Assembly: GCA_016195025.1 (NCBI GenBank)
Contig: JACQAL010000037.1
Location: 1-64,000, forward strand
Length of the DNA: 64,000 nt
Source of the DNA: Bacteroidota bacterium
GTDB taxonomy: Bacteria > Bacteroidota > Bacteroidia > Palsa-948
Direction of reading: 5' to 3'
Each line of letters begins with the position of its first letter. Positions within the stretch are counted from its first letter, which is position 1. The notes below the pieces were generated by a model. That model made no database searches and was not told the origin of the DNA. It worked only from the letters and a program-made list of their open reading frames with translations. Below, one piece after another: positions 1 to 64,000 of the stretch. The position numbers were made by a program, and so were the translations under genes.

Positions 1-5
1 CGAAC

Positions 6-136
6 TGCCAACATCAGGTTTGCGCTATGCGGGCTGACGTTTTAATTTGAAATTTGTATCTTCGTTTTGTGTTTGTAGTAGCGGACAATTTTGTATTCCA
101 AAATCCCGCACATCGCAAACCTGAGGAGCGTTAGCA
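6..136. repeat. 130-bp imperfect palindrome, attC-like
   Basis: The left arm (6-33) reads TGCCAAC, then TCAGGTTTGCG, then TGCGGG. The right arm (105-136) holds the same words inverted, ending GCGTTAGCA. The arms differ by a 1 versus 5 base spacer next to the outer boxes and by isolated mismatches, and they enclose about 70 bp of unpaired DNA. The asymmetric bulges and the terminal GTTAGC/GCCAAC boxes resemble integron attC sites, but no integrase gene is in the window and the boxes do not fully fit the GTTRRRY consensus. The site lies just before a surface-protein gene in a region of short unrelated genes. Confidence 0.55.
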
Positions 137-215
137 AAAACACCCAAACAACAAAAAAGACAATGCAACGTTTGACAGCAACTTTGTATCTTTACAGTAA
201 CTAATTCAAAAGACA

Positions 216-1724
216 ATGAAAAAACTTTTACTCATCTCGACAGCGGTTCTCGGTTTGACAGTCGCGAACGGACAGACAAACGTAAGTGGTGGGATTTTTT
301 CTAACACTACTTGGACAAAAGTAAACAGTCCATATATTGTTACAAGCACTGTGGTCGTTTTCCCTGGAATTATACTTACAATTCAACCGGGAGTAACAGT
401 AAAGTTTGCAAATAACCAGCAATTGGAAATTCGGCAAGCGAAACTTATTGCTATCGGCACAGCAACTGATTCTATAACCTTTACAAGCAATGCTGTATCT
501 CCGACAGCAGGAATTTATACGGGAATATATTTGAATGGAGATACTTTAATACCAGCATTTAATTACTGCAATATTAAATATGCTAGTTCTGGAATTAATA
601 ATAATACTCAGAGTCCTGTAACTATCAAAAACTCAAATTTTATTTTTAACCAAACTGGATTAAATAGCGATACCCTTAGTATAGATACATGTAATTTCAG
701 GAATAATTCAAATGCAATTGTTGGAAATGGCCCTGTAAATAATTGCATTATTTCCAATAATCAAATTGGGATGTATGCTTCATCTGGGATTCCATTTTCA
801 AAAATTACAAATTGCATTGTTGATTCTAATCAAACCGGTCTAAAGTTTATTTCCGGACCTGTGGTAAACTGTATTATTAAATACAATCAAGTCGGAATAG
901 AATGTATCCATTATACTAATGCGAACAATTGTATTATAAAAAATAATACTAGGGGCATGGTAATGAATGCACTAATGGACACAATAAGGAATAGCATTAT
1001 TGATTCAAATGTTGTAACAGGTGTTGAGATTTATGGAGGTTGGGACTGCGTTGAAAATAATTATATAGGGCATAATGGAATTGGGATAATAGATTCATCA
1101 TATGATATTGCAAATTCAGCCACCACTACAAAAAATTATATTGAAAATAATAATATTGGAATCAGATTGGGGAGTGATGGAGATAAGATATTTTGTAATA
1201 GAATTTGCAATAATACTTTGTATGATTTAACCTATACAACAACCAACAATACAACTGCTGTTCATAATAATTACTGGTGCACTCCTGATTCTGCTTCAAC
1301 AGAAGCCGTAATTTATGATGGATATGATGACGTAAATTATGGTTTAGTTTTCTTTATGCCTAATGATTCTGTATGCGCACCCAGTAATCCAACTTCTATA
1401 AATGAAATTACGCAAACATATTCTCTTCGTATTTTCCCAAATCCTTTTTCCACGCAGACAACTTTGCGGACAGACAATCTTTTACATAACGCAACTCTCA
1501 CGGTGGACAATTGTTTCGGTCAGACAGTTGCGCAAATAAAAAACATCAACGGGCGGACAGTTACTTTCTCCCGTGACAATCTCGCAAGCGGACTGTATTT
1601 CGTTCGGCTGACAGAAGAAAACAATATCTTTGTGCTGTGGGACAGTGAAGTGCTCCGAACACCGCCACTTCTCCAACCTGGAAAACGTTACCCCACAATG
1701 CAAAAAAAACGAACCCGCGTGTAA
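216..1724 (+). CDS. T9SS-exported parallel beta-helix protein with altered C-terminus
   Basis: Predicted surface protein of 502 residues. Residues 1-20 are a clean signal peptide (MKKLLLISTAVLGLTVANGQ). Residues about 55-390 are Asn/Ile-rich repeats typical of right-handed parallel beta-helices (NNCIIKNN-like turns), and from about 405 there is a T9SS sorting domain (FPNPFSTQTTLRT ... ASGLYFVRLTEEN). Homologous domains continue to a basic end such as DKLVITK. Here the similarity to the next gene stops at residue about 469, and the frame runs through unrelated residues encoded by a palindromic intergenic-type sequence (1629-1704). The 3' end therefore looks replaced, and export or surface anchoring may be impaired. 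The beta-helix suggests polysaccharide binding or adhesion; no catalytic residues can be assigned. Confidence 0.75.
   Translation: MKKLLLISTAVLGLTVANGQTNVSGGIFSNTTWTKVNSPYIVTSTVVVFPGIILTIQPGVTVKFANNQQLEIRQAKLIAIGTATDSITFTSNAVSPTAGIYTGIYLNGDTLIPAFNYCNIKYASSGINNNTQSPVTIKNSNFIFNQTGLNSDTLSIDTCNFRNNSNAIVGNGPVNNCIISNNQIGMYASSGIPFSKITNCIVDSNQTGLKFISGPVVNCIIKYNQVGIECIHYTNANNCIIKNNTRGMVMNALMDTIRNSIIDSNVVTGVEIYGGWDCVENNYIGHNGIGIIDSSYDIANSATTTKNYIENNNIGIRLGSDGDKIFCNRICNNTLYDLTYTTTNNTTAVHNNYWCTPDSASTEAVIYDGYDDVNYGLVFFMPNDSVCAPSNPTSINEITQTYSLRIFPNPFSTQTTLRTDNLLHNATLTVDNCFGQTVAQIKNINGRTVTFSRDNLASGLYFVRLTEENNIFVLWDSEVLRTPPLLQPGKRYPTMQKKRTRV
1433..1624 (+). repeat. Direct repeat copy 1 (sorting-domain coding segment)
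   Basis: About 190 bp encoding the T9SS sorting domain of the beta-helix gene. It is nearly identical at DNA level to 3118-3311 in the CotH gene. Identity ends abruptly after GAAGAAAACAA in both copies, which marks a recombination boundary. Confidence 0.8.
1629..1704. repeat. Second imperfect palindrome at the 3' end of the beta-helix gene
   Basis: The outer arms are TTTGtgcTGTGGG (1629-1641) and CCCCACAatgCAAA (1691-1704). An inner hairpin pairs GAAGTG with CACTTC. The element forms the non-homologous tail of the upstream coding sequence. By position it could be the next cassette boundary, but its sequence differs from the 6-136 palindrome. Confidence 0.45.
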
Positions 1725-1791
1725 CTTTTCGACAGACAATTCTGTCATAACATTGACAACGACAGACAAACAAAACCAAAAATAAAAGACA

Positions 1792-3420
1792 ATGAAAAAT
1801 CGCTTTTACATAATCATCTGTTTACTGATTTCTGGTATTCAGACAACAGTTGCTCAGAACCCGGGCGACAGCACATTTAATTCCTCCGTCATTCACAACA
1901 TCAATTTCACTTTCTCTCAACCGAATTTCTTTGACTCGCTGATGTATTACAAGCAACATGCTGATTCATTTAATCTAAGCACTCAGAATATGATGGCGGG
2001 CGTTACCATTGACGGAACACCGATTGATTCCATCGGAGTAAAGTTTAAAGGCAACTCCACTTTTGGCTGCTGCGGCAGAAAAAGACCGATACGGCTTACA
2101 TTTAACGAATATGCAACGGGGAAAAAATTTGACGGGCTGACTATTTTTGAACTCAACAACATGGTGCTTGACCCTTCCTATATGCGCGAAAAACTCATGC
2201 TGGATTTTATGAACAAAAAAGGATTGCCTGCTCCGCGCTGCACTTATGCAAAAGTAAGTTTCAACGGGCAATATGTGGGTTTGTACAAAATGATTGAGCA
2301 GGTGGATAAGCAATTTATCAGCACGCACTACCACAACTGGGGAGGAAATCTTTTCAAAGGAGACCCAATGGGAACGCTCGGTTGGATGGGAAGCAATCCT
2401 GCGAGTTATTATCCTGATTATGAATTGCACTCTAACACGACAGCAAACAACTGGAGCGATTTTGTAAATCTGATTGACAACATCAACAACACGCCCGCTG
2501 CAAATTTTTACGATACGCTGGAAACAAATCTGAATACAACGCCTATCATTAAACAATGGGCTGCACGAAACCTTTTTGTTGATTTGGATTCTTACTTTCA
2601 TTCTCCGCACAATTATTATTTGTACCACAACACCGTTACAAATAAGTTTGAATGGAACACATGGGATGTAAGCGTGTCGTTCGGATTTTATTTTTGGCCC
2701 GAAGATTCAGTTGAGAAGGTAAGTATTTTGATGTCCAACGGACCTCCTTTAACAACCAGAATGCTTGCCAACAACACCTACAAAACAACTTACCTGAATA
2801 CAATTTGTGATTACTTGGATTACCTCGACACTACTGTAATGTCTCCTATCATTGACAGTATTGCAAATGTAATACGCCCGAGCATTTATGCAGAGCCGGA
2901 TTCTAACCAAATGTTTCAGGAAAATATTTTTGAGGGTGGAATTGATACTTCCACGTATCATTTACCATTACCTCCTCCCATGAATAATGCTGATATTCCC
3001 GGTTTAAAAAAATTTATCATTAATAGAAGAGCGAATGTCATCAGCCAACTTGCTTTGCTTCCTTTTATCTGTACGAATGGAGTAAATGATTTGTCTGGTA
3101 TTAATATTAATATCGCGATTTATCCCAATCCCTTTTCAACACAGACAACTTTGCAAACAAACAATCCTTTTCATAATGCAACTCTCACGGTGGACAACTG
3201 TTTCGGGCAGACAGTTAAACAAATAAAAAATATCAACGGGCGGACAGTTGTTTTCTCCCGCGACAATCTCGCAAGCGGACTGTATTTCGTTCGGCTGACA
3301 GAAGAAAACAAAACCATCGCAGTAGACAAATTAGTAATCACAAAAACTTTTACTCATCTCAACAACAGTTATCGGCTTGACCGCTCACACATTCGGACAA
3401 CATCTGGGCTTGACATTTGA
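1792..3420 (+). CDS. CotH kinase-family surface protein with T9SS sorting domain, 3' fused
   Basis: 542 residues with signal peptide 1-21 (ending TTVAQ). Residues about 40-430 match the CotH family, which is a secreted protein-kinase-like fold: GVKFKGNSTFG, KKFDGLTIFELNN, YVGLYKMIEQVDKQF and the acidic NTWDVS motif. The family phosphorylates spore coat proteins in Bacillus; the substrate of Bacteroidota homologues is unknown. Residues about 440-518 are a T9SS sorting domain that should end at DKLVITK. The frame instead continues 24 residues (TFTHLNNSYRL...) because the expected stop is missing. In another frame that DNA encodes a signal peptide of the next gene, so a deletion appears to have joined the two genes. 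Confidence 0.85.
   Translation: MKNRFYIIICLLISGIQTTVAQNPGDSTFNSSVIHNINFTFSQPNFFDSLMYYKQHADSFNLSTQNMMAGVTIDGTPIDSIGVKFKGNSTFGCCGRKRPIRLTFNEYATGKKFDGLTIFELNNMVLDPSYMREKLMLDFMNKKGLPAPRCTYAKVSFNGQYVGLYKMIEQVDKQFISTHYHNWGGNLFKGDPMGTLGWMGSNPASYYPDYELHSNTTANNWSDFVNLIDNINNTPAANFYDTLETNLNTTPIIKQWAARNLFVDLDSYFHSPHNYYLYHNTVTNKFEWNTWDVSVSFGFYFWPEDSVEKVSILMSNGPPLTTRMLANNTYKTTYLNTICDYLDYLDTTVMSPIIDSIANVIRPSIYAEPDSNQMFQENIFEGGIDTSTYHLPLPPPMNNADIPGLKKFIINRRANVISQLALLPFICTNGVNDLSGININIAIYPNPFSTQTTLQTNNPFHNATLTVDNCFGQTVKQIKNINGRTVVFSRDNLASGLYFVRLTEENKTIAVDKLVITKTFTHLNNSYRLDRSHIRTTSGLDI
3118..3311 (+). repeat. Direct repeat copy 2 (sorting-domain coding segment)
   Basis: Partner of 1433-1624. It encodes the sorting domain of the CotH protein. 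Beyond 3311 this copy keeps the expected VDKLVITK end that the first copy has lost. Confidence 0.8.
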
Positions 3421-3829
3421 AGACGCAAAAAAACAAGCAATATCAATTCAACATTTAGACAGCGTTTATAAAAGTGCAATACATGTTGATACTTCACAAG
3501 CAGTTTTCAAGACAGACAAAGAACAAGAAAATATGCAAAAGGAATACATCCAACTTTTACAGGGCTTTGGAAAATTTCTTTCAACAAATAATTTCACATG
3601 GGACAAACCGACACGGTGCTTCAACAGAATTTACTTTAACTCTGACGGAACAATAGATTATTTTCTATTCAACTTTCTAGGCAAGACAGCAGAGGACAAA
3701 CCATCTGAAGAAAAACAAAAAGAATTTCAGCGACTATTAAACCTTTTTATTAAGGACTACAAATTTCCGCTGACAGCAAAAATAAAATTCGCACAGTGCA
3801 GTCCGACAACTTATATGCCTAAAAAATAA
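3338..3829 (+). pseudogene. Exported protein of unknown function lacking a start codon
   Basis: An open frame follows a TAA at 3335-3337 and reads QKLLLISTTVIGLTAHTFGQ, a signal peptide very like that of the gene at 216 (MKKLLLISTAVLGLTV...). Where ATG AAA AAA is expected there is TCA CAA AAA, fused to the end of the CotH sorting domain. The only start-like codon is TTG at 3377, inside the signal peptide, which would remove its charged end. The mature part (about 140 residues, with FTWDKPTRCFNRIYFNSDGTID) is intact and I cannot assign it to a family. It is probably a gene that lost its 5' end in a small deletion, or one translated from an unusual start. Confidence 0.6.
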
Positions 3830-3891
3830 CATCGGTACCGTTTCGCTCGGCAGACAGAAAAAGAAACACTAACAATTAAAACTTAAATACA

Positions 3892-4122
3892 ATGGACAAA
3901 TTTCAACACTTACAAGAAACATTAGCGTGGCTTATGCCCGTAATTATCATCGTTGCTCTTTGGGAAGGAGTTTGGAAATTAATTGCAATGTGGAAAGCGG
4001 GACGGAACAATCATCTTGCTTGGTTTATTTGCATTGCACTTATCAACACAATCGGAATTTTACCAATCGTTTATATTTTAATGCACAGAAAAAAATCAGA
4101 GACAGAAAAAGCAACCGTATAA
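3892..4122 (+). CDS. DUF5652-like small membrane protein
   Basis: 76 residues with two hydrophobic helices (about 13-33 and 44-64) separated by a basic loop (MWKAGRNNHL), ending in a charged tail. The pattern ALWEGVWKLIAMWKAGRNN...WF...NTIGILPIVYIL is typical of the DUF5652 family of two-helix inner-membrane proteins. Their function is unknown, so the name says nothing about role. The gene stands alone between the start-less gene and an SRPBCC gene, with GACAG-rich spacers on both sides, as expected for a cassette-like island. Confidence 0.7.
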   Translation: MDKFQHLQETLAWLMPVIIIVALWEGVWKLIAMWKAGRNNHLAWFICIALINTIGILPIVYILMHRKKSETEKATV

Positions 4123-4193
4123 CTTGACAGCAGACAGTTTCGGCTCGACAACTTTTTCTCGCTGACAGTTGTGTTTGTTCATCATACTAAACT

Positions 4194-4640
4194 ATGATAG
4201 TTGAAGCAGAGATAACCATAAACGGAACAAACGCAGCGGTGTGGACAGTCATCACTGACATCCGAAGCGCTCCGGAAATCATAAGTGGAGTAGAAAAGAT
4301 TGAGATACTCAACGAACCTGCAAGCGGACTTGCAGGGCTAAAATGGCGGGAGACCCGAATGTATTTCGGAAAGCCCGCTGCTATAGACAAATGGATTACT
4401 GATGCTGTTGAAAATAAATTCTACAAAACAAGAGCGGAAATGGATGGATTTATATTCTTAACTACCATGACTATTTCCGGGAGTGGCAACAGCATGAGAT
4501 TAACGAGTTCTCATGAAACCCAATCGCAAGGTATCATTGCAAAGATAAAATCTCTCCCAATGATTTTTTTCAGAGGAATGTTGAAAAAGGCAATCCTGCA
4601 AGACCTGAATGATATTAAGACAACAGTTGAACATAAATGA
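4194..4640 (+). CDS. SRPBCC-family protein
   Basis: 148 residues with no signal peptide, so cytoplasmic. The order of segments (VEAEITINGTNAAVWTVITD, a central GLKWRETRMYFGKPA, a late SHETQSQG strand, and a C-terminal amphipathic helix ILQDLNDIKTTVE) fits the START/SRPBCC fold, a hydrophobic-ligand-binding cup that includes polyketide cyclase-like and stress proteins. The ligand is unknown. Upstream at about 4154-4178 a small hairpin pairs ACAACT with AGTTGT. This is the last gene of the GACA-rich accessory island. Confidence 0.65.
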   Translation: MIVEAEITINGTNAAVWTVITDIRSAPEIISGVEKIEILNEPASGLAGLKWRETRMYFGKPAAIDKWITDAVENKFYKTRAEMDGFIFLTTMTISGSGNSMRLTSSHETQSQGIIAKIKSLPMIFFRGMLKKAILQDLNDIKTTVEHK

Positions 4641-4773
4641 CAACTTTACACGCAGACAGCATTGCAAGTTCAAGTGCTCCTTTAAAAAATTTCACCAACT
4701 TTCCTGCAACTTTCTTATTTTTATTGCGTAGTATTGCGCAGTTGTATTCAGTTCATTCATTAATTTATTACCC

Positions 4774-6072
4774 ATGAAAAAAGTTTTACGCTTTCTTTTA
4801 AAAACTCTCCCTCTTTCCCTCTCTTTCAGAAAGAGAGGGATGTCCGCAGGACAGGGTGAGTTCCTTGCGCTCTCCATTTTATTTATTGCAGTTTGCGGAG
4901 GTGCAAATGCACAAATCGGGTGGGTGCAAAAAACAAATGTTGGCGGTCAGGTAAGAAGTTCGCCCATTGCATTTTCAATTGGTAGCTATGGCTACCTTGG
5001 AACGGGTGACAATAATAGCGGCAATAATAATTTCAATGACTTCTGGCAATACGACCCGTCTGCTAATAGCTGGACACAAAAAGCAAACTTTGCTGCAGCG
5101 GCAAGGAAAGGCGCTGTGGGATTTAGCATCGGCAATTACGGATATGTAGGATTGGGCTGGGATAATTCAAATTATTATTCTGATTTCTGGAGATACGACC
5201 CCTCTTCTGATTCGTGGACACAAAAAGCAACCTTCAGTGGAACAGCAAGAAAATATGCAGCCGGATTATCGAACGGAACCTATGGTTATGTGGGAGCGGG
5301 CTCAGATGGAAGTTCTTTCTATAACGACTTTTGGCAGTATGACCCTGGAGCGAACAGCTGGACTTCGAAAACAAATTTTGGTGGCGCTGCAAGATATAAA
5401 TCCATTAAATTTTCTATGAACGGCAATGTGTACATTGGATTAGGATATGACGGAAGTACTAGTTACAATGATTTGTGGATGTACACTCCGGCATCAAATA
5501 GTTGGGTATCAAAAGCAAATTTTCCTGGAAACGCCCGCCAAGGTGCAATTTGTCTTTCCACCGGTCCCTATGGGTATTGCGGACTTGGATATGACGGAAG
5601 TAATTATTACAATGACTTCTGGAAATATAATCCTACTACTGATAGTTGGAGTTCGGTTACAAGTTTTCCCGGACAAGCAAGGATTGATGCAGTAGGATTT
5701 TCAATCGGAAATACAGGATACGTGGGAACCGGATATTACATGGGAACTTATTATAATGACTTTTGGGCATATTTCACTACCGATGGAAATGCCGTTTCAG
5801 AGATAGATAATGAAAATACCATATCTGTTTCCCCCAATCCCACGAGCGGAACTTTTCAAGTGAGAAGTGAGAAGTTAGAAGTGAGAAGTATTGACATATA
5901 TAATGTGCAGGGAGAAAAAGTTTACGGTCTGCAGTTTCCAGTTTCCAGTTCAACAACCGTAAACCGAAAACAGGAAACTGTAAACCTTTCTGACAAGCCC
6001 AGCGGAATTTATTTTCTTCAAGTAAAAACAACAGAAGGAATCGTGAACAAGAAACTTATCATTAATAAATAA
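4774..6072 (+). CDS. T9SS-exported Kelch-type beta-propeller protein
   Basis: 432 residues. Six or so repeats of about 50 residues (NDFWQYDPSANSWTQKANF, then GYVGLGWD) form a Kelch propeller over residues 55-335, probably a binding platform. Residues about 350-432 are a T9SS sorting domain ending NKKLIINK. Removing residues 11-30 leaves a normal signal peptide (MKKVLRFLLK then LALSILFIAVCGGANAQ). The extra 20 residues are encoded by a palindromic repeat at 4804-4863 inserted in frame. An alternative ATG at 4840 would start inside that repeat. First of four tandem cargo genes at 6-21 bp spacing, possibly one transcript. Confidence 0.85.
   Translation: MKKVLRFLLKTLPLSLSFRKRGMSAGQGEFLALSILFIAVCGGANAQIGWVQKTNVGGQVRSSPIAFSIGSYGYLGTGDNNSGNNNFNDFWQYDPSANSWTQKANFAAAARKGAVGFSIGNYGYVGLGWDNSNYYSDFWRYDPSSDSWTQKATFSGTARKYAAGLSNGTYGYVGAGSDGSSFYNDFWQYDPGANSWTSKTNFGGAARYKSIKFSMNGNVYIGLGYDGSTSYNDLWMYTPASNSWVSKANFPGNARQGAICLSTGPYGYCGLGYDGSNYYNDFWKYNPTTDSWSSVTSFPGQARIDAVGFSIGNTGYVGTGYYMGTYYNDFWAYFTTDGNAVSEIDNENTISVSPNPTSGTFQVRSEKLEVRSIDIYNVQGEKVYGLQFPVSSSTTVNRKQETVNLSDKPSGIYFLQVKTTEGIVNKKLIINK
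4804..4863. repeat. Palindromic repeat inserted in a signal peptide
   Basis: It contains a perfect 11-bp inverted repeat CCCTCTCTTTC / GAAAGAGAGGG (4817-4839) and a second hairpin TGTCC-GCA-GGACA (4841-4853). The segment is 60 bp, a multiple of three, so the reading frame is kept. Confidence 0.8.
5858..5888 (+). repeat. GAAGTGAGAAGT-word repeat in sorting-domain linker
   Basis: Internally repetitive AGTGAGAAG/AGTTAGAAG words encode VRSEKLEVRS. The same words occur at 7585-7615 in the next gene. Repetition at DNA level inside a conserved domain suggests a captured intergenic repeat. Confidence 0.6.
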
Positions 6073-6078
6073 ATCACA

Positions 6079-7773
6079 ATGTTGAACTCAACTAACAATA
6101 AAAAAGAAAGAGTGAAATCCCGATTTGTATCGGGGAAAAAACTTTACTCAATTATTTTTATTGCAACTACCAGCATAGCCGCAACTGCGCAAACCTGGCA
6201 ATGGGCGCAGGGAGCCGGAGATATTCTTAACGAGAGAGGATTCAGCATACGCAATGACGCAAGCGGGAACTCCTATGTTACGGGCATGTTCTATTCCCCT
6301 TCCATTACTTTCGGAAGTTTTACTCTGAACAATGCTGACAATGCCGGCAACACTCCCGATGTTTTCGTAGTGAAATACGATGCTTCAGGCAATGCACTAT
6401 GGGCGCAATCGGCTGGCGGACTTAATAATGATAATGGGTTTTCTGTTTTTCCCGATGCAAGCGGAAATGTGTATGTTACCGGAAACTTCAGCAGTTCATC
6501 CATCACTTTTGGCAGCACTACCCTGATAAATGCTTCCACCAGCGGCACTCCTGATTTTTTTCTCGTCAAATACGATGCCTCATCAGGTAATGTGCTTTGG
6601 GCAAAAAGAGCGGGAGGAACTGATTATGATGATGGGCTTGCGGTTTGCACCGATGCGAGCGGCAACGTATATGTGGCGGGAGATTTTTCCAGTACATCCA
6701 TTACTTTTGGAAGCACTACATTGACTAACACCGGTTCTGCAGGCAGCGGAGAAATTTTTCTTGCTAAGTACGATGCTTCGGGCAATGTGCTTTGGGCAAA
6801 ATCGGCAGCAGGTTCAGGAAACGATGATGAATACGGAATCAGTACCGATGGAAGCAACATTTATATCACAGGCGCCTACTCAAGTTCAACACTTAGTTTT
6901 GGAAGCAACAGCATAACAAACGCAGGAAGTCAAAATATTTTCATTGCTAAATACGATGCTTCGGGTAATGCGCTCTGGGCAAAATCAGCCGGAGGAAATA
7001 TAAGCGATTTCGGAACAGCCATAAGCGCAGCCGCAGGAAATGTTTACATCACCGGATATTTCAGCAGTTCAACCGTAACTTTCGGCAGCACTTCGCTGAC
7101 CAATGCCGGGGGTGAAGATATATTCATCGCGAAGTACGATGCATCGGGCAATGTGCTTTGGGCGAAAAAAGCAGGGGGCTCTTCTGTAGATGATGGATTG
7201 GGAATAATGGCTGATGCAAGCGGCAATGCTTTCATTACCGGAGTTTTCGGAAGCACCACTATTACTTTTGGAAGCACTTCGTTAACCAATGCAGGCAGTT
7301 ACGATATTTTTGTTGCTAAGTACGATGCTTCCGGAAATGTTGTTTGGGCAAAAGGTGCTGGCGGAACGAACGATGATTTTTCTTACAGTGTAAGCATAAA
7401 CAGTTCCAATCTTTTTATTACAGGAGATTTCAGAAGCCCTTCCCTTGCTTTCGGGAGCACCACATTGACCAATGCCGGAGGCGAAGATGTTTTCACTGCG
7501 AAGTTGAGCGGCATTTCGGCTGTGGAGGAAAATAATTTTGAGAATGAAATCACTGTGTATCCCAATCCAACAAGCGGAAATTTTGAAGTGAGAAGTGAGA
7601 AGTTAGAAGTGAGAAATATTGAAATATATAATGTGATGGGAGAAAAAATGTATTCATCAACTGTAAACAGGAAACAGGAAACTGTAAACCTGAGCGCATC
7701 GAACGGAATTTATTTTCTTCAACTGAAAACAGAAAATGGAATCGTGAACAAAAAACTTATCATTAATAAATAA
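6079..7773 (+). CDS. T9SS-exported SBBP-repeat beta-propeller protein
   Basis: 564 residues. The signal region is long (hydrophobic core about 24-38, ending AATAQ), and residues 14-20 come from a short palindrome (6118-6135). Residues 45-480 hold about eight repeats with the pattern DASGNVYVTGNFSSSSITFG ... FLVKYDASGNVLWAK, the SBBP (seven-bladed beta-propeller) motif. Residues about 490-564 are a T9SS sorting domain (YPNPTSGNFEVRSEKLEV... NKKLIINK). The repeats are highly alike, indicating recent internal duplication. Likely a cell-surface binding or structural protein; no enzyme signature is seen. Confidence 0.85.
   Translation: MLNSTNNKKERVKSRFVSGKKLYSIIFIATTSIAATAQTWQWAQGAGDILNERGFSIRNDASGNSYVTGMFYSPSITFGSFTLNNADNAGNTPDVFVVKYDASGNALWAQSAGGLNNDNGFSVFPDASGNVYVTGNFSSSSITFGSTTLINASTSGTPDFFLVKYDASSGNVLWAKRAGGTDYDDGLAVCTDASGNVYVAGDFSSTSITFGSTTLTNTGSAGSGEIFLAKYDASGNVLWAKSAAGSGNDDEYGISTDGSNIYITGAYSSSTLSFGSNSITNAGSQNIFIAKYDASGNALWAKSAGGNISDFGTAISAAAGNVYITGYFSSSTVTFGSTSLTNAGGEDIFIAKYDASGNVLWAKKAGGSSVDDGLGIMADASGNAFITGVFGSTTITFGSTSLTNAGSYDIFVAKYDASGNVVWAKGAGGTNDDFSYSVSINSSNLFITGDFRSPSLAFGSTTLTNAGGEDVFTAKLSGISAVEENNFENEITVYPNPTSGNFEVRSEKLEVRNIEIYNVMGEKMYSSTVNRKQETVNLSASNGIYFLQLKTENGIVNKKLIINK
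6118..6135. repeat. Short palindrome within signal-peptide N-region
   Basis: CCCGAT-TTGT-ATCGGG lies in the coding sequence of the SBBP protein, 13 codons after the start. It belongs to the CCCGA..TCGGG class also seen at 35599-35621. Confidence 0.6.
7585..7615 (+). repeat. GAAGTGAGAAGT-word repeat in sorting-domain linker
   Basis: Second copy of the words at 5858-5888, encoding VRSEKLEVRN in the SBBP protein sorting domain. Confidence 0.6.
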
Positions 7774-7779
7774 AATACA

Positions 7780-8790
7780 ATGAAAAAACTTTACGCAATT
7801 ATTTTGATTGCTGTCATTGTGAGCGCAGCGAAGCAATCTTATGCGCAGGATACTTTTTCAATCTGCGCTTTCGATTCTGCAACCGGGCAGGTTGGAAGTG
7901 CGGGCGCCACCTGCATCAAAAGTCCTACAGTAAGCGCTATTATAATCAGCGATGTTCATCCCGGTATTGGAGTGGTTCATACGCAGGCATATTATTATTC
8001 CCAGAATCAGAATTACGCCAAATCCCTTATGAACATGGGATTGATGCCGCAACAAATTATTGATTCCCTAAAGAAGCATGATGTTCTCAATGATTCTACA
8101 AGACGTCAGTATGGAATAGTGGACATGGTGCATAAACTTACCGCTCAATTCACAGGCGCCAATTGCGATACTTTCAAGAATCATATTCATGGACCTTATT
8201 ATTCAATACAAGGCAATACTTTGCTCGGACAGCAAATACTTGATTCGATGCAATCGCGGTTTTTAAACACACAGGGAACTCTTGCCTGCCGGCTGATGGC
8301 GGCTTTGCAGGGAGCCAAAGTAATTGGAGCGGATAACCGTTGCATATCCTACGGTGTTTCCACTTTTTCTGCTTTTATCCGCGTAGCAAATTCAAGTGAT
8401 AGTGCCGCAGGTCCGTATTTTCTTGACAAGACCGTAAATACCTATCCTCCTAATGCACCGGCTTACACTGAGCCGATAGATTCGCTGCAGAAACTTTTTA
8501 ATAATTGGGGAGGATGCAGCGCTTTTTATGTTTCTTCTCTTACACAACAGGGAGGCATAAAGATATTTCCTAATCCAGCCAGTGGAGTAGTTAATGTGCA
8601 AATGAGTGGTCCGTCAGCTGACGGAGTGCAAATAGAAATCTATAATGTAATAGGAGAGCGGGTGTATTCAGAATCTGTCATCGGTCGTCAGTCATCCGTC
8701 ATCCGTCTTGATGCTCCCAGCGGAATTTATTTTCTGCAAGTTAAAACAAGCGAAGGAATAGTGAACACAAAAATAATCATCAATAAATAA
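7780..8790 (+). CDS. DUF1028 (Ntn-hydrolase-like) protein with T9SS sorting domain
   Basis: 336 residues. Signal peptide 1-23 (MKKLYAIILIAVIVSAAKQSYAQ), whose VSAAKQS part is encoded by a palindromic repeat. Residues 25-245 match DUF1028: TFSICAFDSATGQVGSAGATC with the mature chain beginning near the family's conserved TFSI. DUF1028 proteins resemble the N-terminal nucleophile hydrolase fold; the substrate is unknown. Residues 258-336 are the T9SS sorting domain (FPNPASGVVNVQ... IVNTKIIINK). Export of an Ntn-like fold by T9SS is consistent with a surface or secreted hydrolase. Six bp after the preceding cargo gene. Confidence 0.85.
   Translation: MKKLYAIILIAVIVSAAKQSYAQDTFSICAFDSATGQVGSAGATCIKSPTVSAIIISDVHPGIGVVHTQAYYYSQNQNYAKSLMNMGLMPQQIIDSLKKHDVLNDSTRRQYGIVDMVHKLTAQFTGANCDTFKNHIHGPYYSIQGNTLLGQQILDSMQSRFLNTQGTLACRLMAALQGAKVIGADNRCISYGVSTFSAFIRVANSSDSAAGPYFLDKTVNTYPPNAPAYTEPIDSLQKLFNNWGGCSAFYVSSLTQQGGIKIFPNPASGVVNVQMSGPSADGVQIEIYNVIGERVYSESVIGRQSSVIRLDAPSGIYFLQVKTSEGIVNTKIIINK
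7806..7838. repeat. GATTGCT...AGCAATC palindromic repeat in signal peptide
   Basis: Arms GATTGCT (7806-7812) and AGCAATC (7832-7838) flank TCATTGTGAGCGCAGCGA. The wording GTCATTGTGAGC...GAAGCAATC is like a repeat found between genes in many bacteria (recalled, not searched). Here it is read as part of the signal peptide of the DUF1028 protein. Confidence 0.65.
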
Positions 8791-8811
8791 AAACAATCAA
8801 ATCATTTTTTT

Positions 8812-10110
8812 ATGAAAAGAACATCTTTACTCGCAGCAATTTTATTATCTTTTACTTTTTCTTCACAGGCGCAATCATGGTCTCATGCAGGAACCTGGGT
8901 AAACAGTTCTATTGAATGCCTGAAATCCTACAACGGAACTTTATATGTGGGCGGTAACTTTACGGGCGTGGGCACTATGTCGTGGAATTGCAGCTTCAGC
9001 GCCATGTGGGATGGCACCACCTTATCTCCCTACTACGACTCAAATCTTGGCGGGCTTGATTTCTCCTGCTTTGCCGTTCACAACTCAACTCTTTTTACCG
9101 GAGGCGCTTTTCAAATCGGTTCGTTTGGCGCATCGGAAGTAGCGGAATGGACAGGCACTGCGTGGGATGACCCCACAGGCGCTTATGCATTAAACTCGAA
9201 CGTATATGCCTTGCAGTCATTCGGAGGAAATTTATATGCAGGCGGATATTTCACTACCTATAATTCAACCAACTATAATCATATTGCCGTGAATAACGGT
9301 TCGGGTTATTCTACGGTGGGCAGCGGATTTGATGCTTCGGTATTTGCACTGACGGTATATAATGGTTCGCTTTATGCAGGCGGAGGATTTACAAATTCAG
9401 GTGCAACCGCTGTAAATCATATTGCAAAATGGAACGGCAGTTCCTGGCAGCCGCTCGGAACAGGAGTGAACGGAACAGTTAAAGGCATGGCAGTGATGGG
9501 AACTGATTTATATGTTATCGGTTCTTTCACGCAGGCGGGTTCTGTGGCGGTAAACAATATTGCAAAATGGAATGGCACCGCATGGTCAGATGTGGGAGGA
9601 GGCATAACAAATGTTCTCAACGGGGTGCGCTCAATTTTATCTTACAATAATTATATTTATGTGGGCGGAGATTTTACAAAAGCAGGAAACGTAACGGTGC
9701 AAAATGTGGCGGCATGGAATGGTTCTTCGTGGTCGGCTCTCGGAAGCGGAGTGCCCAACATGGTAAACGCACTTGAAATTTTTAACAACACCCTCTATGC
9801 CGGTCCTTTTGCTTTTGCGAATGACACCAACTGGGTGTGGAAGTTTTCCTCGCTGGGCGGAGTGAATGAAACGGAAATTGAAAACTCAATATCTGTTTTT
9901 CCAAATCCCTCAAACGGAAATTTCATTTTGACTTCTGAAATAACAAAAGGAGAAATAACAATTTATAATGTGCAGGAAGAAAAAGTGTATTCATCAACCG
10001 TAAACAGGAAACAGGAAACTGTAAACCTGAGCGCATCGAACGGAATTTATTTTCTTCAACTGAAAACAGAAAATGGAATCGTAAATAAGAAAATAATCAT
10101 TAATAAATAA
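8812..10110 (+). CDS. T9SS-exported beta-propeller protein with YVGGNFT-type repeats
   Basis: 432 residues. Signal peptide 1-20 (ending SSQAQ). Residues 25-345 contain about seven repeats of the form NGTLYVGGNFT ... NHIAKWNGSSWQPLGTGV, a surface beta-propeller type. Residues 355-432 are the T9SS sorting domain ending NKKIIINK. Its last 40 codons are almost the same DNA as in the SBBP gene (TVNRKQETVNLSASNGIYFL), so these sorting domains have been duplicated or converted recently. Last of the four-gene cargo cluster. Probable adhesin or scaffold; no catalytic motif. Confidence 0.82.
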   Translation: MKRTSLLAAILLSFTFSSQAQSWSHAGTWVNSSIECLKSYNGTLYVGGNFTGVGTMSWNCSFSAMWDGTTLSPYYDSNLGGLDFSCFAVHNSTLFTGGAFQIGSFGASEVAEWTGTAWDDPTGAYALNSNVYALQSFGGNLYAGGYFTTYNSTNYNHIAVNNGSGYSTVGSGFDASVFALTVYNGSLYAGGGFTNSGATAVNHIAKWNGSSWQPLGTGVNGTVKGMAVMGTDLYVIGSFTQAGSVAVNNIAKWNGTAWSDVGGGITNVLNGVRSILSYNNYIYVGGDFTKAGNVTVQNVAAWNGSSWSALGSGVPNMVNALEIFNNTLYAGPFAFANDTNWVWKFSSLGGVNETEIENSISVFPNPSNGNFILTSEITKGEITIYNVQEEKVYSSTVNRKQETVNLSASNGIYFLQLKTENGIVNKKIIINK

Positions 10111-10169
10111 CTGATTGCAAACAATAGATGGAATTTTTATTTCTCCTTGTATTTACAATCATCTTCGTT

Positions 10170-10451
10170 TCATTGTTTTTTCTTTAGGGTTTCTATTTCT
10201 TCTTTCAATAATTTAAGTTCTGCCTTCAATTGTAAATTTTCCTGCTTTAGTTTTTTTATGGCTGATTCCTCCCTGTATGTGTTCGGATACTGTGCTTCCT
10301 GTTCGTAACGCAAAAGTGTATTCATTCCGCCATTGAGTTTGAATGCCCGCTCCTGCTCCTGAAGTTTATTGTATTCGCTGGTTGTCATTGTTTGCGCAAA
10401 TAAAGAGGCAGCAGACGCAGCAGCTATTATTAGGAGTATATTTTTTTTCAT
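10170..10451 (-). CDS. Small exported coiled-coil protein
   Basis: 93 residues. Signal peptide 1-20 (LLIIAAASAASLFAQ) followed by a polar region and a C-terminal helix of leucine heptads (AIKKLKQENLQLKAELKLLKEEIETLKKKQ, residues 64-93, quoted only to show the heptads at L68, L73, L77, L80), a strong coiled coil. Probably periplasmic and oligomeric. I do not recognise the family. It is convergent with the cargo cluster and divergent from the TPR gene at 10522. Confidence 0.7.
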   Translation of the reverse strand: MKKNILLIIAAASAASLFAQTMTTSEYNKLQEQERAFKLNGGMNTLLRYEQEAQYPNTYREESAIKKLKQENLQLKAELKLLKEEIETLKKKQ

Positions 10452-10521
10452 TGCTGTAAGTTTTTCATATTCATTACAATTATCACGCCATTAATCCCTT
10501 ACCTTTATAAAAAAATTTTCT

Positions 10522-12267
10522 ATGAAGAAGTTAATTTTATTTTCCCCGCTCGTTCTTCTGTTTTCTTTTGCACTTGCAGAATCAGAAACCGATTCGCTTG
10601 AAAAAAGTGCAAACGCTGGCGTGCAGGATACTGGCACAGTGAACGCGCTCAATCTTCTCTGCAAAAAAAACTGGAGCAGCGAAGAAGAAAAAGCGCTCGG
10701 CTACGGCAACCGCGCGCTTGCGCTCGCGCAAAAAATAAATTATAAGAAAGGCGAAGCGCAGGCGCTGAATAATCTGGGAGTGAGTTATTACAACTTCAGC
10801 GAGTACGACAAAGCACTCGATGAACATTTCAAAGCGCTCGCAATCCGCAAAACGCTCGGAGATAAAAAAGATATTTCTTCTTCGCTGAACAATATCGGCA
10901 ACGCCTACGATGGCATGAGCGATTACCTGCACGCCCTTGACTTTTTCAAACAGGCGCTGCACCTGAAAAAAGAAATTGATGACAAGAAAGGAATTGCAAA
11001 CATTTCGAACAACATCGGCAACCTGTATTATTCGCAGGGAAATTATTACAAAGCGCTGGCTTATTTTTTTGACGCGCTGCAAATTTACGAAGAGCAGGAA
11101 GAACTGTCGGTGGCGCACGCCAATGTGCTGCACAACATCGGGAATGTTTACAAAGAACAGAAAGACATAAAGAACGCACTTGCATATTACGAAAAAGGGT
11201 TGAAGATGCGCGAAGATATGGAAGACGAGCAGGGTGTTGAAGTTTCTTACAATGCCCTGGCGGCACTTTATCTCGCTTCAGCCGTGCAGCAAAAAAATTC
11301 CACGTTTGCCGGACAGGATTATTCCAGCGCCAAAGAATATTTTACCAAAGCCATTGCCATTCAGGAAAAAATTGAAGACAAAACAAACATGGCAATCGCG
11401 TTAAATAATCTCGGAATAATTTACATGCACGAAGGAAATTACGACAGAGCGCTGCAGGAAAGTTTTGCCGCCCTTCAACTCAGCGGAGAGATTGGCGATA
11501 AATCAACCGAAGCCATTTCGCTCGGAAGCATTGCCGATGTGTATCATGAAAAAAATGAAATCAATAAATCCATCGAGTACGCAAACAAAGCGCTCGCGCT
11601 GGCGGATAGTTTGCGCATTCTGGAAGAAATAAAAAATTCACATCTCATGCTCAGCACTAATTACGATTCACTGAAACAATTCGACAAATCTGTTTTTCAT
11701 TATAAACTTTACGTAACCTACCGCGATAGTTTACTCAATGCGGAGAACGCAAAGCAAATGGCAAATGTTCAACAGAAATACGAATCGGAAAAAGAACAAG
11801 TGGAAGAAGAGCGCGCCAAAGAACAGCAAGAAGCGGAACTGGAGCGCAAAGAGCAGGCGCAGTACCTCGTTATTTTTTCCATCATCATTCTGCTCGCCCT
11901 GTTCATTGTCATTGCAAGCCACCTTCAACTCTCGGTCCGAACCATTGACTTTGCCGCGTTCGTAGGCGTGCTTTTATTTTTTCAGTTCATCGAAGTGCTG
12001 CTTCATCCCTACATCATAAAATATGTGCACGGGCTGCCGATTATTTTTATCTGCATCAACATTGCGCTCGCTTCGGGTTTAAAACCCATTCATCATTTGC
12101 TTGAAAAAAGTTTGGTAAAAGTTTCGCATACCATCAGCCATAAGCGAATGCAGAAAGTCAAACAGAAAGAAGATGAAGAGCGAAGACGAATGGAAGAATT
12201 AAAACTGAAACGCATGCAGGAACGGATGGCGAAAGCAAACGAAAACAATCCGGAAAAAAATGGCTGA
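10522..12267 (+). CDS. TPR-repeat membrane protein
   Basis: 581 residues. Signal peptide 1-19. Tetratricopeptide repeats fill about 60-420 (ALNNLGVSYYNFSEYDKALDEHFKALAI type, 40-residue spacing). A charged coiled coil at about 405-445 leads to three hydrophobic helices (about 448-467, 475-492, 500-520) and a highly charged cytoplasmic tail rich in Lys, Arg, Glu and Met. This is the architecture of Bacteroidota TPR sensor proteins, but where a histidine kinase, HTH or phosphatase domain would normally follow there is only the charged tail. Function unknown; perhaps a periplasmic scaffold. Confidence 0.8.
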   Translation: MKKLILFSPLVLLFSFALAESETDSLEKSANAGVQDTGTVNALNLLCKKNWSSEEEKALGYGNRALALAQKINYKKGEAQALNNLGVSYYNFSEYDKALDEHFKALAIRKTLGDKKDISSSLNNIGNAYDGMSDYLHALDFFKQALHLKKEIDDKKGIANISNNIGNLYYSQGNYYKALAYFFDALQIYEEQEELSVAHANVLHNIGNVYKEQKDIKNALAYYEKGLKMREDMEDEQGVEVSYNALAALYLASAVQQKNSTFAGQDYSSAKEYFTKAIAIQEKIEDKTNMAIALNNLGIIYMHEGNYDRALQESFAALQLSGEIGDKSTEAISLGSIADVYHEKNEINKSIEYANKALALADSLRILEEIKNSHLMLSTNYDSLKQFDKSVFHYKLYVTYRDSLLNAENAKQMANVQQKYESEKEQVEEERAKEQQEAELERKEQAQYLVIFSIIILLALFIVIASHLQLSVRTIDFAAFVGVLLFFQFIEVLLHPYIIKYVHGLPIIFICINIALASGLKPIHHLLEKSLVKVSHTISHKRMQKVKQKEDEERRRMEELKLKRMQERMAKANENNPEKNG

Positions 12268-12359
12268 GTTTTTTATTTTCATTCGGAGAATCACCGTAGA
12301 AATCTTTTTTTATCCGCGCATTGATATTTAATTATCTTCACCGCGCTTAAATTTTTTTT

Positions 12360-12596
12360 ATGTCGATGCGGGAAAAAAAAGGAGGGCGTCCGCCCACAAA
12401 GCCGGCTGTATTAAAAGATGGATTTTATATTGAAGTGCGCAACCGCGGCACCGACCCCGGGATGGGAGTAAAAATATGGAAAGCCACCAAAGAAGAAATG
12501 CTGCAGGCAGCTCAGGAATACCGCAAAACAAAACTTGTGATTATTCTCGGAGAATACCAAAACGGTGAGCCGCTGCATCCAATAGAAAAAAAATAA
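12360..12596 (+). CDS. Small basic protein of unknown function
   Basis: 78 residues with no signal peptide. It begins MSMREKKGGRPPTKPAVLKDGFYIEV and continues with an alternating strand and helix pattern (GVKIWKATKEEMLQAAQEYRKTK, then LVIILGEYQNG). The KKGGRPP segment resembles an AT-hook-like basic patch, but a single match is weak. Codon use fits the neighbours. It stands alone in the gap between the TPR gene and the convergent PD40 gene, ending 4 bp before that gene's stop. I do not recognise the family. Confidence 0.6.
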   Translation: MSMREKKGGRPPTKPAVLKDGFYIEVRNRGTDPGMGVKIWKATKEEMLQAAQEYRKTKLVIILGEYQNGEPLHPIEKK

Positions 12597-12600
12597 TTCC

Positions 12601-14217
12601 CTACTTTTTATTATTCGGCTTTGAACTGCTGCCGCCTTCGGGAGTGAGCATGATATTTTTTTCAACCTGCGATTTGAAGGAACTTTTTCCGAGTATTTCT
12701 ATTTTTTCGCTGTAAGGAAGATAGCCGGGAATTTCGGTGTTGATAGAAAATTTTCCGGGCGGAAGAATGATTACATATTTTCCTGAATTGGGATTCGGCA
12801 TGTAACTTCCGAAATCATCACCTGAATTCAAATCGGCAACAGAAATAAAAACGTGCGTGGAATCAACCGGCTTGGAAACATCAGCGCTTCGCACTTTTCC
12901 GGTAACCACCGTATAATCTGGGTCAACATCTATAAAATCCAGGCGGTAAATATCCAAATCGCCCAAGCCGTCTTTTCTGCGAATGGAAATGTATCCGTAT
13001 TTTCCGTTTGCCGAAACGCGGAAGTTCATATCATCCTGCGTGCTGTTGATGGGATAGCCAAGATTTTTTGCATCGTTGAAAAGATTTTTTTTGTCATCGT
13101 ACTTTGCGAAAAAAATATCATAGCCGCCCATGCTCGTGTGCCCCATGGAAGAAAAGTAAAGCGTTTTTCCATCGGGAGAAATATTCGGGAAGTCCTCGTT
13201 GTAAGGCGTGTTGATTTCTTCTCCGAGATTTTGCGCAGGACCCCACTTTCCGGTAGGCAATCTGCGGCACACATAAATATCGGAACCGCCAAAACCTCCC
13301 GGGCGCGTGCTCGCAAAATAAATGGCGTTGCCGTCTGCCGTAATCGAAGCGGCAATTTCCTGCCCGCGCTGCGAATTAATTTGTTCATCAAGCAGGATGG
13401 GCTCTTTGAAATTTTTTGCCTTGTCGCATTTTGAAATATAAATATCTCCGCTTCCCTGGAAATTATCATAGTAGATGAGCAAGTAATCACCGCTGGCGGA
13501 AAGCCCCACCGCTTCTTCTTCTCCATCCATGGTGTTCACCACTCTTCCCAAAAGTTTTGTTTTGGTGAATTGTCCGTCCTTCACCCGCGAAATATAAATG
13601 TTGGACGTCCACGAGCCATCCGGATTTTGCCACGAGCCCGATTCGGGGCGCTTGCTGTTGAAAATGATGAACGATTCATCGGCAGGAACGAAGGGAAAAT
13701 AATCGGGATATTCCGAATTGATGTTCTTCCCGAGGTTTTCAAAGTTTACATTCACCGGGTATTTCATCAGTTCTTTTGCGTTCAGGCAATACTGCGCTTC
13801 CAGTTCCAAATCTTTCATATTCTCCGCGCTGCCTTTGCCTTCCTTTTTATATTCATTCAGCATTTTAATGGCATCGTCAAACTTATAAGCGTAGAGATAC
13901 GCGCGCCCGAGCAAATATTTTGTTTCGGGCTCGGAAGTTTTATCTTTTATTTTCTCAAGATAGGAAATGGCTTTTGTTTTATCTATGTCGGTATTGATGT
14001 AGCAAACTCCTATGCGGTAATTGTATTTTTCGTTCTCCGGTTCTTTTTTTATGAGAATGAGATATTCATCGAGCGCGTATTCAAAATTTCCGCTCTTGAA
14101 ATATTCTTCTGCCGCCTTCGGGTCTCCGGTGGCTTTGGGTTTTTTCGGCTGGGCATTCTGCGCAACAACCAATGACAAGTGACTAATGACTAATAAACTG
14201 ATTATAATAAAACGCAT
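12601..14217 (-). CDS. TPR/PD40-repeat envelope protein without OmpA domain
   Basis: 538 residues. Signal peptide 1-19, encoded partly by a CATTAGTCA-type word repeat. TPR segment about 25-130 (AEEYFKSGNFEYALDEYL, NYRIGVCYINTDIDK), WD40-like PD40 propeller about 150-420 (DGKTLYFSSMGHTSMGGYDIF), then a carboxypeptidase-regulatory-like domain about 430-520. The order matches PorE-like proteins of the T9SS/gliding envelope, but the C-terminal OmpA peptidoglycan-binding domain present in the two relatives at 16902 and 21390 is absent; the chain ends KNIMLTPEGGSSSKPNNKK. It may partner with an OmpA protein or be a natural short form. Confidence 0.8.
   Translation of the reverse strand: MRFIIISLLVISHLSLVVAQNAQPKKPKATGDPKAAEEYFKSGNFEYALDEYLILIKKEPENEKYNYRIGVCYINTDIDKTKAISYLEKIKDKTSEPETKYLLGRAYLYAYKFDDAIKMLNEYKKEGKGSAENMKDLELEAQYCLNAKELMKYPVNVNFENLGKNINSEYPDYFPFVPADESFIIFNSKRPESGSWQNPDGSWTSNIYISRVKDGQFTKTKLLGRVVNTMDGEEEAVGLSASGDYLLIYYDNFQGSGDIYISKCDKAKNFKEPILLDEQINSQRGQEIAASITADGNAIYFASTRPGGFGGSDIYVCRRLPTGKWGPAQNLGEEINTPYNEDFPNISPDGKTLYFSSMGHTSMGGYDIFFAKYDDKKNLFNDAKNLGYPINSTQDDMNFRVSANGKYGYISIRRKDGLGDLDIYRLDFIDVDPDYTVVTGKVRSADVSKPVDSTHVFISVADLNSGDDFGSYMPNPNSGKYVIILPPGKFSINTEIPGYLPYSEKIEILGKSSFKSQVEKNIMLTPEGGSSSKPNNKK
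14167..14195. repeat. TAGTCATTAGTCACTTGTCA-type word repeat in signal peptide
   Basis: On the minus strand, repeated AGTCATTAGTCACTTGTCAT words encode VISHLSLVV of the PD40 protein signal peptide. Internally repetitive DNA of this kind is typical of intergenic word repeats in Bacteroidota genomes (recalled). Confidence 0.5.
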
Positions 14218-14298
14218 GACAATTGAATAGAAAGCAAATATAAATTAAAAAAGAATTCACGAAAGAAAATTACTATGCCGGTGCTGCCTGCCGCATTA

Positions 14299-15576
14299 TC
14301 ACTTTTCGGGTGTAACCTTTTTCAGCTGTTTGTTCTTTAAAGCCAATTGAAAAATTAAAAACGGATAAAGAACGCTCCATACTGCTGCTACATAAACCAC
14401 CAATCTGTCTCCTGCCCAGTAAGTTATTCCTGATGAATACAGAATATAAAACAGCATGAGTCCGCTTAAAAAAATAAAATGTGATTCCAAATTACTCTTG
14501 CTGAAATTTTTTATTAAATAATAAATCCATAAAAATGTCATGATGAGATGAATATAAAAAATAAAATTGTGGTTAGTATTTTCTGTCCATTTTGACAAGG
14601 AGTAATTTGTTTTACGGTCTATGTAAGGATTCCCTTGCTTGAGGTTCTCCGTGATATTATCCCAATAAACTTCTATTGTTTCACAAGGATGAAAAAACAG
14701 ATAACTGACGATTTCCGCATTACTAAGTTGCGATGCTTTTTCTTTTAAACCGGCATGTATGCTATCTGGCAACTCATTGTAACTTTGATTAAAAGTATCA
14801 GTTACAAAAAAATTTACCTTTTTATAAAAATAGTAACGTAAATTATAATCTCCAATTTCTGTACTTGAAAATGTATTGTGTTTAGTTTTATTAATCGCTT
14901 TTTGAATAATTACCGGGGAACTTGCAATTATGATTAAGAAAATTTGCAGAGGATGACGTATGATTGATTTATAATTGATGATAAAAAAAGCTATCAACCA
15001 AAAATACCAGCATATCTGAAATACCGGTCTTATAGTTGCTAACACAGAAATTATAATTGTCAAACTCAGGCAAAGAACAGGTTTTTGATTTTTCTTGTGA
15101 GCCATTGACAATAAATACATAAAAAGTGTTAGAAAGAAAAAAGCAGCAACTTCAGTAAGTGCATGTGCAGTATACACAATCAGTGAAATGTTTGAAACTG
15201 CAAACAAAAAGGAAACCGTAGCCAAATCTTTCCGCCCTGTTATTCTCAAAGCTGTTTTAAAAATAAAAATACTTCCTGAAATCCAAAATAAAAACTGAAA
15301 AATCCATGTTCCATAAAAGCCAAGCAATTTGGTTGATATCAAAATAATCAGAGGGTAAAAAAATGTTCTGTATGGGTTGCAATAATCAATTTTACCTGAC
15401 AGCCAGTCGGCATACTCTTTATATTCTAAAGAATCTCCCGTAGAGAAAAGTGAGTTTTTTATAAAGTCAATCCCTCCAAGTTCATAGAGAATATAAAAAT
15501 AAAATATAGTTGCAATTGCACTTAGTGCTAAAAGCAACCGGCTTTTTTCAAGTATTTGTTTAACACTAAACCGCAT
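14299..15576 (-). CDS. Multi-spanning membrane protein, GT-C/ArnT-like
   Basis: 425 residues with about ten hydrophobic helices. The first loop holds SLEYKEYADWLSGKIDYCNPYRTFFYPL, where the paired acidic/aromatic residues after TM1 resemble the GT-C glycosyltransferase loop (family 39 and ArnT-like, using lipid-linked sugars). No diagnostic motif is complete, so the enzyme assignment is tentative. Its codon and base use is visibly more AT-rich than the flanking TPR genes, and a GAAGGT/ACCTTC palindrome sits just upstream, suggesting acquisition. Transcribed alone toward the PD40 gene. Confidence 0.6.
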   Translation of the reverse strand: MRFSVKQILEKSRLLLALSAIATIFYFYILYELGGIDFIKNSLFSTGDSLEYKEYADWLSGKIDYCNPYRTFFYPLIILISTKLLGFYGTWIFQFLFWISGSIFIFKTALRITGRKDLATVSFLFAVSNISLIVYTAHALTEVAAFFFLTLFMYLLSMAHKKNQKPVLCLSLTIIISVLATIRPVFQICWYFWLIAFFIINYKSIIRHPLQIFLIIIASSPVIIQKAINKTKHNTFSSTEIGDYNLRYYFYKKVNFFVTDTFNQSYNELPDSIHAGLKEKASQLSNAEIVSYLFFHPCETIEVYWDNITENLKQGNPYIDRKTNYSLSKWTENTNHNFIFYIHLIMTFLWIYYLIKNFSKSNLESHFIFLSGLMLFYILYSSGITYWAGDRLVVYVAAVWSVLYPFLIFQLALKNKQLKKVTPEK

Positions 15577-15618
15577 GTGATTTTAATTCGTTTTTTAATG
15601 ACAGTGCTTCCGTTAGTT

Positions 15619-15632
15619 GAAGGTTCACCTTC
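15619..15632. repeat. GAAGGT-TC-ACCTTC palindrome
   Basis: Perfect 6-bp arms in the 214 bp divergent gap between the membrane protein and the TPR gene. Probably a member of the scattered intergenic palindromes; no T-tract, so not a terminator. Confidence 0.5.
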
Positions 15633-15760
15633 GTCCGATTATTTTTTGCAGGTTTAACCTACATTCATATTGAAGCGAAGATACAATCTCCACGGAACGG
15701 GTCAATCATTATTGCTTCATACAATCACAACTTTACTTCCGCGTATTTTCAAAAACTATT

Positions 15761-15768
15761 TACATTTG
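15761..15768 (+). promoter_or_regulatory. Possible Bacteroidota -7 element TACATTTG
   Basis: TACATTTG fits the TAnnTTTG -7 consensus and lies 22 bp before the TPR gene start at 15791. No clear TTTG -33 box was seen at the usual distance, so confidence is low. Confidence 0.35.
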
Positions 15769-15790
15769 TACGAATTCAAAAATCGCATAT

Positions 15791-16843
15791 ATGAAACGGC
15801 TGTTTCCCTATTTCCTTCTATCCTTCTATTCTTATATTCTTTCCGCGCAGGACACGGTGAGAGTTTCCACGCTGGCGGGGCTGGATGTTACTGCTGAAAA
15901 ATTATACAACAGCGGCATCAGCAAATTTTCTGCGAAGGATTACAACGGAGCCATCAATGATTTCACGCAGTCCATTTCCGTGAATCCGAATTTTTACAAA
16001 GCATATTACAACCGCGGGGTTGCGCGCATTGAACTCAAAGATGTGCAGGGCGGCATTGCCGATTTCACGCAGGCAATCACGCTCTCGCACGATTCCTGTG
16101 CCGATTGTTATTTCAGCCGCGCGCAGGCAAAATATTCACAGGGAAGCAAAACCGAAGCGGCAGAGGACTACGGAAAAAATATAAAGATGAATCCGAACAA
16201 TGCGCAGGCATATTATTACCGCGGAGGAATTTTATTTGAAATCAAAGAATATAAAAGCGCGAGCGAGGACTTTGACCAGGCAATCAAACTCAAACCCGAT
16301 TACGCCTACGCTTACAATGACCGGGGCAGCGCCAAGCGCGAACTGGAAGATTACACAGGCGCGGCTGCCGATTATAAAAAAGCAACCGAACACAAACCCG
16401 ACATGGCATTTGCCTATTCAAATCTTGGAAGCATGTTGAGAAAGAAAGGCGATTTCAAAGGAGCGGTTGCTGCGTATGATAATGCAATAAAAGTAAAAGA
16501 AAGTTATCTCGTTTACAACAACCGCGGCAGCGCAAAATACGATGCCGAAGATTATCCGGGCGCCATTGAAGATTTTTCAAAAGCAATTAAACTGAAAACC
16601 GATTACGCGCTGGCATACAACAACCGCGGAGCGGCAAAGTTCAGGCAAAAAGATTTCAAAGGAGCGATTGACGATTACGATAAAGCCATTCAGTACAACA
16701 GCAAATATGCCTATGCATTTCTGAACCGCGGAATGGCGAAAGAATTAATCCGCGACCAGAACGGAGCGTGCAAGGACTGGGAAGCAGCCGTGAATCTTGG
16801 CGTGGAGCAGGGAAAAAATTATTTGCAGGATTGTAAAAAATAG
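15791..16843 (+). CDS. Exported tetratricopeptide-repeat protein
   Basis: 350 residues. Signal peptide 1-19 (ending ILSAQ). Almost the whole chain from residue 35 is TPR units of 34 residues with the consensus YNNRGSAKYDAEDYPGAIEDFSKAIKLK, about nine in all. It is thus a superhelical binding scaffold, probably periplasmic. No catalytic domain. First of a plus-strand set with the two PorE-like genes and the SpoIIE phosphatase gene; the next gene starts 58 bp downstream, past a repeat. Confidence 0.8.
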   Translation: MKRLFPYFLLSFYSYILSAQDTVRVSTLAGLDVTAEKLYNSGISKFSAKDYNGAINDFTQSISVNPNFYKAYYNRGVARIELKDVQGGIADFTQAITLSHDSCADCYFSRAQAKYSQGSKTEAAEDYGKNIKMNPNNAQAYYYRGGILFEIKEYKSASEDFDQAIKLKPDYAYAYNDRGSAKRELEDYTGAAADYKKATEHKPDMAFAYSNLGSMLRKKGDFKGAVAAYDNAIKVKESYLVYNNRGSAKYDAEDYPGAIEDFSKAIKLKTDYALAYNNRGAAKFRQKDFKGAIDDYDKAIQYNSKYAYAFLNRGMAKELIRDQNGACKDWEAAVNLGVEQGKNYLQDCKK

Positions 16844-16877
16844 CAGGCAGCAGGCAATAAGCAGCAGGCAGTTGGCA
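16843..16877. repeat. GCAGGCA word repeat
   Basis: GCAGGCAGCAGGCAATAAGC and GCAGGCAGTTGGC words fill the gap between the TPR gene and the PorE-like gene. Related words, in the opposite sense, lie in coding DNA at 19471-19500 and 23775-23804. Confidence 0.6.
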
Positions 16878-16901
16878 AAAAGTAAAAAAGAAGAAATCGA
16901 A

Positions 16902-19385
16902 ATGAAACAAATTGCAGCGAAAGGATTTTTAAAAATCACTTTTCTTTTTCTGTTCGCATTATTCTTTTATCCATTTGAATCTGCATTCTGCCAGAAAGAT
17001 GTTCAGAAAAAAGGCGATGAACTGTTCAAAGCGGGCACGCTATGGTATGCAAAGGCGCTCGATTATTATCTGAAAGCAAGTGAGTCAGACCCCGACAATG
17101 CAGAGTTGAATTATAAAATCGGAGTATGCTATCTTTATTCTTCTTTCAAACTAAAATCAATTCCCTATCTTGAAAAAGCCAAACAAGCCAATCCTGCGGT
17201 GAATGATAAATTATATTACTATCTCGGCTATGCGTATCACCTGAGCATGCAATGGAGCAAAGCCATTGACTATTATTCCGATTTTAAAAAGCGCGCGGAA
17301 GGAACCGAAGATGTAAAAACACTCGACCCCGATAAAAAAATTCAGGAATGCAACAGCGGCATTGAACTGATGAAAGACACGCTGCGCTTTAAAAAACTTC
17401 CCGACTCGCTCAAGTATCATGTGGAAAATATGGGTCCCGAAATAAATTCCGAATACCAGGATTATGCTCCGGTGATTTCAGCCGATGAATCGGTGCTGCT
17501 GTTCACTTCCAAAAGAGCCAGCACCACAGGCGGAGGAATTGACCCCGACAACGGAAAATACTACGAAGATGTTTACATTTCTCATTTCGAAAACGGAAAA
17601 TGGACCGAAGCGAAAAATGCTGGCGACCCGATTAACCGCTACAACGCGCACGATGCCACCTGCGGGCTTTCTGTTGACGGACAAAAATTATATCTCTACA
17701 TTGACGATACCTACAGCGGCAGCGGAAATATTTATGAAGCCGCTCTGAACGGAAACGAATGGACTGAACCTAAAAAACTTCCTTCGGCAATCAATTCGCG
17801 CTACCACGAATCATCGGCAAGTTTGGCGCCCGATGGAAAAACACTTTACTTCTGCTCGCAAAATACGAAAGACAACAAAGGGCTTGGCTCGCACGATATT
17901 TTCAAGTCGGTGAAAAATGAAAAAGGCGAATGGAGCGAAGCCGAAAATTTAGGAGCGGTGGTGAATACCGAATACGATGAGCGCACCGTGTTCATTCATC
18001 CCGATGGAAAAACGCTTTACTTCAGTTCGAACGGGCACACCACCATGGGCGGATACGATTTGTTCAAATCGGTTTACAACGATTCCGCCAGGCAATGGTC
18101 AAAGCCCATGAATCTCGGCTACCCGGTAAACTCTCCCGACAACGATGTGTTCTTCGTGGTTTCCGCCAGCGGAAAACATGCTTACTACTCTACCATTCGT
18201 CCCGATGGCTATGGCGAGCAGGATATTTATAAAATCACGCTTCCTGCCGATACCACCGTTTACCTCACGCTTGTAAAAGGAAATGTTACCGATGAAAGCA
18301 ATAATCCCGTTGGCTCGAAGGTGGAAATTTACGACAACAAAACCGGAAAATTAATTTCAACTCAGGAATCAAACAGCGCCACCGGAAAATTTCTGGTATC
18401 GCTTCCTTCGGGAAAAAATTACAAGATGAAAGTAACCGCAAAAGGATACGAAGATTACACGCAGGACTTTAATATTCCCAAAGGAGAAAAGTTCAAGGAG
18501 ATGGACGTGAACATAAAACTCAAGCGCAGGGAACAGATTGTGGATATTGAAGGCGAAGTGAAAGATGAAAAAGGAAATGCGCTGAAAGCAAAAGTTGAAA
18601 TTGTGAACAACGCAACCGGTGAAGTGATTGTGAAAACCACTGCCGATAAACTCGGAAAATATCTTTCCAAACTCAAGGGCGGAAAAAATTATGGTATGAC
18701 CGTTTCCGCAGACGGATATTTGTTCCAGTCCATCAATCTTGATATTCCTCCTGACAAAGACAAAATAAAAATTCCTTCCATCGTGCTGAAAAAAATTCAT
18801 GCGAATGCAAATATCGTTTTGAATAATATTTTCTTTGATTACGATAAAGCATCGCTTCGCCCCGATTCAAAACCGGAATTGCAGCGCGTGGGCGGAGTTC
18901 TGAATGATAATCCTTCCATGAAAATTGAAATCTCCGGCCACACCGATAACAAAGGTTCCGCCACCTACAACCTGAAACTTTCCGAAGCGCGCGCAAAGTC
19001 GGTGATTGATTACCTGATTTCAACAGGCGTGAGCAAAAACAGGTTGTCGTACAAAGGATATGGATTTTTAAAACCAATCGCATCGAACGATACGGAAGAA
19101 GGAAGGCAGCAAAACCGCAGAACAGAATTTAAAGTAACCGCCATTGACGAAACTTCTGTTTCAACTTCCGCAACGGGAACGGAAACCACTGCACAAACAA
19201 ATACTACAACACAGCAAACCATGGAATCGAAAGTGCCCGCTGAATTTAAAGTGGCGGATAAAAACAGTGACGGAAAAATTTCTGCCGATGAAATTGTGGC
19301 GGTGATTGACGGCTTCTTTGACGGCACCAATGATTACACCACTGAAAAAGTTCACCGGCTGATTGATTATTTCTTTGAACAATAA
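16902..19385 (+). CDS. PorE-like TPR/PD40/CRD/OmpA protein with C-terminal EF-hand loop
   Basis: 827 residues from ATG 16902; a longer frame upstream only reads through the GCAGGCA repeat. Signal peptide about 1-31 (ending SAFCQ). TPR about 35-170, PD40 propeller about 180-440 (DGKTLYFCSQN, TMGGYDLF), two carboxypeptidase-regulatory-like domains about 455-635, then OmpA about 640-750 (FFDYDKASLRPDS, ISGHTDNKGS, NRRTEF), which binds peptidoglycan. PorE with this order anchors T9SS parts to the cell wall. After a Thr-rich linker a tail adds DKNSDGKISADE (about 785-796), a canonical EF-hand calcium loop, which is unusual for this family. Confidence 0.85.
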   Translation: MKQIAAKGFLKITFLFLFALFFYPFESAFCQKDVQKKGDELFKAGTLWYAKALDYYLKASESDPDNAELNYKIGVCYLYSSFKLKSIPYLEKAKQANPAVNDKLYYYLGYAYHLSMQWSKAIDYYSDFKKRAEGTEDVKTLDPDKKIQECNSGIELMKDTLRFKKLPDSLKYHVENMGPEINSEYQDYAPVISADESVLLFTSKRASTTGGGIDPDNGKYYEDVYISHFENGKWTEAKNAGDPINRYNAHDATCGLSVDGQKLYLYIDDTYSGSGNIYEAALNGNEWTEPKKLPSAINSRYHESSASLAPDGKTLYFCSQNTKDNKGLGSHDIFKSVKNEKGEWSEAENLGAVVNTEYDERTVFIHPDGKTLYFSSNGHTTMGGYDLFKSVYNDSARQWSKPMNLGYPVNSPDNDVFFVVSASGKHAYYSTIRPDGYGEQDIYKITLPADTTVYLTLVKGNVTDESNNPVGSKVEIYDNKTGKLISTQESNSATGKFLVSLPSGKNYKMKVTAKGYEDYTQDFNIPKGEKFKEMDVNIKLKRREQIVDIEGEVKDEKGNALKAKVEIVNNATGEVIVKTTADKLGKYLSKLKGGKNYGMTVSADGYLFQSINLDIPPDKDKIKIPSIVLKKIHANANIVLNNIFFDYDKASLRPDSKPELQRVGGVLNDNPSMKIEISGHTDNKGSATYNLKLSEARAKSVIDYLISTGVSKNRLSYKGYGFLKPIASNDTEEGRQQNRRTEFKVTAIDETSVSTSATGTETTAQTNTTTQQTMESKVPAEFKVADKNSDGKISADEIVAVIDGFFDGTNDYTTEKVHRLIDYFFEQ

Positions 19386-19418
19386 TCTGCGAAAAACGAA
19401 TCTGTACGGATATACGAA

Positions 19419-21386
19419 ATGTGGATTTTTAAAAAAACAGCTTCTCTGAATTTTTGCAGTTTGCTTTTCCTTGCCTGCTGCTTACTGCCTACTGCCAACT
19501 CTTTTTCTCAGTCCATTGAAGAACTGGAAGCAAAATTAAAATCCGCTTCTGCCGAAGACAAACCGGGAATTCTCAACCAACTTTCGGAAGCGTATCAGAA
19601 AACCAACACGGACAAAAGCATTGATTATGCCGAGCAGGCGCTGAAAGCCGCGCGCAAATTAGACGATGCCGATGGAGAAACAGGCGCACTGATTAATCTC
19701 GGGGATGCCTACACCTCAAAAAATAATTCAAAGAAAGCCATTCAGAATTACAAAGAAGCAATAAAAATTTTTGACCAGTACAACACGCCCGTATCTTCCG
19801 CCTATCTCTGGAATAAAATTGCCGATGTATATGTGAGCGGGCAAAGTTACGATGACGCGCTCGCTGCCGATGCAAAAGCGCTCGAACTGTTCAACAAAGT
19901 AAAAACCAAAGAAGGAAAAGAAGGAATGGTGAATATGAATATTGAAATCGGAGATATTTATTTCAGGCAGAAAAAATATGAGAACGCGCTTCCGTACTAC
20001 AAGCAGGCGCTGAGCACGTATGAAAATTCAAATGACGCGCGCGGGCAGGCAACCATTCTTGAAAAAATAGGAACCACTTACAACAACTGGGGAAATTACG
20101 ATGAAGGTTATCTTTTTCTCAACCGCGCCTATGAACTTGCGAAGAAAAATAATCTCGCTTCCATTGCCAGCCGCATAGAGCCCAACCTGGAAAAGGCAAA
20201 GAACAATCGAAGCAAGTATGAACAAAATAAATCCGCTTTCGCCACAAAGCAGGAACAGGAAACAAAGCAGCAAATCAATTCGCTTGCAGCGCAAAATGCA
20301 AAAACGCTGGAAGAAATTGAAAAACTCAGTTACGAACAACAGGCATCCGCGTTAAAAATAAAAGCGCAGGGAGACGAGTTAAAAAATAAAAAACTCGAAG
20401 CCGAAATCGAATCCAGAAAAAATGAAAACCTGCTGAAAGAAAGAGAACTTATTGATGCGCAGGTGAAGCAGCAAAAATTAATTATATGGGGAGGAATCGG
20501 TTTTTCAGCGCTGGGGCTTTTGCTCACCCTCTTTGTTTTTAATGCCTATCGGAATAAAAAGAAAGCGAACGAAGTGCTGCGCCAGAAAAATGACATCATC
20601 TACAAACAAAAAGAACAGATAGAACAAAAAAATATTCTGATTACCGACAGCATTGATTACGCCAAAAATATTCAGGAAGCTATTCTTCCTCCTGCCGGCA
20701 TGCTGAAAAAATATTTTCCGCAGTCCTTCATTCTTTACAAGCCGAAAGATATTGTGAGCGGAGATTTTTACTGGATGCACGAAGAAAAAACAAACGGAAG
20801 TTTTTACATTGCCGCTGCCGACTGCACCGGGCACGGAGTTCCGGGCGCCTTCATGAGTTTGCTCGGATTCATCATGCTCGATGAAATTGTGCGCACGGTG
20901 CATCTTACTCCGGCAGAAATTCTGAAAGAAGTAAATTCGCAACTCATGGAAATGCTTCACCAGAACAATGAAAACACCACCGGCAAATTCGGAATGGACA
21001 TTGCGCTTCTCAAATACGATAAAGAAAAAAAAGAAATTGTGTTTGCGGGCGCGCACAACCCGCTCATTCACCTCAGCAACGGGCAAATGAATGAAGTGAA
21101 GGCAAATAAAATTTCCATCGGCAACAATCCCCATTGCACATTTGAAAATAATTTTTTGCAGGTGCGGGAAGGAGATATGGTGTATATTTATTCAGACGGA
21201 TTCCAGGACCAGATTGGCGGAGAGAAAAGAAAAAAGTTTCTTGCCTTTCATTTGCGGGAATTCCTCCAGCAAATTCATTCGCTTGAACCCGAAAAACAAA
21301 AAGCCGAACTTAAAAAAAAGCATAACGAATGGCGCGGCACCACCGAACAAATAGATGACATACTTATTATCGGATTAAAAATTTAG
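19419..21386 (+). CDS. TPR-sensor SpoIIE/PP2C-type serine phosphatase
   Basis: 655 residues. Signal region 1-29, then a periplasmic TPR domain about 45-250, a coiled coil about 255-345, one membrane helix about 352-372, a second coiled coil, and a cytoplasmic SpoIIE phosphatase about 408-655. The metal-binding acidic residues are visible in VSGDFYWM (about 447), AAADCTGHGVPGAFMS (about 465), GMDIALL and TEQIDDILII. Such phosphatases dephosphorylate anti-sigma-factor antagonists or similar partners. No STAS or HATPase partner is encoded nearby. It lies between two PorE-like genes (33 bp after one, 3 bp before the next), suggesting it monitors envelope or T9SS state. Confidence 0.88.
   Translation: MWIFKKTASLNFCSLLFLACCLLPTANSFSQSIEELEAKLKSASAEDKPGILNQLSEAYQKTNTDKSIDYAEQALKAARKLDDADGETGALINLGDAYTSKNNSKKAIQNYKEAIKIFDQYNTPVSSAYLWNKIADVYVSGQSYDDALAADAKALELFNKVKTKEGKEGMVNMNIEIGDIYFRQKKYENALPYYKQALSTYENSNDARGQATILEKIGTTYNNWGNYDEGYLFLNRAYELAKKNNLASIASRIEPNLEKAKNNRSKYEQNKSAFATKQEQETKQQINSLAAQNAKTLEEIEKLSYEQQASALKIKAQGDELKNKKLEAEIESRKNENLLKERELIDAQVKQQKLIIWGGIGFSALGLLLTLFVFNAYRNKKKANEVLRQKNDIIYKQKEQIEQKNILITDSIDYAKNIQEAILPPAGMLKKYFPQSFILYKPKDIVSGDFYWMHEEKTNGSFYIAAADCTGHGVPGAFMSLLGFIMLDEIVRTVHLTPAEILKEVNSQLMEMLHQNNENTTGKFGMDIALLKYDKEKKEIVFAGAHNPLIHLSNGQMNEVKANKISIGNNPHCTFENNFLQVREGDMVYIYSDGFQDQIGGEKRKKFLAFHLREFLQQIHSLEPEKQKAELKKKHNEWRGTTEQIDDILIIGLKI
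19471..19500. repeat. TGCCTGCTGCTTACTGCC word repeat in signal peptide
   Basis: TTGCCTGCTGCTTACTGCC followed by TACTGCCAACT encodes ACCLLPTANS of the phosphatase signal peptide. The same word family is intergenic at 16843-16877. Confidence 0.6.
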
Positions 21387-21389
21387 AAT

Positions 21390-23531
21390 ATGAAATCAAA
21401 AACAGTTATCGGTGTAATTAAATCTTCGAAAAAAGAATTTGTACGAACAATACTAAATAAAAACATACTGTTGCTTTTCGTATTTTTCGTATCGTTTCGC
21501 TTTTCGTTGATTTCTCAGAATGTGGAATTCGACAAATCAAATTTCAGCGACCGGAGCGCGCTCAAAGAAGCAAAAAGAAATATTGACGAAGCCGATGGCT
21601 ACTTTGATAAATCAATGAAAGAGGGCTATCACCTCTATGGTTTTGCGCTGCCGCTTTATTTAAAAGCAAATGATTTCAATCCGAACAACGGATTGCTGAA
21701 TTATAAAATCGGAGTGTGCTATCTGAATTCGGCTTACAAGCAGAAAGCCCTCGCCTTCCTCGAAAAAGCATACAAGTTAAATCCCACGGCAGGAGCAAAC
21801 ATAAAATATTACATGGGGCAGGCCTACCAGATGAACATGGATTGGGATAAAGCCATTTCGAAATACCAGGAATATAAAATGCAAATCAAGCCCGATGACA
21901 AAGACGGGCTTGCTGATGCAGAGAAAAAAATTACCGAATGCCGCAACGGAATTGAACTCGTAAAAAATCCCGTGATGGTTTTCATTGACAATGCCGGACC
22001 TGAAATCAATTCCGCATTTCCCGATTACGGTCCCGTAATTTCTGCCGATGAATCGGTGATGATGTTCACTTCGCGCAGAAGCAACACCAGCGGAGGAGGA
22101 ATTGACCAGAACGACCAGCAGTATTACGAAGACATTTACATTTCCACCGGAGAAAACGGAAAATGGACTCCCGCAAAAAACATGGGCAAGCCCGTGAATA
22201 CCGACAACCGCCACGATGCCACCGTTGCTATTTCGGCAGACGGGCAAAAAATGTTCATCTACCTCGATGACATGACGCGCGGCAGCGGAAATATTTACGA
22301 ATGTGATTTGAAAGGCGCTTCGTGGTCAAGACCCGAGCGGTTGAATGACAATGTAAACACCAAATACCACGAGTCATCCGCTTCTCTTTCTGCCGATGGA
22401 AAAACATTGTACTTCGTAAGCAACCGCGATGGGGGTTTCGGAGGGCATGATATTTATAAAGCGAGATGGGATGAGAAAAAAGAAAAATGGGGAGAAGCGG
22501 AAAATCTCGGACCCATTGTAAACACTCCCTATGAAGAATACAGCGTGTTCATGCATCCTGACGGAAAAACGTTGTTCTTCTCTTCGCAGGGGCATAAAAC
22601 CATGGGAGGGTTCGATGTGTTTAAAACCATTTGGGATGACAAGAAGAAAAAATGGAGCGTGCCCGAAAACATCGGCTACCCCATTAACACTGCCGATGAC
22701 GATGTGGATTTTGTTCTCTCCGCAAACGGAAAGCACGGTTACTACGCTTCGTACAAAGCCGATGGCTACGGAGAAAAAGATATTTACATGGTAACATTTA
22801 TTACTCCAAAAAATCCCGTGCTGAACACCGAAGATAATCTGCTCGCAAGTTTGACCGAGCCCATTAAAGAAACCGTGATTGCAAAAGAAGTGGCAGTGCC
22901 CACCGCTGCCGTCTCGCTTCTGAAGGGAACTATCTATGACGAACTCACCAAAAAAGAATTAGAAGCCGATATTGAACTGGTGGACAACCAACTCAACCAG
23001 GTAATCGCCACGTTCAAGTCGAACAGCGCAACGGGAAAATACCTGGTGTCGCTTCCGGCAGGAAAAAATTACGGCATTGCGGTGAAAAAGGAAGGATATT
23101 TATTTCACTCCGAAAACTTCGACATTCCCGCCAGCGCCTCTTCGCAGGAATTTGTGAAAGATATTCCGATGAAAAACATTGCCGTGGGAAGCAAAATTGT
23201 TTTGAAAAATATTTTCTTCGATTTCGACAAAGCAACATTGCGCCCCGAATCCACTGCCGAGTTGGAACGCCTGATGAAGTTCCTCACCGATATTCCCTCT
23301 ATGAAAATTGAAATCTCCGGGCATACCGACAGCAAAGGCGCGGATGATTACAACATGAAACTTTCGCAGAACCGCGCGCAATCGGTGGTGGATTACCTGG
23401 CATCGCACGGCATTGATAAAAGCCGCCTCACCGCCAAGGGCTATGGCGAAACCAAACCCATTGCCACCAACGATACCGATGAAGGCAGGCAACTCAACCG
23501 CAGAACTGAGTTTGAGATTTTGAGCAAGTAG
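21390..23531 (+). CDS. PorE-like TPR/PD40/CRD/OmpA protein
   Basis: 713 residues. The hydrophobic signal core is at about 25-42, after an unusually long basic N-region. TPR about 55-185, PD40 propeller about 190-460 (DGKTLYFVSNRDGGFGGHDIY), CRD about 510-590, OmpA about 605-713 (FFDFDKATLRPES, ISGHTDSKGADDYNM, NRRTEFEIL). Same order as PorE, the peptidoglycan-anchored lipoprotein/OmpA protein of T9SS, but I see no lipobox here. It is a paralogue of the protein at 16902, with one CRD instead of two and no EF-hand tail. Starts 3 bp after the phosphatase stop, so the two are translated from one message. Confidence 0.85.
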   Translation: MKSKTVIGVIKSSKKEFVRTILNKNILLLFVFFVSFRFSLISQNVEFDKSNFSDRSALKEAKRNIDEADGYFDKSMKEGYHLYGFALPLYLKANDFNPNNGLLNYKIGVCYLNSAYKQKALAFLEKAYKLNPTAGANIKYYMGQAYQMNMDWDKAISKYQEYKMQIKPDDKDGLADAEKKITECRNGIELVKNPVMVFIDNAGPEINSAFPDYGPVISADESVMMFTSRRSNTSGGGIDQNDQQYYEDIYISTGENGKWTPAKNMGKPVNTDNRHDATVAISADGQKMFIYLDDMTRGSGNIYECDLKGASWSRPERLNDNVNTKYHESSASLSADGKTLYFVSNRDGGFGGHDIYKARWDEKKEKWGEAENLGPIVNTPYEEYSVFMHPDGKTLFFSSQGHKTMGGFDVFKTIWDDKKKKWSVPENIGYPINTADDDVDFVLSANGKHGYYASYKADGYGEKDIYMVTFITPKNPVLNTEDNLLASLTEPIKETVIAKEVAVPTAAVSLLKGTIYDELTKKELEADIELVDNQLNQVIATFKSNSATGKYLVSLPAGKNYGIAVKKEGYLFHSENFDIPASASSQEFVKDIPMKNIAVGSKIVLKNIFFDFDKATLRPESTAELERLMKFLTDIPSMKIEISGHTDSKGADDYNMKLSQNRAQSVVDYLASHGIDKSRLTAKGYGETKPIATNDTDEGRQLNRRTEFEILSK

Positions 23532-23553
23532 TTAACATGGGTTTCGCTCATAG

Positions 23554-23566
23554 CTGTTGGCAACAG
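23554..23566. repeat. CTGTTG-G-CAACAG palindrome
   Basis: Perfect 6-bp arms in the short gap between the convergent OmpA and cargo genes, followed by GTAGGTAAC-type words. No T-tract, so probably a repeat rather than a terminator. Confidence 0.45.
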
Positions 23567-23600
23567 ACAGTAGGTAACAATGCAAACTGCAATTGATATT

Positions 23601-25640
23601 TTATTTATTAATAATTATTTTCTTATTCACTTCTCCCCTATCAGCGATTATCTTCAGCAAATAAATTCCTTTGGGCTGGGAAGATAAATCAATCGTGAGA
23701 TTCCTCGCTCCGCTCGGAATGTTACTTTGTGTCACTTTTTCTCCAAACACATTGTAAATTTCTATTTTATATTCTTTGCCTGCTGCCAACTGCCCGTTGC
23801 CGACTTGTATTTGAAATATGCCGGTGGTGGGATTGGGAGAAATTAAATGATTATTGTTTGCAGCGGCAGTTGTATCCTGCTGTTTATTTTCATTGGCAGA
23901 ATTTTTTCCATAAGCAGTGGTAGTTTCAGCAACTGCCGGAAGAGGAACATCCACAATTTCATTATTGCCAGCGTTTGTGTTCATTCGGTTTCCTGCATTG
24001 GGGTCAAGGTGAGCATGAAAAGTGCAGCCGCCTTTTGCGTGAAACCCTTTCTTAAGAATGATTTGATTGCGGGCTGTCATTTCAACAGCAATGTTTGACT
24101 CAACAATAAAATCAGGAGTAGTGATTTTCGGCTCTGCAAAAGCAGAAGCGGTATAATAAGTATCAGTAGTTTCAGCAGGCGCAACTATTAATTTATCCTT
24201 CGCAAAAAAATCCTGGTCATATACAACATCCCTATTATATAAAGTAAGGTTGGGATTTTCTTTATTCCATTGGGCGGAAACTATTTCCGAAAGACCATAG
24301 AATAATGTGCCGGGTGCATGGTGCATAAAAAAATTATGATTGGGAGAAGAAGCGGAAGAATAACCGCTGAGCAAATAGGAATAAAAAGGCATCAGTATAT
24401 CATACACACTTTGCTGGCTGCCGTACAAGCCATCAAATTTATAAAAGGGCATGTAGGCAAACGCTGTATGGTCAAGTGTTTGGTCAATGCCGTCTGAAGT
24501 TAAGTCATTTCCTCCCTGTACATTTGCCCAAAAAAATCCGGTTTGTGAACTATTGGAGCCCACATAAATATTCCTCGTAAGCGTATTGTGAAACCTGACC
24601 ATATCATCGCTGCTGAATCCCCATACCTGACCTGTATTATATACTGCTCTGGGAAAAATCAGGGTGAAAACTGCATGATTGATGTCTTCTTTTACATGCC
24701 AATCGCAATCGGAACATCTTTTTGTGGAGCAATGGTTGTGTTGATTGCAACTCCATCCGGCATCGCTCCAGTAATATGAATTGGATGCAGCATTAACTTC
24801 TAAAAAATCTGATGAAAAACATTTGCTGGGACCAAATTCGCAATTATCATCTCTGAAATAGTCAATGCTGCTTTTATATTCTTGAGAAATGTGAAACGCT
24901 TTGTCCTGATAGTCCTGTATGTTCTCCACCAAGCCAATCAGCAGCAGAGCAGCGGCATAGGTTGATTGCATATTGGCAGGGAGAGGCCTGTCACCGTTTA
25001 TTTTCTGTATGCCTCCATCACCCCATTCTTCAGCGTTAATAAGGTTGATTGTTTCGCGGACTTTAAAATCCAGCCAGGAGGCAAAAACAGAAAATGAATA
25101 GTTGGAAAAATTAATGCCGAAATTATTGTTACTAATTAAAGCAGTTGCAGCCGGCACTATTGTATTATGTAATTCCTGATAATAAGGCGAAGAAGGATAA
25201 TTAACCATATAAACAAATTCCGCCATCGGGTAAATCACCCTGCCATCAATATATCGGGCGGCTGCCCAGTTATCTCCATTGTTATCTAAAATGCAATAAC
25301 ATGTCCAATATGGAACATTCTGCCCTGTCATTTGATTTGATTCATCATACCGGAGTTGTTGAATCTCTATACAATCGTTTATAAATTTTATAAGGTATGC
25401 TTTGTCGCCAGTTGTTTTATATAGGTTTAAATAGGTGAGTAAAATAAGAGCATAATAATCTCCAATAGCAGAAGCATCACTCGCATTCAATGTAGGCAAT
25501 GGATATGTTGGATAGTAATTAGATTGGAAAAGTGGCAGTAACTTATCGTATTGTTCTTTAATTATAAACGCCTGATAATTTTGAGAATAATTACCAAGAG
25601 AGATTAAACATAGCATTACTAGAATAAAAATTGTCTTCAT
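23601..25640 (-). CDS. Large T9SS-exported protein with 3-coathanger-stack-like domain
   Basis: 679 residues. Signal peptide 1-19 (ending GNYSQ). Residues 25-480 are helix-rich with many aromatic and Asn/Asp residues (VWGFSSDDMVRFHNTL, DGIDQTLDHTAFAYMPFY), like alpha/alpha-barrel carbohydrate-active proteins, though I cannot name a family. A small CxxC-type cluster is in HCSTKRCSDCDWH. Residues about 500-550 (NQIILKKGFHAKGGCTFHAHL) match the short stack domain common before T9SS tails. About 600-679 is the sorting domain, with two captured repeats in its linker. Last gene of a four-gene minus-strand unit; the start is 2 bp from the lipoprotein gene stop. Confidence 0.75.
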   Translation of the reverse strand: MKTIFILVMLCLISLGNYSQNYQAFIIKEQYDKLLPLFQSNYYPTYPLPTLNASDASAIGDYYALILLTYLNLYKTTGDKAYLIKFINDCIEIQQLRYDESNQMTGQNVPYWTCYCILDNNGDNWAAARYIDGRVIYPMAEFVYMVNYPSSPYYQELHNTIVPAATALISNNNFGINFSNYSFSVFASWLDFKVRETINLINAEEWGDGGIQKINGDRPLPANMQSTYAAALLLIGLVENIQDYQDKAFHISQEYKSSIDYFRDDNCEFGPSKCFSSDFLEVNAASNSYYWSDAGWSCNQHNHCSTKRCSDCDWHVKEDINHAVFTLIFPRAVYNTGQVWGFSSDDMVRFHNTLTRNIYVGSNSSQTGFFWANVQGGNDLTSDGIDQTLDHTAFAYMPFYKFDGLYGSQQSVYDILMPFYSYLLSGYSSASSPNHNFFMHHAPGTLFYGLSEIVSAQWNKENPNLTLYNRDVVYDQDFFAKDKLIVAPAETTDTYYTASAFAEPKITTPDFIVESNIAVEMTARNQIILKKGFHAKGGCTFHAHLDPNAGNRMNTNAGNNEIVDVPLPAVAETTTAYGKNSANENKQQDTTAAANNNHLISPNPTTGIFQIQVGNGQLAAGKEYKIEIYNVFGEKVTQSNIPSGARNLTIDLSSQPKGIYLLKIIADRGEVNKKIIINK
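23700..23720. repeat. ATTCC...GGAAT palindrome in sorting domain
   Basis: ATTCCTCGCTCCGCTCGGAAT, read on the minus strand as NIPSGARN within the sorting domain of the cargo gene. ATTCCGAGC...GAGGAAT repeats are common between genes in Bacteroidota (recalled). A GCCTGCTGCCAACTGCC word lies 55 bp further on, in the same domain. Confidence 0.6.
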
Positions 25641-25642
25641 AA

Positions 25643-26044
25643 TTATCTTGTGTAATAATGAGGATACTTGTCATCTGTTAGTTCCCAAATTATTCTCACT
25701 GAATGATACCATGAAAATGGACGTGGTTCTTGTGTAAAACTATCATGCGACCAACCACCAATAGTGTTTCCTCTGTAATCACAATATGTCCATTCTACAG
25801 CATCGTAGATACTTCGAATTGATTTTAAAACAAAAATACTCACTGTATCATTACTTAACTCTTCAACTTCGTAATGAAAATAATTGTTGTCATTTATAGG
25901 GTCTTCTTTTTCTTTAAATTCCCTAATCTTTTTCTTTACCCATTTAGGAATATCTTTTGGGTAATCTTTTTTGCACCCAGAAACAGATAAAACAAGCAAT
26001 GCAGATAAAATTAAAATCATCGCATTGTTCAATTGCTTTTTCAT
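25643..26044 (-). CDS. Small lipoprotein of unknown function
   Basis: 133 residues from the ATG at 26044 (MKKQLNNAMILILSALLVLSVSGC). The leader ends in a lipobox (VSGC), so the mature protein is lipid-anchored at Cys. An earlier GTG at 26071 overlaps the previous stop but adds nine polar residues, so I prefer the ATG. The mature chain is acidic and basic with several Trp residues (WTYCDYRGNTIGGWSHDSF). No family recognised. It sits between an outer-membrane protein gene and a T9SS cargo gene with almost no spacing, implying the same surface function. Confidence 0.7.
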   Translation of the reverse strand: MKKQLNNAMILILSALLVLSVSGCKKDYPKDIPKWVKKKIREFKEKEDPINDNNYFHYEVEELSNDTVSIFVLKSIRSIYDAVEWTYCDYRGNTIGGWSHDSFTQEPRPFSWYHSVRIIWELTDDKYPHYYTR

Positions 26045-26070
26045 AATTCCATTTTTATTTTTTATAATCA

Positions 26071-26673
26071 CTAGAATGAAAATCCCATACTGATTGACGG
26101 AAAAAAAACAATACCAAAATTTTTTCCTTTAGTAACATCGTAAAATAAAAATTCATTCTTGTATCCCATAAATCTCCACATAGGAGTAAGCCCTGTTCTG
26201 AAAAAAAAACCCTGAGTAAGCGGTTGATACCTTAGGCCTATCCGGTAACATAACCAGAAATCAGAGCCCCACCAATTCTTATTGGCAACTAACAGTTCCG
26301 TAGTAATGCCCATTCCGGTTTCAATGTTCCATTTTCTTCCATGCATAAAAGTGATTTCAAAAGGAATAGTAAAAGTATAGGGTCGTCCAAATTGAAACGA
26401 ACCATCTCGAAAATTCCATGGTGGAAAAAGAAAAAACGATGCATTACTAAAACTAAAAATGCCCGCACCTGCTCTCATGGATATTCCCCGCTTTCCTTTT
26501 TTAACCGTCCGGTCATAATTAATAAAAGATAGCACCTGACTATTACCCAAAAATTCAGGATATAATGCTTTATAAACAATTTTTGGTTTTGTAGTATCTG
26601 CCATATCTGTTTGCTGGGATTTTACTACAACTGCAACAGCAAAACAATAAACTGTTAATAATATCTCTTTCAT
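26071..26673 (-). CDS. Probable outer-membrane beta-barrel protein
   Basis: 200 residues from the ATG at 26673 (MKEILLTVYCFAVAVVVKSQ), which gives a normal signal peptide; a start at 26703 would add ten charged residues. The mature part alternates hydrophobic and polar residues with many aromatics and glycines (RGISMRAGAGIFSFSNASFF, FEITFMHGRKWNIETGMGITT). It ends in a strand with C-terminal Phe (SISMGFSF), the usual outer-membrane barrel insertion signal. About eight to ten strands are likely. Substrate unknown. Eight bp downstream of the adhesin-like gene, in one operon with it. Confidence 0.7.
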   Translation of the reverse strand: MKEILLTVYCFAVAVVVKSQQTDMADTTKPKIVYKALYPEFLGNSQVLSFINYDRTVKKGKRGISMRAGAGIFSFSNASFFLFPPWNFRDGSFQFGRPYTFTIPFEITFMHGRKWNIETGMGITTELLVANKNWWGSDFWLCYRIGLRYQPLTQGFFFRTGLTPMWRFMGYKNEFLFYDVTKGKNFGIVFFPSISMGFSF

Positions 26674-26680
26674 TTCTTCT

Positions 26681-27946
26681 CTATTTTTTTTCCAGTTGTT
26701 CAATCCTTTTTTCTAATTCTGTATTCTTCATTCTAAGCATATCATTTTCCTTCTGCAAATCTATAATGTCAAGCGTGTTTTCTTCCACATTCTTAGTTAT
26801 TCCCGCCATTGTTTTTGCCATGCGCAAGCCGTTCTTTTTTATTTCTTTTTCAGAATCAATTGCCGGCAGGTGTTTGTTCGTTTTTAGATACATTTCTTTT
26901 TCGGCAAAGTTCATTCTTTTATAGTTCGGTTCAAAAACAAAGTCGTACCACTGCCTGGTTGTGCTTTCAATCCATATATCTTCTTTCGCTCCTATTTTTC
27001 CGTTCACGGCAAGTTTATAATTATTCGGATTACCCTGCAGCAAAGAAGTTCCAATTCCCACCAATCCCGTTGTTCCATCCACATGCAAGCGGGAACCTGA
27101 AATTTCAATTTCACCTGCTACAGCAAGTTTTGACTGCGGGCTGTTTGTTCCAATTCCCACCATTCCTGTTGTGGAGGTGCACATGGTAACATTGCCTCCA
27201 TTGCTGCCTGTGCACATAGCCACATTTTTACCGCACCAATAATTAATAAGCAAGCCGTTGCTCGGAGGTCCTTCCACTTCAATAATTCCGTTTGCTCCGT
27301 CAAAACCTGTTGTCATTACACTTACAATTTGGCTGCTGCCGTTATAATCCCACGAGCGATATAATCCTTGTGTATTGGTCGTAGGTTTATTCGGAACAAC
27401 GCATTGAGGAAAAGGCGGTAAAGGCACGGGCACAGGTCCTCCCGTTTTCAAATTTCCGTTTGCATCCACTACTGTAAACCTATCCCCGCTCCCAGCCAGA
27501 TTATTTACGGTAAGATTATTTATGCTCCCCGTTGTTTTCACCGTAAGCGTATTGGTCTGCACATCGGTGGCGGCAAGCACTCCGTTGCTCGCAAGGTTGC
27601 CGAGAATGGATGTGTTTCCGTGCACCTCAAGCACGGGAGGTCCGCCCGGCACAGGAGGCATAATCGGCATAGGAACAGGAAAGGGAGGACCGATATGCGT
27701 AATGCCTCCAATGCCGCCTACGCTCAAATCGCCTGCCGGAGAAATGCGCATGCGCTCAATTCCCATGGTTTTAAAAATCAATGGCGCCTGCACGGTTGTA
27801 TTGCTGTAGCCGATAAAATCTGTGCTCGAACTTTGCGAAGTGGAAATGTTCCCCGTTCTCAGCCAGGGGCTTTGCTGGCTTTGGGTTTGCGCAAATGCGG
27901 TGAGAGAAAAAATAATGAGTGCGGAAGGGAGGAGAAGTTTTTTCGT
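26681..27946 (-). CDS. Exported tail-fibre/adhesin-like protein, apparent ACG start
   Basis: 421 residues if read from ACG at 27946: KKLLLPSALIIFSLTAFAQ follows it and is a perfect signal peptide, exactly like those after ATG in other genes here. No ATG, GTG or TTG lies between the upstream in-frame TAA and the GTG at 27793, which is inside the mature chain. The protein has repeats with GNTSILGNLASNGVLAATDV and VGIGTNSPQSKLAVAGEI, as in fibre proteins, then a terminal segment (QWYDFVFEPNYKRMNFAEKE, KHLPAIDSEKEI) ending in a coiled coil. This resembles chaperone-like C-termini of surface fibres. First gene of the surface operon. Confidence 0.75.
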   Translation of the reverse strand, partial: TKKLLLPSALIIFSLTAFAQTQSQQSPWLRTGNISTSQSSSTDFIGYSNTTVQAPLIFKTMGIERMRISPAGDLSVGGIGGITHIGPPFPVPMPIMPPVPGGPPVLEVHGNTSILGNLASNGVLAATDVQTNTLTVKTTGSINNLTVNNLAGSGDRFTVVDANGNLKTGGPVPVPLPPFPQCVVPNKPTTNTQGLYRSWDYNGSSQIVSVMTTGFDGANGIIEVEGPPSNGLLINYWCGKNVAMCTGSNGGNVTMCTSTTGMVGIGTNSPQSKLAVAGEIEISGSRLHVDGTTGLVGIGTSLLQGNPNNYKLAVNGKIGAKEDIWIESTTRQWYDFVFEPNYKRMNFAEKEMYLKTNKHLPAIDSEKEIKKNGLRMAKTMAGITKNVEENTLDIIDLQKENDMLRMKNTELEKRIEQLEKK

Positions 27947-28099
27947 GCTGTTTGTTTTTAAGGTGAGAAGAAAAAATTACCGGCTCAAATGTATGTGCTT
28001 TACAATAAAAGTCAATACCCGGCAGGCAAGTTTTAGACGAATGCAGTGAATTTGTAGACGAACGGGCGAAATTTATCGCTTGGCAAACATTTTTCTTAT

Positions 28100-28483
28100 A
28101 TGAATTTCAGGTTCTTAGAAAGAAAAAAATCGCACTTACTCTGCAGTGAAAGAGTTAAATCCATGAGATTGCAGACACTTGCCGAAAAATTATTCGCACT
28201 ATCATGGAAGCCGCTGAGCGGGAAAAAAGAAATGGAAAGGATACTGGAAGAATTATCGGAAATGCTCACTAAACTTATGGAAGAAGAAAAAATAAATCAG
28301 GACGGTTTAGCGGCAAATACAAAATTCACACCGGGTTATATCAGCCAATTCAAAAATAAAAAATGCAGGAACCCTAAATTAGAATCGTTAGTCGAACTTG
28401 CGAACGGCTTTAAACGCAAAGTGAAAATAACTTTTGAACCCGAATACAACCCAACCAAACAGAAAAATAAAAATAGTTTCTAA
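28100..28483 (+). CDS. XRE-type helix-turn-helix protein
   Basis: 127 residues as drawn; the true start may be a later ATG (28161 or 28232), since the first 40 residues look unstructured and basic. The region about 68-110 reads KINQDGLAANTKFTPGYISQ then FKNKKCRNPKLESLVELANGF, fitting a lambda-repressor-like HTH: helix 2 DGLAANT, recognition helix PGYISQFKN. It may regulate the gene at 28506, 22 bp downstream, or the divergent surface operon. Target unknown. Confidence 0.65.
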   Translation: MNFRFLERKKSHLLCSERVKSMRLQTLAEKLFALSWKPLSGKKEMERILEELSEMLTKLMEEEKINQDGLAANTKFTPGYISQFKNKKCRNPKLESLVELANGFKRKVKITFEPEYNPTKQKNKNSF

Positions 28484-28505
28484 ACCATAAAAACCAACAA
28501 CACAA

Positions 28506-29327
28506 ATGAAAAAAATCATCCTCAAAGCCAGCGATTATGCGCGCTTCATCATCCTGCTGGCGGCTGCAAGCAAAAAGAACCTCCCGAAAATCTTACTGAT
28601 TACCGACATCGGAAAATTAGAAGTAACCGTAGCCGTGAGCACCTGCAAAGGCATTGTTACCACAGGCGACCCCGATGCGGGCGGAGTAACTCCCACAGAC
28701 GGCACGCTGCATGCGCAAGCCGACACGCTCCTGAACATTCACACCGCGCGCCAAACCAAGCCGCCCACCAAAACTGCCGATGATGAAATAAAACAGCGCA
28801 ACATTGTGAACCGCACCTATAAAAAAATGGCGCTCTATGTGCAGGGCGTGTGCAACGATGTGGCGGTGGCGAACGGAGATGTTACGGCAGGCGAAACGGT
28901 GGCGCAGCGCACCGGCTTCGGGCTGAAAAAGAAAGGACAGCCCCACCCGCGCGACTTTGAATTTCTGCCTTCGGATAAGGGCAGTTTTCACGCGCGCGTG
29001 AAATCGACAGGAGCGGGGCACATGGTCTATCTATATGAATACGGAATCACCACTGCCGAAAATGTAATGCCCCCGGTGTGGGAAAAGCCCGTTGCATTAC
29101 CTGTAACAGAACTTATTGTAAAGGGATTTGCCAGCGGAACCATTGTGGGCGTTCACTATACGGTTATACTGCCGCCAGCGCACACCAAAAAAACCAGCGC
29201 AAAAATATCTGAAACCGCTTCCATGAATGCCACCAAGTTGACCATCAATAAAGCCCGGAAGGTTACGGTTACGCATGGCTCAGATTTATACAACTTCAGC
29301 AACATACTTTATGTAAGAATCCCGTAA
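28506..29327 (+). CDS. Protein of unknown function
   Basis: 273 residues, no signal peptide or membrane helix. The first 120 residues are mostly helical, with a TARQTKPPTKTADDEIKQRN linker then KKMALYVQGVCNDVA. The second half is strand-rich (MVYLYEYGITTAENVMPPVW, then VTELIVKGFASGTIVGVHYTVI) like a fibronectin or Ig-like domain. The helical YVQGVCN..A element resembles a group of Bacteroidota proteins with C-terminal Fn3-like domains (recalled, not searched). It may be structural. Transcribed with the HTH gene. Higher GC and more evenly coded than the AT-rich genes around it. Confidence 0.55.
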   Translation: MKKIILKASDYARFIILLAAASKKNLPKILLITDIGKLEVTVAVSTCKGIVTTGDPDAGGVTPTDGTLHAQADTLLNIHTARQTKPPTKTADDEIKQRNIVNRTYKKMALYVQGVCNDVAVANGDVTAGETVAQRTGFGLKKKGQPHPRDFEFLPSDKGSFHARVKSTGAGHMVYLYEYGITTAENVMPPVWEKPVALPVTELIVKGFASGTIVGVHYTVILPPAHTKKTSAKISETASMNATKLTINKARKVTVTHGSDLYNFSNILYVRIP

Positions 29328-29370
29328 GCCCCGCAGGATTCGGTATAAACCCTTTAATGCTCCGTTCGCA

Positions 29371-29676
29371 GTATTGAATCCTCCTTTAGTAGCATTAAAG
29401 CATACGCTCGCAGTATTGAATCCTCCTTTAAGAGCATTAAAGCAGACGCTCGTAGTATTGAATCCTCCTTTAGTAGTAGTAAAGCATACGCTCGCAGTAT
29501 TGAATCCTCCTTTAGTAGCATTAAAGCATACGCTCGCAATATTGAATCCTCCTTTAAGAGCATTAAAGCAGATGCTCGTAGTATTGAATCCTCCTTTAAG
29601 AGCATTAAAGCTGACGCTCGTAGTATTGAATCCTCCTTTAAGGGTATTGAAGCAGATGCTCGCAGTATTGAATGCT
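29371..29676. repeat. 42-bp minisatellite, seven units plus a partial
   Basis: Units start at 29371, 29413, 29455, 29497, 29539, 29581 and 29623, with a partial unit from 29665. Each begins GTATTGAATCCTCCTTTA and holds a CTTTA/TAAAG hairpin (best as CTTTAA-GAGCA-TTAAAG), ending GCTCGCA or GCTCGTA. Units differ by a few bases in alternating patterns. Forty-two is a multiple of three, so both strands stay open by chance. This fills the 349 bp between convergent genes 28506 and 29677; nothing else is seen there. Confidence 0.95.
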
Positions 29677-30732
29677 CTATTTCTTCTTTTCCAACCTGTC
29701 TAATTGAAAAGCCGCTAAATCATAATCGGGATTAAGGGCAAGGCAGCGTTTGTAATCATTCATGGCTTTTTGAGTTAAACCTTTGGCTTCATAGCACCTG
29801 CCCCTGCCGTAATAGGCGCGGAAAAAATTGGCATCCTTCGCCAGAATGGAATTGAATTTCTGCAATGCTTCATCCGGTTTTTTCTGCTCAAATAAAATGG
29901 CTCCCTGGTTGAAGAGGGCATCGAAGTGCTGTGGCGCAAGGACGAGAAGAGAATCATACACGCTCAGCGCTTTTTCATACGCGCCTGTGTTTTGCAAAAA
30001 ATATCCTTTGTTATAAAACGCTTCCGCGCTTTTAGGTTCAATGCGCAGCGCGCCATCCAGGTATTCAAGTGCGAGCGGATTTTTTTTGCGCGCATACAAA
30101 ACACCCAATTGCATGTAGGCGTTGTAATAATTCTGGTCCGCACGAATGGCATCCTGGAAAGAAGAAATTGCCCGCGCGGTGTCGCCTGTTTCTTTCAGTA
30201 TCATTCCCTTTTGAAAATGAGCCGATGCCCGGGTGCGGTCAAAATGCAAACTGCGGTTGATGTAAAACATTGCCGTATCATATTTGCGCGCAAGAAAAAA
30301 AAGTTCGCTGTACTTGAGCAGCGCTTCGGTGCTGGCGGAATCGCATTTCATCGCCTTGCGCAGCATATTGCGCGTGTCTTTGGTTTTGTTCTGCGTGAGG
30401 TATAAATCGGAAAGGAAAATATAATTCTTCGCGCTGGCGCTGTCGAACTTCAGCACAATCTGCATGTCGGTGATGGCATCGGCATAATTTTTATGTTCGA
30501 AATAATAATGCGCGCGCCTGAAATATAAATCGGGATTGCTGCGGTCTTTTTCAATTGCCGAATTAATGGAGGCAAGGTCAGCAGCAATGGAATCGGTTGA
30601 TGGTGGAGGGTTAATGGTTGATGTTGAATTGCCGCAGGAAGAAAGCGCCAGGATAAAAGCCCATCCCCAACCCTTCCCATTAGGAAGGGAGTTAGCAGGT
30701 AAATTATATTTAGAAAAGATTTTTCTCACCAA
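29677..30732 (-). CDS. TPR lipoprotein
   Basis: 351 residues. The N-terminus is odd: MVRKIFSKYNLPANSLPNGKGWGWAFILALSSCG, where ALSSC is a lipobox and NSLPNGKGWGW is encoded by a palindromic repeat, leaving a short hydrophobic core. The mature chain has about nine TPR units (AYMQLGVLYARKKNPLALEYLDGALRIEP). Likely an outer-membrane or periplasmic scaffold lipoprotein. The stop abuts the 42-bp minisatellite, so changes in the array would alter the sequence next to its 3' end. Neighbour of an R-M pair without clear relation. Confidence 0.75.
   Translation of the reverse strand: MVRKIFSKYNLPANSLPNGKGWGWAFILALSSCGNSTSTINPPPSTDSIAADLASINSAIEKDRSNPDLYFRRAHYYFEHKNYADAITDMQIVLKFDSASAKNYIFLSDLYLTQNKTKDTRNMLRKAMKCDSASTEALLKYSELFFLARKYDTAMFYINRSLHFDRTRASAHFQKGMILKETGDTARAISSFQDAIRADQNYYNAYMQLGVLYARKKNPLALEYLDGALRIEPKSAEAFYNKGYFLQNTGAYEKALSVYDSLLVLAPQHFDALFNQGAILFEQKKPDEALQKFNSILAKDANFFRAYYGRGRCYEAKGLTQKAMNDYKRCLALNPDYDLAAFQLDRLEKKK
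30664..30690. repeat. Palindromic repeat in lipoprotein signal peptide
   Basis: TCCCCAA, then CCCTTCC-CATTA-GGAAGGG (arms 30671-30677 and 30683-30689). Read on the minus strand it encodes part of NSLPNGKGWG of the TPR lipoprotein leader. Same class as 36421-36439, 42804-42823 and the DUF559 flanks. Confidence 0.7.
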
Positions 30733-30741
30733 TTTGAAGTC

Positions 30742-30758
30742 CTCCCCAACGGGGAGGA
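30742..30758. repeat. CCTCCCC-AAC-GGGGAGG palindrome
   Basis: Perfect 7-bp arms in the 29 bp gap between the TPR lipoprotein start and the nuclease stop. Possibly a weak transcription stop for the R-M genes, more likely another scattered palindrome. Confidence 0.6.
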
Positions 30759-30761
30759 GAG

Positions 30762-31427
30762 TTAAAACTCTAACTTATAAATTAATTCATTTTCTATTTT
30801 TTCTAAGTCAAGTAACACTTTTTTTCGTCTTGGCGAACCGTCAGAGTTTCTGAAATTTTCTTGAAACGAACCACATTTAATAAGTGTCTTGTCACTAATT
30901 TCAATAAATGAAATTTGTTGCAAATCAAATTCTACTTTACGTAGGCGCGACCACGCTCCTCTCGAAATTCTTTTTTTTGTATACTCTGATAGTCCGCCTT
31001 TTACTTTTTCATGCCACTTTTGAAAAATTCTTTTTTCGTCATTGTATTCAACTTTTCCGAGAGCGAGTAATAGTCCGACTTTTCCGTATTCTTTTATTGC
31101 ATTTGCAATTGCTTCGCTGTCATTCACGATAATCTGATGACTGCTTGTATTCATTGCATGTGCTTTGAAGTCAAATGGAATTTTGAAAAGTCCGTCAAAC
31201 GAAACATTGTTGTAGCGTGGAGTTTGAAATTCAAAAATATCATTCAAATGTTTTTCGCAGAGATACTGAAAATAAAACCCAATCCATTCCATTTGCTTCC
31301 AATGAGAAAACTCACTGTCTCTCATTTCAATTATCGAATCTTTCCCATTCCAAACCTTTTGAATTTTTCTAAAACGCTTAGCTATTTCCTGATAAATCTT
31401 TTCAGGCATACTGTTCAGAGGGTTCAA
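30762..31427 (-). CDS. Probable type II restriction endonuclease, PD-(D/E)XK fold
   Basis: 221 residues, cytoplasmic. The segment NNVSFDGLFKIPFDFKAHA gives D78, then D86-F-K88, matching the D-Xn-(D/E)-X-K active site of PD-(D/E)XK nucleases. The rest includes a basic DNA-binding-like stretch (EYTKKRISRGAWSRLRKVEF). It follows an adenine methyltransferase gene and overlaps its 3' end by 26 bp, the usual arrangement of a type II restriction-modification pair. No family match is recalled and the recognition site is unknown. Confidence rests mainly on context plus the motif. Confidence 0.65.
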   Translation of the reverse strand: MNPLNSMPEKIYQEIAKRFRKIQKVWNGKDSIIEMRDSEFSHWKQMEWIGFYFQYLCEKHLNDIFEFQTPRYNNVSFDGLFKIPFDFKAHAMNTSSHQIIVNDSEAIANAIKEYGKVGLLLALGKVEYNDEKRIFQKWHEKVKGGLSEYTKKRISRGAWSRLRKVEFDLQQISFIEISDKTLIKCGSFQENFRNSDGSPRRKKVLLDLEKIENELIYKLEF

Positions 31428-32067
31428 AAAGGTCTAACGAATTTTTATTTTTCTTGGCTATATGATTGTGATTGATACGAGGGGTAAATTTGTAATGATA
31501 ATTTTTGTCAGTCATCATTTTTATTTTATCTTCAATACTAATTCCGTCAATGCCGTAACCAATAGAATCCCATCCATCAACTTTTTGCCGTGCGAACAAT
31601 TCTACTCTCGGCAAATCACCAAACAATTGAACAATCCTTTCCCGCACAATAGGAGGTTTTACAGAGTGCCCTATCCGTTGGTGCATTAAAATTTGAGGAA
31701 CTGTTTTATCAACAGATTTTATGTGTCCACGCATACCAAGCAAACAAATTTCAATGTTTGATTTTGTGTAACTTCCCATTCCGCGCAATGGCTTTCCGTC
31801 TTTTTTTATTTTCACCCAAGAGAACGCACAAGTTTTATATTTGAAACCCCAAGCGTCAAGCACTTTAAAAGCTTCTGGCAATGCTGGCATTGTCGCCCAC
31901 AAAAACAAAGCACAATTTTTATCCCGAAGTTCTTTCACATTCAATGAGCAGATTTGGTCGGTGCTCATTGTCTCGTAATGTTTTTCGGGTGCAAAGTTTC
32001 CACCGTCTTTTCCCTCACCCCATTTATATTTCCACGCTGGGTCAGCATAAATGATTTTATATTTCAT
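31402..32067 (-). CDS. MT-A70-family adenine-N6 DNA methyltransferase
   Basis: 221 residues. It opens MKYKIIYADPAWKYK: the catalytic DPPW motif of the MT-A70 family is here DPAW (residues 9-12). Further family marks are LRDKNCALFLWATMPALPEA, MGSYTKSNIEICLLGMRG (the SAM-side motif) and the late EMFAR-like VELFARQKVDGWDSIGYG. These enzymes methylate adenine N6 on DNA or RNA; linkage to the nuclease downstream points to DNA protection in a type II system. No controller (C) protein gene is present. The 100 bp upstream holds a TGTAG/CTACA hairpin that could serve regulation. Confidence 0.88.
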   Translation of the reverse strand: MKYKIIYADPAWKYKWGEGKDGGNFAPEKHYETMSTDQICSLNVKELRDKNCALFLWATMPALPEAFKVLDAWGFKYKTCAFSWVKIKKDGKPLRGMGSYTKSNIEICLLGMRGHIKSVDKTVPQILMHQRIGHSVKPPIVRERIVQLFGDLPRVELFARQKVDGWDSIGYGIDGISIEDKIKMMTDKNYHYKFTPRINHNHIAKKNKNSLDLFEPSEQYA

Positions 32068-32168
32068 CTTTGTTTGTTTTATTAAGTATGGTTTCCCAGT
32101 TGCACTCCGTATTCTTACTTGTAGATATTATTGTCACTACAGTATTTCACGCTACGAATAAATTGAAC

Positions 32169-33242
32169 TCATTCTGCTTTTAAGAGCGCATCCTTTATTT
32201 TGTTTTCTATTTCTTCAGCCAGTTCATGATTATCATCGAACACCTGCTTCACCGCATCTCTCCCCTGCCCTAACTTTGTTCCGTCATACGAAAACCACGA
32301 GCCGCTTTTCTGAATAACGTTATGCAGTGCGCCAAGGTCAATTATTTCTCCCACTTTTGAAATTCCTTTCCCGAAGAGAATATCAAATTCCGCCATGCGG
32401 AAGGGTGGCGCCACTTTGTTCTTCACCACTTTCACGCGCGCGCGGTTGCCGATTACTGCTTCTTCTTCTTTGATTTGCCCTATTCTGCGTATGTCCAGAC
32501 GAACCGATGCATAAAACTTCAGCGCGTTGCCTCCGGTGGTGGTTTCCGGATTTCCGAACATCACTCCTATTTTTTCTCTGAGTTGATTAATAAAAATCAC
32601 ACAGCATTTTGTTTTGGAAATTGTGCCGGTGAGTTTTCGCATGGCTTGCGACATCAGCCGCGCATGCAATCCCATTTTTGAATCGCCCATCTCTCCTTCA
32701 ATTTCGGCTTTGGGTGTGAGCGCAGCCACCGAGTCAATCACGATAATATCAATGGCGCCTGAACGAATTAAATTTTCTGTAATCTCCATTGCCTGCTCAC
32801 CGTTATCGGGCTGTGAGATGAGAAGGTCTTCGAGATTCACTCCGAGTTTTTTCGCATACGTTCTGTCAAAAGCATGTTCTGCATCAATGAACGCGGCAAT
32901 GCCTCCTTTTTTCTGCGCTTCCACAATGGCGTGAAGCGTGAGCGTGGTTTTGCCGGATGATTCAGGTCCGTAAATTTCCACCACTCTTCCGCGCGGCAAT
33001 CCGCCAATGCCAAGCGCCACATCCAGACCAAGCGAGCCGGTGGGAATAGCGTCAACTTTTTCTATCACAGCACCGGTTTGCATTTTCATGATGGTGCCTT
33101 TGCCATAGGTTTTTTCTAACTTATCTATGGTGAGTTGAAGCGCTTTGAGTTTTTCTTTGTTCACTTCCGGGTTTCCATCCCTATGGGAGGTTTTGGTTTC
33201 CTTTACGGATTCTTTTTCTTTTACTGCTTCTTTGGTTGCCAT
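32169..33242 (-). CDS. recA: RecA recombinase
   Basis: 357 residues, the full length of the family. Walker [11 protein letters not shown] (about 92-101), the [18 protein letters not shown] segment, Walker [11 protein letters not shown] and the filament and DNA-binding loop [17 protein letters not shown]...[21 protein letters not shown] are all intact. It polymerises on single-stranded DNA, drives strand exchange and stimulates LexA-type cleavage. The N-terminus has an extra charged stretch ([19 protein letters not shown]) before the core. Likely co-transcribed with bcp, which ends 31 bp upstream. Confidence 0.98.
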
Positions 33243-33273
33243 GATTTTGAAATTTAAAATTATGAATTATAGA

Positions 33274-33786
33274 TTATGAATTTACTGAATTGGTTTCTAA
33301 AATTTGTTCCGTGTGATTTTCTGTATCCACATCGCGGATTATTTTTTCAATCTTTCCTTTTTCATCAATACTAAAAGTAGTGCGGATGATTCCATCGAAC
33401 GTTCTTCCCATAAAAGTTTTCTTTCCCCATACATCGTAGTCCTTAATGATTTCTTTTTCCGTATCGGGAATTAATTGAAACGGAAGTTTGAATTTCTTTT
33501 TGAACCTGATGTGAGATGTTGAATCGTCCTTGCTTACTCCAAACACCTCGTATCCTTTTCTTTTCAGCGAAGAATAATTATCGCGCAGGTTGCACGATTC
33601 TTTTGTGCATCCGGGAGTGTTATCCTTCGGATAGAAATACAGAATCACTTTTTTTCCTCTCAACTCTTTTAAAGAAATAGTTTTCCCTTCTGAATTTACA
33701 AATGAAAACTCAGGCGCTTTGTCTCCTTCTTGCAGTTTGGTGGTGTGATGATTCACGATAAATATTTTTAAAACTTTCTCAAACAA
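33274..33786 (-). CDS. bcp: Thioredoxin-dependent peroxiredoxin, Bcp type
   Basis: 170 residues. The start ATG gives a 19-residue extension (FEKVLKIFIVNHHTT) before the usual LQEGDKAPEFSF; a later start is not offered by an ATG. The active site is YPKDNTPGCTKESCNLRDNY, with peroxidatic Cys in PGCT and resolving Cys five residues on, as in atypical two-Cys Bcp enzymes. It reduces hydrogen peroxide and organic peroxides with thioredoxin. Cytoplasmic. Just upstream of recA. Confidence 0.93.
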   Translation of the reverse strand: MFEKVLKIFIVNHHTTKLQEGDKAPEFSFVNSEGKTISLKELRGKKVILYFYPKDNTPGCTKESCNLRDNYSSLKRKGYEVFGVSKDDSTSHIRFKKKFKLPFQLIPDTEKEIIKDYDVWGKKTFMGRTFDGIIRTTFSIDEKGKIEKIIRDVDTENHTEQILETNSVNS

Positions 33787-33849
33787 GGATGGCGAACTTA
33801 CGAAAAGGATGCCGAGAAGCGAGTGTTGTTAATAATTTTTCTTGAAGAT

Positions 33850-33935
33850 AAAATCATACGAACAACACGAATTTATGCGAACGCTGCGAACAAACAGCCA
33901 AAACAATTCGCGGTGTTCGCATGTGTTCGCGGATT
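33850..33935. repeat. GAACA/TTCGC word repeat, 110-bp gap
   Basis: Words such as CGAACAACACGAATTTATGC, GCGAACAAAC and TTCGCATGTGTTCGCGGATT form a loose inverted array in the gap between bcp and nth. Typical of scattered Bacteroidota intergenic repeats (recalled). No terminator is seen. Confidence 0.5.
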
Positions 33936-33939
33936 AGCA

Positions 33940-34584
33940 TTACATTTTTTTTAATTTCCCGTAGTATTTGCACCACATTTTTATCCCGCACTCAGCGCAT
34001 TTCGGATTTCTTGCCACACAAATATATCTGCCGTGAAGAATAAGCCAGTGATGCGCAATAGCAACTTTATCTTCGGGAATATATTTCAAGAGTTGCATTT
34101 CGGTTTGATATGGATTTTTTGCGTTCACAGTCAAACCGATTCTCGCGGAAACTCTGAACACGTGCGTATCCACCGCCATGGTTGGTTTATCATAAATCAC
34201 CGAAGCAACTACGTTCGCTGTTTTTCTTCCCACACCGGGAAGTTTTACCAATTCATTCACATCGGAAGGAATCGTTCCGCCAAAATCATTCACGAGCATT
34301 TTTGCCATGCCCACCAAATGTTTCGCTTTATTGTTCGGATAGGAAATACTTTTTATATAGGGGAAAACTTCTTCGGGAGTTGCTTTGGAAAGCGCTTGAG
34401 CATTCGGATATTTTTTGAAAAGCGCGGGCGTAGTCATGTTCACGCGCACATCGGTGCATTGCGCGGAAAGAATCACTGATACAATTAATTCATACGGGTC
34501 GTAATATTCCAATTCTGTTTCGGCATCGGGATTATGCTTGGCGAAATAAGCGAGGACTTTTTCGAAGCGTTCTTTTCTGTTCAT
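33940..34584 (-). CDS. nth: Endonuclease III
   Basis: 214 residues. The HhH motif and catalytic Lys/Asp pair are present: LPGVGRKTANVV (Lys in GRKTA) and VDTHVFRV (catalytic Asp). The C-terminal cluster CVARNPKCAECGIKMWC has the C-x6-C-x2-C-x5-C spacing of the [4Fe-4S] cluster. It removes oxidised pyrimidines and nicks abasic sites. The start ATG overlaps the preceding gene's stop by 4 bp, so the two are translationally coupled. Confidence 0.96.
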   Translation of the reverse strand: MNRKERFEKVLAYFAKHNPDAETELEYYDPYELIVSVILSAQCTDVRVNMTTPALFKKYPNAQALSKATPEEVFPYIKSISYPNNKAKHLVGMAKMLVNDFGGTIPSDVNELVKLPGVGRKTANVVASVIYDKPTMAVDTHVFRVSARIGLTVNAKNPYQTEMQLLKYIPEDKVAIAHHWLILHGRYICVARNPKCAECGIKMWCKYYGKLKKM

Positions 34585-36296
34585 GATTTATCTTTCCTCT
34601 TAAAAATCCAAACTGAGTTTTGATTTTTCGGCTGTCGCTGCGCATCGGCATTCCAGTAAAAACTGCTGAGACCTTGGTCGGGAATATCCACCAATCCAAC
34701 GATGGTATAATTCTCTGTTGCGTATTTGTTGTACCATTCAAAAATCCGTTTTGGCGAATCGGGCTTGCTGAGCCATGAAAAAGGAACATTCACAAAAACT
34801 AAATACAATGGTTTTGCTTTTTCAATTTCTGAAATCATTTCTTCCTGCATCTTCAGATTGTAGTCATGAATTTCCATCAAGCCATAGGTGTAAATATGTC
34901 CGGTTGCAGATTTTCTTCCTGCGTAAAAAGGAATCTGCGGCTCTGAGCCGAGCACGGCAATTTTATCGGTGTCGGAAGAATTTTCTTTTATGTATTTCGC
35001 AATATCCACCGATTCAATAAACGGGTTGGTTCCGTAAATGGCTTTGCAAAGCATTATTGGATTATCAGTGGAATAATATCCTTTGCTTTTGGAAAGGGTT
35101 ATGTTGAACAGGAAAAATAAAATTACAAGAGGCAATGCAATTCCAATTGCTTTCATTTTTATTTTCTCTGAAATAAATCTTCCGGCAAAATCAAGCGTGA
35201 TTCCTGCAAGCAAAGCAACAGCAGGCAATGCCACCACAAAATAATGCTGGCGGAAATAAAATCCCGGAGTGGTTGCCATGCATCCGAACACGGCAAAACT
35301 TATTGCAAGAATTTTTTGCTTCAAAGAGAACCTGGTGAATAAAGTAAGGACGATTCCAATTAGTGCGAGAATCCAAATCCATTTATTCTCTTCCCATATA
35401 GGAGAAAAGGTCATGTTCAGCAAATCTTTTCCCGATTCCCACGGCAAACCCGAAGCGTATTTGCCGGCATATTGCACCGTCCAGAACCAGAACTTGTCGA
35501 ATGTTCCGGTGGCAAGCATGATGAGCAACACAATTATATAAGGAATAAAAACTCCGAGAGAAAAAATACTTGTGCCTTTTATAATTTGAAAAATAGTTGG
35601 TCGGGATTTGAAATCCCGACCAGCATCAAGCATTTGAAAAACCACAAACACAATTCCACCGAAGAGAATAAAATAAACCGCCTGCTGTTTCATCAGGAAA
35701 GCCATGCCGAGCATTGTGCCTGTAAGAAATGCAAATAGTATTTTTTTACTCTCTTCAAACTTTGAAAAGAAAAATAAAGCAAGCGAAATAAAAAACACGG
35801 CAAAGTGCGTGGCATGCGCGGCAAAGCCAAGAACATTCATGCTCATTGCCATTAAGCCGTAAAATCCGGCAGTGAGAATTCCAGTGAGCGGATTGAAAAA
35901 CCTTTTCAGAGAGAAGAAAAGTAAAATCATTGTGCCTGCATTCATAAATAAAAATCCAATGTGAATTCCCCTGTACGATTCTCCGAAAATTGCCATGATG
36001 AGCGCATACATATAATAAATGCCGGGAAGTTTCATGTTGTATGCTTCGGTGTAAGGAGTAATGCCTTTAAGAATCAGTTGCCCCATGTAGGCATACTCGC
36101 CTTCGTCTCTCTCGAGCGGCATACCAACAAAGCGCCAGCGAATAATGCTTACCCAAAGAACAACAATGCCAAGAAGCAGCAAATAAAAATTATTGCTCTC
36201 AAGAAAATTTGAAATGGGCGAAGAAGTTTCGGTTTTCTTCTTGGGTGAAGCCGAAAGAGAAATCGGCTGAAATTTTTTCTTTTTATTTTTGCTCAT
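34581..36296 (-). CDS. GT39-family-like membrane glycosyltransferase
   Basis: 571 residues from the ATG at 36296 (MSKNKKKKFQPISL); an earlier ATG at 36311 adds only MHRNC. About twelve membrane helices. The first outer loop carries RDEGEYAYMGQLILKG, the acidic motif of GT-C enzymes using polyprenyl-phosphate sugars, and KLPGIYYMYALIMAIFG follows as in the ArnT/PMT group. Acceptor unknown; protein O-glycosylation or lipid A/cell-wall sugars are possible. A cytoplasmic loop contains AGRDFKSRPT encoded by a perfect palindrome (35599-35621). Stop overlaps nth start. Confidence 0.8.
   Translation of the reverse strand: MSKNKKKKFQPISLSASPKKKTETSSPISNFLESNNFYLLLLGIVVLWVSIIRWRFVGMPLERDEGEYAYMGQLILKGITPYTEAYNMKLPGIYYMYALIMAIFGESYRGIHIGFLFMNAGTMILLFFSLKRFFNPLTGILTAGFYGLMAMSMNVLGFAAHATHFAVFFISLALFFFSKFEESKKILFAFLTGTMLGMAFLMKQQAVYFILFGGIVFVVFQMLDAGRDFKSRPTIFQIIKGTSIFSLGVFIPYIIVLLIMLATGTFDKFWFWTVQYAGKYASGLPWESGKDLLNMTFSPIWEENKWIWILALIGIVLTLFTRFSLKQKILAISFAVFGCMATTPGFYFRQHYFVVALPAVALLAGITLDFAGRFISEKIKMKAIGIALPLVILFFLFNITLSKSKGYYSTDNPIMLCKAIYGTNPFIESVDIAKYIKENSSDTDKIAVLGSEPQIPFYAGRKSATGHIYTYGLMEIHDYNLKMQEEMISEIEKAKPLYLVFVNVPFSWLSKPDSPKRIFEWYNKYATENYTIVGLVDIPDQGLSSFYWNADAQRQPKNQNSVWIFKRKDKS
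35599..35621. repeat. Perfect 23-bp palindrome inside membrane-protein loop
   Basis: GGTCGGGATTT-G-AAATCCCGACC, 11-bp arms. Read in frame on the minus strand as GRDFKSRP between two membrane helices of the glycosyltransferase. CCCGA/TCGGG palindromes also occur at 6118-6135. Confidence 0.85.
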
Positions 36297-36366
36297 ACAA
36301 TTGCGGTGCAAACTTAAGAGATATTTTAGCCACTAATTCAATTCTTAGTGCTATTTTTAATTTTGC

Positions 36367-37503
36367 ATGAATAGTATAATGTTTCCCATCCTGAAAAATG
36401 CCATAAGGTTTTTTTTATTGCTCCCTTTAGGGCTGGGGCAACTTCTTGCCTTCGGCCAGGATTCCATTCTCCCTTCAGGGAAAGGGCAAAAACTTTTTAT
36501 CAACGTAACAGGACATTACGGGTTCATCATCGCGCATAATCCGAACATGGAATATTTGATAAAACAACACATTGCCGCAGGAGAAATGGATTTTATTGTA
36601 CAAACGAACGGAGAAAAAAAATGGGAGCGCACATACAAGAACCCAGAAAAAGGTTTTGGAGTTTTCTTTGCTGATTTCGGAAATCCTGAACAACTCGGGC
36701 AGGGCGTTTCAATTTTTCCTTTCATTAATTTTCCTCTGAATCCGAATAGAAAATTCAAATTATACATCCGCTCGAGCGATGGAATCGGCTACATTACGAA
36801 ACCTTATAACAGAATTGAAAATCACAAGAACAATATTATTGGCTCGCATGTAAATGCGTTTGTTAATCTGCGGTTGAACACGGTTTTTTATCCTGCAAAA
36901 AAAATACGGATGGAAACCGGAATCGGGCTCACGCATTTTTCCAACGGCTCGTATGCAAAACCAAATCTTGGAATCAATCTTGCTACTGTGAGTTTGGGAA
37001 TCAGTTTTCAGAAACAGGAAATCAGTGCCCGGAAAAAATTTTCCGATACTTCCGCTTATAAAAAATATACACTCACGCTCATAGCAGCAGCAGGACCAAA
37101 TGAAACCAGTCCGCCAAACGGAAACAAATATGCGGGCTATATGTTTTCCGCAAGCGGATGGAAACAGAGTTCCGCGAAAAGCAAATTCGGAATCGGGCTT
37201 GAAGCATTTTATGAGTTTTCAAATATTGAAGATGCAAAGCGCGATACTTCTTTCGACACAAGCAAGCCGCTGAATAACCTGCAAGTCGGTTTAAAGTTCG
37301 GCTATGAATTAGTGATTGGAAAAATTTCTCTGCCGCTGGAGCAAGGCGTGTATTTATTTTCAAAGACAACCCTTGACGGACGCATTTATCACAGAATCGG
37401 AATCAGATATCACATAAACAAACATCTCATCATCAACTATACGCTGAAAACTCAATGGGCAACTGCAGAAAATCTAGAGTTCGGAATTGGTTACAGGTTT
37501 TAA
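36367..37503 (+). CDS. PagL-like lipid A deacylase, outer membrane
   Basis: 378 residues. Signal peptide about 1-31 (ending AFGQ), with PLGLGQL encoded by a captured repeat (36421-36439). The segment METGIGLTHFSNGSYAKPNLGIN contains the His-Ser pair of the PagL/acyloxyacyl hydrolase family (HFSN). The chain is strand-rich and ends in an aromatic residue (FGIGYRF), as in barrel proteins. PagL removes the 3-O-acyl chain from lipid A; the family extension beyond the usual about 150 residues is common in Bacteroidota. Convergent with, and overlapping by 30 bp, the next gene's 3' end. Confidence 0.75.
   Translation: MNSIMFPILKNAIRFFLLLPLGLGQLLAFGQDSILPSGKGQKLFINVTGHYGFIIAHNPNMEYLIKQHIAAGEMDFIVQTNGEKKWERTYKNPEKGFGVFFADFGNPEQLGQGVSIFPFINFPLNPNRKFKLYIRSSDGIGYITKPYNRIENHKNNIIGSHVNAFVNLRLNTVFYPAKKIRMETGIGLTHFSNGSYAKPNLGINLATVSLGISFQKQEISARKKFSDTSAYKKYTLTLIAAAGPNETSPPNGNKYAGYMFSASGWKQSSAKSKFGIGLEAFYEFSNIEDAKRDTSFDTSKPLNNLQVGLKFGYELVIGKISLPLEQGVYLFSKTTLDGRIYHRIGIRYHINKHLIINYTLKTQWATAENLEFGIGYRF
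36421..36439. repeat. CTCCCTTTAGGGCTGGGGC element in signal peptide
   Basis: CCCT/AGGG hairpin followed by CTGGGGC. The inverse of 42804-42823 differs in one of the first 19 positions, so these are two copies of one element. Confidence 0.75.
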
Positions 37504-39249
37504 TTTTTTTCTACCCCCTGTCAGATACAAAACCTTTAAACGAGAAACTTTTCCCAAAAATTCCGGCTGTGAACTCAAAGATAATTTGAAAGAAGCGCGA
37601 TTGAAATATTCGGGAACACGAACATAAAAAGTATACTCATTATTCTCACCGAAAGGAGAAATTGCATTCAGAAGACGGATTTTATTCTGCTTGACAGAAT
37701 CACCCGCTTGCAATTCCGAAACAAGAAATCCTCCCCACGTTCCTTTTTCAATTCTGATGGAAGATTCTACTTTCAGCCAAGCATCCGAATTGTTTGTCTT
37801 TTCTGAAGCGGAATCTAATTTTATTTGAAACAATATTGCAGATGAATATTCCGGAAAAGAAATGCTGTGAACGCTGTCAACTTGCGCAAGAAGCTTTTTC
37901 TGATAATTCGTTTCGTCATAAAGCCGTTCATCGGTGTCAAGCAAACTCATATCAAGTGGTGAAGGATGGAAATTCAGATAAATGCCCTCGTAATATTTCC
38001 GGTTCATGTCATTATAATGAAGAATTGTTTTATTGTATTGCACTATTTGAAACAGGTTTACAAAAATCAAATATCCTCCTGCGCCATACAAAAAATATTT
38101 CCATCTGGTGAAATTTATTTTCTGAATGAGGGCACCGAGCGCCAGAGCGAAAACAGGATAACTCTGCACCAATGCGCGGCAGGAATAACTCGCACCGTAT
38201 CTCCAGTCATACCATGAAATAATTATCCAGATGTTCAGCATTGAAAAAGTAATCACAGAATTTTTGAACGGAAATTTTTTTACAAAGAATAATCCTGCAA
38301 CAAACAAAATCGCAACAGGAGTATAAATAAACCAACCTTTTTCCCATCCGAACAGCACGCGGAAAAACGGATTCAGAAACACCCACTTGCTGCCCACATC
38401 ATAAATAAAAGAACCCGAAGTAATTTTCCAGTAGAGCAATTGCGGAAGAACGCCAATAAATCCGGCAATCGCAACGTAAACTACATGTAATTTATTTTCG
38501 CGCACTAATTTCCATTTTGCTTTTGACATTTCATTTTTGTGCGTGTTCCAGAGCAATGGAATGAAAAAAATAATTATTTCTGTTGGGCGGCAGATAGTTG
38601 CAAGCCCTATCGTAAATCCCGTAACGCACGCCCAAAATATTTTTGGCTTCTCATGCCATTTTATGGTGCAATAGATTACAAGAACATAAAGTGGAAAAAT
38701 AAAACTATGACTCATAGCGCCATCTACAGAAACATATTGAATAAAATTGCTCGCCAGCAGAAGCAGCAGCAATGTAACCGCAACGGTTGCGTCATCAAAG
38801 AAGCGCAGCAAAACTTTTCGCAGAAGAAACATCGCCAAAATACAGTAAACTACTGCGGCAATGGCAATAGCATATTGGTATGGTGGAGAAAAGCCGTCTT
38901 GTTTATATCCAAATATTTTTGCAGATAGATGTCCAAGTAAAAAGAAAGGACTTTGAAGCAGCGCAACTCCGCCAAAATAATTGAATACATAATTTCCATT
39001 ATCACTTTTATCCGCCTGATAAAATTTTCCGCCTGATACGGAATAAACGCTGTCTATCTTAGGAAACCATTTTAATTCGGAAACATCTTTGTAAATAAAT
39101 GTTGATGGCAGATAAAAATAATATCCCAATGCATCCCATGTGGTGCACACAAATGGTTTTGGAGTATCAAGTTTGAAATAAGAAACACGATAAGTAAATA
39201 ATACAGCGCTTGCAAGGATACAAGCAAGAAGCGAAAATTTTTTCTTCAT
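37474..39249 (-). CDS. Multi-spanning membrane protein, GT-C-like
   Basis: 591 residues with about ten membrane helices in the first 430 residues and a soluble C-terminal domain about 440-591 that looks like a beta-sandwich (ERLYDETNYQKKLLAQVDSV, GTWGGFLVSELQAGD). An early outer loop (KLDTPKPFVCTTWDALGYYF) has an acidic residue as in glycosyltransferase family C enzymes, and CRPTEIIIFFIPLLWN resembles known mannosyltransferase-like proteins. Enzyme role is inferred. Overlaps the upstream gene by 4 bp (ATGA), so the two are coupled. Confidence 0.6.
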   Translation of the reverse strand: MKKKFSLLACILASAVLFTYRVSYFKLDTPKPFVCTTWDALGYYFYLPSTFIYKDVSELKWFPKIDSVYSVSGGKFYQADKSDNGNYVFNYFGGVALLQSPFFLLGHLSAKIFGYKQDGFSPPYQYAIAIAAVVYCILAMFLLRKVLLRFFDDATVAVTLLLLLLASNFIQYVSVDGAMSHSFIFPLYVLVIYCTIKWHEKPKIFWACVTGFTIGLATICRPTEIIIFFIPLLWNTHKNEMSKAKWKLVRENKLHVVYVAIAGFIGVLPQLLYWKITSGSFIYDVGSKWVFLNPFFRVLFGWEKGWFIYTPVAILFVAGLFFVKKFPFKNSVITFSMLNIWIIISWYDWRYGASYSCRALVQSYPVFALALGALIQKINFTRWKYFLYGAGGYLIFVNLFQIVQYNKTILHYNDMNRKYYEGIYLNFHPSPLDMSLLDTDERLYDETNYQKKLLAQVDSVHSISFPEYSSAILFQIKLDSASEKTNNSDAWLKVESSIRIEKGTWGGFLVSELQAGDSVKQNKIRLLNAISPFGENNEYTFYVRVPEYFNRASFKLSLSSQPEFLGKVSRLKVLYLTGGRKKLKPVTNSEL

Positions 39250-41303
39250 TGCTGTCTGTCAAAAAGTTTTTCCAGTTCAGGAGTAATGTTGCGGAATCTT
39301 TCTTTGCCAACTCCCCGCTTCTTTAATTCATTTACATATTTAACGGCTTCCTTTTCATTTCCGTTTTTCGAATAAAAGTTTGCGAGATTGAAATATCCTT
39401 CCACATAATCGGGCTTCATGTGGATTACTTTTTTCATAGTGCTTTCCGCTTCTGAGTTTTTTCCCTGCAGCGCAAGAACAATGGCAAGATTATTATACGC
39501 ATCAATAAAAGTTGAATCTGCCTGAACCGTTTTGCGCCACATTTTTTCCGCTTCGGATTTTCTTCCGGTCTGATAATAAAGCAAACCAAGATTGTAGAGC
39601 ACTTGTTTGTCGGAAGAATCTTTTTTAAATTTTTCAAGCAAAGATTTCTCGGCATCTTCAGCAGAAATTTTCATTGGCTGCGAAACTTCTGTTGGCGGTT
39701 TTCTCGTAAGCATTCCTGAAATCTTTTCAAACTCCTGCTGCTTTCCGGTTTTTTTATATAGCAAGGCGAGTTGTTCCAGCGTAGCAGGATTTGCATTTAT
39801 ATCAATTGCTTTTTTGAAATACGTTTCTGCCTTTTCATTTTCATTTCTTCCCATGCAAATCACCCCGAGATTATGAAATGCCTGCGCGTTCGAGGGATTT
39901 AAATTTATTTCGGTAAGGTATTCTTTCTCGGCAGAATCTTTTTTTCCCCACGTATCGTAAATCACTCCGAGATTATTGTGCAAATCCTTTTCATGCGGAT
40001 TGAGTTCGAGCGCTTTCAAATATTCTCCTGCTGCATTCTTCAGAAGGTTTTTATCCTGTGCCGCCTTGTCCTGAAAATAAATTCCAAGGTTACGGTGCGC
40101 AAGCGAAGAGGAAGGAGAATTGTTTACGGCATTGTCCAGAAAATTTTTTGTATCGCTGAAAGTTTTTTCATGCTGAAAAGTCAAGCCAAAGAAAAAGAGC
40201 AGAAAAATTATAGCAGACACTTTGTATTGAATTTTATCAAAAGAGAAATTTTTAATCCAATCCATTTCGGAAAGGAAAAATAAAATCCCAACCATAGGGA
40301 GATACATTCGATGCTCGTAAAACTGCTGAATTCGGAATTCGCTCGTGCGAATAAAAGTCGGAAGAAGAAAAATTACAAACCAAATTATTCCAAACAAAAT
40401 CCAATCTTTTCTTTTCTTCTTTGAAAGAAAAAATAAAACAGAAAATAATACAAGCGCAAAAATTCCGAATAAGAAAGAAGTATCCTTCATCACCGGCATG
40501 ACGGAGAGATTGAACGGAAGCAGAATTTTTCCTATGTACTGAACAATTGCCGGAAAGTTTTCCGCCATACTCGAAATCATTCCTGAAAAATCTTTATGCG
40601 GCTGGCCTTTGAGAGCCGCATGGCGCATGACAAACCAAAGTGCAGATACAGAAAACCATCCTATGAGAAAAATCTTTTTATTGTACGAAATAAATTTTTC
40701 TTTTCGGATGAAATGAAGATAGTAAAGGCAAACGGCAATTAATCCCACGGCAATTTCTTTTGTGTAAAGAGCCAGCGCAAAAAAGAAAATACTCAGCACA
40801 TAATGCTTGCGCTGCTGACTTTCTATAAAATCACGAAAAAAAAGAAACGAGCCGATTGAAAAAATAGTTACTAAAATATCTACAACACCCGGCACCCACG
40901 CAACCGCCTGCGCAAATAAAGGATGAACTAAAAAAAATAAAGACAGAAGCAAAGAAGTTTTCGTGGCACTATTTAACCGTACAAGCAAAATAAAAATCAG
41001 GTAAGCCGCAAGCAAATGCAAAAGCAGTGAAGAAAAATGATAGACAAAAAGATTTTCTTTTCCGATTTGCGCATTCAGAATAAACCAAACTGTTTCCATC
41101 GGGCGGTAAAAAACATCGGAGCCGTTGATGAAGACGGTTTTCTTAAAAGCATCTGAAATGTTTGAAAGATGGCTGATGTAATTCTGATTTTCCAGAATGA
41201 GCGTGTTGTCATCAAAGTTGGTATACTCAAATGAAAAAGTCCGGGCATAAAGCAAAATTCCAACTATAGAAATGATAAACAGCGGATGCAGTTTCTTATT
41301 CAT
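39246..41303 (-). CDS. TMTC-like membrane protein with C-terminal TPR
   Basis: 685 residues. About eleven membrane helices over 1-375, then TPR repeats about 380-670 (LHNNLGVIYDTWGKKDSAEKEYLTEINLNP). The early motif FSFEYTNFDDNTLILEN, with paired acidic residues after TM1, is the GT-C signature seen in eukaryotic TMTC O-mannosyltransferases and bacterial homologues. The TPRs probably bind protein acceptors. With the overlapping gene at 37474 it may form an envelope glycosylation unit. Substrate not known. Confidence 0.75.
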   Translation of the reverse strand: MNKKLHPLFIISIVGILLYARTFSFEYTNFDDNTLILENQNYISHLSNISDAFKKTVFINGSDVFYRPMETVWFILNAQIGKENLFVYHFSSLLLHLLAAYLIFILLVRLNSATKTSLLLSLFFLVHPLFAQAVAWVPGVVDILVTIFSIGSFLFFRDFIESQQRKHYVLSIFFFALALYTKEIAVGLIAVCLYYLHFIRKEKFISYNKKIFLIGWFSVSALWFVMRHAALKGQPHKDFSGMISSMAENFPAIVQYIGKILLPFNLSVMPVMKDTSFLFGIFALVLFSVLFFLSKKKRKDWILFGIIWFVIFLLPTFIRTSEFRIQQFYEHRMYLPMVGILFFLSEMDWIKNFSFDKIQYKVSAIIFLLFFFGLTFQHEKTFSDTKNFLDNAVNNSPSSSLAHRNLGIYFQDKAAQDKNLLKNAAGEYLKALELNPHEKDLHNNLGVIYDTWGKKDSAEKEYLTEINLNPSNAQAFHNLGVICMGRNENEKAETYFKKAIDINANPATLEQLALLYKKTGKQQEFEKISGMLTRKPPTEVSQPMKISAEDAEKSLLEKFKKDSSDKQVLYNLGLLYYQTGRKSEAEKMWRKTVQADSTFIDAYNNLAIVLALQGKNSEAESTMKKVIHMKPDYVEGYFNLANFYSKNGNEKEAVKYVNELKKRGVGKERFRNITPELEKLFDRQQ

Positions 41304-41356
41304 TTACGGGCAAAGGTACAGATATGCATGAATGTTTGTATATTCGTTTCTCCGCT

Positions 41357-42109
41357 ATGAAATACAGAAAAAAAATTATTTCAGCCGCAGCTTTTTTTCT
41401 TTTCATTGGAACTTTTTTATCCTGCACAAAAGAAAACAGATGGGATATGTTAAAAGGTACGGGCGAGCGGATTACCGAAACGCGCGCGCTTCCTTCCTTC
41501 ACAAAAATTTATTTGACAGATGATATAAACCTTTTCATTCAGCAGGGAAATGAGCAGGAAGTAACTGTGGAAGGAGGAAAAAAACTTCTGCCGCTTGTAA
41601 AAACAGAAATCATTGGCGGAGAACTTTACCTGAAAAATGCCAACCGCTGCAAATGGGCGCGCAGTTATAAAAAAGGAGTCATCAACGTGTATCTTACCCT
41701 GCCGCGCATTGAAAGCATTTGGAATTACGGCAGCGGAATAATTAAAAGCACCGGCACCATCGCCTGCGATTCGTTGGACATCCGCACTGCAGAATCGGGA
41801 GATGTAGAACTTACGGTAAACTCAACGAAAGTAGTTTTTGTAGAGATGAATGGAACCGGAGATATAACACTTCACGGAAAAACCCCGCTCATGGGATTTT
41901 TTCATATTGGTGAAGGATTTTTGCACAACGAGGATTTTGAAACCGATTATGCGTGGGGAACATCACAGGCATCGGGCAATGAATACCTGAATGTTCGGAA
42001 ATCACTTTGGGCAAAAATTGAATGGGCGGGAAATATTTATTACAAAGGCAGTCCTCCATCGGTAGAAGTAAAAATTACCGGAAAGGGAAAAGCAATTGCT
42101 GTTAACTAA
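41357..42109 (+). CDS. Head GIN-domain (DUF2807) lipoprotein
   Basis: 250 residues from the ATG at 41357 (MKYRKKIISAAAFFLFIGTFLSC); an upstream ATG only adds 11 residues. FLSC is a lipobox. The mature part RALPSFTKIYLTDDINLFIQ, EVTVEGGKKLLPLVKTEIIGG and YGSGIIKSTGTIACDSLDIR shows the beta-helix-like strands of the DUF2807 GIN domain, common in Bacteroidota and of unknown function. Followed directly (0 bp) by the truncated LTA-synthase-like gene. Confidence 0.82.
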   Translation: MKYRKKIISAAAFFLFIGTFLSCTKENRWDMLKGTGERITETRALPSFTKIYLTDDINLFIQQGNEQEVTVEGGKKLLPLVKTEIIGGELYLKNANRCKWARSYKKGVINVYLTLPRIESIWNYGSGIIKSTGTIACDSLDIRTAESGDVELTVNSTKVVFVEMNGTGDITLHGKTPLMGFFHIGEGFLHNEDFETDYAWGTSQASGNEYLNVRKSLWAKIEWAGNIYYKGSPPSVEVKITGKGKAIAVN

Positions 42110-42817
42110 ATGCTCAGAAGTTTATTTTTTTTTCTGAAACTCTCGTTCTACTGGTGGCTTTTTTTCGCGCTGTACCGGCTGATTTTTATTTTGGTTTTTC
42201 TTTCACGCATTCCGAAAGGAAAATTTTATGAGGCGCTTATGACATTTTTATATGGACTGCGGCTCGATGCTTCTGCAATTGCGTATCTCATCAGTGTGCC
42301 GCTCATACTCTGGAGCATTCAGCAATTTCTGAAAAATAATTTTCTGAACTTAGTGAATCATTATTATAACTTGCTGCTGATTGCGCTGGTTACCATTGTG
42401 TGCATTTCAAACATTGCCATGTACAGCGAATGGAACGCGCTGATTAATTACAACACGCTGCATTACCTTTTAGCGCCCGCAAAAATGTTTCCTTATTTAA
42501 ACACATGGCAAATGGTTGCCGCCCTCATCGGAGTAGTGATTGTCATTGCTGTTTTTGTTTTGCTCTTCCGCGTAATGATATTGATGGTGCTTCCCTACTC
42601 CACTTCGAAACCATCACGCAAAGTCATTGTTATTTCCATTGCCGCGCCTGTTATTTTTTTGGTAATGCGCGGAGGCACACAGCAAACGCCCATCAACGAA
42701 TCGTTTGCCTGCTATTCTGAAAATTTATTTATTGACCACGTGAGCATTAATCCGGTTTGGCATTTGGGGCGCACGGCATTTTTAGGAGTGGAAGAAGAAA
42801 AAAAGCCCCAACCCTAA
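42110..42817 (+). pseudogene. LTA-synthase-family protein truncated after its membrane domain
   Basis: 235 residues. Five membrane helices (about 5-25, 52-72, 80-100, 125-150, 165-185) followed by RGGTQQTPINESFACYSENL...HLGRTAFLG, the connector that in LTA-synthase-like sulfatases leads to a catalytic domain of 350 or more residues with a nucleophilic Thr and Mn site. Here the frame stops after GVEEEKKPQP, encoded by a palindromic repeat (42804-42823), and the next gene starts 10 bp later. The catalytic domain is absent, so the protein should be inactive unless it acts only as a membrane anchor. Confidence 0.75.
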
Positions 42818-42823
42818 AGGGAG
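42804..42823. repeat. AGCCCCAACCCTAAAGGGAG element at gene truncation
   Basis: Inverse of the element at 36421-36439 (one difference in 19). It forms the last codons of the truncated LTA-synthase-like gene, so it marks the deletion join. Confidence 0.75.
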
Positions 42824-42827
42824 AATT

Positions 42828-44132
42828 ATGAAAAAAAATATTTTCACTTATGTTCCACTGTTTTTATTCTTTCATTTTGTTAACGCACAGGATTCTTCTT
42901 ATTACGTTTCAAATTTTCTTCGCTACGATGATTTTGTGTATAAAAAAAATATCCGCACCGTGCGGCTCGAGCGTGATGATTATGAATTCACCGCACCCAT
43001 ACTAAAACTCGGCTCGAATGATAAACTCAAACTGCTGTTCGATGACCTGGATAACGATACCAAAACCTACCGATTCACCATTGTTCACTGCGATGCCAAC
43101 TGGAATCCCACCGACCGCCTGCTTCAATCGGAATACATCACCGGATTTTTTGACGATGGAATTCTCGATTATCAATATTCTAAAAACACGTTGCAGAAAT
43201 ATGTTCACTACGAATTGGTTTTTCCAACGGAAAATCTCAAGCCGGCAAAATCGGGAAATTACATTCTGAAAGTTTTTCTCAATTACGACCCGAACGATGT
43301 TGTGCTCACAAAACGATTCATGGTGCTCGATGACCGGCTGAATATTATTCCCGAGGTACATCATCCTTCCATCACGGACAATTATAATTACAAACAGGAA
43401 ATTGATTTCACCATTCAAACTTCCAATTACCAAATTGTAAATCCTTACCAGGATTTAAAAGTAATGCTCATGCAGAATGATCGCTGGGACAATGCCATTA
43501 CCAAACTCAAACCGCTTTTTGTAAAAGACAACGAACTCACGTATCACAACGAGCAGGATAATGTTTTTGCCGGAGGAAATGAATTCCGGAACTTCGATAT
43601 AAAAAGTATTCGCTGGCGCTCGGAGTATGTAAAAAATGTTTGGCAGGATTCTGCGCGCAATTACCACGTGCAACTTTTTCCCGGCAAACGCAGAAATTAT
43701 CTCGGCTATTTTTCCGACCGCGATTTGAATGGGAAATATAAAATTGTGAGGCAGGAAAGTTCGCCCAATGCCAGCGAATCGGAAGCTGAATATATTTACG
43801 TGCATTTCACGCTGCTTATGGATAACCCGGTAACTGACGGAAGCATTTATGTTTTTGGCGCTCTCACCGGCTGGAAATATTCCAACGAATACAAAATGTT
43901 TTACAATAAAACGCTGAAGCAGTATGAAGCCACGCTGTATCTCAAACAGGGTTATTACAACTACGAATACGTTTACTTAAACGATGGCGAAAAAACAGGC
44001 GATGAAACTTTTGTGGAAGGCACCCACTTTGAAACCGAAAATGATTATGAAATTTATGTTTACTACAAACCGATGACGAGCAATTACGATATGCTGATAG
44101 GAATGAAACGGTTTAACTCATGGAAATATTAA
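42828..44132 (+). CDS. Type IX secretion system plug-type protein (DUF5103)
   Basis: 434 residues. Signal peptide 1-20 (ending VNAQ). The DSSYYVSNFLRYDDFVYKKNI start, RFTIVHCDANWNPTD, and strand-rich later half (VFGALTGWKYSNEYKM, YKPMTSNYDMLIGMKRF) match DUF5103 proteins described as plugs of the SprA/Sov translocon in T9SS. The plug closes the outer-membrane channel when no cargo is bound. This fits the seven T9SS cargo proteins of the window. Ten bp after the truncated gene, so perhaps expressed from the same transcript. Confidence 0.82.
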   Translation: MKKNIFTYVPLFLFFHFVNAQDSSYYVSNFLRYDDFVYKKNIRTVRLERDDYEFTAPILKLGSNDKLKLLFDDLDNDTKTYRFTIVHCDANWNPTDRLLQSEYITGFFDDGILDYQYSKNTLQKYVHYELVFPTENLKPAKSGNYILKVFLNYDPNDVVLTKRFMVLDDRLNIIPEVHHPSITDNYNYKQEIDFTIQTSNYQIVNPYQDLKVMLMQNDRWDNAITKLKPLFVKDNELTYHNEQDNVFAGGNEFRNFDIKSIRWRSEYVKNVWQDSARNYHVQLFPGKRRNYLGYFSDRDLNGKYKIVRQESSPNASESEAEYIYVHFTLLMDNPVTDGSIYVFGALTGWKYSNEYKMFYNKTLKQYEATLYLKQGYYNYEYVYLNDGEKTGDETFVEGTHFETENDYEIYVYYKPMTSNYDMLIGMKRFNSWKY

Positions 44133-44168
44133 AAAGTATAAGAAAAAAAATTCAACGTGGAAATTCAT

Positions 44169-45047
44169 TTAATATATTTCCTTCCTGCTTGCCTTCAGCG
44201 TATTCATCAGAAGAGAAGCAATCGTCATTGGCCCCACTCCGCCAGGCACAGGAGTGATGAAAGAACATTTCGGAGCCACTTCATCAAACTTCACATCGCC
44301 TAAAAGTTTCCAGCCGGATTTTGTTTGGTCAGATTTCACTCGTGTAATTCCCACATCAATCACCACCGCGCCTTCTTTCACATAATCTGCTGTGAGAAAT
44401 TCTGCCTTGCCGAGAGCGGCAATAATAATATCTGCACTTTGACAAATTTCTTTCAGGTTTTTTGTTTTGCTGTGTGTGAGTGTAACCGTACAATTTCCGG
44501 GATAAGAATTTCTCGCAAGAAGAATGCTCATAGGAGAACCAACGATGTGGCTTCTTCCAATCACTACGCAGTTTTTTCCTTCGGTAGGAATTTTATATCG
44601 TTCGATGAGTTGCAAAATCCCAAAAGGAGTTGCGGGAAGATAAGTTGGAAGATTCAAAGCCATTCGTCCCACGTTTGCAGGATGAAATCCATCCACATCT
44701 TTTTCGGGAGCGATGGCTTCAATAACTTTTCGTTCAGAAATAGTTGAGGGAAGAGGAAGCTGAACAATAAATCCGTCAATGTCTTTGTCATTATTTAATT
44801 CGGAAATCTTTTTCAGCAAATCATTTTCAGAAGTTGTATCGGGCAATCTTACGAGCGTTGATTTGAATCCAACACGCTCGCACGCTTTCACTTTTCCGCC
44901 AACATACGTTTCGCTCGCGCCATCATTGCCGACAAGTATTGCTGCGAGGTGGGGAATTTTTTCTCCGGAAGATTTTATCTTCTTTACTTCCTCAGCAATT
45001 TCGCTTTGGATTTGTTCTGATATTTTTTTACCGTCAATTATATGCAT
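44169..45047 (-). CDS. folD: Bifunctional methylenetetrahydrofolate dehydrogenase/cyclohydrolase
   Basis: 292 residues, family length. [14 protein letters not shown] contains the catalytic Lys, [10 protein letters not shown] is the folate site signature, [11 protein letters not shown] is the NADP loop and [16 protein letters not shown] the C-terminal signature. It interconverts 5,10-methylene- and 10-formyl-THF. Minus strand; the DUF559 unit lies 7 bp before its start. Confidence 0.96.
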
Positions 45048-45053
45048 TTGATT

Positions 45054-45084
45054 TCCCCCTTAATAAAGGGGGTTAGGGGGTTGT
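45054..45084. repeat. Left inverted copy flanking the DUF559 gene
   Basis: TCCCCCTTA, then ATAAAGGGGG, TTA, GGGGGTTGT. CCCCCTT/AAGGGGG forms a hairpin. It matches the inverse of 45470-45502 apart from two loop bases and a 2-bp difference. The stop codon of the DUF559 frame (TAA) lies inside it. Confidence 0.9.
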
Positions 45085-45456
45085 CTGCAATTTATTTTTG
45101 ATTTCCAATTCTTCAATAAAATCTTCGACTACTCTTATAATATGATGAATCTGGATTTTAATTGATTTATCATCCAATCTTAAAAAAGTAATTCCTAATT
45201 TCTCAAGTTCATTCTGTCTTTTCAAATCCTCTTCAGCTTTTTCATTATGGCTACTTCCATCTACTTCGATTGCAAGTTTTAATTTGCTGCAATAAAAATC
45301 AACAATATATTTTTTAATCGGCTTCTGACGCATAAATTGATATCCTTTGATTTTTCTTCCTTTCAATTGTTTCCATAATAAAACTTCTGAAAGCGTGCTG
45401 TTGTTTCGTAAATCACGAGAGAGTTGCTTTAGATTTGAATTGTAATAGATTTTCAT
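45073..45456 (-). CDS. DUF559 endonuclease-domain protein between inverted repeats
   Basis: 127 residues from the ATG at 45456 (MKIYYNSNLKQLSRDLRNNS). A longer frame from 45513 only translates the repeat. EVLLWKQLKGRKIKGYQFMRQKPIKKYIVDFYC and KLAIEVDGSSHN hold the Vsr-like active site: Asp in VDFYC, then EVDGSSH. DUF559 is related to very-short-patch repair nucleases. The C-terminus QTTP and stop come from the left repeat. The gene and both repeats fill the whole gap between folD and ffh, so this looks like an inserted unit rather than a resident gene. Target unknown. Confidence 0.88.
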   Translation of the reverse strand: MKIYYNSNLKQLSRDLRNNSTLSEVLLWKQLKGRKIKGYQFMRQKPIKKYIVDFYCSKLKLAIEVDGSSHNEKAEEDLKRQNELEKLGITFLRLDDKSIKIQIHHIIRVVEDFIEELEIKNKLQTTP

Positions 45457-45469
45457 TTTATATTTTCCC

Positions 45470-45502
45470 ACAACCCCCTTTATCCCCCTTTGGTAAGGGG
45501 GA
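45470..45502. repeat. Right inverted copy flanking the DUF559 gene
   Basis: ACAACCCCC, TTTAT, CCCCCTTTGG, TAAGGGGGA. Its inverse is almost the sequence of 45054-45084, and together they bracket the gene as inverted repeats with TCCCCCTTA at both outer ends. Confidence 0.9.
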
Positions 45503-45509
45503 TAATACA

Positions 45510-46841
45510 TCATCTTGGTTTCGGCATATTTTGCATCATCTTTCTCATCTGGTCTTTGTTGCCCATCATCCGCATCATCTTGCGCATGTCTTCAAATTGT
45601 TTCATCAGCCGGTTCACATCTTGAATGGGTCGCCCGCTGCCTTTTGAAATTCTTTGCCTGCGGCTTCCGTTGATTATGTCGGGATTGTTTCTTTCTTTCG
45701 GAGTCATTGATTGAATGATGGCTTCAATTCCTTTGAACGCGTCATCGTTGATATCAATATCTTTCATCGCTTTTCCAACTCCGGGAATCATTCCGATTAA
45801 ATCTTTCATATTGCCCATCTTTTTTATTTGCTGAAGCTGCCCGAGAAAATCATCGAAGTCAAATTTATTCTGCGCGAGTTTCTTCTGAAGTTTTTTTGCT
45901 TCTTCTACATTGAACTGCTCCTGCGCTTTTTCAACGAGCGTAACAATATCTCCCATTCCCAAAATTCTATCCGCCATTCTATCCGGATGAAAAACATCAA
46001 TCGCATCCATCTTTTCGCCCGTTCCAACAAACTTGATTGGCTTGTTCACGACAGATTTTATCGAAAGCGCAGCACCACCACGCGTATCGCCATCTAATTT
46101 TGTAAGCACCACTCCATCGAAATTTAATTTATCATTGAAAGCTTTTGCAGTATTCACTGCATCCTGTCCCGTCATTGCATCCACCACAAATAAAATTTCC
46201 TGCGGGTCAACGGCTTTTTTCACTGCGGAAATTTCATTCATCATCTGTTCGTCAATCGCAAGGCGGCCGGCAGTGTCAATGATTACAACCGTGTGGTTAT
46301 TATTTTTTGCAAACTGAATTGCTTTCTTCGCAATGTCAACTGCATTTTTATTTTCCGGTTCGGCAAAAACAGAAACTCCAATCTGCTCTCCTAAAATTTT
46401 CAACTGGTCAATCGCAGCAGGGCGGTAAATATCGCAGGCAACAAGCAATGGATTTTTTCCGCGCTTGTTCTTTAAATAGTTTGCAAGTTTTCCGGAGAAA
46501 GTTGTTTTGCCCGAACCTTGAAGTCCGCTCATTAAAATCACAGTAGGATTTCCCGTGAGTTTGATTTCTTCGTTCTTCCCGCCCATCAGTTCCGCTAACT
46601 CATCGCGGGTGATTTTCGTCATCAATTGTCCGGGAGAAATTGAAGTGAGAACATTTTGACCGAGCGCTTTCTCCCTTACGTTATCGGTAAAAGTTTTTGC
46701 TACTTTATAATTCACATCCGCATCGAGCAGCGCTTTACGGATTTCTTTGAGCGTTTCGCTCACGTTTACTTCCGTAATCTTTCCCTGCCCTTTCAGAATT
46801 TTAAAGGCGCGTTCTATTTTGTCGGATAAATTTTCAAACAT
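45510..46841 (-). CDS. ffh: Signal recognition particle protein Ffh
   Basis: 443 residues, family length. NG domain with GLQGSGKTTFSGKL (G1), DTAGRLAIDEQMM (G3) and LTKLDGDTRGGAALS (G4/G5), then the methionine-rich M domain with GSRRQRISKGSGRPIQDVNRL, which binds 4.5S RNA, ending in Met-rich RKMMRMMGNKDQMRKMMQNM. GTPase that targets signal-sequence proteins to the membrane. I did not recognise the 4.5S RNA gene here. Confidence 0.97.
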   Translation of the reverse strand: MFENLSDKIERAFKILKGQGKITEVNVSETLKEIRKALLDADVNYKVAKTFTDNVREKALGQNVLTSISPGQLMTKITRDELAELMGGKNEEIKLTGNPTVILMSGLQGSGKTTFSGKLANYLKNKRGKNPLLVACDIYRPAAIDQLKILGEQIGVSVFAEPENKNAVDIAKKAIQFAKNNNHTVVIIDTAGRLAIDEQMMNEISAVKKAVDPQEILFVVDAMTGQDAVNTAKAFNDKLNFDGVVLTKLDGDTRGGAALSIKSVVNKPIKFVGTGEKMDAIDVFHPDRMADRILGMGDIVTLVEKAQEQFNVEEAKKLQKKLAQNKFDFDDFLGQLQQIKKMGNMKDLIGMIPGVGKAMKDIDINDDAFKGIEAIIQSMTPKERNNPDIINGSRRQRISKGSGRPIQDVNRLMKQFEDMRKMMRMMGNKDQMRKMMQNMPKPR

Positions 46842-47059
46842 GGTTTCAAAAAATGAAAGGCGAATTTAGGAATTTTATCTGGCGGAAATTTAAGAGATAT
46901 AATTCCTGTCATGTTTTATACCTTATTATATGCTGAGGAAAGAATATTTCGTTTCTTTTGAAACATTTTGACCTTCAACGAAGTAAACCTATCAGATTTA
47001 CTGACTTAAACATAAAAGGGATTTACTTTGCAGTCAATTCAGAAAATCAAAATCAGGAC

Positions 47060-47263
47060 ATGAAAAAAACGCTCGGGCAAATATTAAAACGCGAACGCAA
47101 GAAGCGCAAACTTTCCCAGGAAGAAATTGCAGATAAACTCAACACCGACAAGCAATATATTTCAAACGTTGAGAACGGGCGAAAAAATATCACCATTGAG
47201 CAACTCGAATTAATTCTTCTTGCCATCGGTGCCGACCACAAGGATATTTTGAAATTAAAATAG
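47060..47263 (+). CDS. XRE-type transcription regulator
   Basis: 67 residues from the ATG at 47060 (MKKTLGQILKRERKKRKLSQ). A frame from 46958 adds 34 residues without homology. The HTH is textbook: LSQEEIADKLNTDKQYISNVENGRKNITIEQLELILLAIG. Small single-domain repressor type. The 217 bp upstream gap to ffh has a TTTACTTTGCAG stretch about 35 bp before the start that could be a -7 box (weak). Target unknown; perhaps the ECF operon 60 bp downstream. Confidence 0.85.
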   Translation: MKKTLGQILKRERKKRKLSQEEIADKLNTDKQYISNVENGRKNITIEQLELILLAIGADHKDILKLK

Positions 47264-47324
47264 TCCCCGGAATTTTTTTTCTTTTTCTCTAAAATATATT
47301 TTCCCTTCATTCGTCTTCATAGGT

Positions 47325-47921
47325 ATGAAAGCCCTTTCGCTTACCTTTGATTCAGTAATGACGCAGACCCAGAACCAATCCATTCAGGAGACGGTGAAAA
47401 AGGAAAGCCCGCGCTTGCTGGATTTTATACGCAGGCGCATTCCCAATGCCGATGATGCCGAAGACATTCTGCAGGATGTCTTTTATCAATTGGTGGAAAA
47501 CACGCGGTTGATGAAACCCATTGAAGATGTTGGCGCATGGCTTTTCACAGTCACCCGCAACAAAATTACCGATTTGTTTCGCAAGAAAAAACCTGAGTCG
47601 CTGGAAAAGCAAATGATTCATTCGCACGAAGAGGAAGGCGAAATGCTTAACCTCTCGGATATTCTTCCCGCTAAAAATGATTCACCGGAAAATAAAATGC
47701 TTCGTTCGGCTGTGACCGAAGAACTGGAAGATGCGCTGGACGAATTACCGAAAGAACAGCGCGAGGTTTTCATGCTTCACGAAATTGACGGGAAGAGTTT
47801 CAGGGAAATTTCTGAACTCACAGGAGAAAGCGTGAATACATTGCTTTCGAGAAAAAGATATGCGGTATTATTTTTAAGAGAACGATTAAAAGAATTATAC
47901 AAAGAACTACTAAACAACTAA
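47325..47921 (+). CDS. ECF-type RNA polymerase sigma factor
   Basis: 198 residues, or 187 from the ATG at 47358 (MTQTQNQSIQ); both starts are possible. Region 2: DAEDILQDVFYQLVEN, GAWLFTVTRNKITDLFRKK. Region 4: ALDELPKEQREVFMLHEIDGKSFREISELTGESVNTLLSRKRYAVLFLRERL. No FecR-type anti-sigma gene follows; the next gene, 11 bp on, is a small membrane protein with a Cys-rich tail, a plausible partner or regulator. Cytoplasmic, activating stimulus unknown. Confidence 0.92.
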   Translation: MKALSLTFDSVMTQTQNQSIQETVKKESPRLLDFIRRRIPNADDAEDILQDVFYQLVENTRLMKPIEDVGAWLFTVTRNKITDLFRKKKPESLEKQMIHSHEEEGEMLNLSDILPAKNDSPENKMLRSAVTEELEDALDELPKEQREVFMLHEIDGKSFREISELTGESVNTLLSRKRYAVLFLRERLKELYKELLNN

Positions 47922-47932
47922 AACAAAAAACT

Positions 47933-48289
47933 ATGAGAAACCATTGGATTAAAAGATGCATCGGCATCGGCATAGCATGTGTGGCAGGCGCGTTCCTGCT
48001 CGGCTATGTGGTAATGGCATTATGGAACTGGCTGATGCCTGAACTTTTCGGACTCGGCATGATTACTTACTGGAAAGCATTCGGAATTCTGGTGCTTGCG
48101 AAAATTCTTTTCGGAGGATTCAGAGGAAGACACGGATGCGGATGCGGATACGGTGGGCACTGGCGAGGCGGCTGGCACTCACGCTGGAAACAAAAATGGG
48201 AAGGCATGAGCGAAGAAGAGCGTGCAAAGTTCCGCAAGTGCTGTGACCCCGATTGCTGTGAACAGGAGGAAAAAAAAGAAATGCTATAA
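47933..48289 (+). CDS. Small membrane protein with Cys-rich tail, linked to ECF sigma factor
   Basis: 118 residues. Two hydrophobic helices (about 10-30 and 40-60), then a Gly/His/Cys/Arg stretch (RGRHGCGCGYGGHWRGGWHS) and a C-terminal KCCDPDCCEQEEKKEML. Cys and His pairs suggest metal or redox sensing. It lies in the same operon as the sigma factor, where an anti-sigma or sensing role is plausible but not shown by homology. A palindromic terminator follows at 48319-48351. Confidence 0.7.
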   Translation: MRNHWIKRCIGIGIACVAGAFLLGYVVMALWNWLMPELFGLGMITYWKAFGILVLAKILFGGFRGRHGCGCGYGGHWRGGWHSRWKQKWEGMSEEERAKFRKCCDPDCCEQEEKKEML

Positions 48290-48318
48290 TGCATATGGAA
48301 TAAGGAGTGCTTCTAACT

Positions 48319-48351
48319 CTGTCAGGCGTTTAAATCCTGACAGGGTTTTTT
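48319..48351 (+). terminator. Palindromic terminator after the ECF operon
   Basis: CTGTCAGG (48319-48326) and CCTGACAG (48336-48343) form an 8-bp perfect stem with a 9-base loop, followed by GGTTTTTTAT. CTGTCAGG..CCTGACAG palindromes are also a common dispersed repeat in this phylum (recalled). Confidence 0.75.
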
Positions 48352-48453
48352 ATCTCATGTTGCCTGCTGAACACATTATCTCCCGCAAAAAAGAAATCTT
48401 TCCGTCAATTCCCGTGTTTTAATGTTAGTGAGGTTATAAATGAGAAGGCAATA

Positions 48454-49140
48454 TTAATCCAATACCGAATTTATTTTTTTATTATCGGCTTCTATTTCGT
48501 AAAACTTATAGCGGATGCCAATCGTCAACTGCTGAATTCGTCATTGGTCATTCAGCGCATTGCTCTTTAAAAGGTTACTGATGCCATAGCAGAAAACAGC
48601 TTCGGCAGAAAAAAGTTTGTTGATGCGAAAGGAGATTCCTATTCGCGGTTCAAAATCATAATCGGCAATATCCAATTTATCCATCTTGGAAGAATAAGAA
48701 GCGGAAACAGAATTCTGACTGAATGTTCCGTTTATTTTTCCAACGCTCTGCAACGCAAACAGCGTTTGAACGCCAAGATTAATGTTTACTTTTTTATATG
48801 TATAGCCATAGTAAACGGGAATTCCAAGATAACCGATGTATCGCTTATCATCTTCGCTTCTGAAATTGCCGGTTGAATCACGTATCTCCCAATGCTCTTT
48901 TCCGCGCACAATTACAATATCTACTTCTGCACCGAGAAATGATTTTCACCTGAACCTCTTTTGATAAAACATTCCTGCTGCTACGCAAGGGCGCAGTAAA
49001 TCTTTATGAACGGTGAAACTGGGAAGAGAAGAAGTGCTGATTCTGCTCACGCCCGCGCCCGCCTTAAATCCGAAAATAGTTTGTGCAGAAGAAAAAGAAA
49101 TAAATAAAGACAAACCCGCTGCTGCAAAAAAATATTTCAT
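48454..49140 (-). pseudogene. Outer-membrane beta-barrel gene with two in-frame TGA codons
   Basis: Read from ATG at 49140: signal peptide MKYFFAAAGLSLFISFSSAQ, then a barrel FGFKAGAGVSRISTSSLPSF ... FYQKRFR, TGA (48946-48948), then in the same frame KSFLGAEVDIVIVRGKEHW ... SNLLKSNALNDQ, TGA (48541-48543), then RIQQLTIGIRYKF, a typical C-terminal barrel strand, and finally TAA. No frameshift is needed. Either change could be a CGA or GGA codon mutated to TGA. Neighbouring genes use TGA as a normal stop (recA), so recoding is unlikely. Confidence 0.8.
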
Positions 49141-49145
49141 GGCTG

Positions 49146-51185
49146 TTACCAAATCACCACCCTTACTGAATCGGCACGGAACATTTTATCTCCTGATTTA
49201 ATATTGAATGCCTCGTAAAAATCTTTCATATTGCTCAGCGGTCCATCCACGCGAAACTGCGAAGGCGAATGAACATTGGTCATGATTTGATTTGCCAGCG
49301 CGGCATCGGTTCGCTGAAACATCCATGAATACGCAAACGAAAGAAAATATCTCTGCGCAGGCGTGAGCCCGTTGATGATTTTATTTTGCTTGTACTGTTC
49401 TGTTTTCTTAAACGCCTCAAAACCCATCACCGCACCGCCAAGGTCGGCAATGTTTTCTCCGAGCGTTGCATACCCGCGCACGTGCAAACTATCCAGCACC
49501 GTGTAAGCGTTGTATTGCTCCGCTAAAAGTTTTGCGCGCTGAGAAAATTTCACGCTGTCATCTTTCGTCCACCATCCTTTCAGGTTTCCTTCGGCATCGT
49601 ATTGCCTTCCTTCATCGTCAAAGCCATGCGTGATTTCATGCCCGAAGGTAGAGCCGGCAATCACTCCGTAAATCACCGCATCATCGGGAATTCCGTCAAA
49701 GCCCGGGACAATTATGTTGCAGCCAGGAATGCAAATCTCATTGAGCGTTGGCTCGTAGTAGGCGTTGTACGTTTCAGGAGTCATTCCCCATTCGGTGCGG
49801 TCAACCGGCTTTCCCCAGTGATTAATCATGTAATCGTAATGCCATTTTGCCGCGCGCATTACGTTTGCGCAATACGTGTTTCGTTCAATCTCCAGCGAAG
49901 AAAAATCTTTCCACGTATCAGGCCAGCCGAGTTTCATAGTTACTTTGCTCAATTTGTTAAGCGCTTTCTTCTTTGTGGTGTCGCTCATCCAGTCCAGTTT
50001 TTTTATGTGCTCTGCATACACTTCCATTAAATTAGTCGCGAGTTGAATGAATTTATCTTTCGTTTCCTTCGGCAAGTAATTCGCAACATACTCCCGGCTC
50101 ACAATCTGTTCTAAATTGCTTTCGGTTTCCTCCACTACTCTTTTCCATCTTGGCTTTTGTTCTTTCTGCCCGGAAAGAATTCGGTCATAGAAATTAAAAC
50201 TTTCGCCTTCAAAACTTTTACTGAGATACGGAGAATAGTTTCGGATAAGATTCCACTTTAAATAAATTTTCCAGTCGGCAATGGAAACTGTTTTCAGCGA
50301 AGCATCCACCTGTTTGAAAAACTCCGGTTGCATAACAATGAGCGTATCGCTGTTGGGAATGCCGAAGAGCGCGAGCATTTTTTTCCAATCCACAGCAGGA
50401 GAAATTTTATTTATCTCGGCAATGGTCATCTTGTTGTAGTTTTTGTAGGGGTCGCGCAGCGCTTCAATGGTGCGGCTCGCTTTTGCCAGAGAAGTTTCAA
50501 TAGTCATTATGCTTGTGCTGTTCTTTTCTGCTTCCGTGAAATTATTTCCCATTACCTGAAACATTTTTATAATGTGCTTTACATATTCTTCGCGAATATT
50601 TTTTGTGCGCGCATCGTTGTTGAAATAATAATCACGCTCCGGCAAACCAATTCCGCCCTGGCGGATGAACACCGCATACTTAGACGCTAATTTATCATCG
50701 CGCGTAACCGTGAAGCCGAACAAAGGATGAACCGACATTGAATGGAGGCGGGCAATGGAAGAAAGCACATCGTCTTTTGTTTTCACTGCGTCAATCTTTT
50801 TCAATTCTTCCTCAAGCGGAGTCATTCCAAGTTTTTCAATGGTTGTTGTATCCATGCCGGAGAAAAAGAAATCGCCAATCTTTTGTTTGTTGCTTCCCTT
50901 CGTAAGATTTTTTTCTTTCGCGTTTGATTCGCAAATCAGTTTGATTGAATTGTTCACGCTGTCTCTCACTATGAGAAAAATCCCATTGCCTGTTTCGGAA
51001 GAAGGAATGGGATTTTGCTTAAACCATTTTCCGTTTGCATACAAATAAAAATCATCTGCCGCGCGAACGCTCGAATCAATATGCTCAACGAGCGGGTCCT
51101 TTGATTTTTTTTCTGAGGAGGAATTATTATTCTGACAGGAAGAAAAAATAATTCCTGCAAATAATGCGAGTGTAATGTTTTTCAT
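49146..51185 (-). CDS. M13-family zinc metallopeptidase lipoprotein
   Basis: 679 residues, as in the neprilysin/PepO family. Lipoprotein leader ending FSSCQ (Cys 16). The active site is GSTFGHEITHGFDDEGRQYD (HExxH, with GENIADLGG holding the third zinc ligand Glu), plus NAYYEPTLNEICIPG and a terminal GPLSNMKDFYEAFNI with the substrate Arg region (SPSQFRVDGP). It cleaves small peptides in the periplasm or at the surface. The stop lies 5 bp before the start of the broken barrel gene, so the two were one transcript. Confidence 0.93.
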   Translation of the reverse strand: MKNITLALFAGIIFSSCQNNNSSSEKKSKDPLVEHIDSSVRAADDFYLYANGKWFKQNPIPSSETGNGIFLIVRDSVNNSIKLICESNAKEKNLTKGSNKQKIGDFFFSGMDTTTIEKLGMTPLEEELKKIDAVKTKDDVLSSIARLHSMSVHPLFGFTVTRDDKLASKYAVFIRQGGIGLPERDYYFNNDARTKNIREEYVKHIIKMFQVMGNNFTEAEKNSTSIMTIETSLAKASRTIEALRDPYKNYNKMTIAEINKISPAVDWKKMLALFGIPNSDTLIVMQPEFFKQVDASLKTVSIADWKIYLKWNLIRNYSPYLSKSFEGESFNFYDRILSGQKEQKPRWKRVVEETESNLEQIVSREYVANYLPKETKDKFIQLATNLMEVYAEHIKKLDWMSDTTKKKALNKLSKVTMKLGWPDTWKDFSSLEIERNTYCANVMRAAKWHYDYMINHWGKPVDRTEWGMTPETYNAYYEPTLNEICIPGCNIIVPGFDGIPDDAVIYGVIAGSTFGHEITHGFDDEGRQYDAEGNLKGWWTKDDSVKFSQRAKLLAEQYNAYTVLDSLHVRGYATLGENIADLGGAVMGFEAFKKTEQYKQNKIINGLTPAQRYFLSFAYSWMFQRTDAALANQIMTNVHSPSQFRVDGPLSNMKDFYEAFNIKSGDKMFRADSVRVVIW

Positions 51186-51214
51186 ATTCCGAAATTAAAT
51201 AAAAAGAGTTGCGG

Positions 51215-51883
51215 CTACTCCAGCCGACCGATATAATTTTCTTTCTGAAGTTGGTTTAACTTTTCGAATAGCGGCAAGTTGCGCAGTTCTGGTTCTGCTT
51301 TATGCTTGTTCACATTCACAATCACAATTTGCCCCTGTTTCTTGCGGAATATTCCTGTGAAATCATAATACGCTGCTATCACGGTAAGTTTTCCATCAGC
51401 AATCAACTGCTTGTATTTTTTGCAGGCGATATTCACCTGGTAATCCAGATTTTTTTCAATTACCTGTGCGTGCAGTTTTTCAAAATCAGAAGTATGCGCG
51501 TGTTCGTGAATCAGCGGTTTTAAGAAATCAAGTTCGTGCTGAATGTTAAATGTTTCTTCTGAAAACCCTTTGAGGTATGCTTTAATGGCTCCGCAATCGG
51601 AATGCCCCATGAAAAGAAGCACGGGAGTTTTCAGGTGGTAAATTCCATAATCAACCGAACCTTCGGTGGATAAAATCTGGTTGCCGATATTCTGAATGGA
51701 AAAAATTTTATTCGCAGTATCGGGAAGAAGCGCGTTGAGCGGCACGCGTGAATCCGAACAGGTTACCAGCGTGATGAAAGGCGTTTGCTGCTTTTTGAAA
51801 GAGTCAAAATAGTTTTCCTGATGCGCACCTGTAAAGATTTCATTCCCTTCAATTAATTGTGCAATGATGTCGGATGTATTCAT
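51215..51883 (-). CDS. Beta-class carbonic anhydrase
   Basis: 222 residues. Zinc ligands and acid/base pair are intact: VTCSDSRVP (Cys, with the Asp-Arg dyad), FMGHSDCGAIKAY (His and Cys). The family interconverts CO2 and bicarbonate and works in the cytoplasm as a dimer or tetramer. No signal peptide. Between the M24 and M13 peptidase genes on the same strand, with short gaps (3 and 29 bp). Confidence 0.93.
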   Translation of the reverse strand: MNTSDIIAQLIEGNEIFTGAHQENYFDSFKKQQTPFITLVTCSDSRVPLNALLPDTANKIFSIQNIGNQILSTEGSVDYGIYHLKTPVLLFMGHSDCGAIKAYLKGFSEETFNIQHELDFLKPLIHEHAHTSDFEKLHAQVIEKNLDYQVNIACKKYKQLIADGKLTVIAAYYDFTGIFRKKQGQIVIVNVNKHKAEPELRNLPLFEKLNQLQKENYIGRLE

Positions 51884-51886
51884 CGG

Positions 51887-53128
51887 TTAAAATATTTTTT
51901 CCAAACTTTCCGCCTGCGGCAATAAAAGTTTCGCTCCGTTTTCTGTAATCAGCATTTCATCTTCAATGCGTATTCCGAATTCTCCCGGAATATAAATGCC
52001 CGGCTCGTTGCTGAACATATTTCCCGCCTGCAACAATTTTTTATTTCCTCCGACAAGATAATACCATTCATGCCCGTCCATTCCAATTCCGTGACCGAGG
52101 CGGTGAGTGAAATAAGTATAGCCGTTTCCGTAGCCGCCTTCAGAAATTATTTTCCGCGCAGCAGCATCTACATTCTCTGCTTCAATTCCCGGCTTGGCAG
52201 TTTTCAATGCTTCGTCCTGCGCCTTGCGAACAATCGAAAAAACAGTTTTCATTTTCTCAGTTGGTTTTCCGAAAACGGTGGTGCGCGTGATGTCTGATTC
52301 ATATCCCTCCACAGAACAGCCGCCATCAATCAGAACAATATCGCCTTGCTTCAATTTATTTTCTTTAACAGTTCCGTGAGGATAAGCCGATGCTTCTCCG
52401 AATAAAACCAGCGCACCTCCTTCAACTCCGAATTCTGAAAATAGTTTTGAAACTATTTCTCCGAACTTGCGCTCGCTCATTCCTTCTGTCAGTTTTGTTA
52501 CGGCAGTTTTATAAACTTCAGCGGTGATGTCATTGGCAATTTGCATGAGTTCTATTTCATGCGCAGATTTTACGCTGCGGCAGCCGGCAGTAACAGTAGT
52601 TGCGCTTTGCAAACGCAAAGAAGAAATTGCCTTGCTTATATTTTCAGTTATAACAAACCGTGTGGTTTCTTCCATGCCTAAATTTCCGCTGAGCAAATTA
52701 TTTTCCGTTAAAACTTTTTTCAGGAGTTCATACGGGCTTTCATTTTCTTCCCATGTAAAAATTTTTGCGCTGCCGGCTTGTTCCTTCGCCCTGCTTTCTT
52801 CAAACTTCGGAGAAATAAAAAACGGTTCGCCTTTCTGCGGAAGAATCATGGCAAACAAGCGCTCGCTTCTCCCCCACTTCGCTCCCGTAAAATAATTCAG
52901 CGAAGTTCCGCCTTCCATGAGCAGTGCGTCCATTTTATTTTCGAACATAAGTTTGCGTGCGTTTTCAATCCGCTGCAATCTTTCTTCTGCTGTAATTGGT
53001 TTTATTCTGTCTGTAATAGATTTTAGTGTTGCAGAAGAAATTTCCGGCAGAGAAAACGAAACAGATGGAACAATTATTCCGAGTGTTGCGGCAGTGCCGG
53101 TGGTTTTAATAAAGTTTCTGCGATTCAT
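51887..53128 (-). CDS. M24-family aminopeptidase P-like peptidase, Tat-exported
   Basis: 413 residues. The N-terminus MNRRNFIKTTGTAATLGIIV is a Tat signal (RRNFIK), so it is exported folded. Creatinase-like N-domain about 45-175, then the pita-bread catalytic domain: VLIDGGCSVEGYESDITRTT (first two Asp ligands), HRLGHGIGMDGHEW (His), NEPGIY (Glu) and RIEDEMLITENG (Glu). It cleaves Xaa-Pro bonds using two metal ions. Divergent from the small exported genes at 53281. Confidence 0.9.
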   Translation of the reverse strand: MNRRNFIKTTGTAATLGIIVPSVSFSLPEISSATLKSITDRIKPITAEERLQRIENARKLMFENKMDALLMEGGTSLNYFTGAKWGRSERLFAMILPQKGEPFFISPKFEESRAKEQAGSAKIFTWEENESPYELLKKVLTENNLLSGNLGMEETTRFVITENISKAISSLRLQSATTVTAGCRSVKSAHEIELMQIANDITAEVYKTAVTKLTEGMSERKFGEIVSKLFSEFGVEGGALVLFGEASAYPHGTVKENKLKQGDIVLIDGGCSVEGYESDITRTTVFGKPTEKMKTVFSIVRKAQDEALKTAKPGIEAENVDAAARKIISEGGYGNGYTYFTHRLGHGIGMDGHEWYYLVGGNKKLLQAGNMFSNEPGIYIPGEFGIRIEDEMLITENGAKLLLPQAESLEKIF

Positions 53129-53217
53129 TAATGAACGAATTAAATCAAATTTCTTCTAACTGATGTAACTTTTCTGCACTTTTTTACGTCAGACGTTCAA
53201 AAGAATGTCATAAATAA

Positions 53218-53248
53218 TTTTGTAATTAAAAAATTGGCATTACTTTTG
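53218..53248 (+). promoter_or_regulatory. Bacteroidota sigma-A promoter
   Basis: TTTTG (53218-53222) and TACTTTTG (53241-53248) separated by 18 bp match the TTTG / TAnnTTTG consensus of Bacteroidota. The start codon of the next gene is 32 bp downstream, with an A-rich leader and no Shine-Dalgarno. Confidence 0.8.
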
Positions 53249-53280
53249 TAAAAACGGAGCAAAACAAAAAATCATTTACA

Positions 53281-53625
53281 ATGAAAACTCTTACATTAAT
53301 TTTCGCAGTTGCCATGGCAACTTTTTGCATGACGGCTTATGCCCAGCAAAGAACCTCAACTCCTCAGCCGATGCAGATGTCGGCTCCGGTTAAATTTCAA
53401 AACTCTCAACCGGCACCTCAGCAAAATTCGCAGAGCACCGCTTCACCGGCTCCTTCGAAAAAAACCGAAGTGAAAAAAGCCGATAAAGAAGAAGCCGCTC
53501 CTGCCGTTGACAATAAAATTGCTGTGAGCGATGCCGGAACGCCCGGAGACAAAGCCAACAGCAAAAAAACTTCTCAGCCGGCTGAGAAAAAATCGGCTCC
53601 GACTACCGGAGTTTCTCCAAAATAA
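53281..53625 (+). CDS. Small exported low-complexity protein (AVSDxG motif)
   Basis: 114 residues. Signal peptide 1-21 (ending TAYAQ). The mature chain is rich in Gln, Pro, Ser, Lys and Ala (SQPAPQQNSQSTASPAPSKK), natively disordered in appearance, with one AVSDAGTPGDKANSKK block. No family recognised. It shares the AVSD-G-x-G-K-x-N block with its neighbour, 25 bp downstream, and has its own promoter, so the two are probably expressed together. Confidence 0.75.
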   Translation: MKTLTLIFAVAMATFCMTAYAQQRTSTPQPMQMSAPVKFQNSQPAPQQNSQSTASPAPSKKTEVKKADKEEAAPAVDNKIAVSDAGTPGDKANSKKTSQPAEKKSAPTTGVSPK

Positions 53626-53649
53626 ATTTTCAAACACCAAACTATTTCC

Positions 53650-54036
53650 ATGAAAAATATTTTTCAGGCGGTTGTTATTATTTTTCTTTTTGCACCGCTG
53701 TTTTCATTCAGCCAGAATGCGGCAGATAAATTAAAAGAACTCAATACTATTCTTCAGGACGGCTCCAAACCAAAAAGCGAAAGCCAATCCAATCTCGCTG
53801 TTTCGGATGAAGGCGCTTCGGGAAGCAAACAAAACTCACCGCAAAAGAAAACCGAAAACCCTGCTAAAAAAAATAGCGGTGCTACGGGAAGTTCAGGCGC
53901 GGCCGGGCTTGCTGTTTCAGATGAAGGCGCAACAGGACCTAAAGGAGGAACTAAAACAAACAAAGAAGCATCGGGAACAGGAACATCATCGGGAGAACCA
54001 AAGAGCAGCGAAACAAAAACGGTTCAGCCCAAGTAA
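53650..54036 (+). CDS. Small exported low-complexity protein (two AVSDEG motifs)
   Basis: 128 residues. Signal peptide 1-19 (ending FSFSQ). After NAADKLKELNTILQDG come two spaced blocks LAVSDEGASGSKQNSPQKK and LAVSDEGATGPKGGTKTNKE, about 41 residues apart, in Lys/Ser/Gly-rich disordered sequence. The blocks match that of the protein at 53281. No known domain. The 3' end overlaps by 13 bp the convergent rfbC stop region. Confidence 0.75.
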   Translation: MKNIFQAVVIIFLFAPLFSFSQNAADKLKELNTILQDGSKPKSESQSNLAVSDEGASGSKQNSPQKKTENPAKKNSGATGSSGAAGLAVSDEGATGPKGGTKTNKEASGTGTSSGEPKSSETKTVQPK

Positions 54037-54578
54037 GAAAATTTGCTTTCAAAATCTTTGAATTGTTGTGCAATCCTGTCTTTTTCCGAAAGGACGGGAT
54101 TTTTTATTCCCCAGTTTATTCCAATCGCAGCATCATTCCATAAAATTGCATCTTCCGATTCTGTATTATAAACTCCTGAACACTTATACGAAAAAATGGT
54201 GTTGTCTTCCAGCACTAAAAAACCGTGGGCAAAACCTTCGGGAATAAACATCATAGTTTTATTTTTTTCCGAAAGAATTTCGGCAACGTATTTTCCATAC
54301 GTGGGAGAGTTTTTTCGTATGTCAACTGCCGCATCGAGCACAGCTCCTGTGATAACCCGCACAAGTTTTGCCTGCGCATGCGGAGGATTTTGAAAATGCA
54401 GCCCGCGCAAAACATCTTTCTGCGAAAGCGATTGGTTATCCTGAACAAATTCTGTTTTTATTCCCTGTTTGTAATAAAATTCTTTATTATAGGATTCAAA
54501 AAAATATCCGCGCGCATCTTCAAAAACTTTTGGCTGAATAATGAACAATCCGCTGAGGGAAGTGGGAATCACCTGCAT
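54024..54578 (-). CDS. rfbC: dTDP-4-dehydrorhamnose 3,5-epimerase
   Basis: 184 residues from the ATG at 54578 (MQVIPTSLSGLFIIQPKVFE). An upstream frame in the end of the BY-kinase gene has no homology. VLRGLHFQNPPHAQAKLVRV contains the catalytic His region (LRGLHFQ), and GKYVAEILSEKNKTMMFIPEGFAHGFLVL the second signature with the His of GFAHGF. It makes dTDP-4-dehydrorhamnose for surface polysaccharide. Starts 1 bp after the BY-kinase stop, so it is part of the exopolysaccharide operon. Confidence 0.94.
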   Translation of the reverse strand: MQVIPTSLSGLFIIQPKVFEDARGYFFESYNKEFYYKQGIKTEFVQDNQSLSQKDVLRGLHFQNPPHAQAKLVRVITGAVLDAAVDIRKNSPTYGKYVAEILSEKNKTMMFIPEGFAHGFLVLEDNTIFSYKCSGVYNTESEDAILWNDAAIGINWGIKNPVLSEKDRIAQQFKDFESKFSYLG

Positions 54579-54579
54579 A

Positions 54580-57036
54580 TCAGGAAAAAAATCTTTTGAA
54601 GAAGGATTTTTTATTTTGCTTCGTGCCGGGACGGTCTTCGTAATATCCATAGCCCTGTCCATAGCCGTATCCATAGCCATAGCCATAGCCATAATTATAT
54701 CCGTAGAATTTTCTGTCAATGTCAACGCCATTGAGAATGGCGGAAATTTTTTTGATGCGGTTTTCATTGTAAAGCCGGTCAACATTCTGTGCATAGGCAC
54801 GCTTGGAATATTCCGAACGGAAAATATAAACCGGATAATCCGCTTTCTGAATTATTGCAACGCCATCGGTAACAAGCCCGACCGGAGGAGTGTCAAGAAC
54901 TATAAATTCATATTTTGTTCTGAGGTATTTCAGCATATCATCCATTTTACTGCTGATGATTAACTCCGATGGATTGGGAGGAATGGGACCGGCAGTGATG
55001 AAGTCAAGATTTTCAAATGAACTATGCTGAACACAATCTTCAAATGAATCTCTTCCGATCAGCAGCGTGCTCATTCCTTTTATATTTTCTGCGCCAAAGC
55101 CCAAATGAATTTTTGGTTTGCGCATGTCAAGGTCAATGACAATAACTTTTTTTCCCGCATAGGCAATAATTCCGGCAAGATTAATTGCCACAAAAGTTTT
55201 TCCTTCGCCCGAAACGGTGGAAGTTACGGCAAGAATTTTAGAACCCGGCTCATTCGAAATAAACTGAAGATTGGTTCGAATGGAACGGAATGCTTCCGCA
55301 ATAAGCGATTTGGGATTTTTATCCACCAGTAACTGCGAAACGGGAATATCTTTTTTATACTTCGGAACAATTCCGAGGACGGAAATGGAAGCGCTGGTTA
55401 TTTTATTTATATCGTTCACCGAATTAATTTCATCGTGCGTAATGTATCGGAAAAAAGTAAGCAGCAACGAAACAAGCAGCGCGGCAAGAATTGCCGAAAC
55501 GGCTACGGTTGTTTTTTGCGGAGAAACCGGAGTGTTTGGAACAATGGCTTTGTCGAGAATGAGATGCTGCGAAACATTTCCTGCCTGAGAAATTGAATAT
55601 TCGGTTTTCTTTTCGAGCAGAAGGTTATAAAATTTTTCATTGATGCTAAACAGCCGCTGAAGGCGGGAATATTCCACTTCATCCGAGGGCATGCTGTAAA
55701 ATTTCGCTTCGAGTTCTTTAACTTTCATATCAAGATTTTCTTTTCGGATTTTTAATTTATCCTTAATGGAACGGATGCTTTCGAGTAAAAACTTTTTCTG
55801 AACATTTATCTGGCTGTCAACCGATTTTATTTTTTCACTAGTGGGTGTAACCTGGTATAAAAGTTCTTCCCTGTTTTTCAAAAGGGTTTCCAAGGAAGTT
55901 ATCTGATTTGTAAGCGCAGTTTCATATTCGATTCCGGTAAGAAGAGAAATTAACTGATACGAATCCAAGTCCTTTTTTTCGTCTATATTTTTTTCCACTT
56001 CCGTTAAAACATTTTCTTTGAGTTCAAGAGAGATGAGGTCATCTTCCAGCGTGCTCAAACGCGAACTTTCGGCTTCGCCCATATTTTTTGAATCGTTCAC
56101 TTTGTTATCTTTTTTGAATGTGTAAATGGAAGTTTCCGCATTGCGAAGCCGTTCATAGACAATGTTCAATTGCTCATCCAGAAAGGCCACAATTTTACGG
56201 GCGCTTTCGCCTTTTTTTTCTACATCGTACCGGATGAACTCATTTGCCATTGCGGAAACCACATCGGCAGTTTTTGCTGCGTTGTTATCCTGAAAAGAAA
56301 TTTCAATGGTCTTGGCGGCATCGTTTAGCAAGCGAACATTGAGTCGGGAAAAATATTCATTGGCAAGCGCATCAAAATCATTTATTGTAAAATAAAATTT
56401 ATTTTCTTTTACAGCGCCTTCCTGATTTTTTATTTCAGAATAATTATTGACCGTAATAGTGCATTCAAAAGCTTTTGTATAAAATTTTTCTCGTGATTTA
56501 AATTTTTGCTCAACTGTTAATCCATCTGCAGGATAATGAATAACTCCACCGTCTGCATTTTCGAAATCAATATAAATTCTTCTTCCATTAATAGAAGGTG
56601 ATTTAACATTTACATCGGCAGTGTAGGAATTGACAAGATAATGTTCGTTGCTTCTGAAAGTTCCTTCGGCAAAATAAGTAACTCCGAGCGGCAAAGCAGA
56701 AAGAGCCCTTCGGAAAAAAACTTTTGCGCGAAGGAGTTCGATGGATTTGGCAATGTCATTCTGATTTTCATACATGTTTTCCACATTCAGGATTTTATTC
56801 GCTTCGTTTTCAGAATTCACCTGTAAAACTGTTTTTGATTCAAATACCTGAGGCGTGTAACGTAAATAAAGATAAGCGATGCCGGATGCAAACAGAAAAA
56901 AAATAAAAATCCAGAAAAGATTTTTTCGCAGGAGAAAAAAGAAAAGCCCCAGTTCAAAATCGCTGCTGAGTTTTGAAACTCTTTCTTTGTATTGTGAAAA
57001 AGAATCGGAAGTTTTACTGAACTGGTCGGATAACAT
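54580..57036 (-). CDS. Exopolysaccharide-chain-length tyrosine kinase (Wzc/BY-kinase)
   Basis: 818 residues. Wzz-type periplasmic domain between membrane helices at about 31-50 and 505-525. Cytoplasmic kinase domain: Walker A TSTVSGEGKTFVAIN, Walker A' VIVIDLDMRKPKIHLGF and Walker B FIVLDTPPVGLV. The tail YGYNYGYGYGYGYGYGQGYG is the tyrosine cluster expected for autophosphorylation, encoded by a hexanucleotide repeat. It controls polymer length and export. Downstream of the Wza-like gene and upstream of rfbC. Confidence 0.92.
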   Translation of the reverse strand: MLSDQFSKTSDSFSQYKERVSKLSSDFELGLFFFLLRKNLFWIFIFFLFASGIAYLYLRYTPQVFESKTVLQVNSENEANKILNVENMYENQNDIAKSIELLRAKVFFRRALSALPLGVTYFAEGTFRSNEHYLVNSYTADVNVKSPSINGRRIYIDFENADGGVIHYPADGLTVEQKFKSREKFYTKAFECTITVNNYSEIKNQEGAVKENKFYFTINDFDALANEYFSRLNVRLLNDAAKTIEISFQDNNAAKTADVVSAMANEFIRYDVEKKGESARKIVAFLDEQLNIVYERLRNAETSIYTFKKDNKVNDSKNMGEAESSRLSTLEDDLISLELKENVLTEVEKNIDEKKDLDSYQLISLLTGIEYETALTNQITSLETLLKNREELLYQVTPTSEKIKSVDSQINVQKKFLLESIRSIKDKLKIRKENLDMKVKELEAKFYSMPSDEVEYSRLQRLFSINEKFYNLLLEKKTEYSISQAGNVSQHLILDKAIVPNTPVSPQKTTVAVSAILAALLVSLLLTFFRYITHDEINSVNDINKITSASISVLGIVPKYKKDIPVSQLLVDKNPKSLIAEAFRSIRTNLQFISNEPGSKILAVTSTVSGEGKTFVAINLAGIIAYAGKKVIVIDLDMRKPKIHLGFGAENIKGMSTLLIGRDSFEDCVQHSSFENLDFITAGPIPPNPSELIISSKMDDMLKYLRTKYEFIVLDTPPVGLVTDGVAIIQKADYPVYIFRSEYSKRAYAQNVDRLYNENRIKKISAILNGVDIDRKFYGYNYGYGYGYGYGYGQGYGYYEDRPGTKQNKKSFFKRFFS
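54645..54705. repeat. CCATAG hexanucleotide repeat encoding Gly-Tyr tail
   Basis: About eight imperfect CCATAG/CCGTAT units (minus strand GGCTATGG). Unit gain or loss changes only the number of Gly-Tyr pairs in the kinase tail. Confidence 0.85.
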
Positions 57037-57046
57037 AATTAAAAGA

Positions 57047-57835
57047 TTACGGAGTTTTCTTAATTAACTCGATAAACAGAATAGTGGTGGTAATAAATGA
57101 AAGATAGGGAAGAATATTTGCCATGACTTCTTTTCCAATTCTCAGGTGCGGTTCTACATAAATAATATCATTTGCTTGTAAAATAAGGTTAGCTTTTTTT
57201 ACACCATCGAGCGTGGAAAGGTCAATCAAATAAACTTCCGGGTCTTTCAGATTTCCACGAATAAGTTTCACTTTATATGCTTTACCATTTTCTGAAATTC
57301 CACCTGCTGAAGCAAGCCCTTCCATTAAGGTTGTATTTTCATTTTGAAGAGGCACTACCAGGGCAGCACCAGCCGCACCCGGAAAAATAATTACTCTGCG
57401 ATTTGTAACTTCAAGAAGTACAAACGGCTTATTATAGAATGCAGAATATTTTTCTTCCAGAAAAGATTCTGCTTCACGCACAGTCATTCCCTGAAGATTA
57501 ATTCTCCCTAAGACGGGAAATTTTACCGCACCATCAAATTCAACTTTATAGGTGAGGGAACTTTTTACAGTACGAGTCCCACCTCCGCCAGTTGTTGTTG
57601 TGCTTTGTTCACCCAATAAAGTTGTCAAATCAACTAATTTAAACCCGTCATTTGTATAAATATTAAAACTCAATTCATCATTTTTTGAAATTTTATAAAC
57701 GGCAGGCGGCTCAGTTGAAAAAGTATTATACTTAAAATCTTTTCCTGTCTTTAACATTACACTCGGATTAAGGGAGCGGCAGGCGGATAAGAAAACTGCA
57801 ACCGCAATAAAAAAAACAATAACGATTCGTTTCAT
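57047..57835 (-). CDS. Wza-like polysaccharide export lipoprotein
   Basis: 262 residues. Lipobox SACRS at about 16-20. Poly_export domain with YKISKNDELSFNIYTNDGFK then KVEFDGAVKFPVLGRINLQGMTVREAESFLE, followed by an SLBB-type strand-turn (NRRVIIFPGAAGAALVVPLQ) and C-terminal hydrophobic helix (VMANILPYLSFITTTILF). It forms the outer-membrane channel or collar for exopolysaccharide with the BY-kinase, 10 bp downstream. The C-terminal helix rather than an amphipathic one suggests a Bacteroidota variant. Confidence 0.88.
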   Translation of the reverse strand: MKRIVIVFFIAVAVFLSACRSLNPSVMLKTGKDFKYNTFSTEPPAVYKISKNDELSFNIYTNDGFKLVDLTTLLGEQSTTTTGGGGTRTVKSSLTYKVEFDGAVKFPVLGRINLQGMTVREAESFLEEKYSAFYNKPFVLLEVTNRRVIIFPGAAGAALVVPLQNENTTLMEGLASAGGISENGKAYKVKLIRGNLKDPEVYLIDLSTLDGVKKANLILQANDIIYVEPHLRIGKEVMANILPYLSFITTTILFIELIKKTP

Positions 57836-57885
57836 ACTATGTGTAATTTCAGGATGGTAAAGTTATTAAAATATGCGGAACAAAA

Positions 57886-59052
57886 TTATTTTAGAAGTTG
57901 CGTATAGAGTAATTTCATGTCATTCACAAGCCGTGAGTAACTGAATTTATCTTTCACAAAATCCCAGCCGCCTCTACCCATTTCACTCCGCAAATTATCG
58001 TTATCAACCAAACGAAGCAGGTTATCAAAATATTTTTGTTCATCTGAAATTTCGGAAAGCAAGGCGGTGTTATTTGGAACTACAGCGTTTTCAATTCCAC
58101 CAACGCTTGTAGAAACAATCGGGCGATTTGCCGCTTGTGCTTCAATCAAACTCACAGGCGTTCCTTCATTAAAAGAAGTAAGGCAAACAATATCCAATCC
58201 GGGATAAATTTTATCCACGTTTTTTTCCCAGGAAGTAAATAGAATGTTTTCTTTTATGCCAAGTTCTTTTGCTTTTTCTTCAAGAAAATTTCTTTCTTCG
58301 CCATCTCCAATTAGGAAGCCAAGGATTTTTTTCGAAGAATTTTCTTTTAGATATTTTATTGCGTACAAAAACAAAGAATGATTTTTTACCGGCACCAATC
58401 TTCCCACAATTCCAATGGCGATTTCATTTTCTGAAAGATTATATTTCGCTCTGAAATTTTTTCTTTTCATTTCTATATTCTCATGAAAACGGTTCAAATC
58501 AAACCCAAGTGGAACTACATGCACTTTTTCAGAAGAACATATTTTATGCTCTTCAACTAATTCCTGTTTTTGCTTTTCACTTAGTGCACTTATTGCTGAA
58601 GTTTTTTTTGCAAGTTTTCTTTCAATATTTTTATAGAAAAGAGTTTTAATTCCTCCAAAATAAGAATGAAAAACATGTCCATGAAAAGTGTGAACAGTTA
58701 CCGGAACCTTGCATGAAAATGCCGCTTGCCTTCCAAGCGCGCCTGCTTTTGCCGCATGCGTATGAACAATGTGCGGTTGAAATTCCCGAATACTATTTTT
58801 TATCTTATGATACGCTGCAAAATCATTGATTGGATTTATTGAGCGTTTCATTTCGGGAATGATTTGATAATTCAGACCGAGATTTTTCAAAATAAATTCT
58901 GAACTTTCTTCGGTTTCATCTTTCATTCCGCCAATAAGAAGCGTTTCAAAATCAGGAGAAAGATATTTGGTAAGATAGGCGGCATTGTAAGTTGGCCCTC
59001 CCAGATTAAAACGATTTACTATGCGCAGAATCCTTGGCATATTTGAATTCAA
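57886..59052 (-). CDS. GT4-family glycosyltransferase
   Basis: 388 residues, cytoplasmic, two Rossmann domains. VGRLVPVKNHSLFLYAIKYL is the nucleotide-sugar-binding segment and FNEGTPVSLIEAQAANRPIVST the EX7E-type signature (Glu in NEG and Glu in LIE). HTHAAKAGALGRQAAF is the early acceptor loop. Probably adds a sugar to the exopolysaccharide repeat unit. First gene of the minus-strand EPS set; 29 bp divergent from the methyltransferase gene. Confidence 0.9.
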   Translation of the reverse strand: MNSNMPRILRIVNRFNLGGPTYNAAYLTKYLSPDFETLLIGGMKDETEESSEFILKNLGLNYQIIPEMKRSINPINDFAAYHKIKNSIREFQPHIVHTHAAKAGALGRQAAFSCKVPVTVHTFHGHVFHSYFGGIKTLFYKNIERKLAKKTSAISALSEKQKQELVEEHKICSSEKVHVVPLGFDLNRFHENIEMKRKNFRAKYNLSENEIAIGIVGRLVPVKNHSLFLYAIKYLKENSSKKILGFLIGDGEERNFLEEKAKELGIKENILFTSWEKNVDKIYPGLDIVCLTSFNEGTPVSLIEAQAANRPIVSTSVGGIENAVVPNNTALLSEISDEQKYFDNLLRLVDNDNLRSEMGRGGWDFVKDKFSYSRLVNDMKLLYTQLLK

Positions 59053-59081
59053 AGTTAATTGATTTGGCTATACTTGCGTAA

Positions 59082-60269
59082 ATGAAACTACACCGCAATA
59101 CTGTTGATGCTATTTTAAATTCGTTGCACGAAATTTTTTCTGAGAATAAATACGCGGACAAAGTAATTGAGCGCATTTTGAAAACCAATCCGAAATGGGG
59201 TAGCCGCGACAGAAAATTTATTGCCGAAACAATTTATGATATTGTAAGATGGTATCGTTTGTTGGTTTATTCTCTTCCTTATAAAGAAGTTGATTATGAA
59301 AAAATTTTTTCTGCATACTGTGCGCTGAAAGGTATAAAAGAAGACAAAATAATTTCAGAAAAATTGGAAGGAGCGAAATCCATTCGCAAAATTCGAGAAT
59401 CAATTCCCGATTGGATGGATGAACTTGGCGTAAAAGAATTGGGAGAAGAGAAATGGGAAAAAGAAATTCATGCACTGAACGAGGAAGCGAAAGTAGTTCT
59501 TCGCGCAAACACACTGAAAACTTCCAGGGAAGAACTTCAAAAAATTCTTCTTGCAGAAAATATTGATACAGAAGTTTCGGAAAATTATCCTTCGGCATTA
59601 ATTCTAAAAAAGCGGCAGAATATTTTTTCTTTACAATCGTTTAGAGATGGATTGTTTGAAGTGCAGGATGCTGCTTCGCAGATGGTTGCACCTTTTCTCG
59701 ATTCAAAAGAAGGCATGCGAGTGATTGATGCTTGTGCTGGTGCAGGAGGAAAAACTCTTCACCTTGCCGCATTAATGAACAATAAAGGAAAAATAATTGC
59801 GTTAGATACCGAACAGTGGAAACTTGATGAACTAAAAAAAAGAGCAAGGCGCGCGGGCGCAAATAATATTGAACCGCGATTGATTGATTCGTCAAAAACA
59901 ATTAAACGTATGGAAAATTCTGCCGATAGGTTATTGCTTGATGTGCCATGCTCCGGGCTTGGAGTGCTGAAAAGAAATCCTGACGCTAAGTGGAAATTGA
60001 CTATGGAATTTATTGAAAAGATAAAACTGATTCAGCAAAAAATTCTGAATGATTACTCCATAATGCTAAAAGAAAAAGGCATTCTGGTTTATTCAACTTG
60101 CAGTATTCTCTCCTCTGAAAATGAAAAACAAATTGAAAAATTTTTAATGGAAAGAAAAAATGAATTTTGTTTGATGGAACAAAAAACAATTTATCCAAGC
60201 GAGGGCTTTGATGGGTTTTTCATGGCGAAAATTCAAAGAACAGGTAGTAATAATTATTTCGGTTTCTGA
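59082..60269 (+). CDS. rsmB: RsmB-type 16S rRNA (cytosine) methyltransferase
   Basis: 395 residues with an N-terminal NusB-like helical part (about 1-130) and the methyltransferase domain. SAM motif VIDACAGAGGKTLHLAA, catalytic LLLDVPCSGLGVLKRNPDAKW (PCSG) and YSTCSILSSENE (TCS) give the two Cys of the m5C mechanism. RsmB methylates C967 in E. coli 16S rRNA; the exact site in Bacteroidota is assumed. Divergent from the EPS set. Confidence 0.88.
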   Translation: MKLHRNTVDAILNSLHEIFSENKYADKVIERILKTNPKWGSRDRKFIAETIYDIVRWYRLLVYSLPYKEVDYEKIFSAYCALKGIKEDKIISEKLEGAKSIRKIRESIPDWMDELGVKELGEEKWEKEIHALNEEAKVVLRANTLKTSREELQKILLAENIDTEVSENYPSALILKKRQNIFSLQSFRDGLFEVQDAASQMVAPFLDSKEGMRVIDACAGAGGKTLHLAALMNNKGKIIALDTEQWKLDELKKRARRAGANNIEPRLIDSSKTIKRMENSADRLLLDVPCSGLGVLKRNPDAKWKLTMEFIEKIKLIQQKILNDYSIMLKEKGILVYSTCSILSSENEKQIEKFLMERKNEFCLMEQKTIYPSEGFDGFFMAKIQRTGSNNYFGF

Positions 60270-60435
60270 TTTGTCTTTTTTATTCAAAACATTATGAACA
60301 TTTTCAGGTTGAAAAAAATGATTATATTCAAAAGAGGTTATACGGCACGAAAAGTACATTTGACCTATTGAATAATAATTATTTTTGAATATCGTAACAT
60401 TTCGCATAGAGAATCGTTAAACTACTAGAAACACT

Positions 60436-62979
60436 ATGGAATCAAAATTCTCACAGCGCGTAAAAGATGTTCTGAGTTTCAGCCGCGAAGAAGCGCTGCG
60501 ACTTGGACATACTTATATAGGTCCCGAACATCTCCTTCTCGGAATGATTCGCGAAGGAACAGGAATGGCAATAAAAATTCTGAAGGAACTAAATGTGGAT
60601 TTATCGGCACTCAGAAAAGAACTCGAAATATCCATTGCGACTCCCGGCAAGAAAAGCACTTTCAAATTGCAAAACGTTCAACTCGTAAAACAGGCGGAGC
60701 GGGCAATTAAGTTCACACATCTCGAAGCAAGAGAACTAAAAAGCAATGTGATAGGAACGGAACATTTATTGTTAGCTATATTAAAGGATAACGACAGCAT
60801 AGCAACCAAATCGCTTCACAAGTTCAATATTGACTATGAAGCGATAAAAGATAAAATAGAAGAAATGAATTCAGACGAAAAATTATTTGACCCAAAAGCG
60901 GAATTTCCCACGCAGGCAGATGATGACGATGATGACGCAACGTCCTACGGCAATGCTCCCAAGAAAGGCGGAGAAGCCCGTTCTAAAACTCCTGTGCTCG
61001 ATAATTTCGGAAGGGATTTAACCAAAGCGGCAGAAGAAGGAAAACTTGACCCGATTGTGGGAAGAGAAAAAGAAATTGAGCGCGTGTCTCAAATTCTCAG
61101 CCGCAGAAAGAAAAACAATCCCATTCTCATAGGAGAACCGGGCGTTGGTAAATCAGCAATTGTAGAAGGGCTCGCGCTGCGAATTGTTCAGCGAAAAGTT
61201 TCGCGCGTGCTCTTCAACAAACGAGTTGTGATGCTCGACCTTGCATCACTGGTAGCGGGGACTAAATATCGCGGTCAGTTTGAAGAACGCGTAAAAGCAG
61301 TGATGAATGAACTGGAGAAATCTCCGGATGTCATTCTTTTCATTGACGAGATTCATACAATCATTGGTGCAGGTGGAGCTTCGGGTTCGCTTGATGCTTC
61401 CAATATGTTCAAGCCCGCTCTTGCGCGAGGAGAAATTCAGTGCATTGGTGCAACTACGCTTGATGAATATCGCCAGTACATTGAAAAAGACGGAGCGCTC
61501 GACAGAAGATTTCAGCGCGTGATGGTTGATCCTACTTCCGCAGATGAAACAATTCAGATACTTCATAATATAAAAGGTAAGTACGAAGACCATCATAACG
61601 TAACGTATACCGATGACGCAATTAAAGCTTGCGTCAACCTGACTGTGCGTTATATGTCAGACCGTCATTTACCTGACAAAGCGATTGATGCGCTCGATGA
61701 ATCCGGTTCAAGAATTCATATCACAAACATTTCTGTTCCGAAAAATGTTTTGGAGATTGAAAAAAAGATGGAAGAAATCAAGGACGAAAAAAATAAAGTG
61801 GTGAAGAGCCAGAAGTTTGAAGAAGCAGCGCGCCTTCGCGATATTGAAAGACAATTACTCGAACAATTAGATGTAGCAAAAAAATCCTGGGAAGAAGAAA
61901 CTAAAACTCACCGTCAGGTTGTAACGGAAGAAAATGTTGCCGAAGTGGTGGCGATGATGACCGGAGTTCCTGTTCAGCGGATTGCGCAGAGCGAAAGTTC
62001 CCGCTTGGTGAATATGAATGAATCGCTGCAGGGAAAAGTCATTGGTCAGCAGGAAGCGATTAAAAAAGTAGTGAAAGCAATTCAGCGCAACCGCGCAGGA
62101 TTAAAAGACCCGAACAAACCAATCGGCTCATTTATTTTTCTTGGACCAACAGGCGTTGGAAAAACACAATTGGCAAAAGAACTCGCAAAATATTTATTCG
62201 ACAGCGAAGATTCTCTGATTCGAATTGACATGAGCGAATACATGGAAAAGTTTGCTGTGTCGCGTTTAATTGGCGCGCCTCCCGGATATATTGGCTATGA
62301 AGAAGGCGGACAACTCACCGAAAAAGTAAGGCGCAAGCCCTACTCTATTGTTCTGCTCGATGAAATTGAAAAAGCACATCCGGATGTTTTCAATCTTCTG
62401 CTGCAAGTTTTAGATGACGGACAACTCACCGATTCCCTCGGAAGAAAAGTTGATTTCAAAAATGCGATTATCATCATGACTTCAAATATCGGCACGCGCC
62501 AGTTAAAAGATTTCGGACAAGGAGTTGGATTCACCACCGCTGCAAAAGCTGCCATTGCCGATGAACATTCAAAAACTGTGATTGAAGGTGCATTGAAAAA
62601 ATCCTTCGCTCCTGAATTTTTAAACCGCATTGATGATGTGGTAGTGTTCAACGCGCTGAACAAAGAACACATTCACGAAATCATTGACATCGAACTTGAA
62701 AAACTTTTCAAGCGTGTGAACGCACTCAACTATCAGATTAAAGTTACCGAGCCCGCAAAAGATTTTATTGTGGACAAAGGATTTGATTCGCAATATGGCG
62801 CTCGTCCGCTCAAACGCGCCATTCAAAAATACATTGAAGACCCGCTTGCAGAAGAAATCATCAAAGCAGGCGCAGCCGAAGGCGACACGATTGAGATTGA
62901 CCATGAGAAAAATGCCGAAGAAGTTTTTATCAAAGTGATTAAGCCGAAAGAAAAGAAAGCGAAGAAGAAAGAAGAATAA
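60436..62979 (+). CDS. clpC: ClpC AAA+ unfoldase
   Basis: 847 residues. N-domain repeats 1-150 ([20 protein letters not shown]), Asp-rich linker DDDDDA, AAA-1 with [15 protein letters not shown] and [14 protein letters not shown], a UVR/middle domain ([21 protein letters not shown]) and AAA-2 with [16 protein letters not shown] and [18 protein letters not shown]. No IGF/ClpP-loop was pinned down. It unfolds proteins for ClpP or MecA-like adaptors. The 166 bp upstream gap shows no clear promoter. Terminator at 62999-63032. Confidence 0.95.
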
Positions 62980-62998
62980 CATTTGGCAGTTTCATTTA

Positions 62999-63032
62999 AA
63001 AAAAGGCGGAGGAAAAATCTTCTGCCTTTTTT
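62999..63032 (+). terminator. Rho-independent terminator after clpC
   Basis: GGCGGAGGA and TCTTCTGCC pair over nine positions (two G-T pairs) around an AAAA loop and are followed by TTTTTT, starting 20 bp after the clpC stop. Confidence 0.8.
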
Positions 63033-63068
63033 ATTTCTTCCTTTTTGTAAATTCGTATAGCATCAATC

Positions 63069-64000
63069 ATGAAATTCAATTTAACATCCGCATTCTCCCC
63101 CACAGGCGACCAGCCCGAAGCGATTAAGCAATTGGTAAAAGGATTGCAAGACACAATGCCTTTTCAAACTTTGCTTGGCGTAACCGGTTCGGGAAAAACT
63201 TTTACGATTGCAAATGTGATTCAGCAGGTGGAAAGACCAACGCTTGTTCTTTCGCATAACAAAACCCTCGCAGCGCAACTTTACGGAGAGTTTAAAGAAT
63301 TTTTTCCAAAGAATGCAGTAGAGTTTTTCGTTTCTTACTATGACTATTATCAGCCAGAAGCTTTTATTCCCACCACAAATACATATATTGAAAAAGATTT
63401 ACAGATAAACGATGAGATAGAAAAACTTCGCCTGAGCACAACTTCCGCACTTCTTTCCGGCAGAAGAGATGTGATTGTAATTTCATCCGTGAGTTGCATT
63501 TATGGAATCGGAAACCCTGCGGAGTTTCATAAAAATATTATTCCTGTAAAAGTCAAGCAGAAAATTTCCCGCAATAAATTTCTTCATCAGTTAGTAGCTT
63601 CTCTTTACTCCCGAACTGAAATGGAATTTCAGAGAGGAAACTTCAGAGTGAAGGGCGATACGGTGGACGTAAATCTTGCTTATGCGGATTATTCCGTTCG
63701 CATTTTATTTTTCGGTGATGAGATTGAAGAGATTTCCACGTTTGAATCTTCTACCGGAAGAATGCTGGAGAAGTTCGACAGCTTTATAATTTATCCCGCA
63801 AATATTTTTGTCACTTCTCCCGACACAATTAATCAAGCCATTGCAAACATTCAACTTGATTTGGGAAAGCAGGTGGATTACTATACTGAAATCGGAAAAA
63901 GGGAAGAAGCAAAAAGATTATATGACCGCACCACGCACGATGTGGAGATGATGAAAGAACTTGGCTACTGTTCAGGAATTGAAAATTACTCCAGATATTT
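63069..64000 (+). CDS. uvrB: UvrB excinuclease subunit, 3' end outside window
   Basis: First 310 residues. Start MKFNLTSAFSPTGDQPEAIK, Walker A LLGVTGSGKTFTIANVI, the HNKTLAAQLYGEFKEFFP and beta-hairpin FFVSYYDYYQPEAFIP, and DINDEIEKLR-like QINDEIEKLRLSTTSAL are intact, as is RTEMEFQRGNFRVKGDTVDV. UvrB with UvrA finds and incises damaged DNA. The frame is open to position 64000 with no stop. Ninety bp after clpC, past a terminator. Confidence 0.96.
   Translation, partial: MKFNLTSAFSPTGDQPEAIKQLVKGLQDTMPFQTLLGVTGSGKTFTIANVIQQVERPTLVLSHNKTLAAQLYGEFKEFFPKNAVEFFVSYYDYYQPEAFIPTTNTYIEKDLQINDEIEKLRLSTTSALLSGRRDVIVISSVSCIYGIGNPAEFHKNIIPVKVKQKISRNKFLHQLVASLYSRTEMEFQRGNFRVKGDTVDVNLAYADYSVRILFFGDEIEEISTFESSTGRMLEKFDSFIIYPANIFVTSPDTINQAIANIQLDLGKQVDYYTEIGKREEAKRLYDRTTHDVEMMKELGYCSGIENYSRY

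Follow-up and report, generated by a model that had tools for sequence, protein, structure and literature searches.

A DUF559 nuclease gene enclosed by two inverted copies of a palindromic repeat fills the space between folD and ffh in the window (the whole 64,000-nucleotide stretch of Bacteroidota DNA that was analyzed), and comparison with related genomes makes it very probable that the gene and its repeats are mobile as a whole. DUF559 is a widespread domain of unknown function. We consider it likely that the unit is a minimal autonomous mobile element, made up of a homing-type nuclease gene and two inverted cognate palindromic repeats, and equally likely that the nuclease acts on these repeats and drives their movement.

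How REP-like or protein-coding palindromes spread without a matching RAYT transposase is an open question in the field. One whole superfamily of palindromic repeats was apparently without a dedicated transposase in a 2013 survey (PMC3733652). In about ten phyla, the repeats described here, which form another superfamily, are accompanied by an enzyme with kinship to a proven homing endonuclease. A causal link would assign a function to DUF559 and a mover to the repeats, in a two-part mobile unit of less than 500 bp, and it would also provide natural cases in which a whole nuclease domain (~105 aa plus the translated repeats) is tolerated inside LeuRS, MutS, RecJ and TsaD. Units of this type may also explain the dispersal of such short repeats. 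We are somewhat inclined to regard DUF559 as an enzyme dedicated to moving a large superfamily of palindromic repeats that spans phyla, and hence the units as a new class of mobile element, which would combine homing-type cutting with host repair, land in frame in essential genes and account for many of the repeats found within proteins. In the literature outside subscription journals, no description of an association between DUF559 (PF04480) and repeats was found; an earlier report is possible.

The unit between folD and ffh

The features of the unit are presented in Table 1, together with a gene-less repeat pair from elsewhere in the window. The initial annotation, made from the letters alone, had described inverted repeat copies with a DUF559 reading frame between them, and both sequence and Pfam bear this out, including the stop codon that the frame takes from one repeat (TTA/TAA at 45073-45075, inside the folD-side copy) and the ATG located 14 nt from the ffh-side copy. 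The distances of 7 bp to folD and 8 bp to ffh given there were each one too many: the free gaps are 6 nt (folD ends at 45047) and 7 nt (ffh starts at 45510). The start at 45456 is preferred over the one at 45513 because the longer frame merely adds translated repeat, and because the 45456 start is kept in G005, a genome of the same genus (G000 denotes the window's own genome). The two repeats follow the consensus TCCCCCTT-N4-AAGGGGG plus a tail ending in GGGGGTTGT, with the palindromes outside and the tails toward the gene. No Rfam match was found at 44900-45700.

Table 1. Coordinates of the nuclease unit and of a gene-less repeat pair in the window.
Feature	Positions	Strand	Sequence or evidence
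folD-side repeat	45054-45084	+	TCCCCCTTAATAAAGGGGGTTAGGGGGTTGT; palindrome TCCCCCTT-AATA-AAGGGGG, then inward tail TTA-GGGGGTTGT
ffh-side repeat, inverted	45470-45502	-	TCCCCCTTACCAAAGGGGGATAAAGGGGGTTGT (reverse strand); palindrome TCCCCCTT-ACCA-AAGGGGGA, then inward tail TAAA-GGGGGTTGT
DUF559 (PF04480) nuclease, 127 aa, Vsr/I-Bth0305I-like PD-(D/E)XK fold	45073-45456	-	Pfam E = 8.5e-30
Whole inserted unit, repeat-nuclease-repeat, 449 bp	45054-45502	-	Present/absent comparison of congeners
Solo repeat pair of another family, without nuclease	30660-30765		CCCATCCCCAACCCTTCCCATTAGGAAGGGAG, TCCTCCCCAACGGGGAGGA

Palindromes of the form CCCCT-N(2-8)-AGGGG occur in the window only as the two repeats of the unit (0.2 expected). 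The related elements that had been described as scattered through the window do exist, although most of them belong to other repeat families (30660-30691, 30739-30765, 36419-36488 and 42805-42824).

Separately, the gene-less pair in Table 1 is REPIN-like in form and stands at the start of a gene: its first repeat is translated in frame, close to the beginning of the ORF at 29677-30732. The kinship of the pair to the window's unit is one of design (tail plus palindrome) rather than of sequence.

Flanking inverted repeats across DUF559 genes

All seven full-length DUF559 genes of G000 lie, by eye, between inverted palindromic repeats, which are of several different sequences. For larger sets, drawn mostly from draft or MAG assemblies, the flank score was defined as the best inverted alignment between the 350-bp flanks of a gene, with a threshold of at least 16. 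Among 87 Bacteroidota loci from G000 and its relatives (40 genomes searched), 64% reach this threshold, versus 0.3% of 728 random 320-bp control spans from the same loci and 2.8% of flanks paired from different loci. A cross-phylum set of 79 loci, picked by similarity to the window's clade, yielded 68%, versus 0.5% of 632 controls. This set covers about ten phyla: Bacteroidota, Neomarinimicrobiota, Ignavibacteria, Planctomycetes, Nitrospirae, Firmicutes, cyanobacteria, spirochaetes (Brevinematales), Verrucomicrobia and others. These values place most DUF559 genes, both within the class and over the phyla, inside inverted repeats, at roughly 150-200 times the control rate.

Nearly the same motif, TCCCCTC..GAGGGG-TTA-GGGGTG(T/G)GT, is found in different phyla, and the same unit design is present on rhizobial, sphingomonad, Azospirillum, cyanobacterial and Deinococcus replicons, with some loci lacking it. 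Culturable hosts of DUF559 genes include Pelosinus fermentans JBW45 (L172), Pontibacter (L164) and Algibacter. About one-third of the DUF559 genes fall below the threshold, including E. coli ycjD, and some of these have visible, diverged repeats. As a within-species test, ycjD was tried and set aside, since it has no clean inverted repeats and the alternative alleles that were read hold other genes. Most of the ycjD region (sapF-fabI) is present in 3363 of 5426 complete E. coli genomes, and the genomes without it that were read have different genes after sapF; ycjD may be a relic.

Empty and occupied sites

The ffh-folD region was compared in seven genomes of the genus, leaving out the gap of G002. 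The ffh-folD gap of G000 and G005 contains the DUF559 gene and both repeats; in G003, the gene and both repeats follow ffh on its downstream side. Without the unit, the gap measures 6 nt in G001, 24 nt in G006 and ~125 nt in G004. Wherever a relative has the gene at this locus, the repeats are there as well, and the empty sites of close relatives, the longer gap of G004 among them, lack this repeat. The outer edge of the folD-side repeat coincides with the insertion edge relative to the empty sites of G001 and G006. Since some of these congeners have empty sites (6 and 24 nt) and others occupied ones, gene and both repeats arrived together.

Two further loci were compared in the same way. Another DUF559 unit of G000 stands between nuoD and nuoH, where the gap in G001 is 3 nt. 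The recJ gene contains repeat, DUF559 and repeat in frame in G001, G003 and G006; in G004 and G005 it has an uninterrupted loop without any repeat.

Three minor observations concern insertion sites. The nuoD-nuoH gaps of G004 and G005 contain gene-less repeat pairs of other families (L308, L309), REPIN-like in form, where a sister genome has a DUF559 unit. The folD gene of G004 (L055) has an in-frame extra SKVLPNGEDLGGAA, a translated palindromic repeat that is missing in sister genomes. Tightly packed operons of Sphingomonas parapaucimobilis (L271, L279) are interrupted by DUF559 units: one unit follows the NAD(P) transhydrogenase alpha gene and precedes the gene of the next subunit, and another separates sufB from sufC.

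Association between the nuclease and the repeats

Palindrome excess was measured as the count of CCCCT-N(2-8)-AGGGG-type sequences versus that of a reversed control pattern. In G000, where genome-wide counts rest on such pattern searches, 47 palindromes were found, versus 2 for the control. An excess is present in 26 of 28 genomes with DUF559 versus 1 of 12 without it (Fisher 4e-7) or, with one genome per genus, in 20 of 22 versus 1 of 12, and the correlation persists with two palindromes per unit subtracted. Solo repeats do occur beside and within unrelated genes of G000; paired repeats, by comparison, are not equally frequent there, as a DUF559 gene lies within five of the six palindrome pairs with a spacing below 600 bp. 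The remaining pair comprises two unlike repeats, separate insertions in one gene.

Although repeat sequences differ between units, their orientation follows the nuclease phylogeny. On a tree of 69 DUF559 domains, with the repeat tail pointing toward or away from the gene as the character, orientation requires 7 changes, whereas shuffled data require 19 and none of 500 shuffles gave a number as low. All 20 scored members of one clade are tail-in, and the clade of gene-embedded units is tail-out in 16 of 17. Within single genomes, nuclease similarity rises modestly with repeat similarity (rho 0.31, permutation p = 0.009). Such matching between clades and repeats could result from co-inheritance alone.

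These results bear on the explanation that competes best with a nuclease-driven unit, namely that a RAYT/HUH transposase or another recombinase moves the palindromes in trans, DUF559 being surviving cargo. A REPtron is a RAYT (TnpA-REP, an HUH Y1 transposase) with flanking REPs, and REPINs are non-autonomous. RAYTs, also movers of palindromes, are present in six of the seven genus genomes, and their loci, which served as a positive control and yardstick for the flank score, resemble DUF559 loci in that 57% score at least 16. A RAYT was nevertheless rejected as the mover because the repeats of RAYT loci and of DUF559 units do not match: DUF559-type palindromes were found at 0 of 24 RAYT loci of the genus. 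Moreover, G001 has no Y1 transposase, yet it contains two DUF559 units and a palindrome excess (9 versus 1). Also against cargo status, no other gene bracketed by DUF559-type repeats was found in G000, the palindrome excess tracks DUF559 across families, and the orientation of the repeats goes with the nuclease. We therefore regard this explanation as unlikely.

As a side observation, the RAYT (Y1_Tnp) genes of the genus (L128-L157) are flanked by REPs of their own, of the GTCCCGTAGGGAC..CTGT and GGCTTTAGCC types; hence, these genomes harbor two palindrome systems that are independent of each other.

Insertions in genes and target duplications

About one-third of the DUF559 units are inside long open frames. 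According to Pfam, DUF559 lies within MutS, RecJ, RecG, leucyl-tRNA synthetase and TsaD, as well as within a SpoIIE-type phosphatase and a TsaD-family protein interpreted as TsaB. The repeats of such units are translated (e.g., as SPNPSPKERG and VLPFGEDLGGA), and 14 of 26 sampled palindromes, mostly solo copies, are well inside ORFs of at least 200 aa. Inteins were considered and discarded: the junctions are translated repeats without intein signatures (an N-junction Cys/Ser, a C-junction His-Asn, splicing blocks), and Pfam reports no intein domain.

Units of G000, G004, G013 and G029 share one SpoIIE loop, and a single LeuRS position holds the units of G011, G019 and G029. This recurrence in different families fits either true homing or insertion-tolerant loops. 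Sites shared by several species, including recJ in G001, G003 and G006, would be expected of a classical homing gene, which would spread by allelic gene conversion only, between strains and into the same allele, its repeats acting as terminators or coding-neutral ends and not as substrates; homology and fold match to I-Bth0305I point the same way. This reading is improbable, given the many different, unrelated sites per genome (8 DUF559 matches in G000, 11 in G003), a flanking-repeat design that is conserved over phyla, and solo repeats that track the nuclease. Purely allelic homing explains neither the solo repeats nor the paired ends.

Direct duplications (score of at least 30) flank 38 of 141 units, versus 4 of 847 control spans. 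Many of these fall in repeat-dense regions, and two clean ones are found in G000. One is a 33 bp duplication (97%) outside both repeats that copies the start of the next gene (L003), and the other, of 63 bp (98%), takes in the host gene's 3' end and has its own end within the palindrome loop (L007). No target duplication was found at the window's own unit. Duplications thus concern a minority of units, with lengths that vary between these 33 and 63 bp and longer ones elsewhere. Such variation would argue against a classical transposase and would fit nicks or breaks followed by host repair.

The enzyme

Pfam assigns the window's protein only to DUF559 and related REase models, and PF01797 is absent. 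Its AlphaFold model has a pLDDT of 90.6 and a pTM of 0.83. Searched with Foldseek, this predicted model retrieves the Neisseria protein 3hrl first, followed by the catalytic domain of I-Bth0305I (3r3p, 1.8e-4, TM 0.7), by PvuRts1I and, weakly, by Vsr (1vsr, E = 0.07). A profile of 11 family members matches I-Bth0305I at 3.7e-6 (hmmsearch), and residues E24, D53, E64, D66 and H70 are invariant in 29 sequences from many phyla. I-Bth0305I is a proven homing endonuclease. It is described as forming a dimer on its target, which is almost 60 bp long (PMC3943268).

A role in hygiene, defense or addiction, in which a Vsr-like or PvuRts1I-like enzyme would serve restriction or repair and the repeats would be regulatory or protective sites, is very improbable: the fold kinship to Vsr and PvuRts1I, a weak match to methyl-directed restriction enzymes in PADLOC (1e-8) and the proposed role in mismatch repair of Caulobacter VsrA, a DUF559 protein (PMC12907096), speak in its favor, but no methyltransferase or defense partner was found at the window locus, where the neighbors are folD and ffh, the presence of DUF559 is patchy and multi-copy, and many copies are in frame in housekeeping genes.

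Proposed mechanism

Returning to a nuclease that drives the movement of its own unit, we propose that the enzyme would recognize the repeat, as a duplex or an extruded hairpin, and would nick or cut at or near it, after which host repair would copy the unit, or a single repeat, to other locations. The cut would be expected within or beside the palindrome loop, where the 63 bp duplication at L007 ends. In this scheme, non-autonomous offspring would comprise the solo repeats and the gene-less inverted pairs, and the surviving insertions would be those that keep the frame in protein loops or that fall between genes. We infer the nuclease as mover, as well as the cut site and the repair route. To our knowledge, no strand-transfer chemistry has been described for DUF559, so that spread to new sites would have to use host repair. 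The initial annotation had suggested a homing-type or repeat-dispersing system; both descriptions fit, and the data do not separate the two.

Comparison with known systems

The unit had also been likened in logic to REPtrons, with a Vsr-like nuclease in place of the transposase, a view that the flank, insertion and fold comparisons support. As in REPtrons, one small enzyme gene lies between inverted palindromic repeats that are also dispersed as solo copies, gene-less inverted pairs exist, enzyme and repeat appear to be co-inherited, and flank scores within the genus are similar. Unlike REPtrons, the DUF559 unit has a PD-(D/E)XK nuclease and no Y1/HUH domain, its tails are GGGGG(A/T)TGT or GGGGTG(T/G)GT without a GTAG tag, its repeats are not shared with local RAYTs, and it is often in frame within coding genes. 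It is not a REPtron, given that its enzyme is a homing-type nuclease and its repeats belong to a different superfamily.

With the EDxHD/I-Bth0305I group the unit shares the profile and fold match, the conserved acidic residues and His, and recurring insertion sites. However, it has no intron, intein or known DNA-binding module, and it differs in its own inverted repeat ends and many unrelated sites per genome, on account of which it is not a classical homing gene. Terminal inverted repeats are likewise found in insertion sequences and MITEs, but no known transposase domain is present in the unit. Membership in the Vsr fold superfamily is common to the DUF559 nuclease and Vsr, although DUF559 is multi-copy, repeat-flanked and not linked to a cytosine methyltransferase.

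Rickettsia palindromic elements (RPE) resemble DUF559-type repeats in being short palindromes in frame in protein genes. For CGTC REPs, the absence of a dedicated transposase has been reported (PMC3733652, PMC10969869). DUF559-type repeats differ in sequence and in having an associated enzyme gene, and no CGTC tag was seen in those flanking repeats that were read. A link to CGTC REPs (dRS3, RPE-4/6) was pursued at loci of Neisseria, rhizobia, sphingomonads, Azospirillum, cyanobacteria and Deinococcus, and was rejected, as the DUF559 loci of the plasmid collection carry CCCTC..GAGGG-type repeats and not CGTC/dRS3. The single Neisseria DUF559 locus examined has a CCCTCTCCC-type repeat on one side, which is not dRS3.

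Repeat structure and arrays

The repeat consists of three arms: a C-arm, a loop and a complementary G-arm are followed by a tail, which looks like a second G-arm and terminates in TGT, TGTGT or TGGGT. Judging from this layout, the three-arm repeat could form two alternative hairpins. The length of the C-run in the arm co-varies with that of the G-run in the tail (rho 0.63 over 230 repeats, the commonest combinations being 4-4 and 5-5), which is a description and not a test, because related families make the points non-independent. In solo repeats at three loci (L009, L017, L021), an extra small hairpin of variable sequence is located between the palindrome and the G-run tail.

Some DUF559 genes are associated with longer repeat tracts. 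At L110 (G025:C11), an array of near-identical repeats lies beside and in frame with the DUF559 ORF and is translated as repeated IPLTPFFKGEEQEVTL peptides. At four other loci (L182, L203, L205, L047), the units sit within large tandem arrays built from a repeat and a unique spacer (150-350 bp), a pattern suggesting repeated local duplication.
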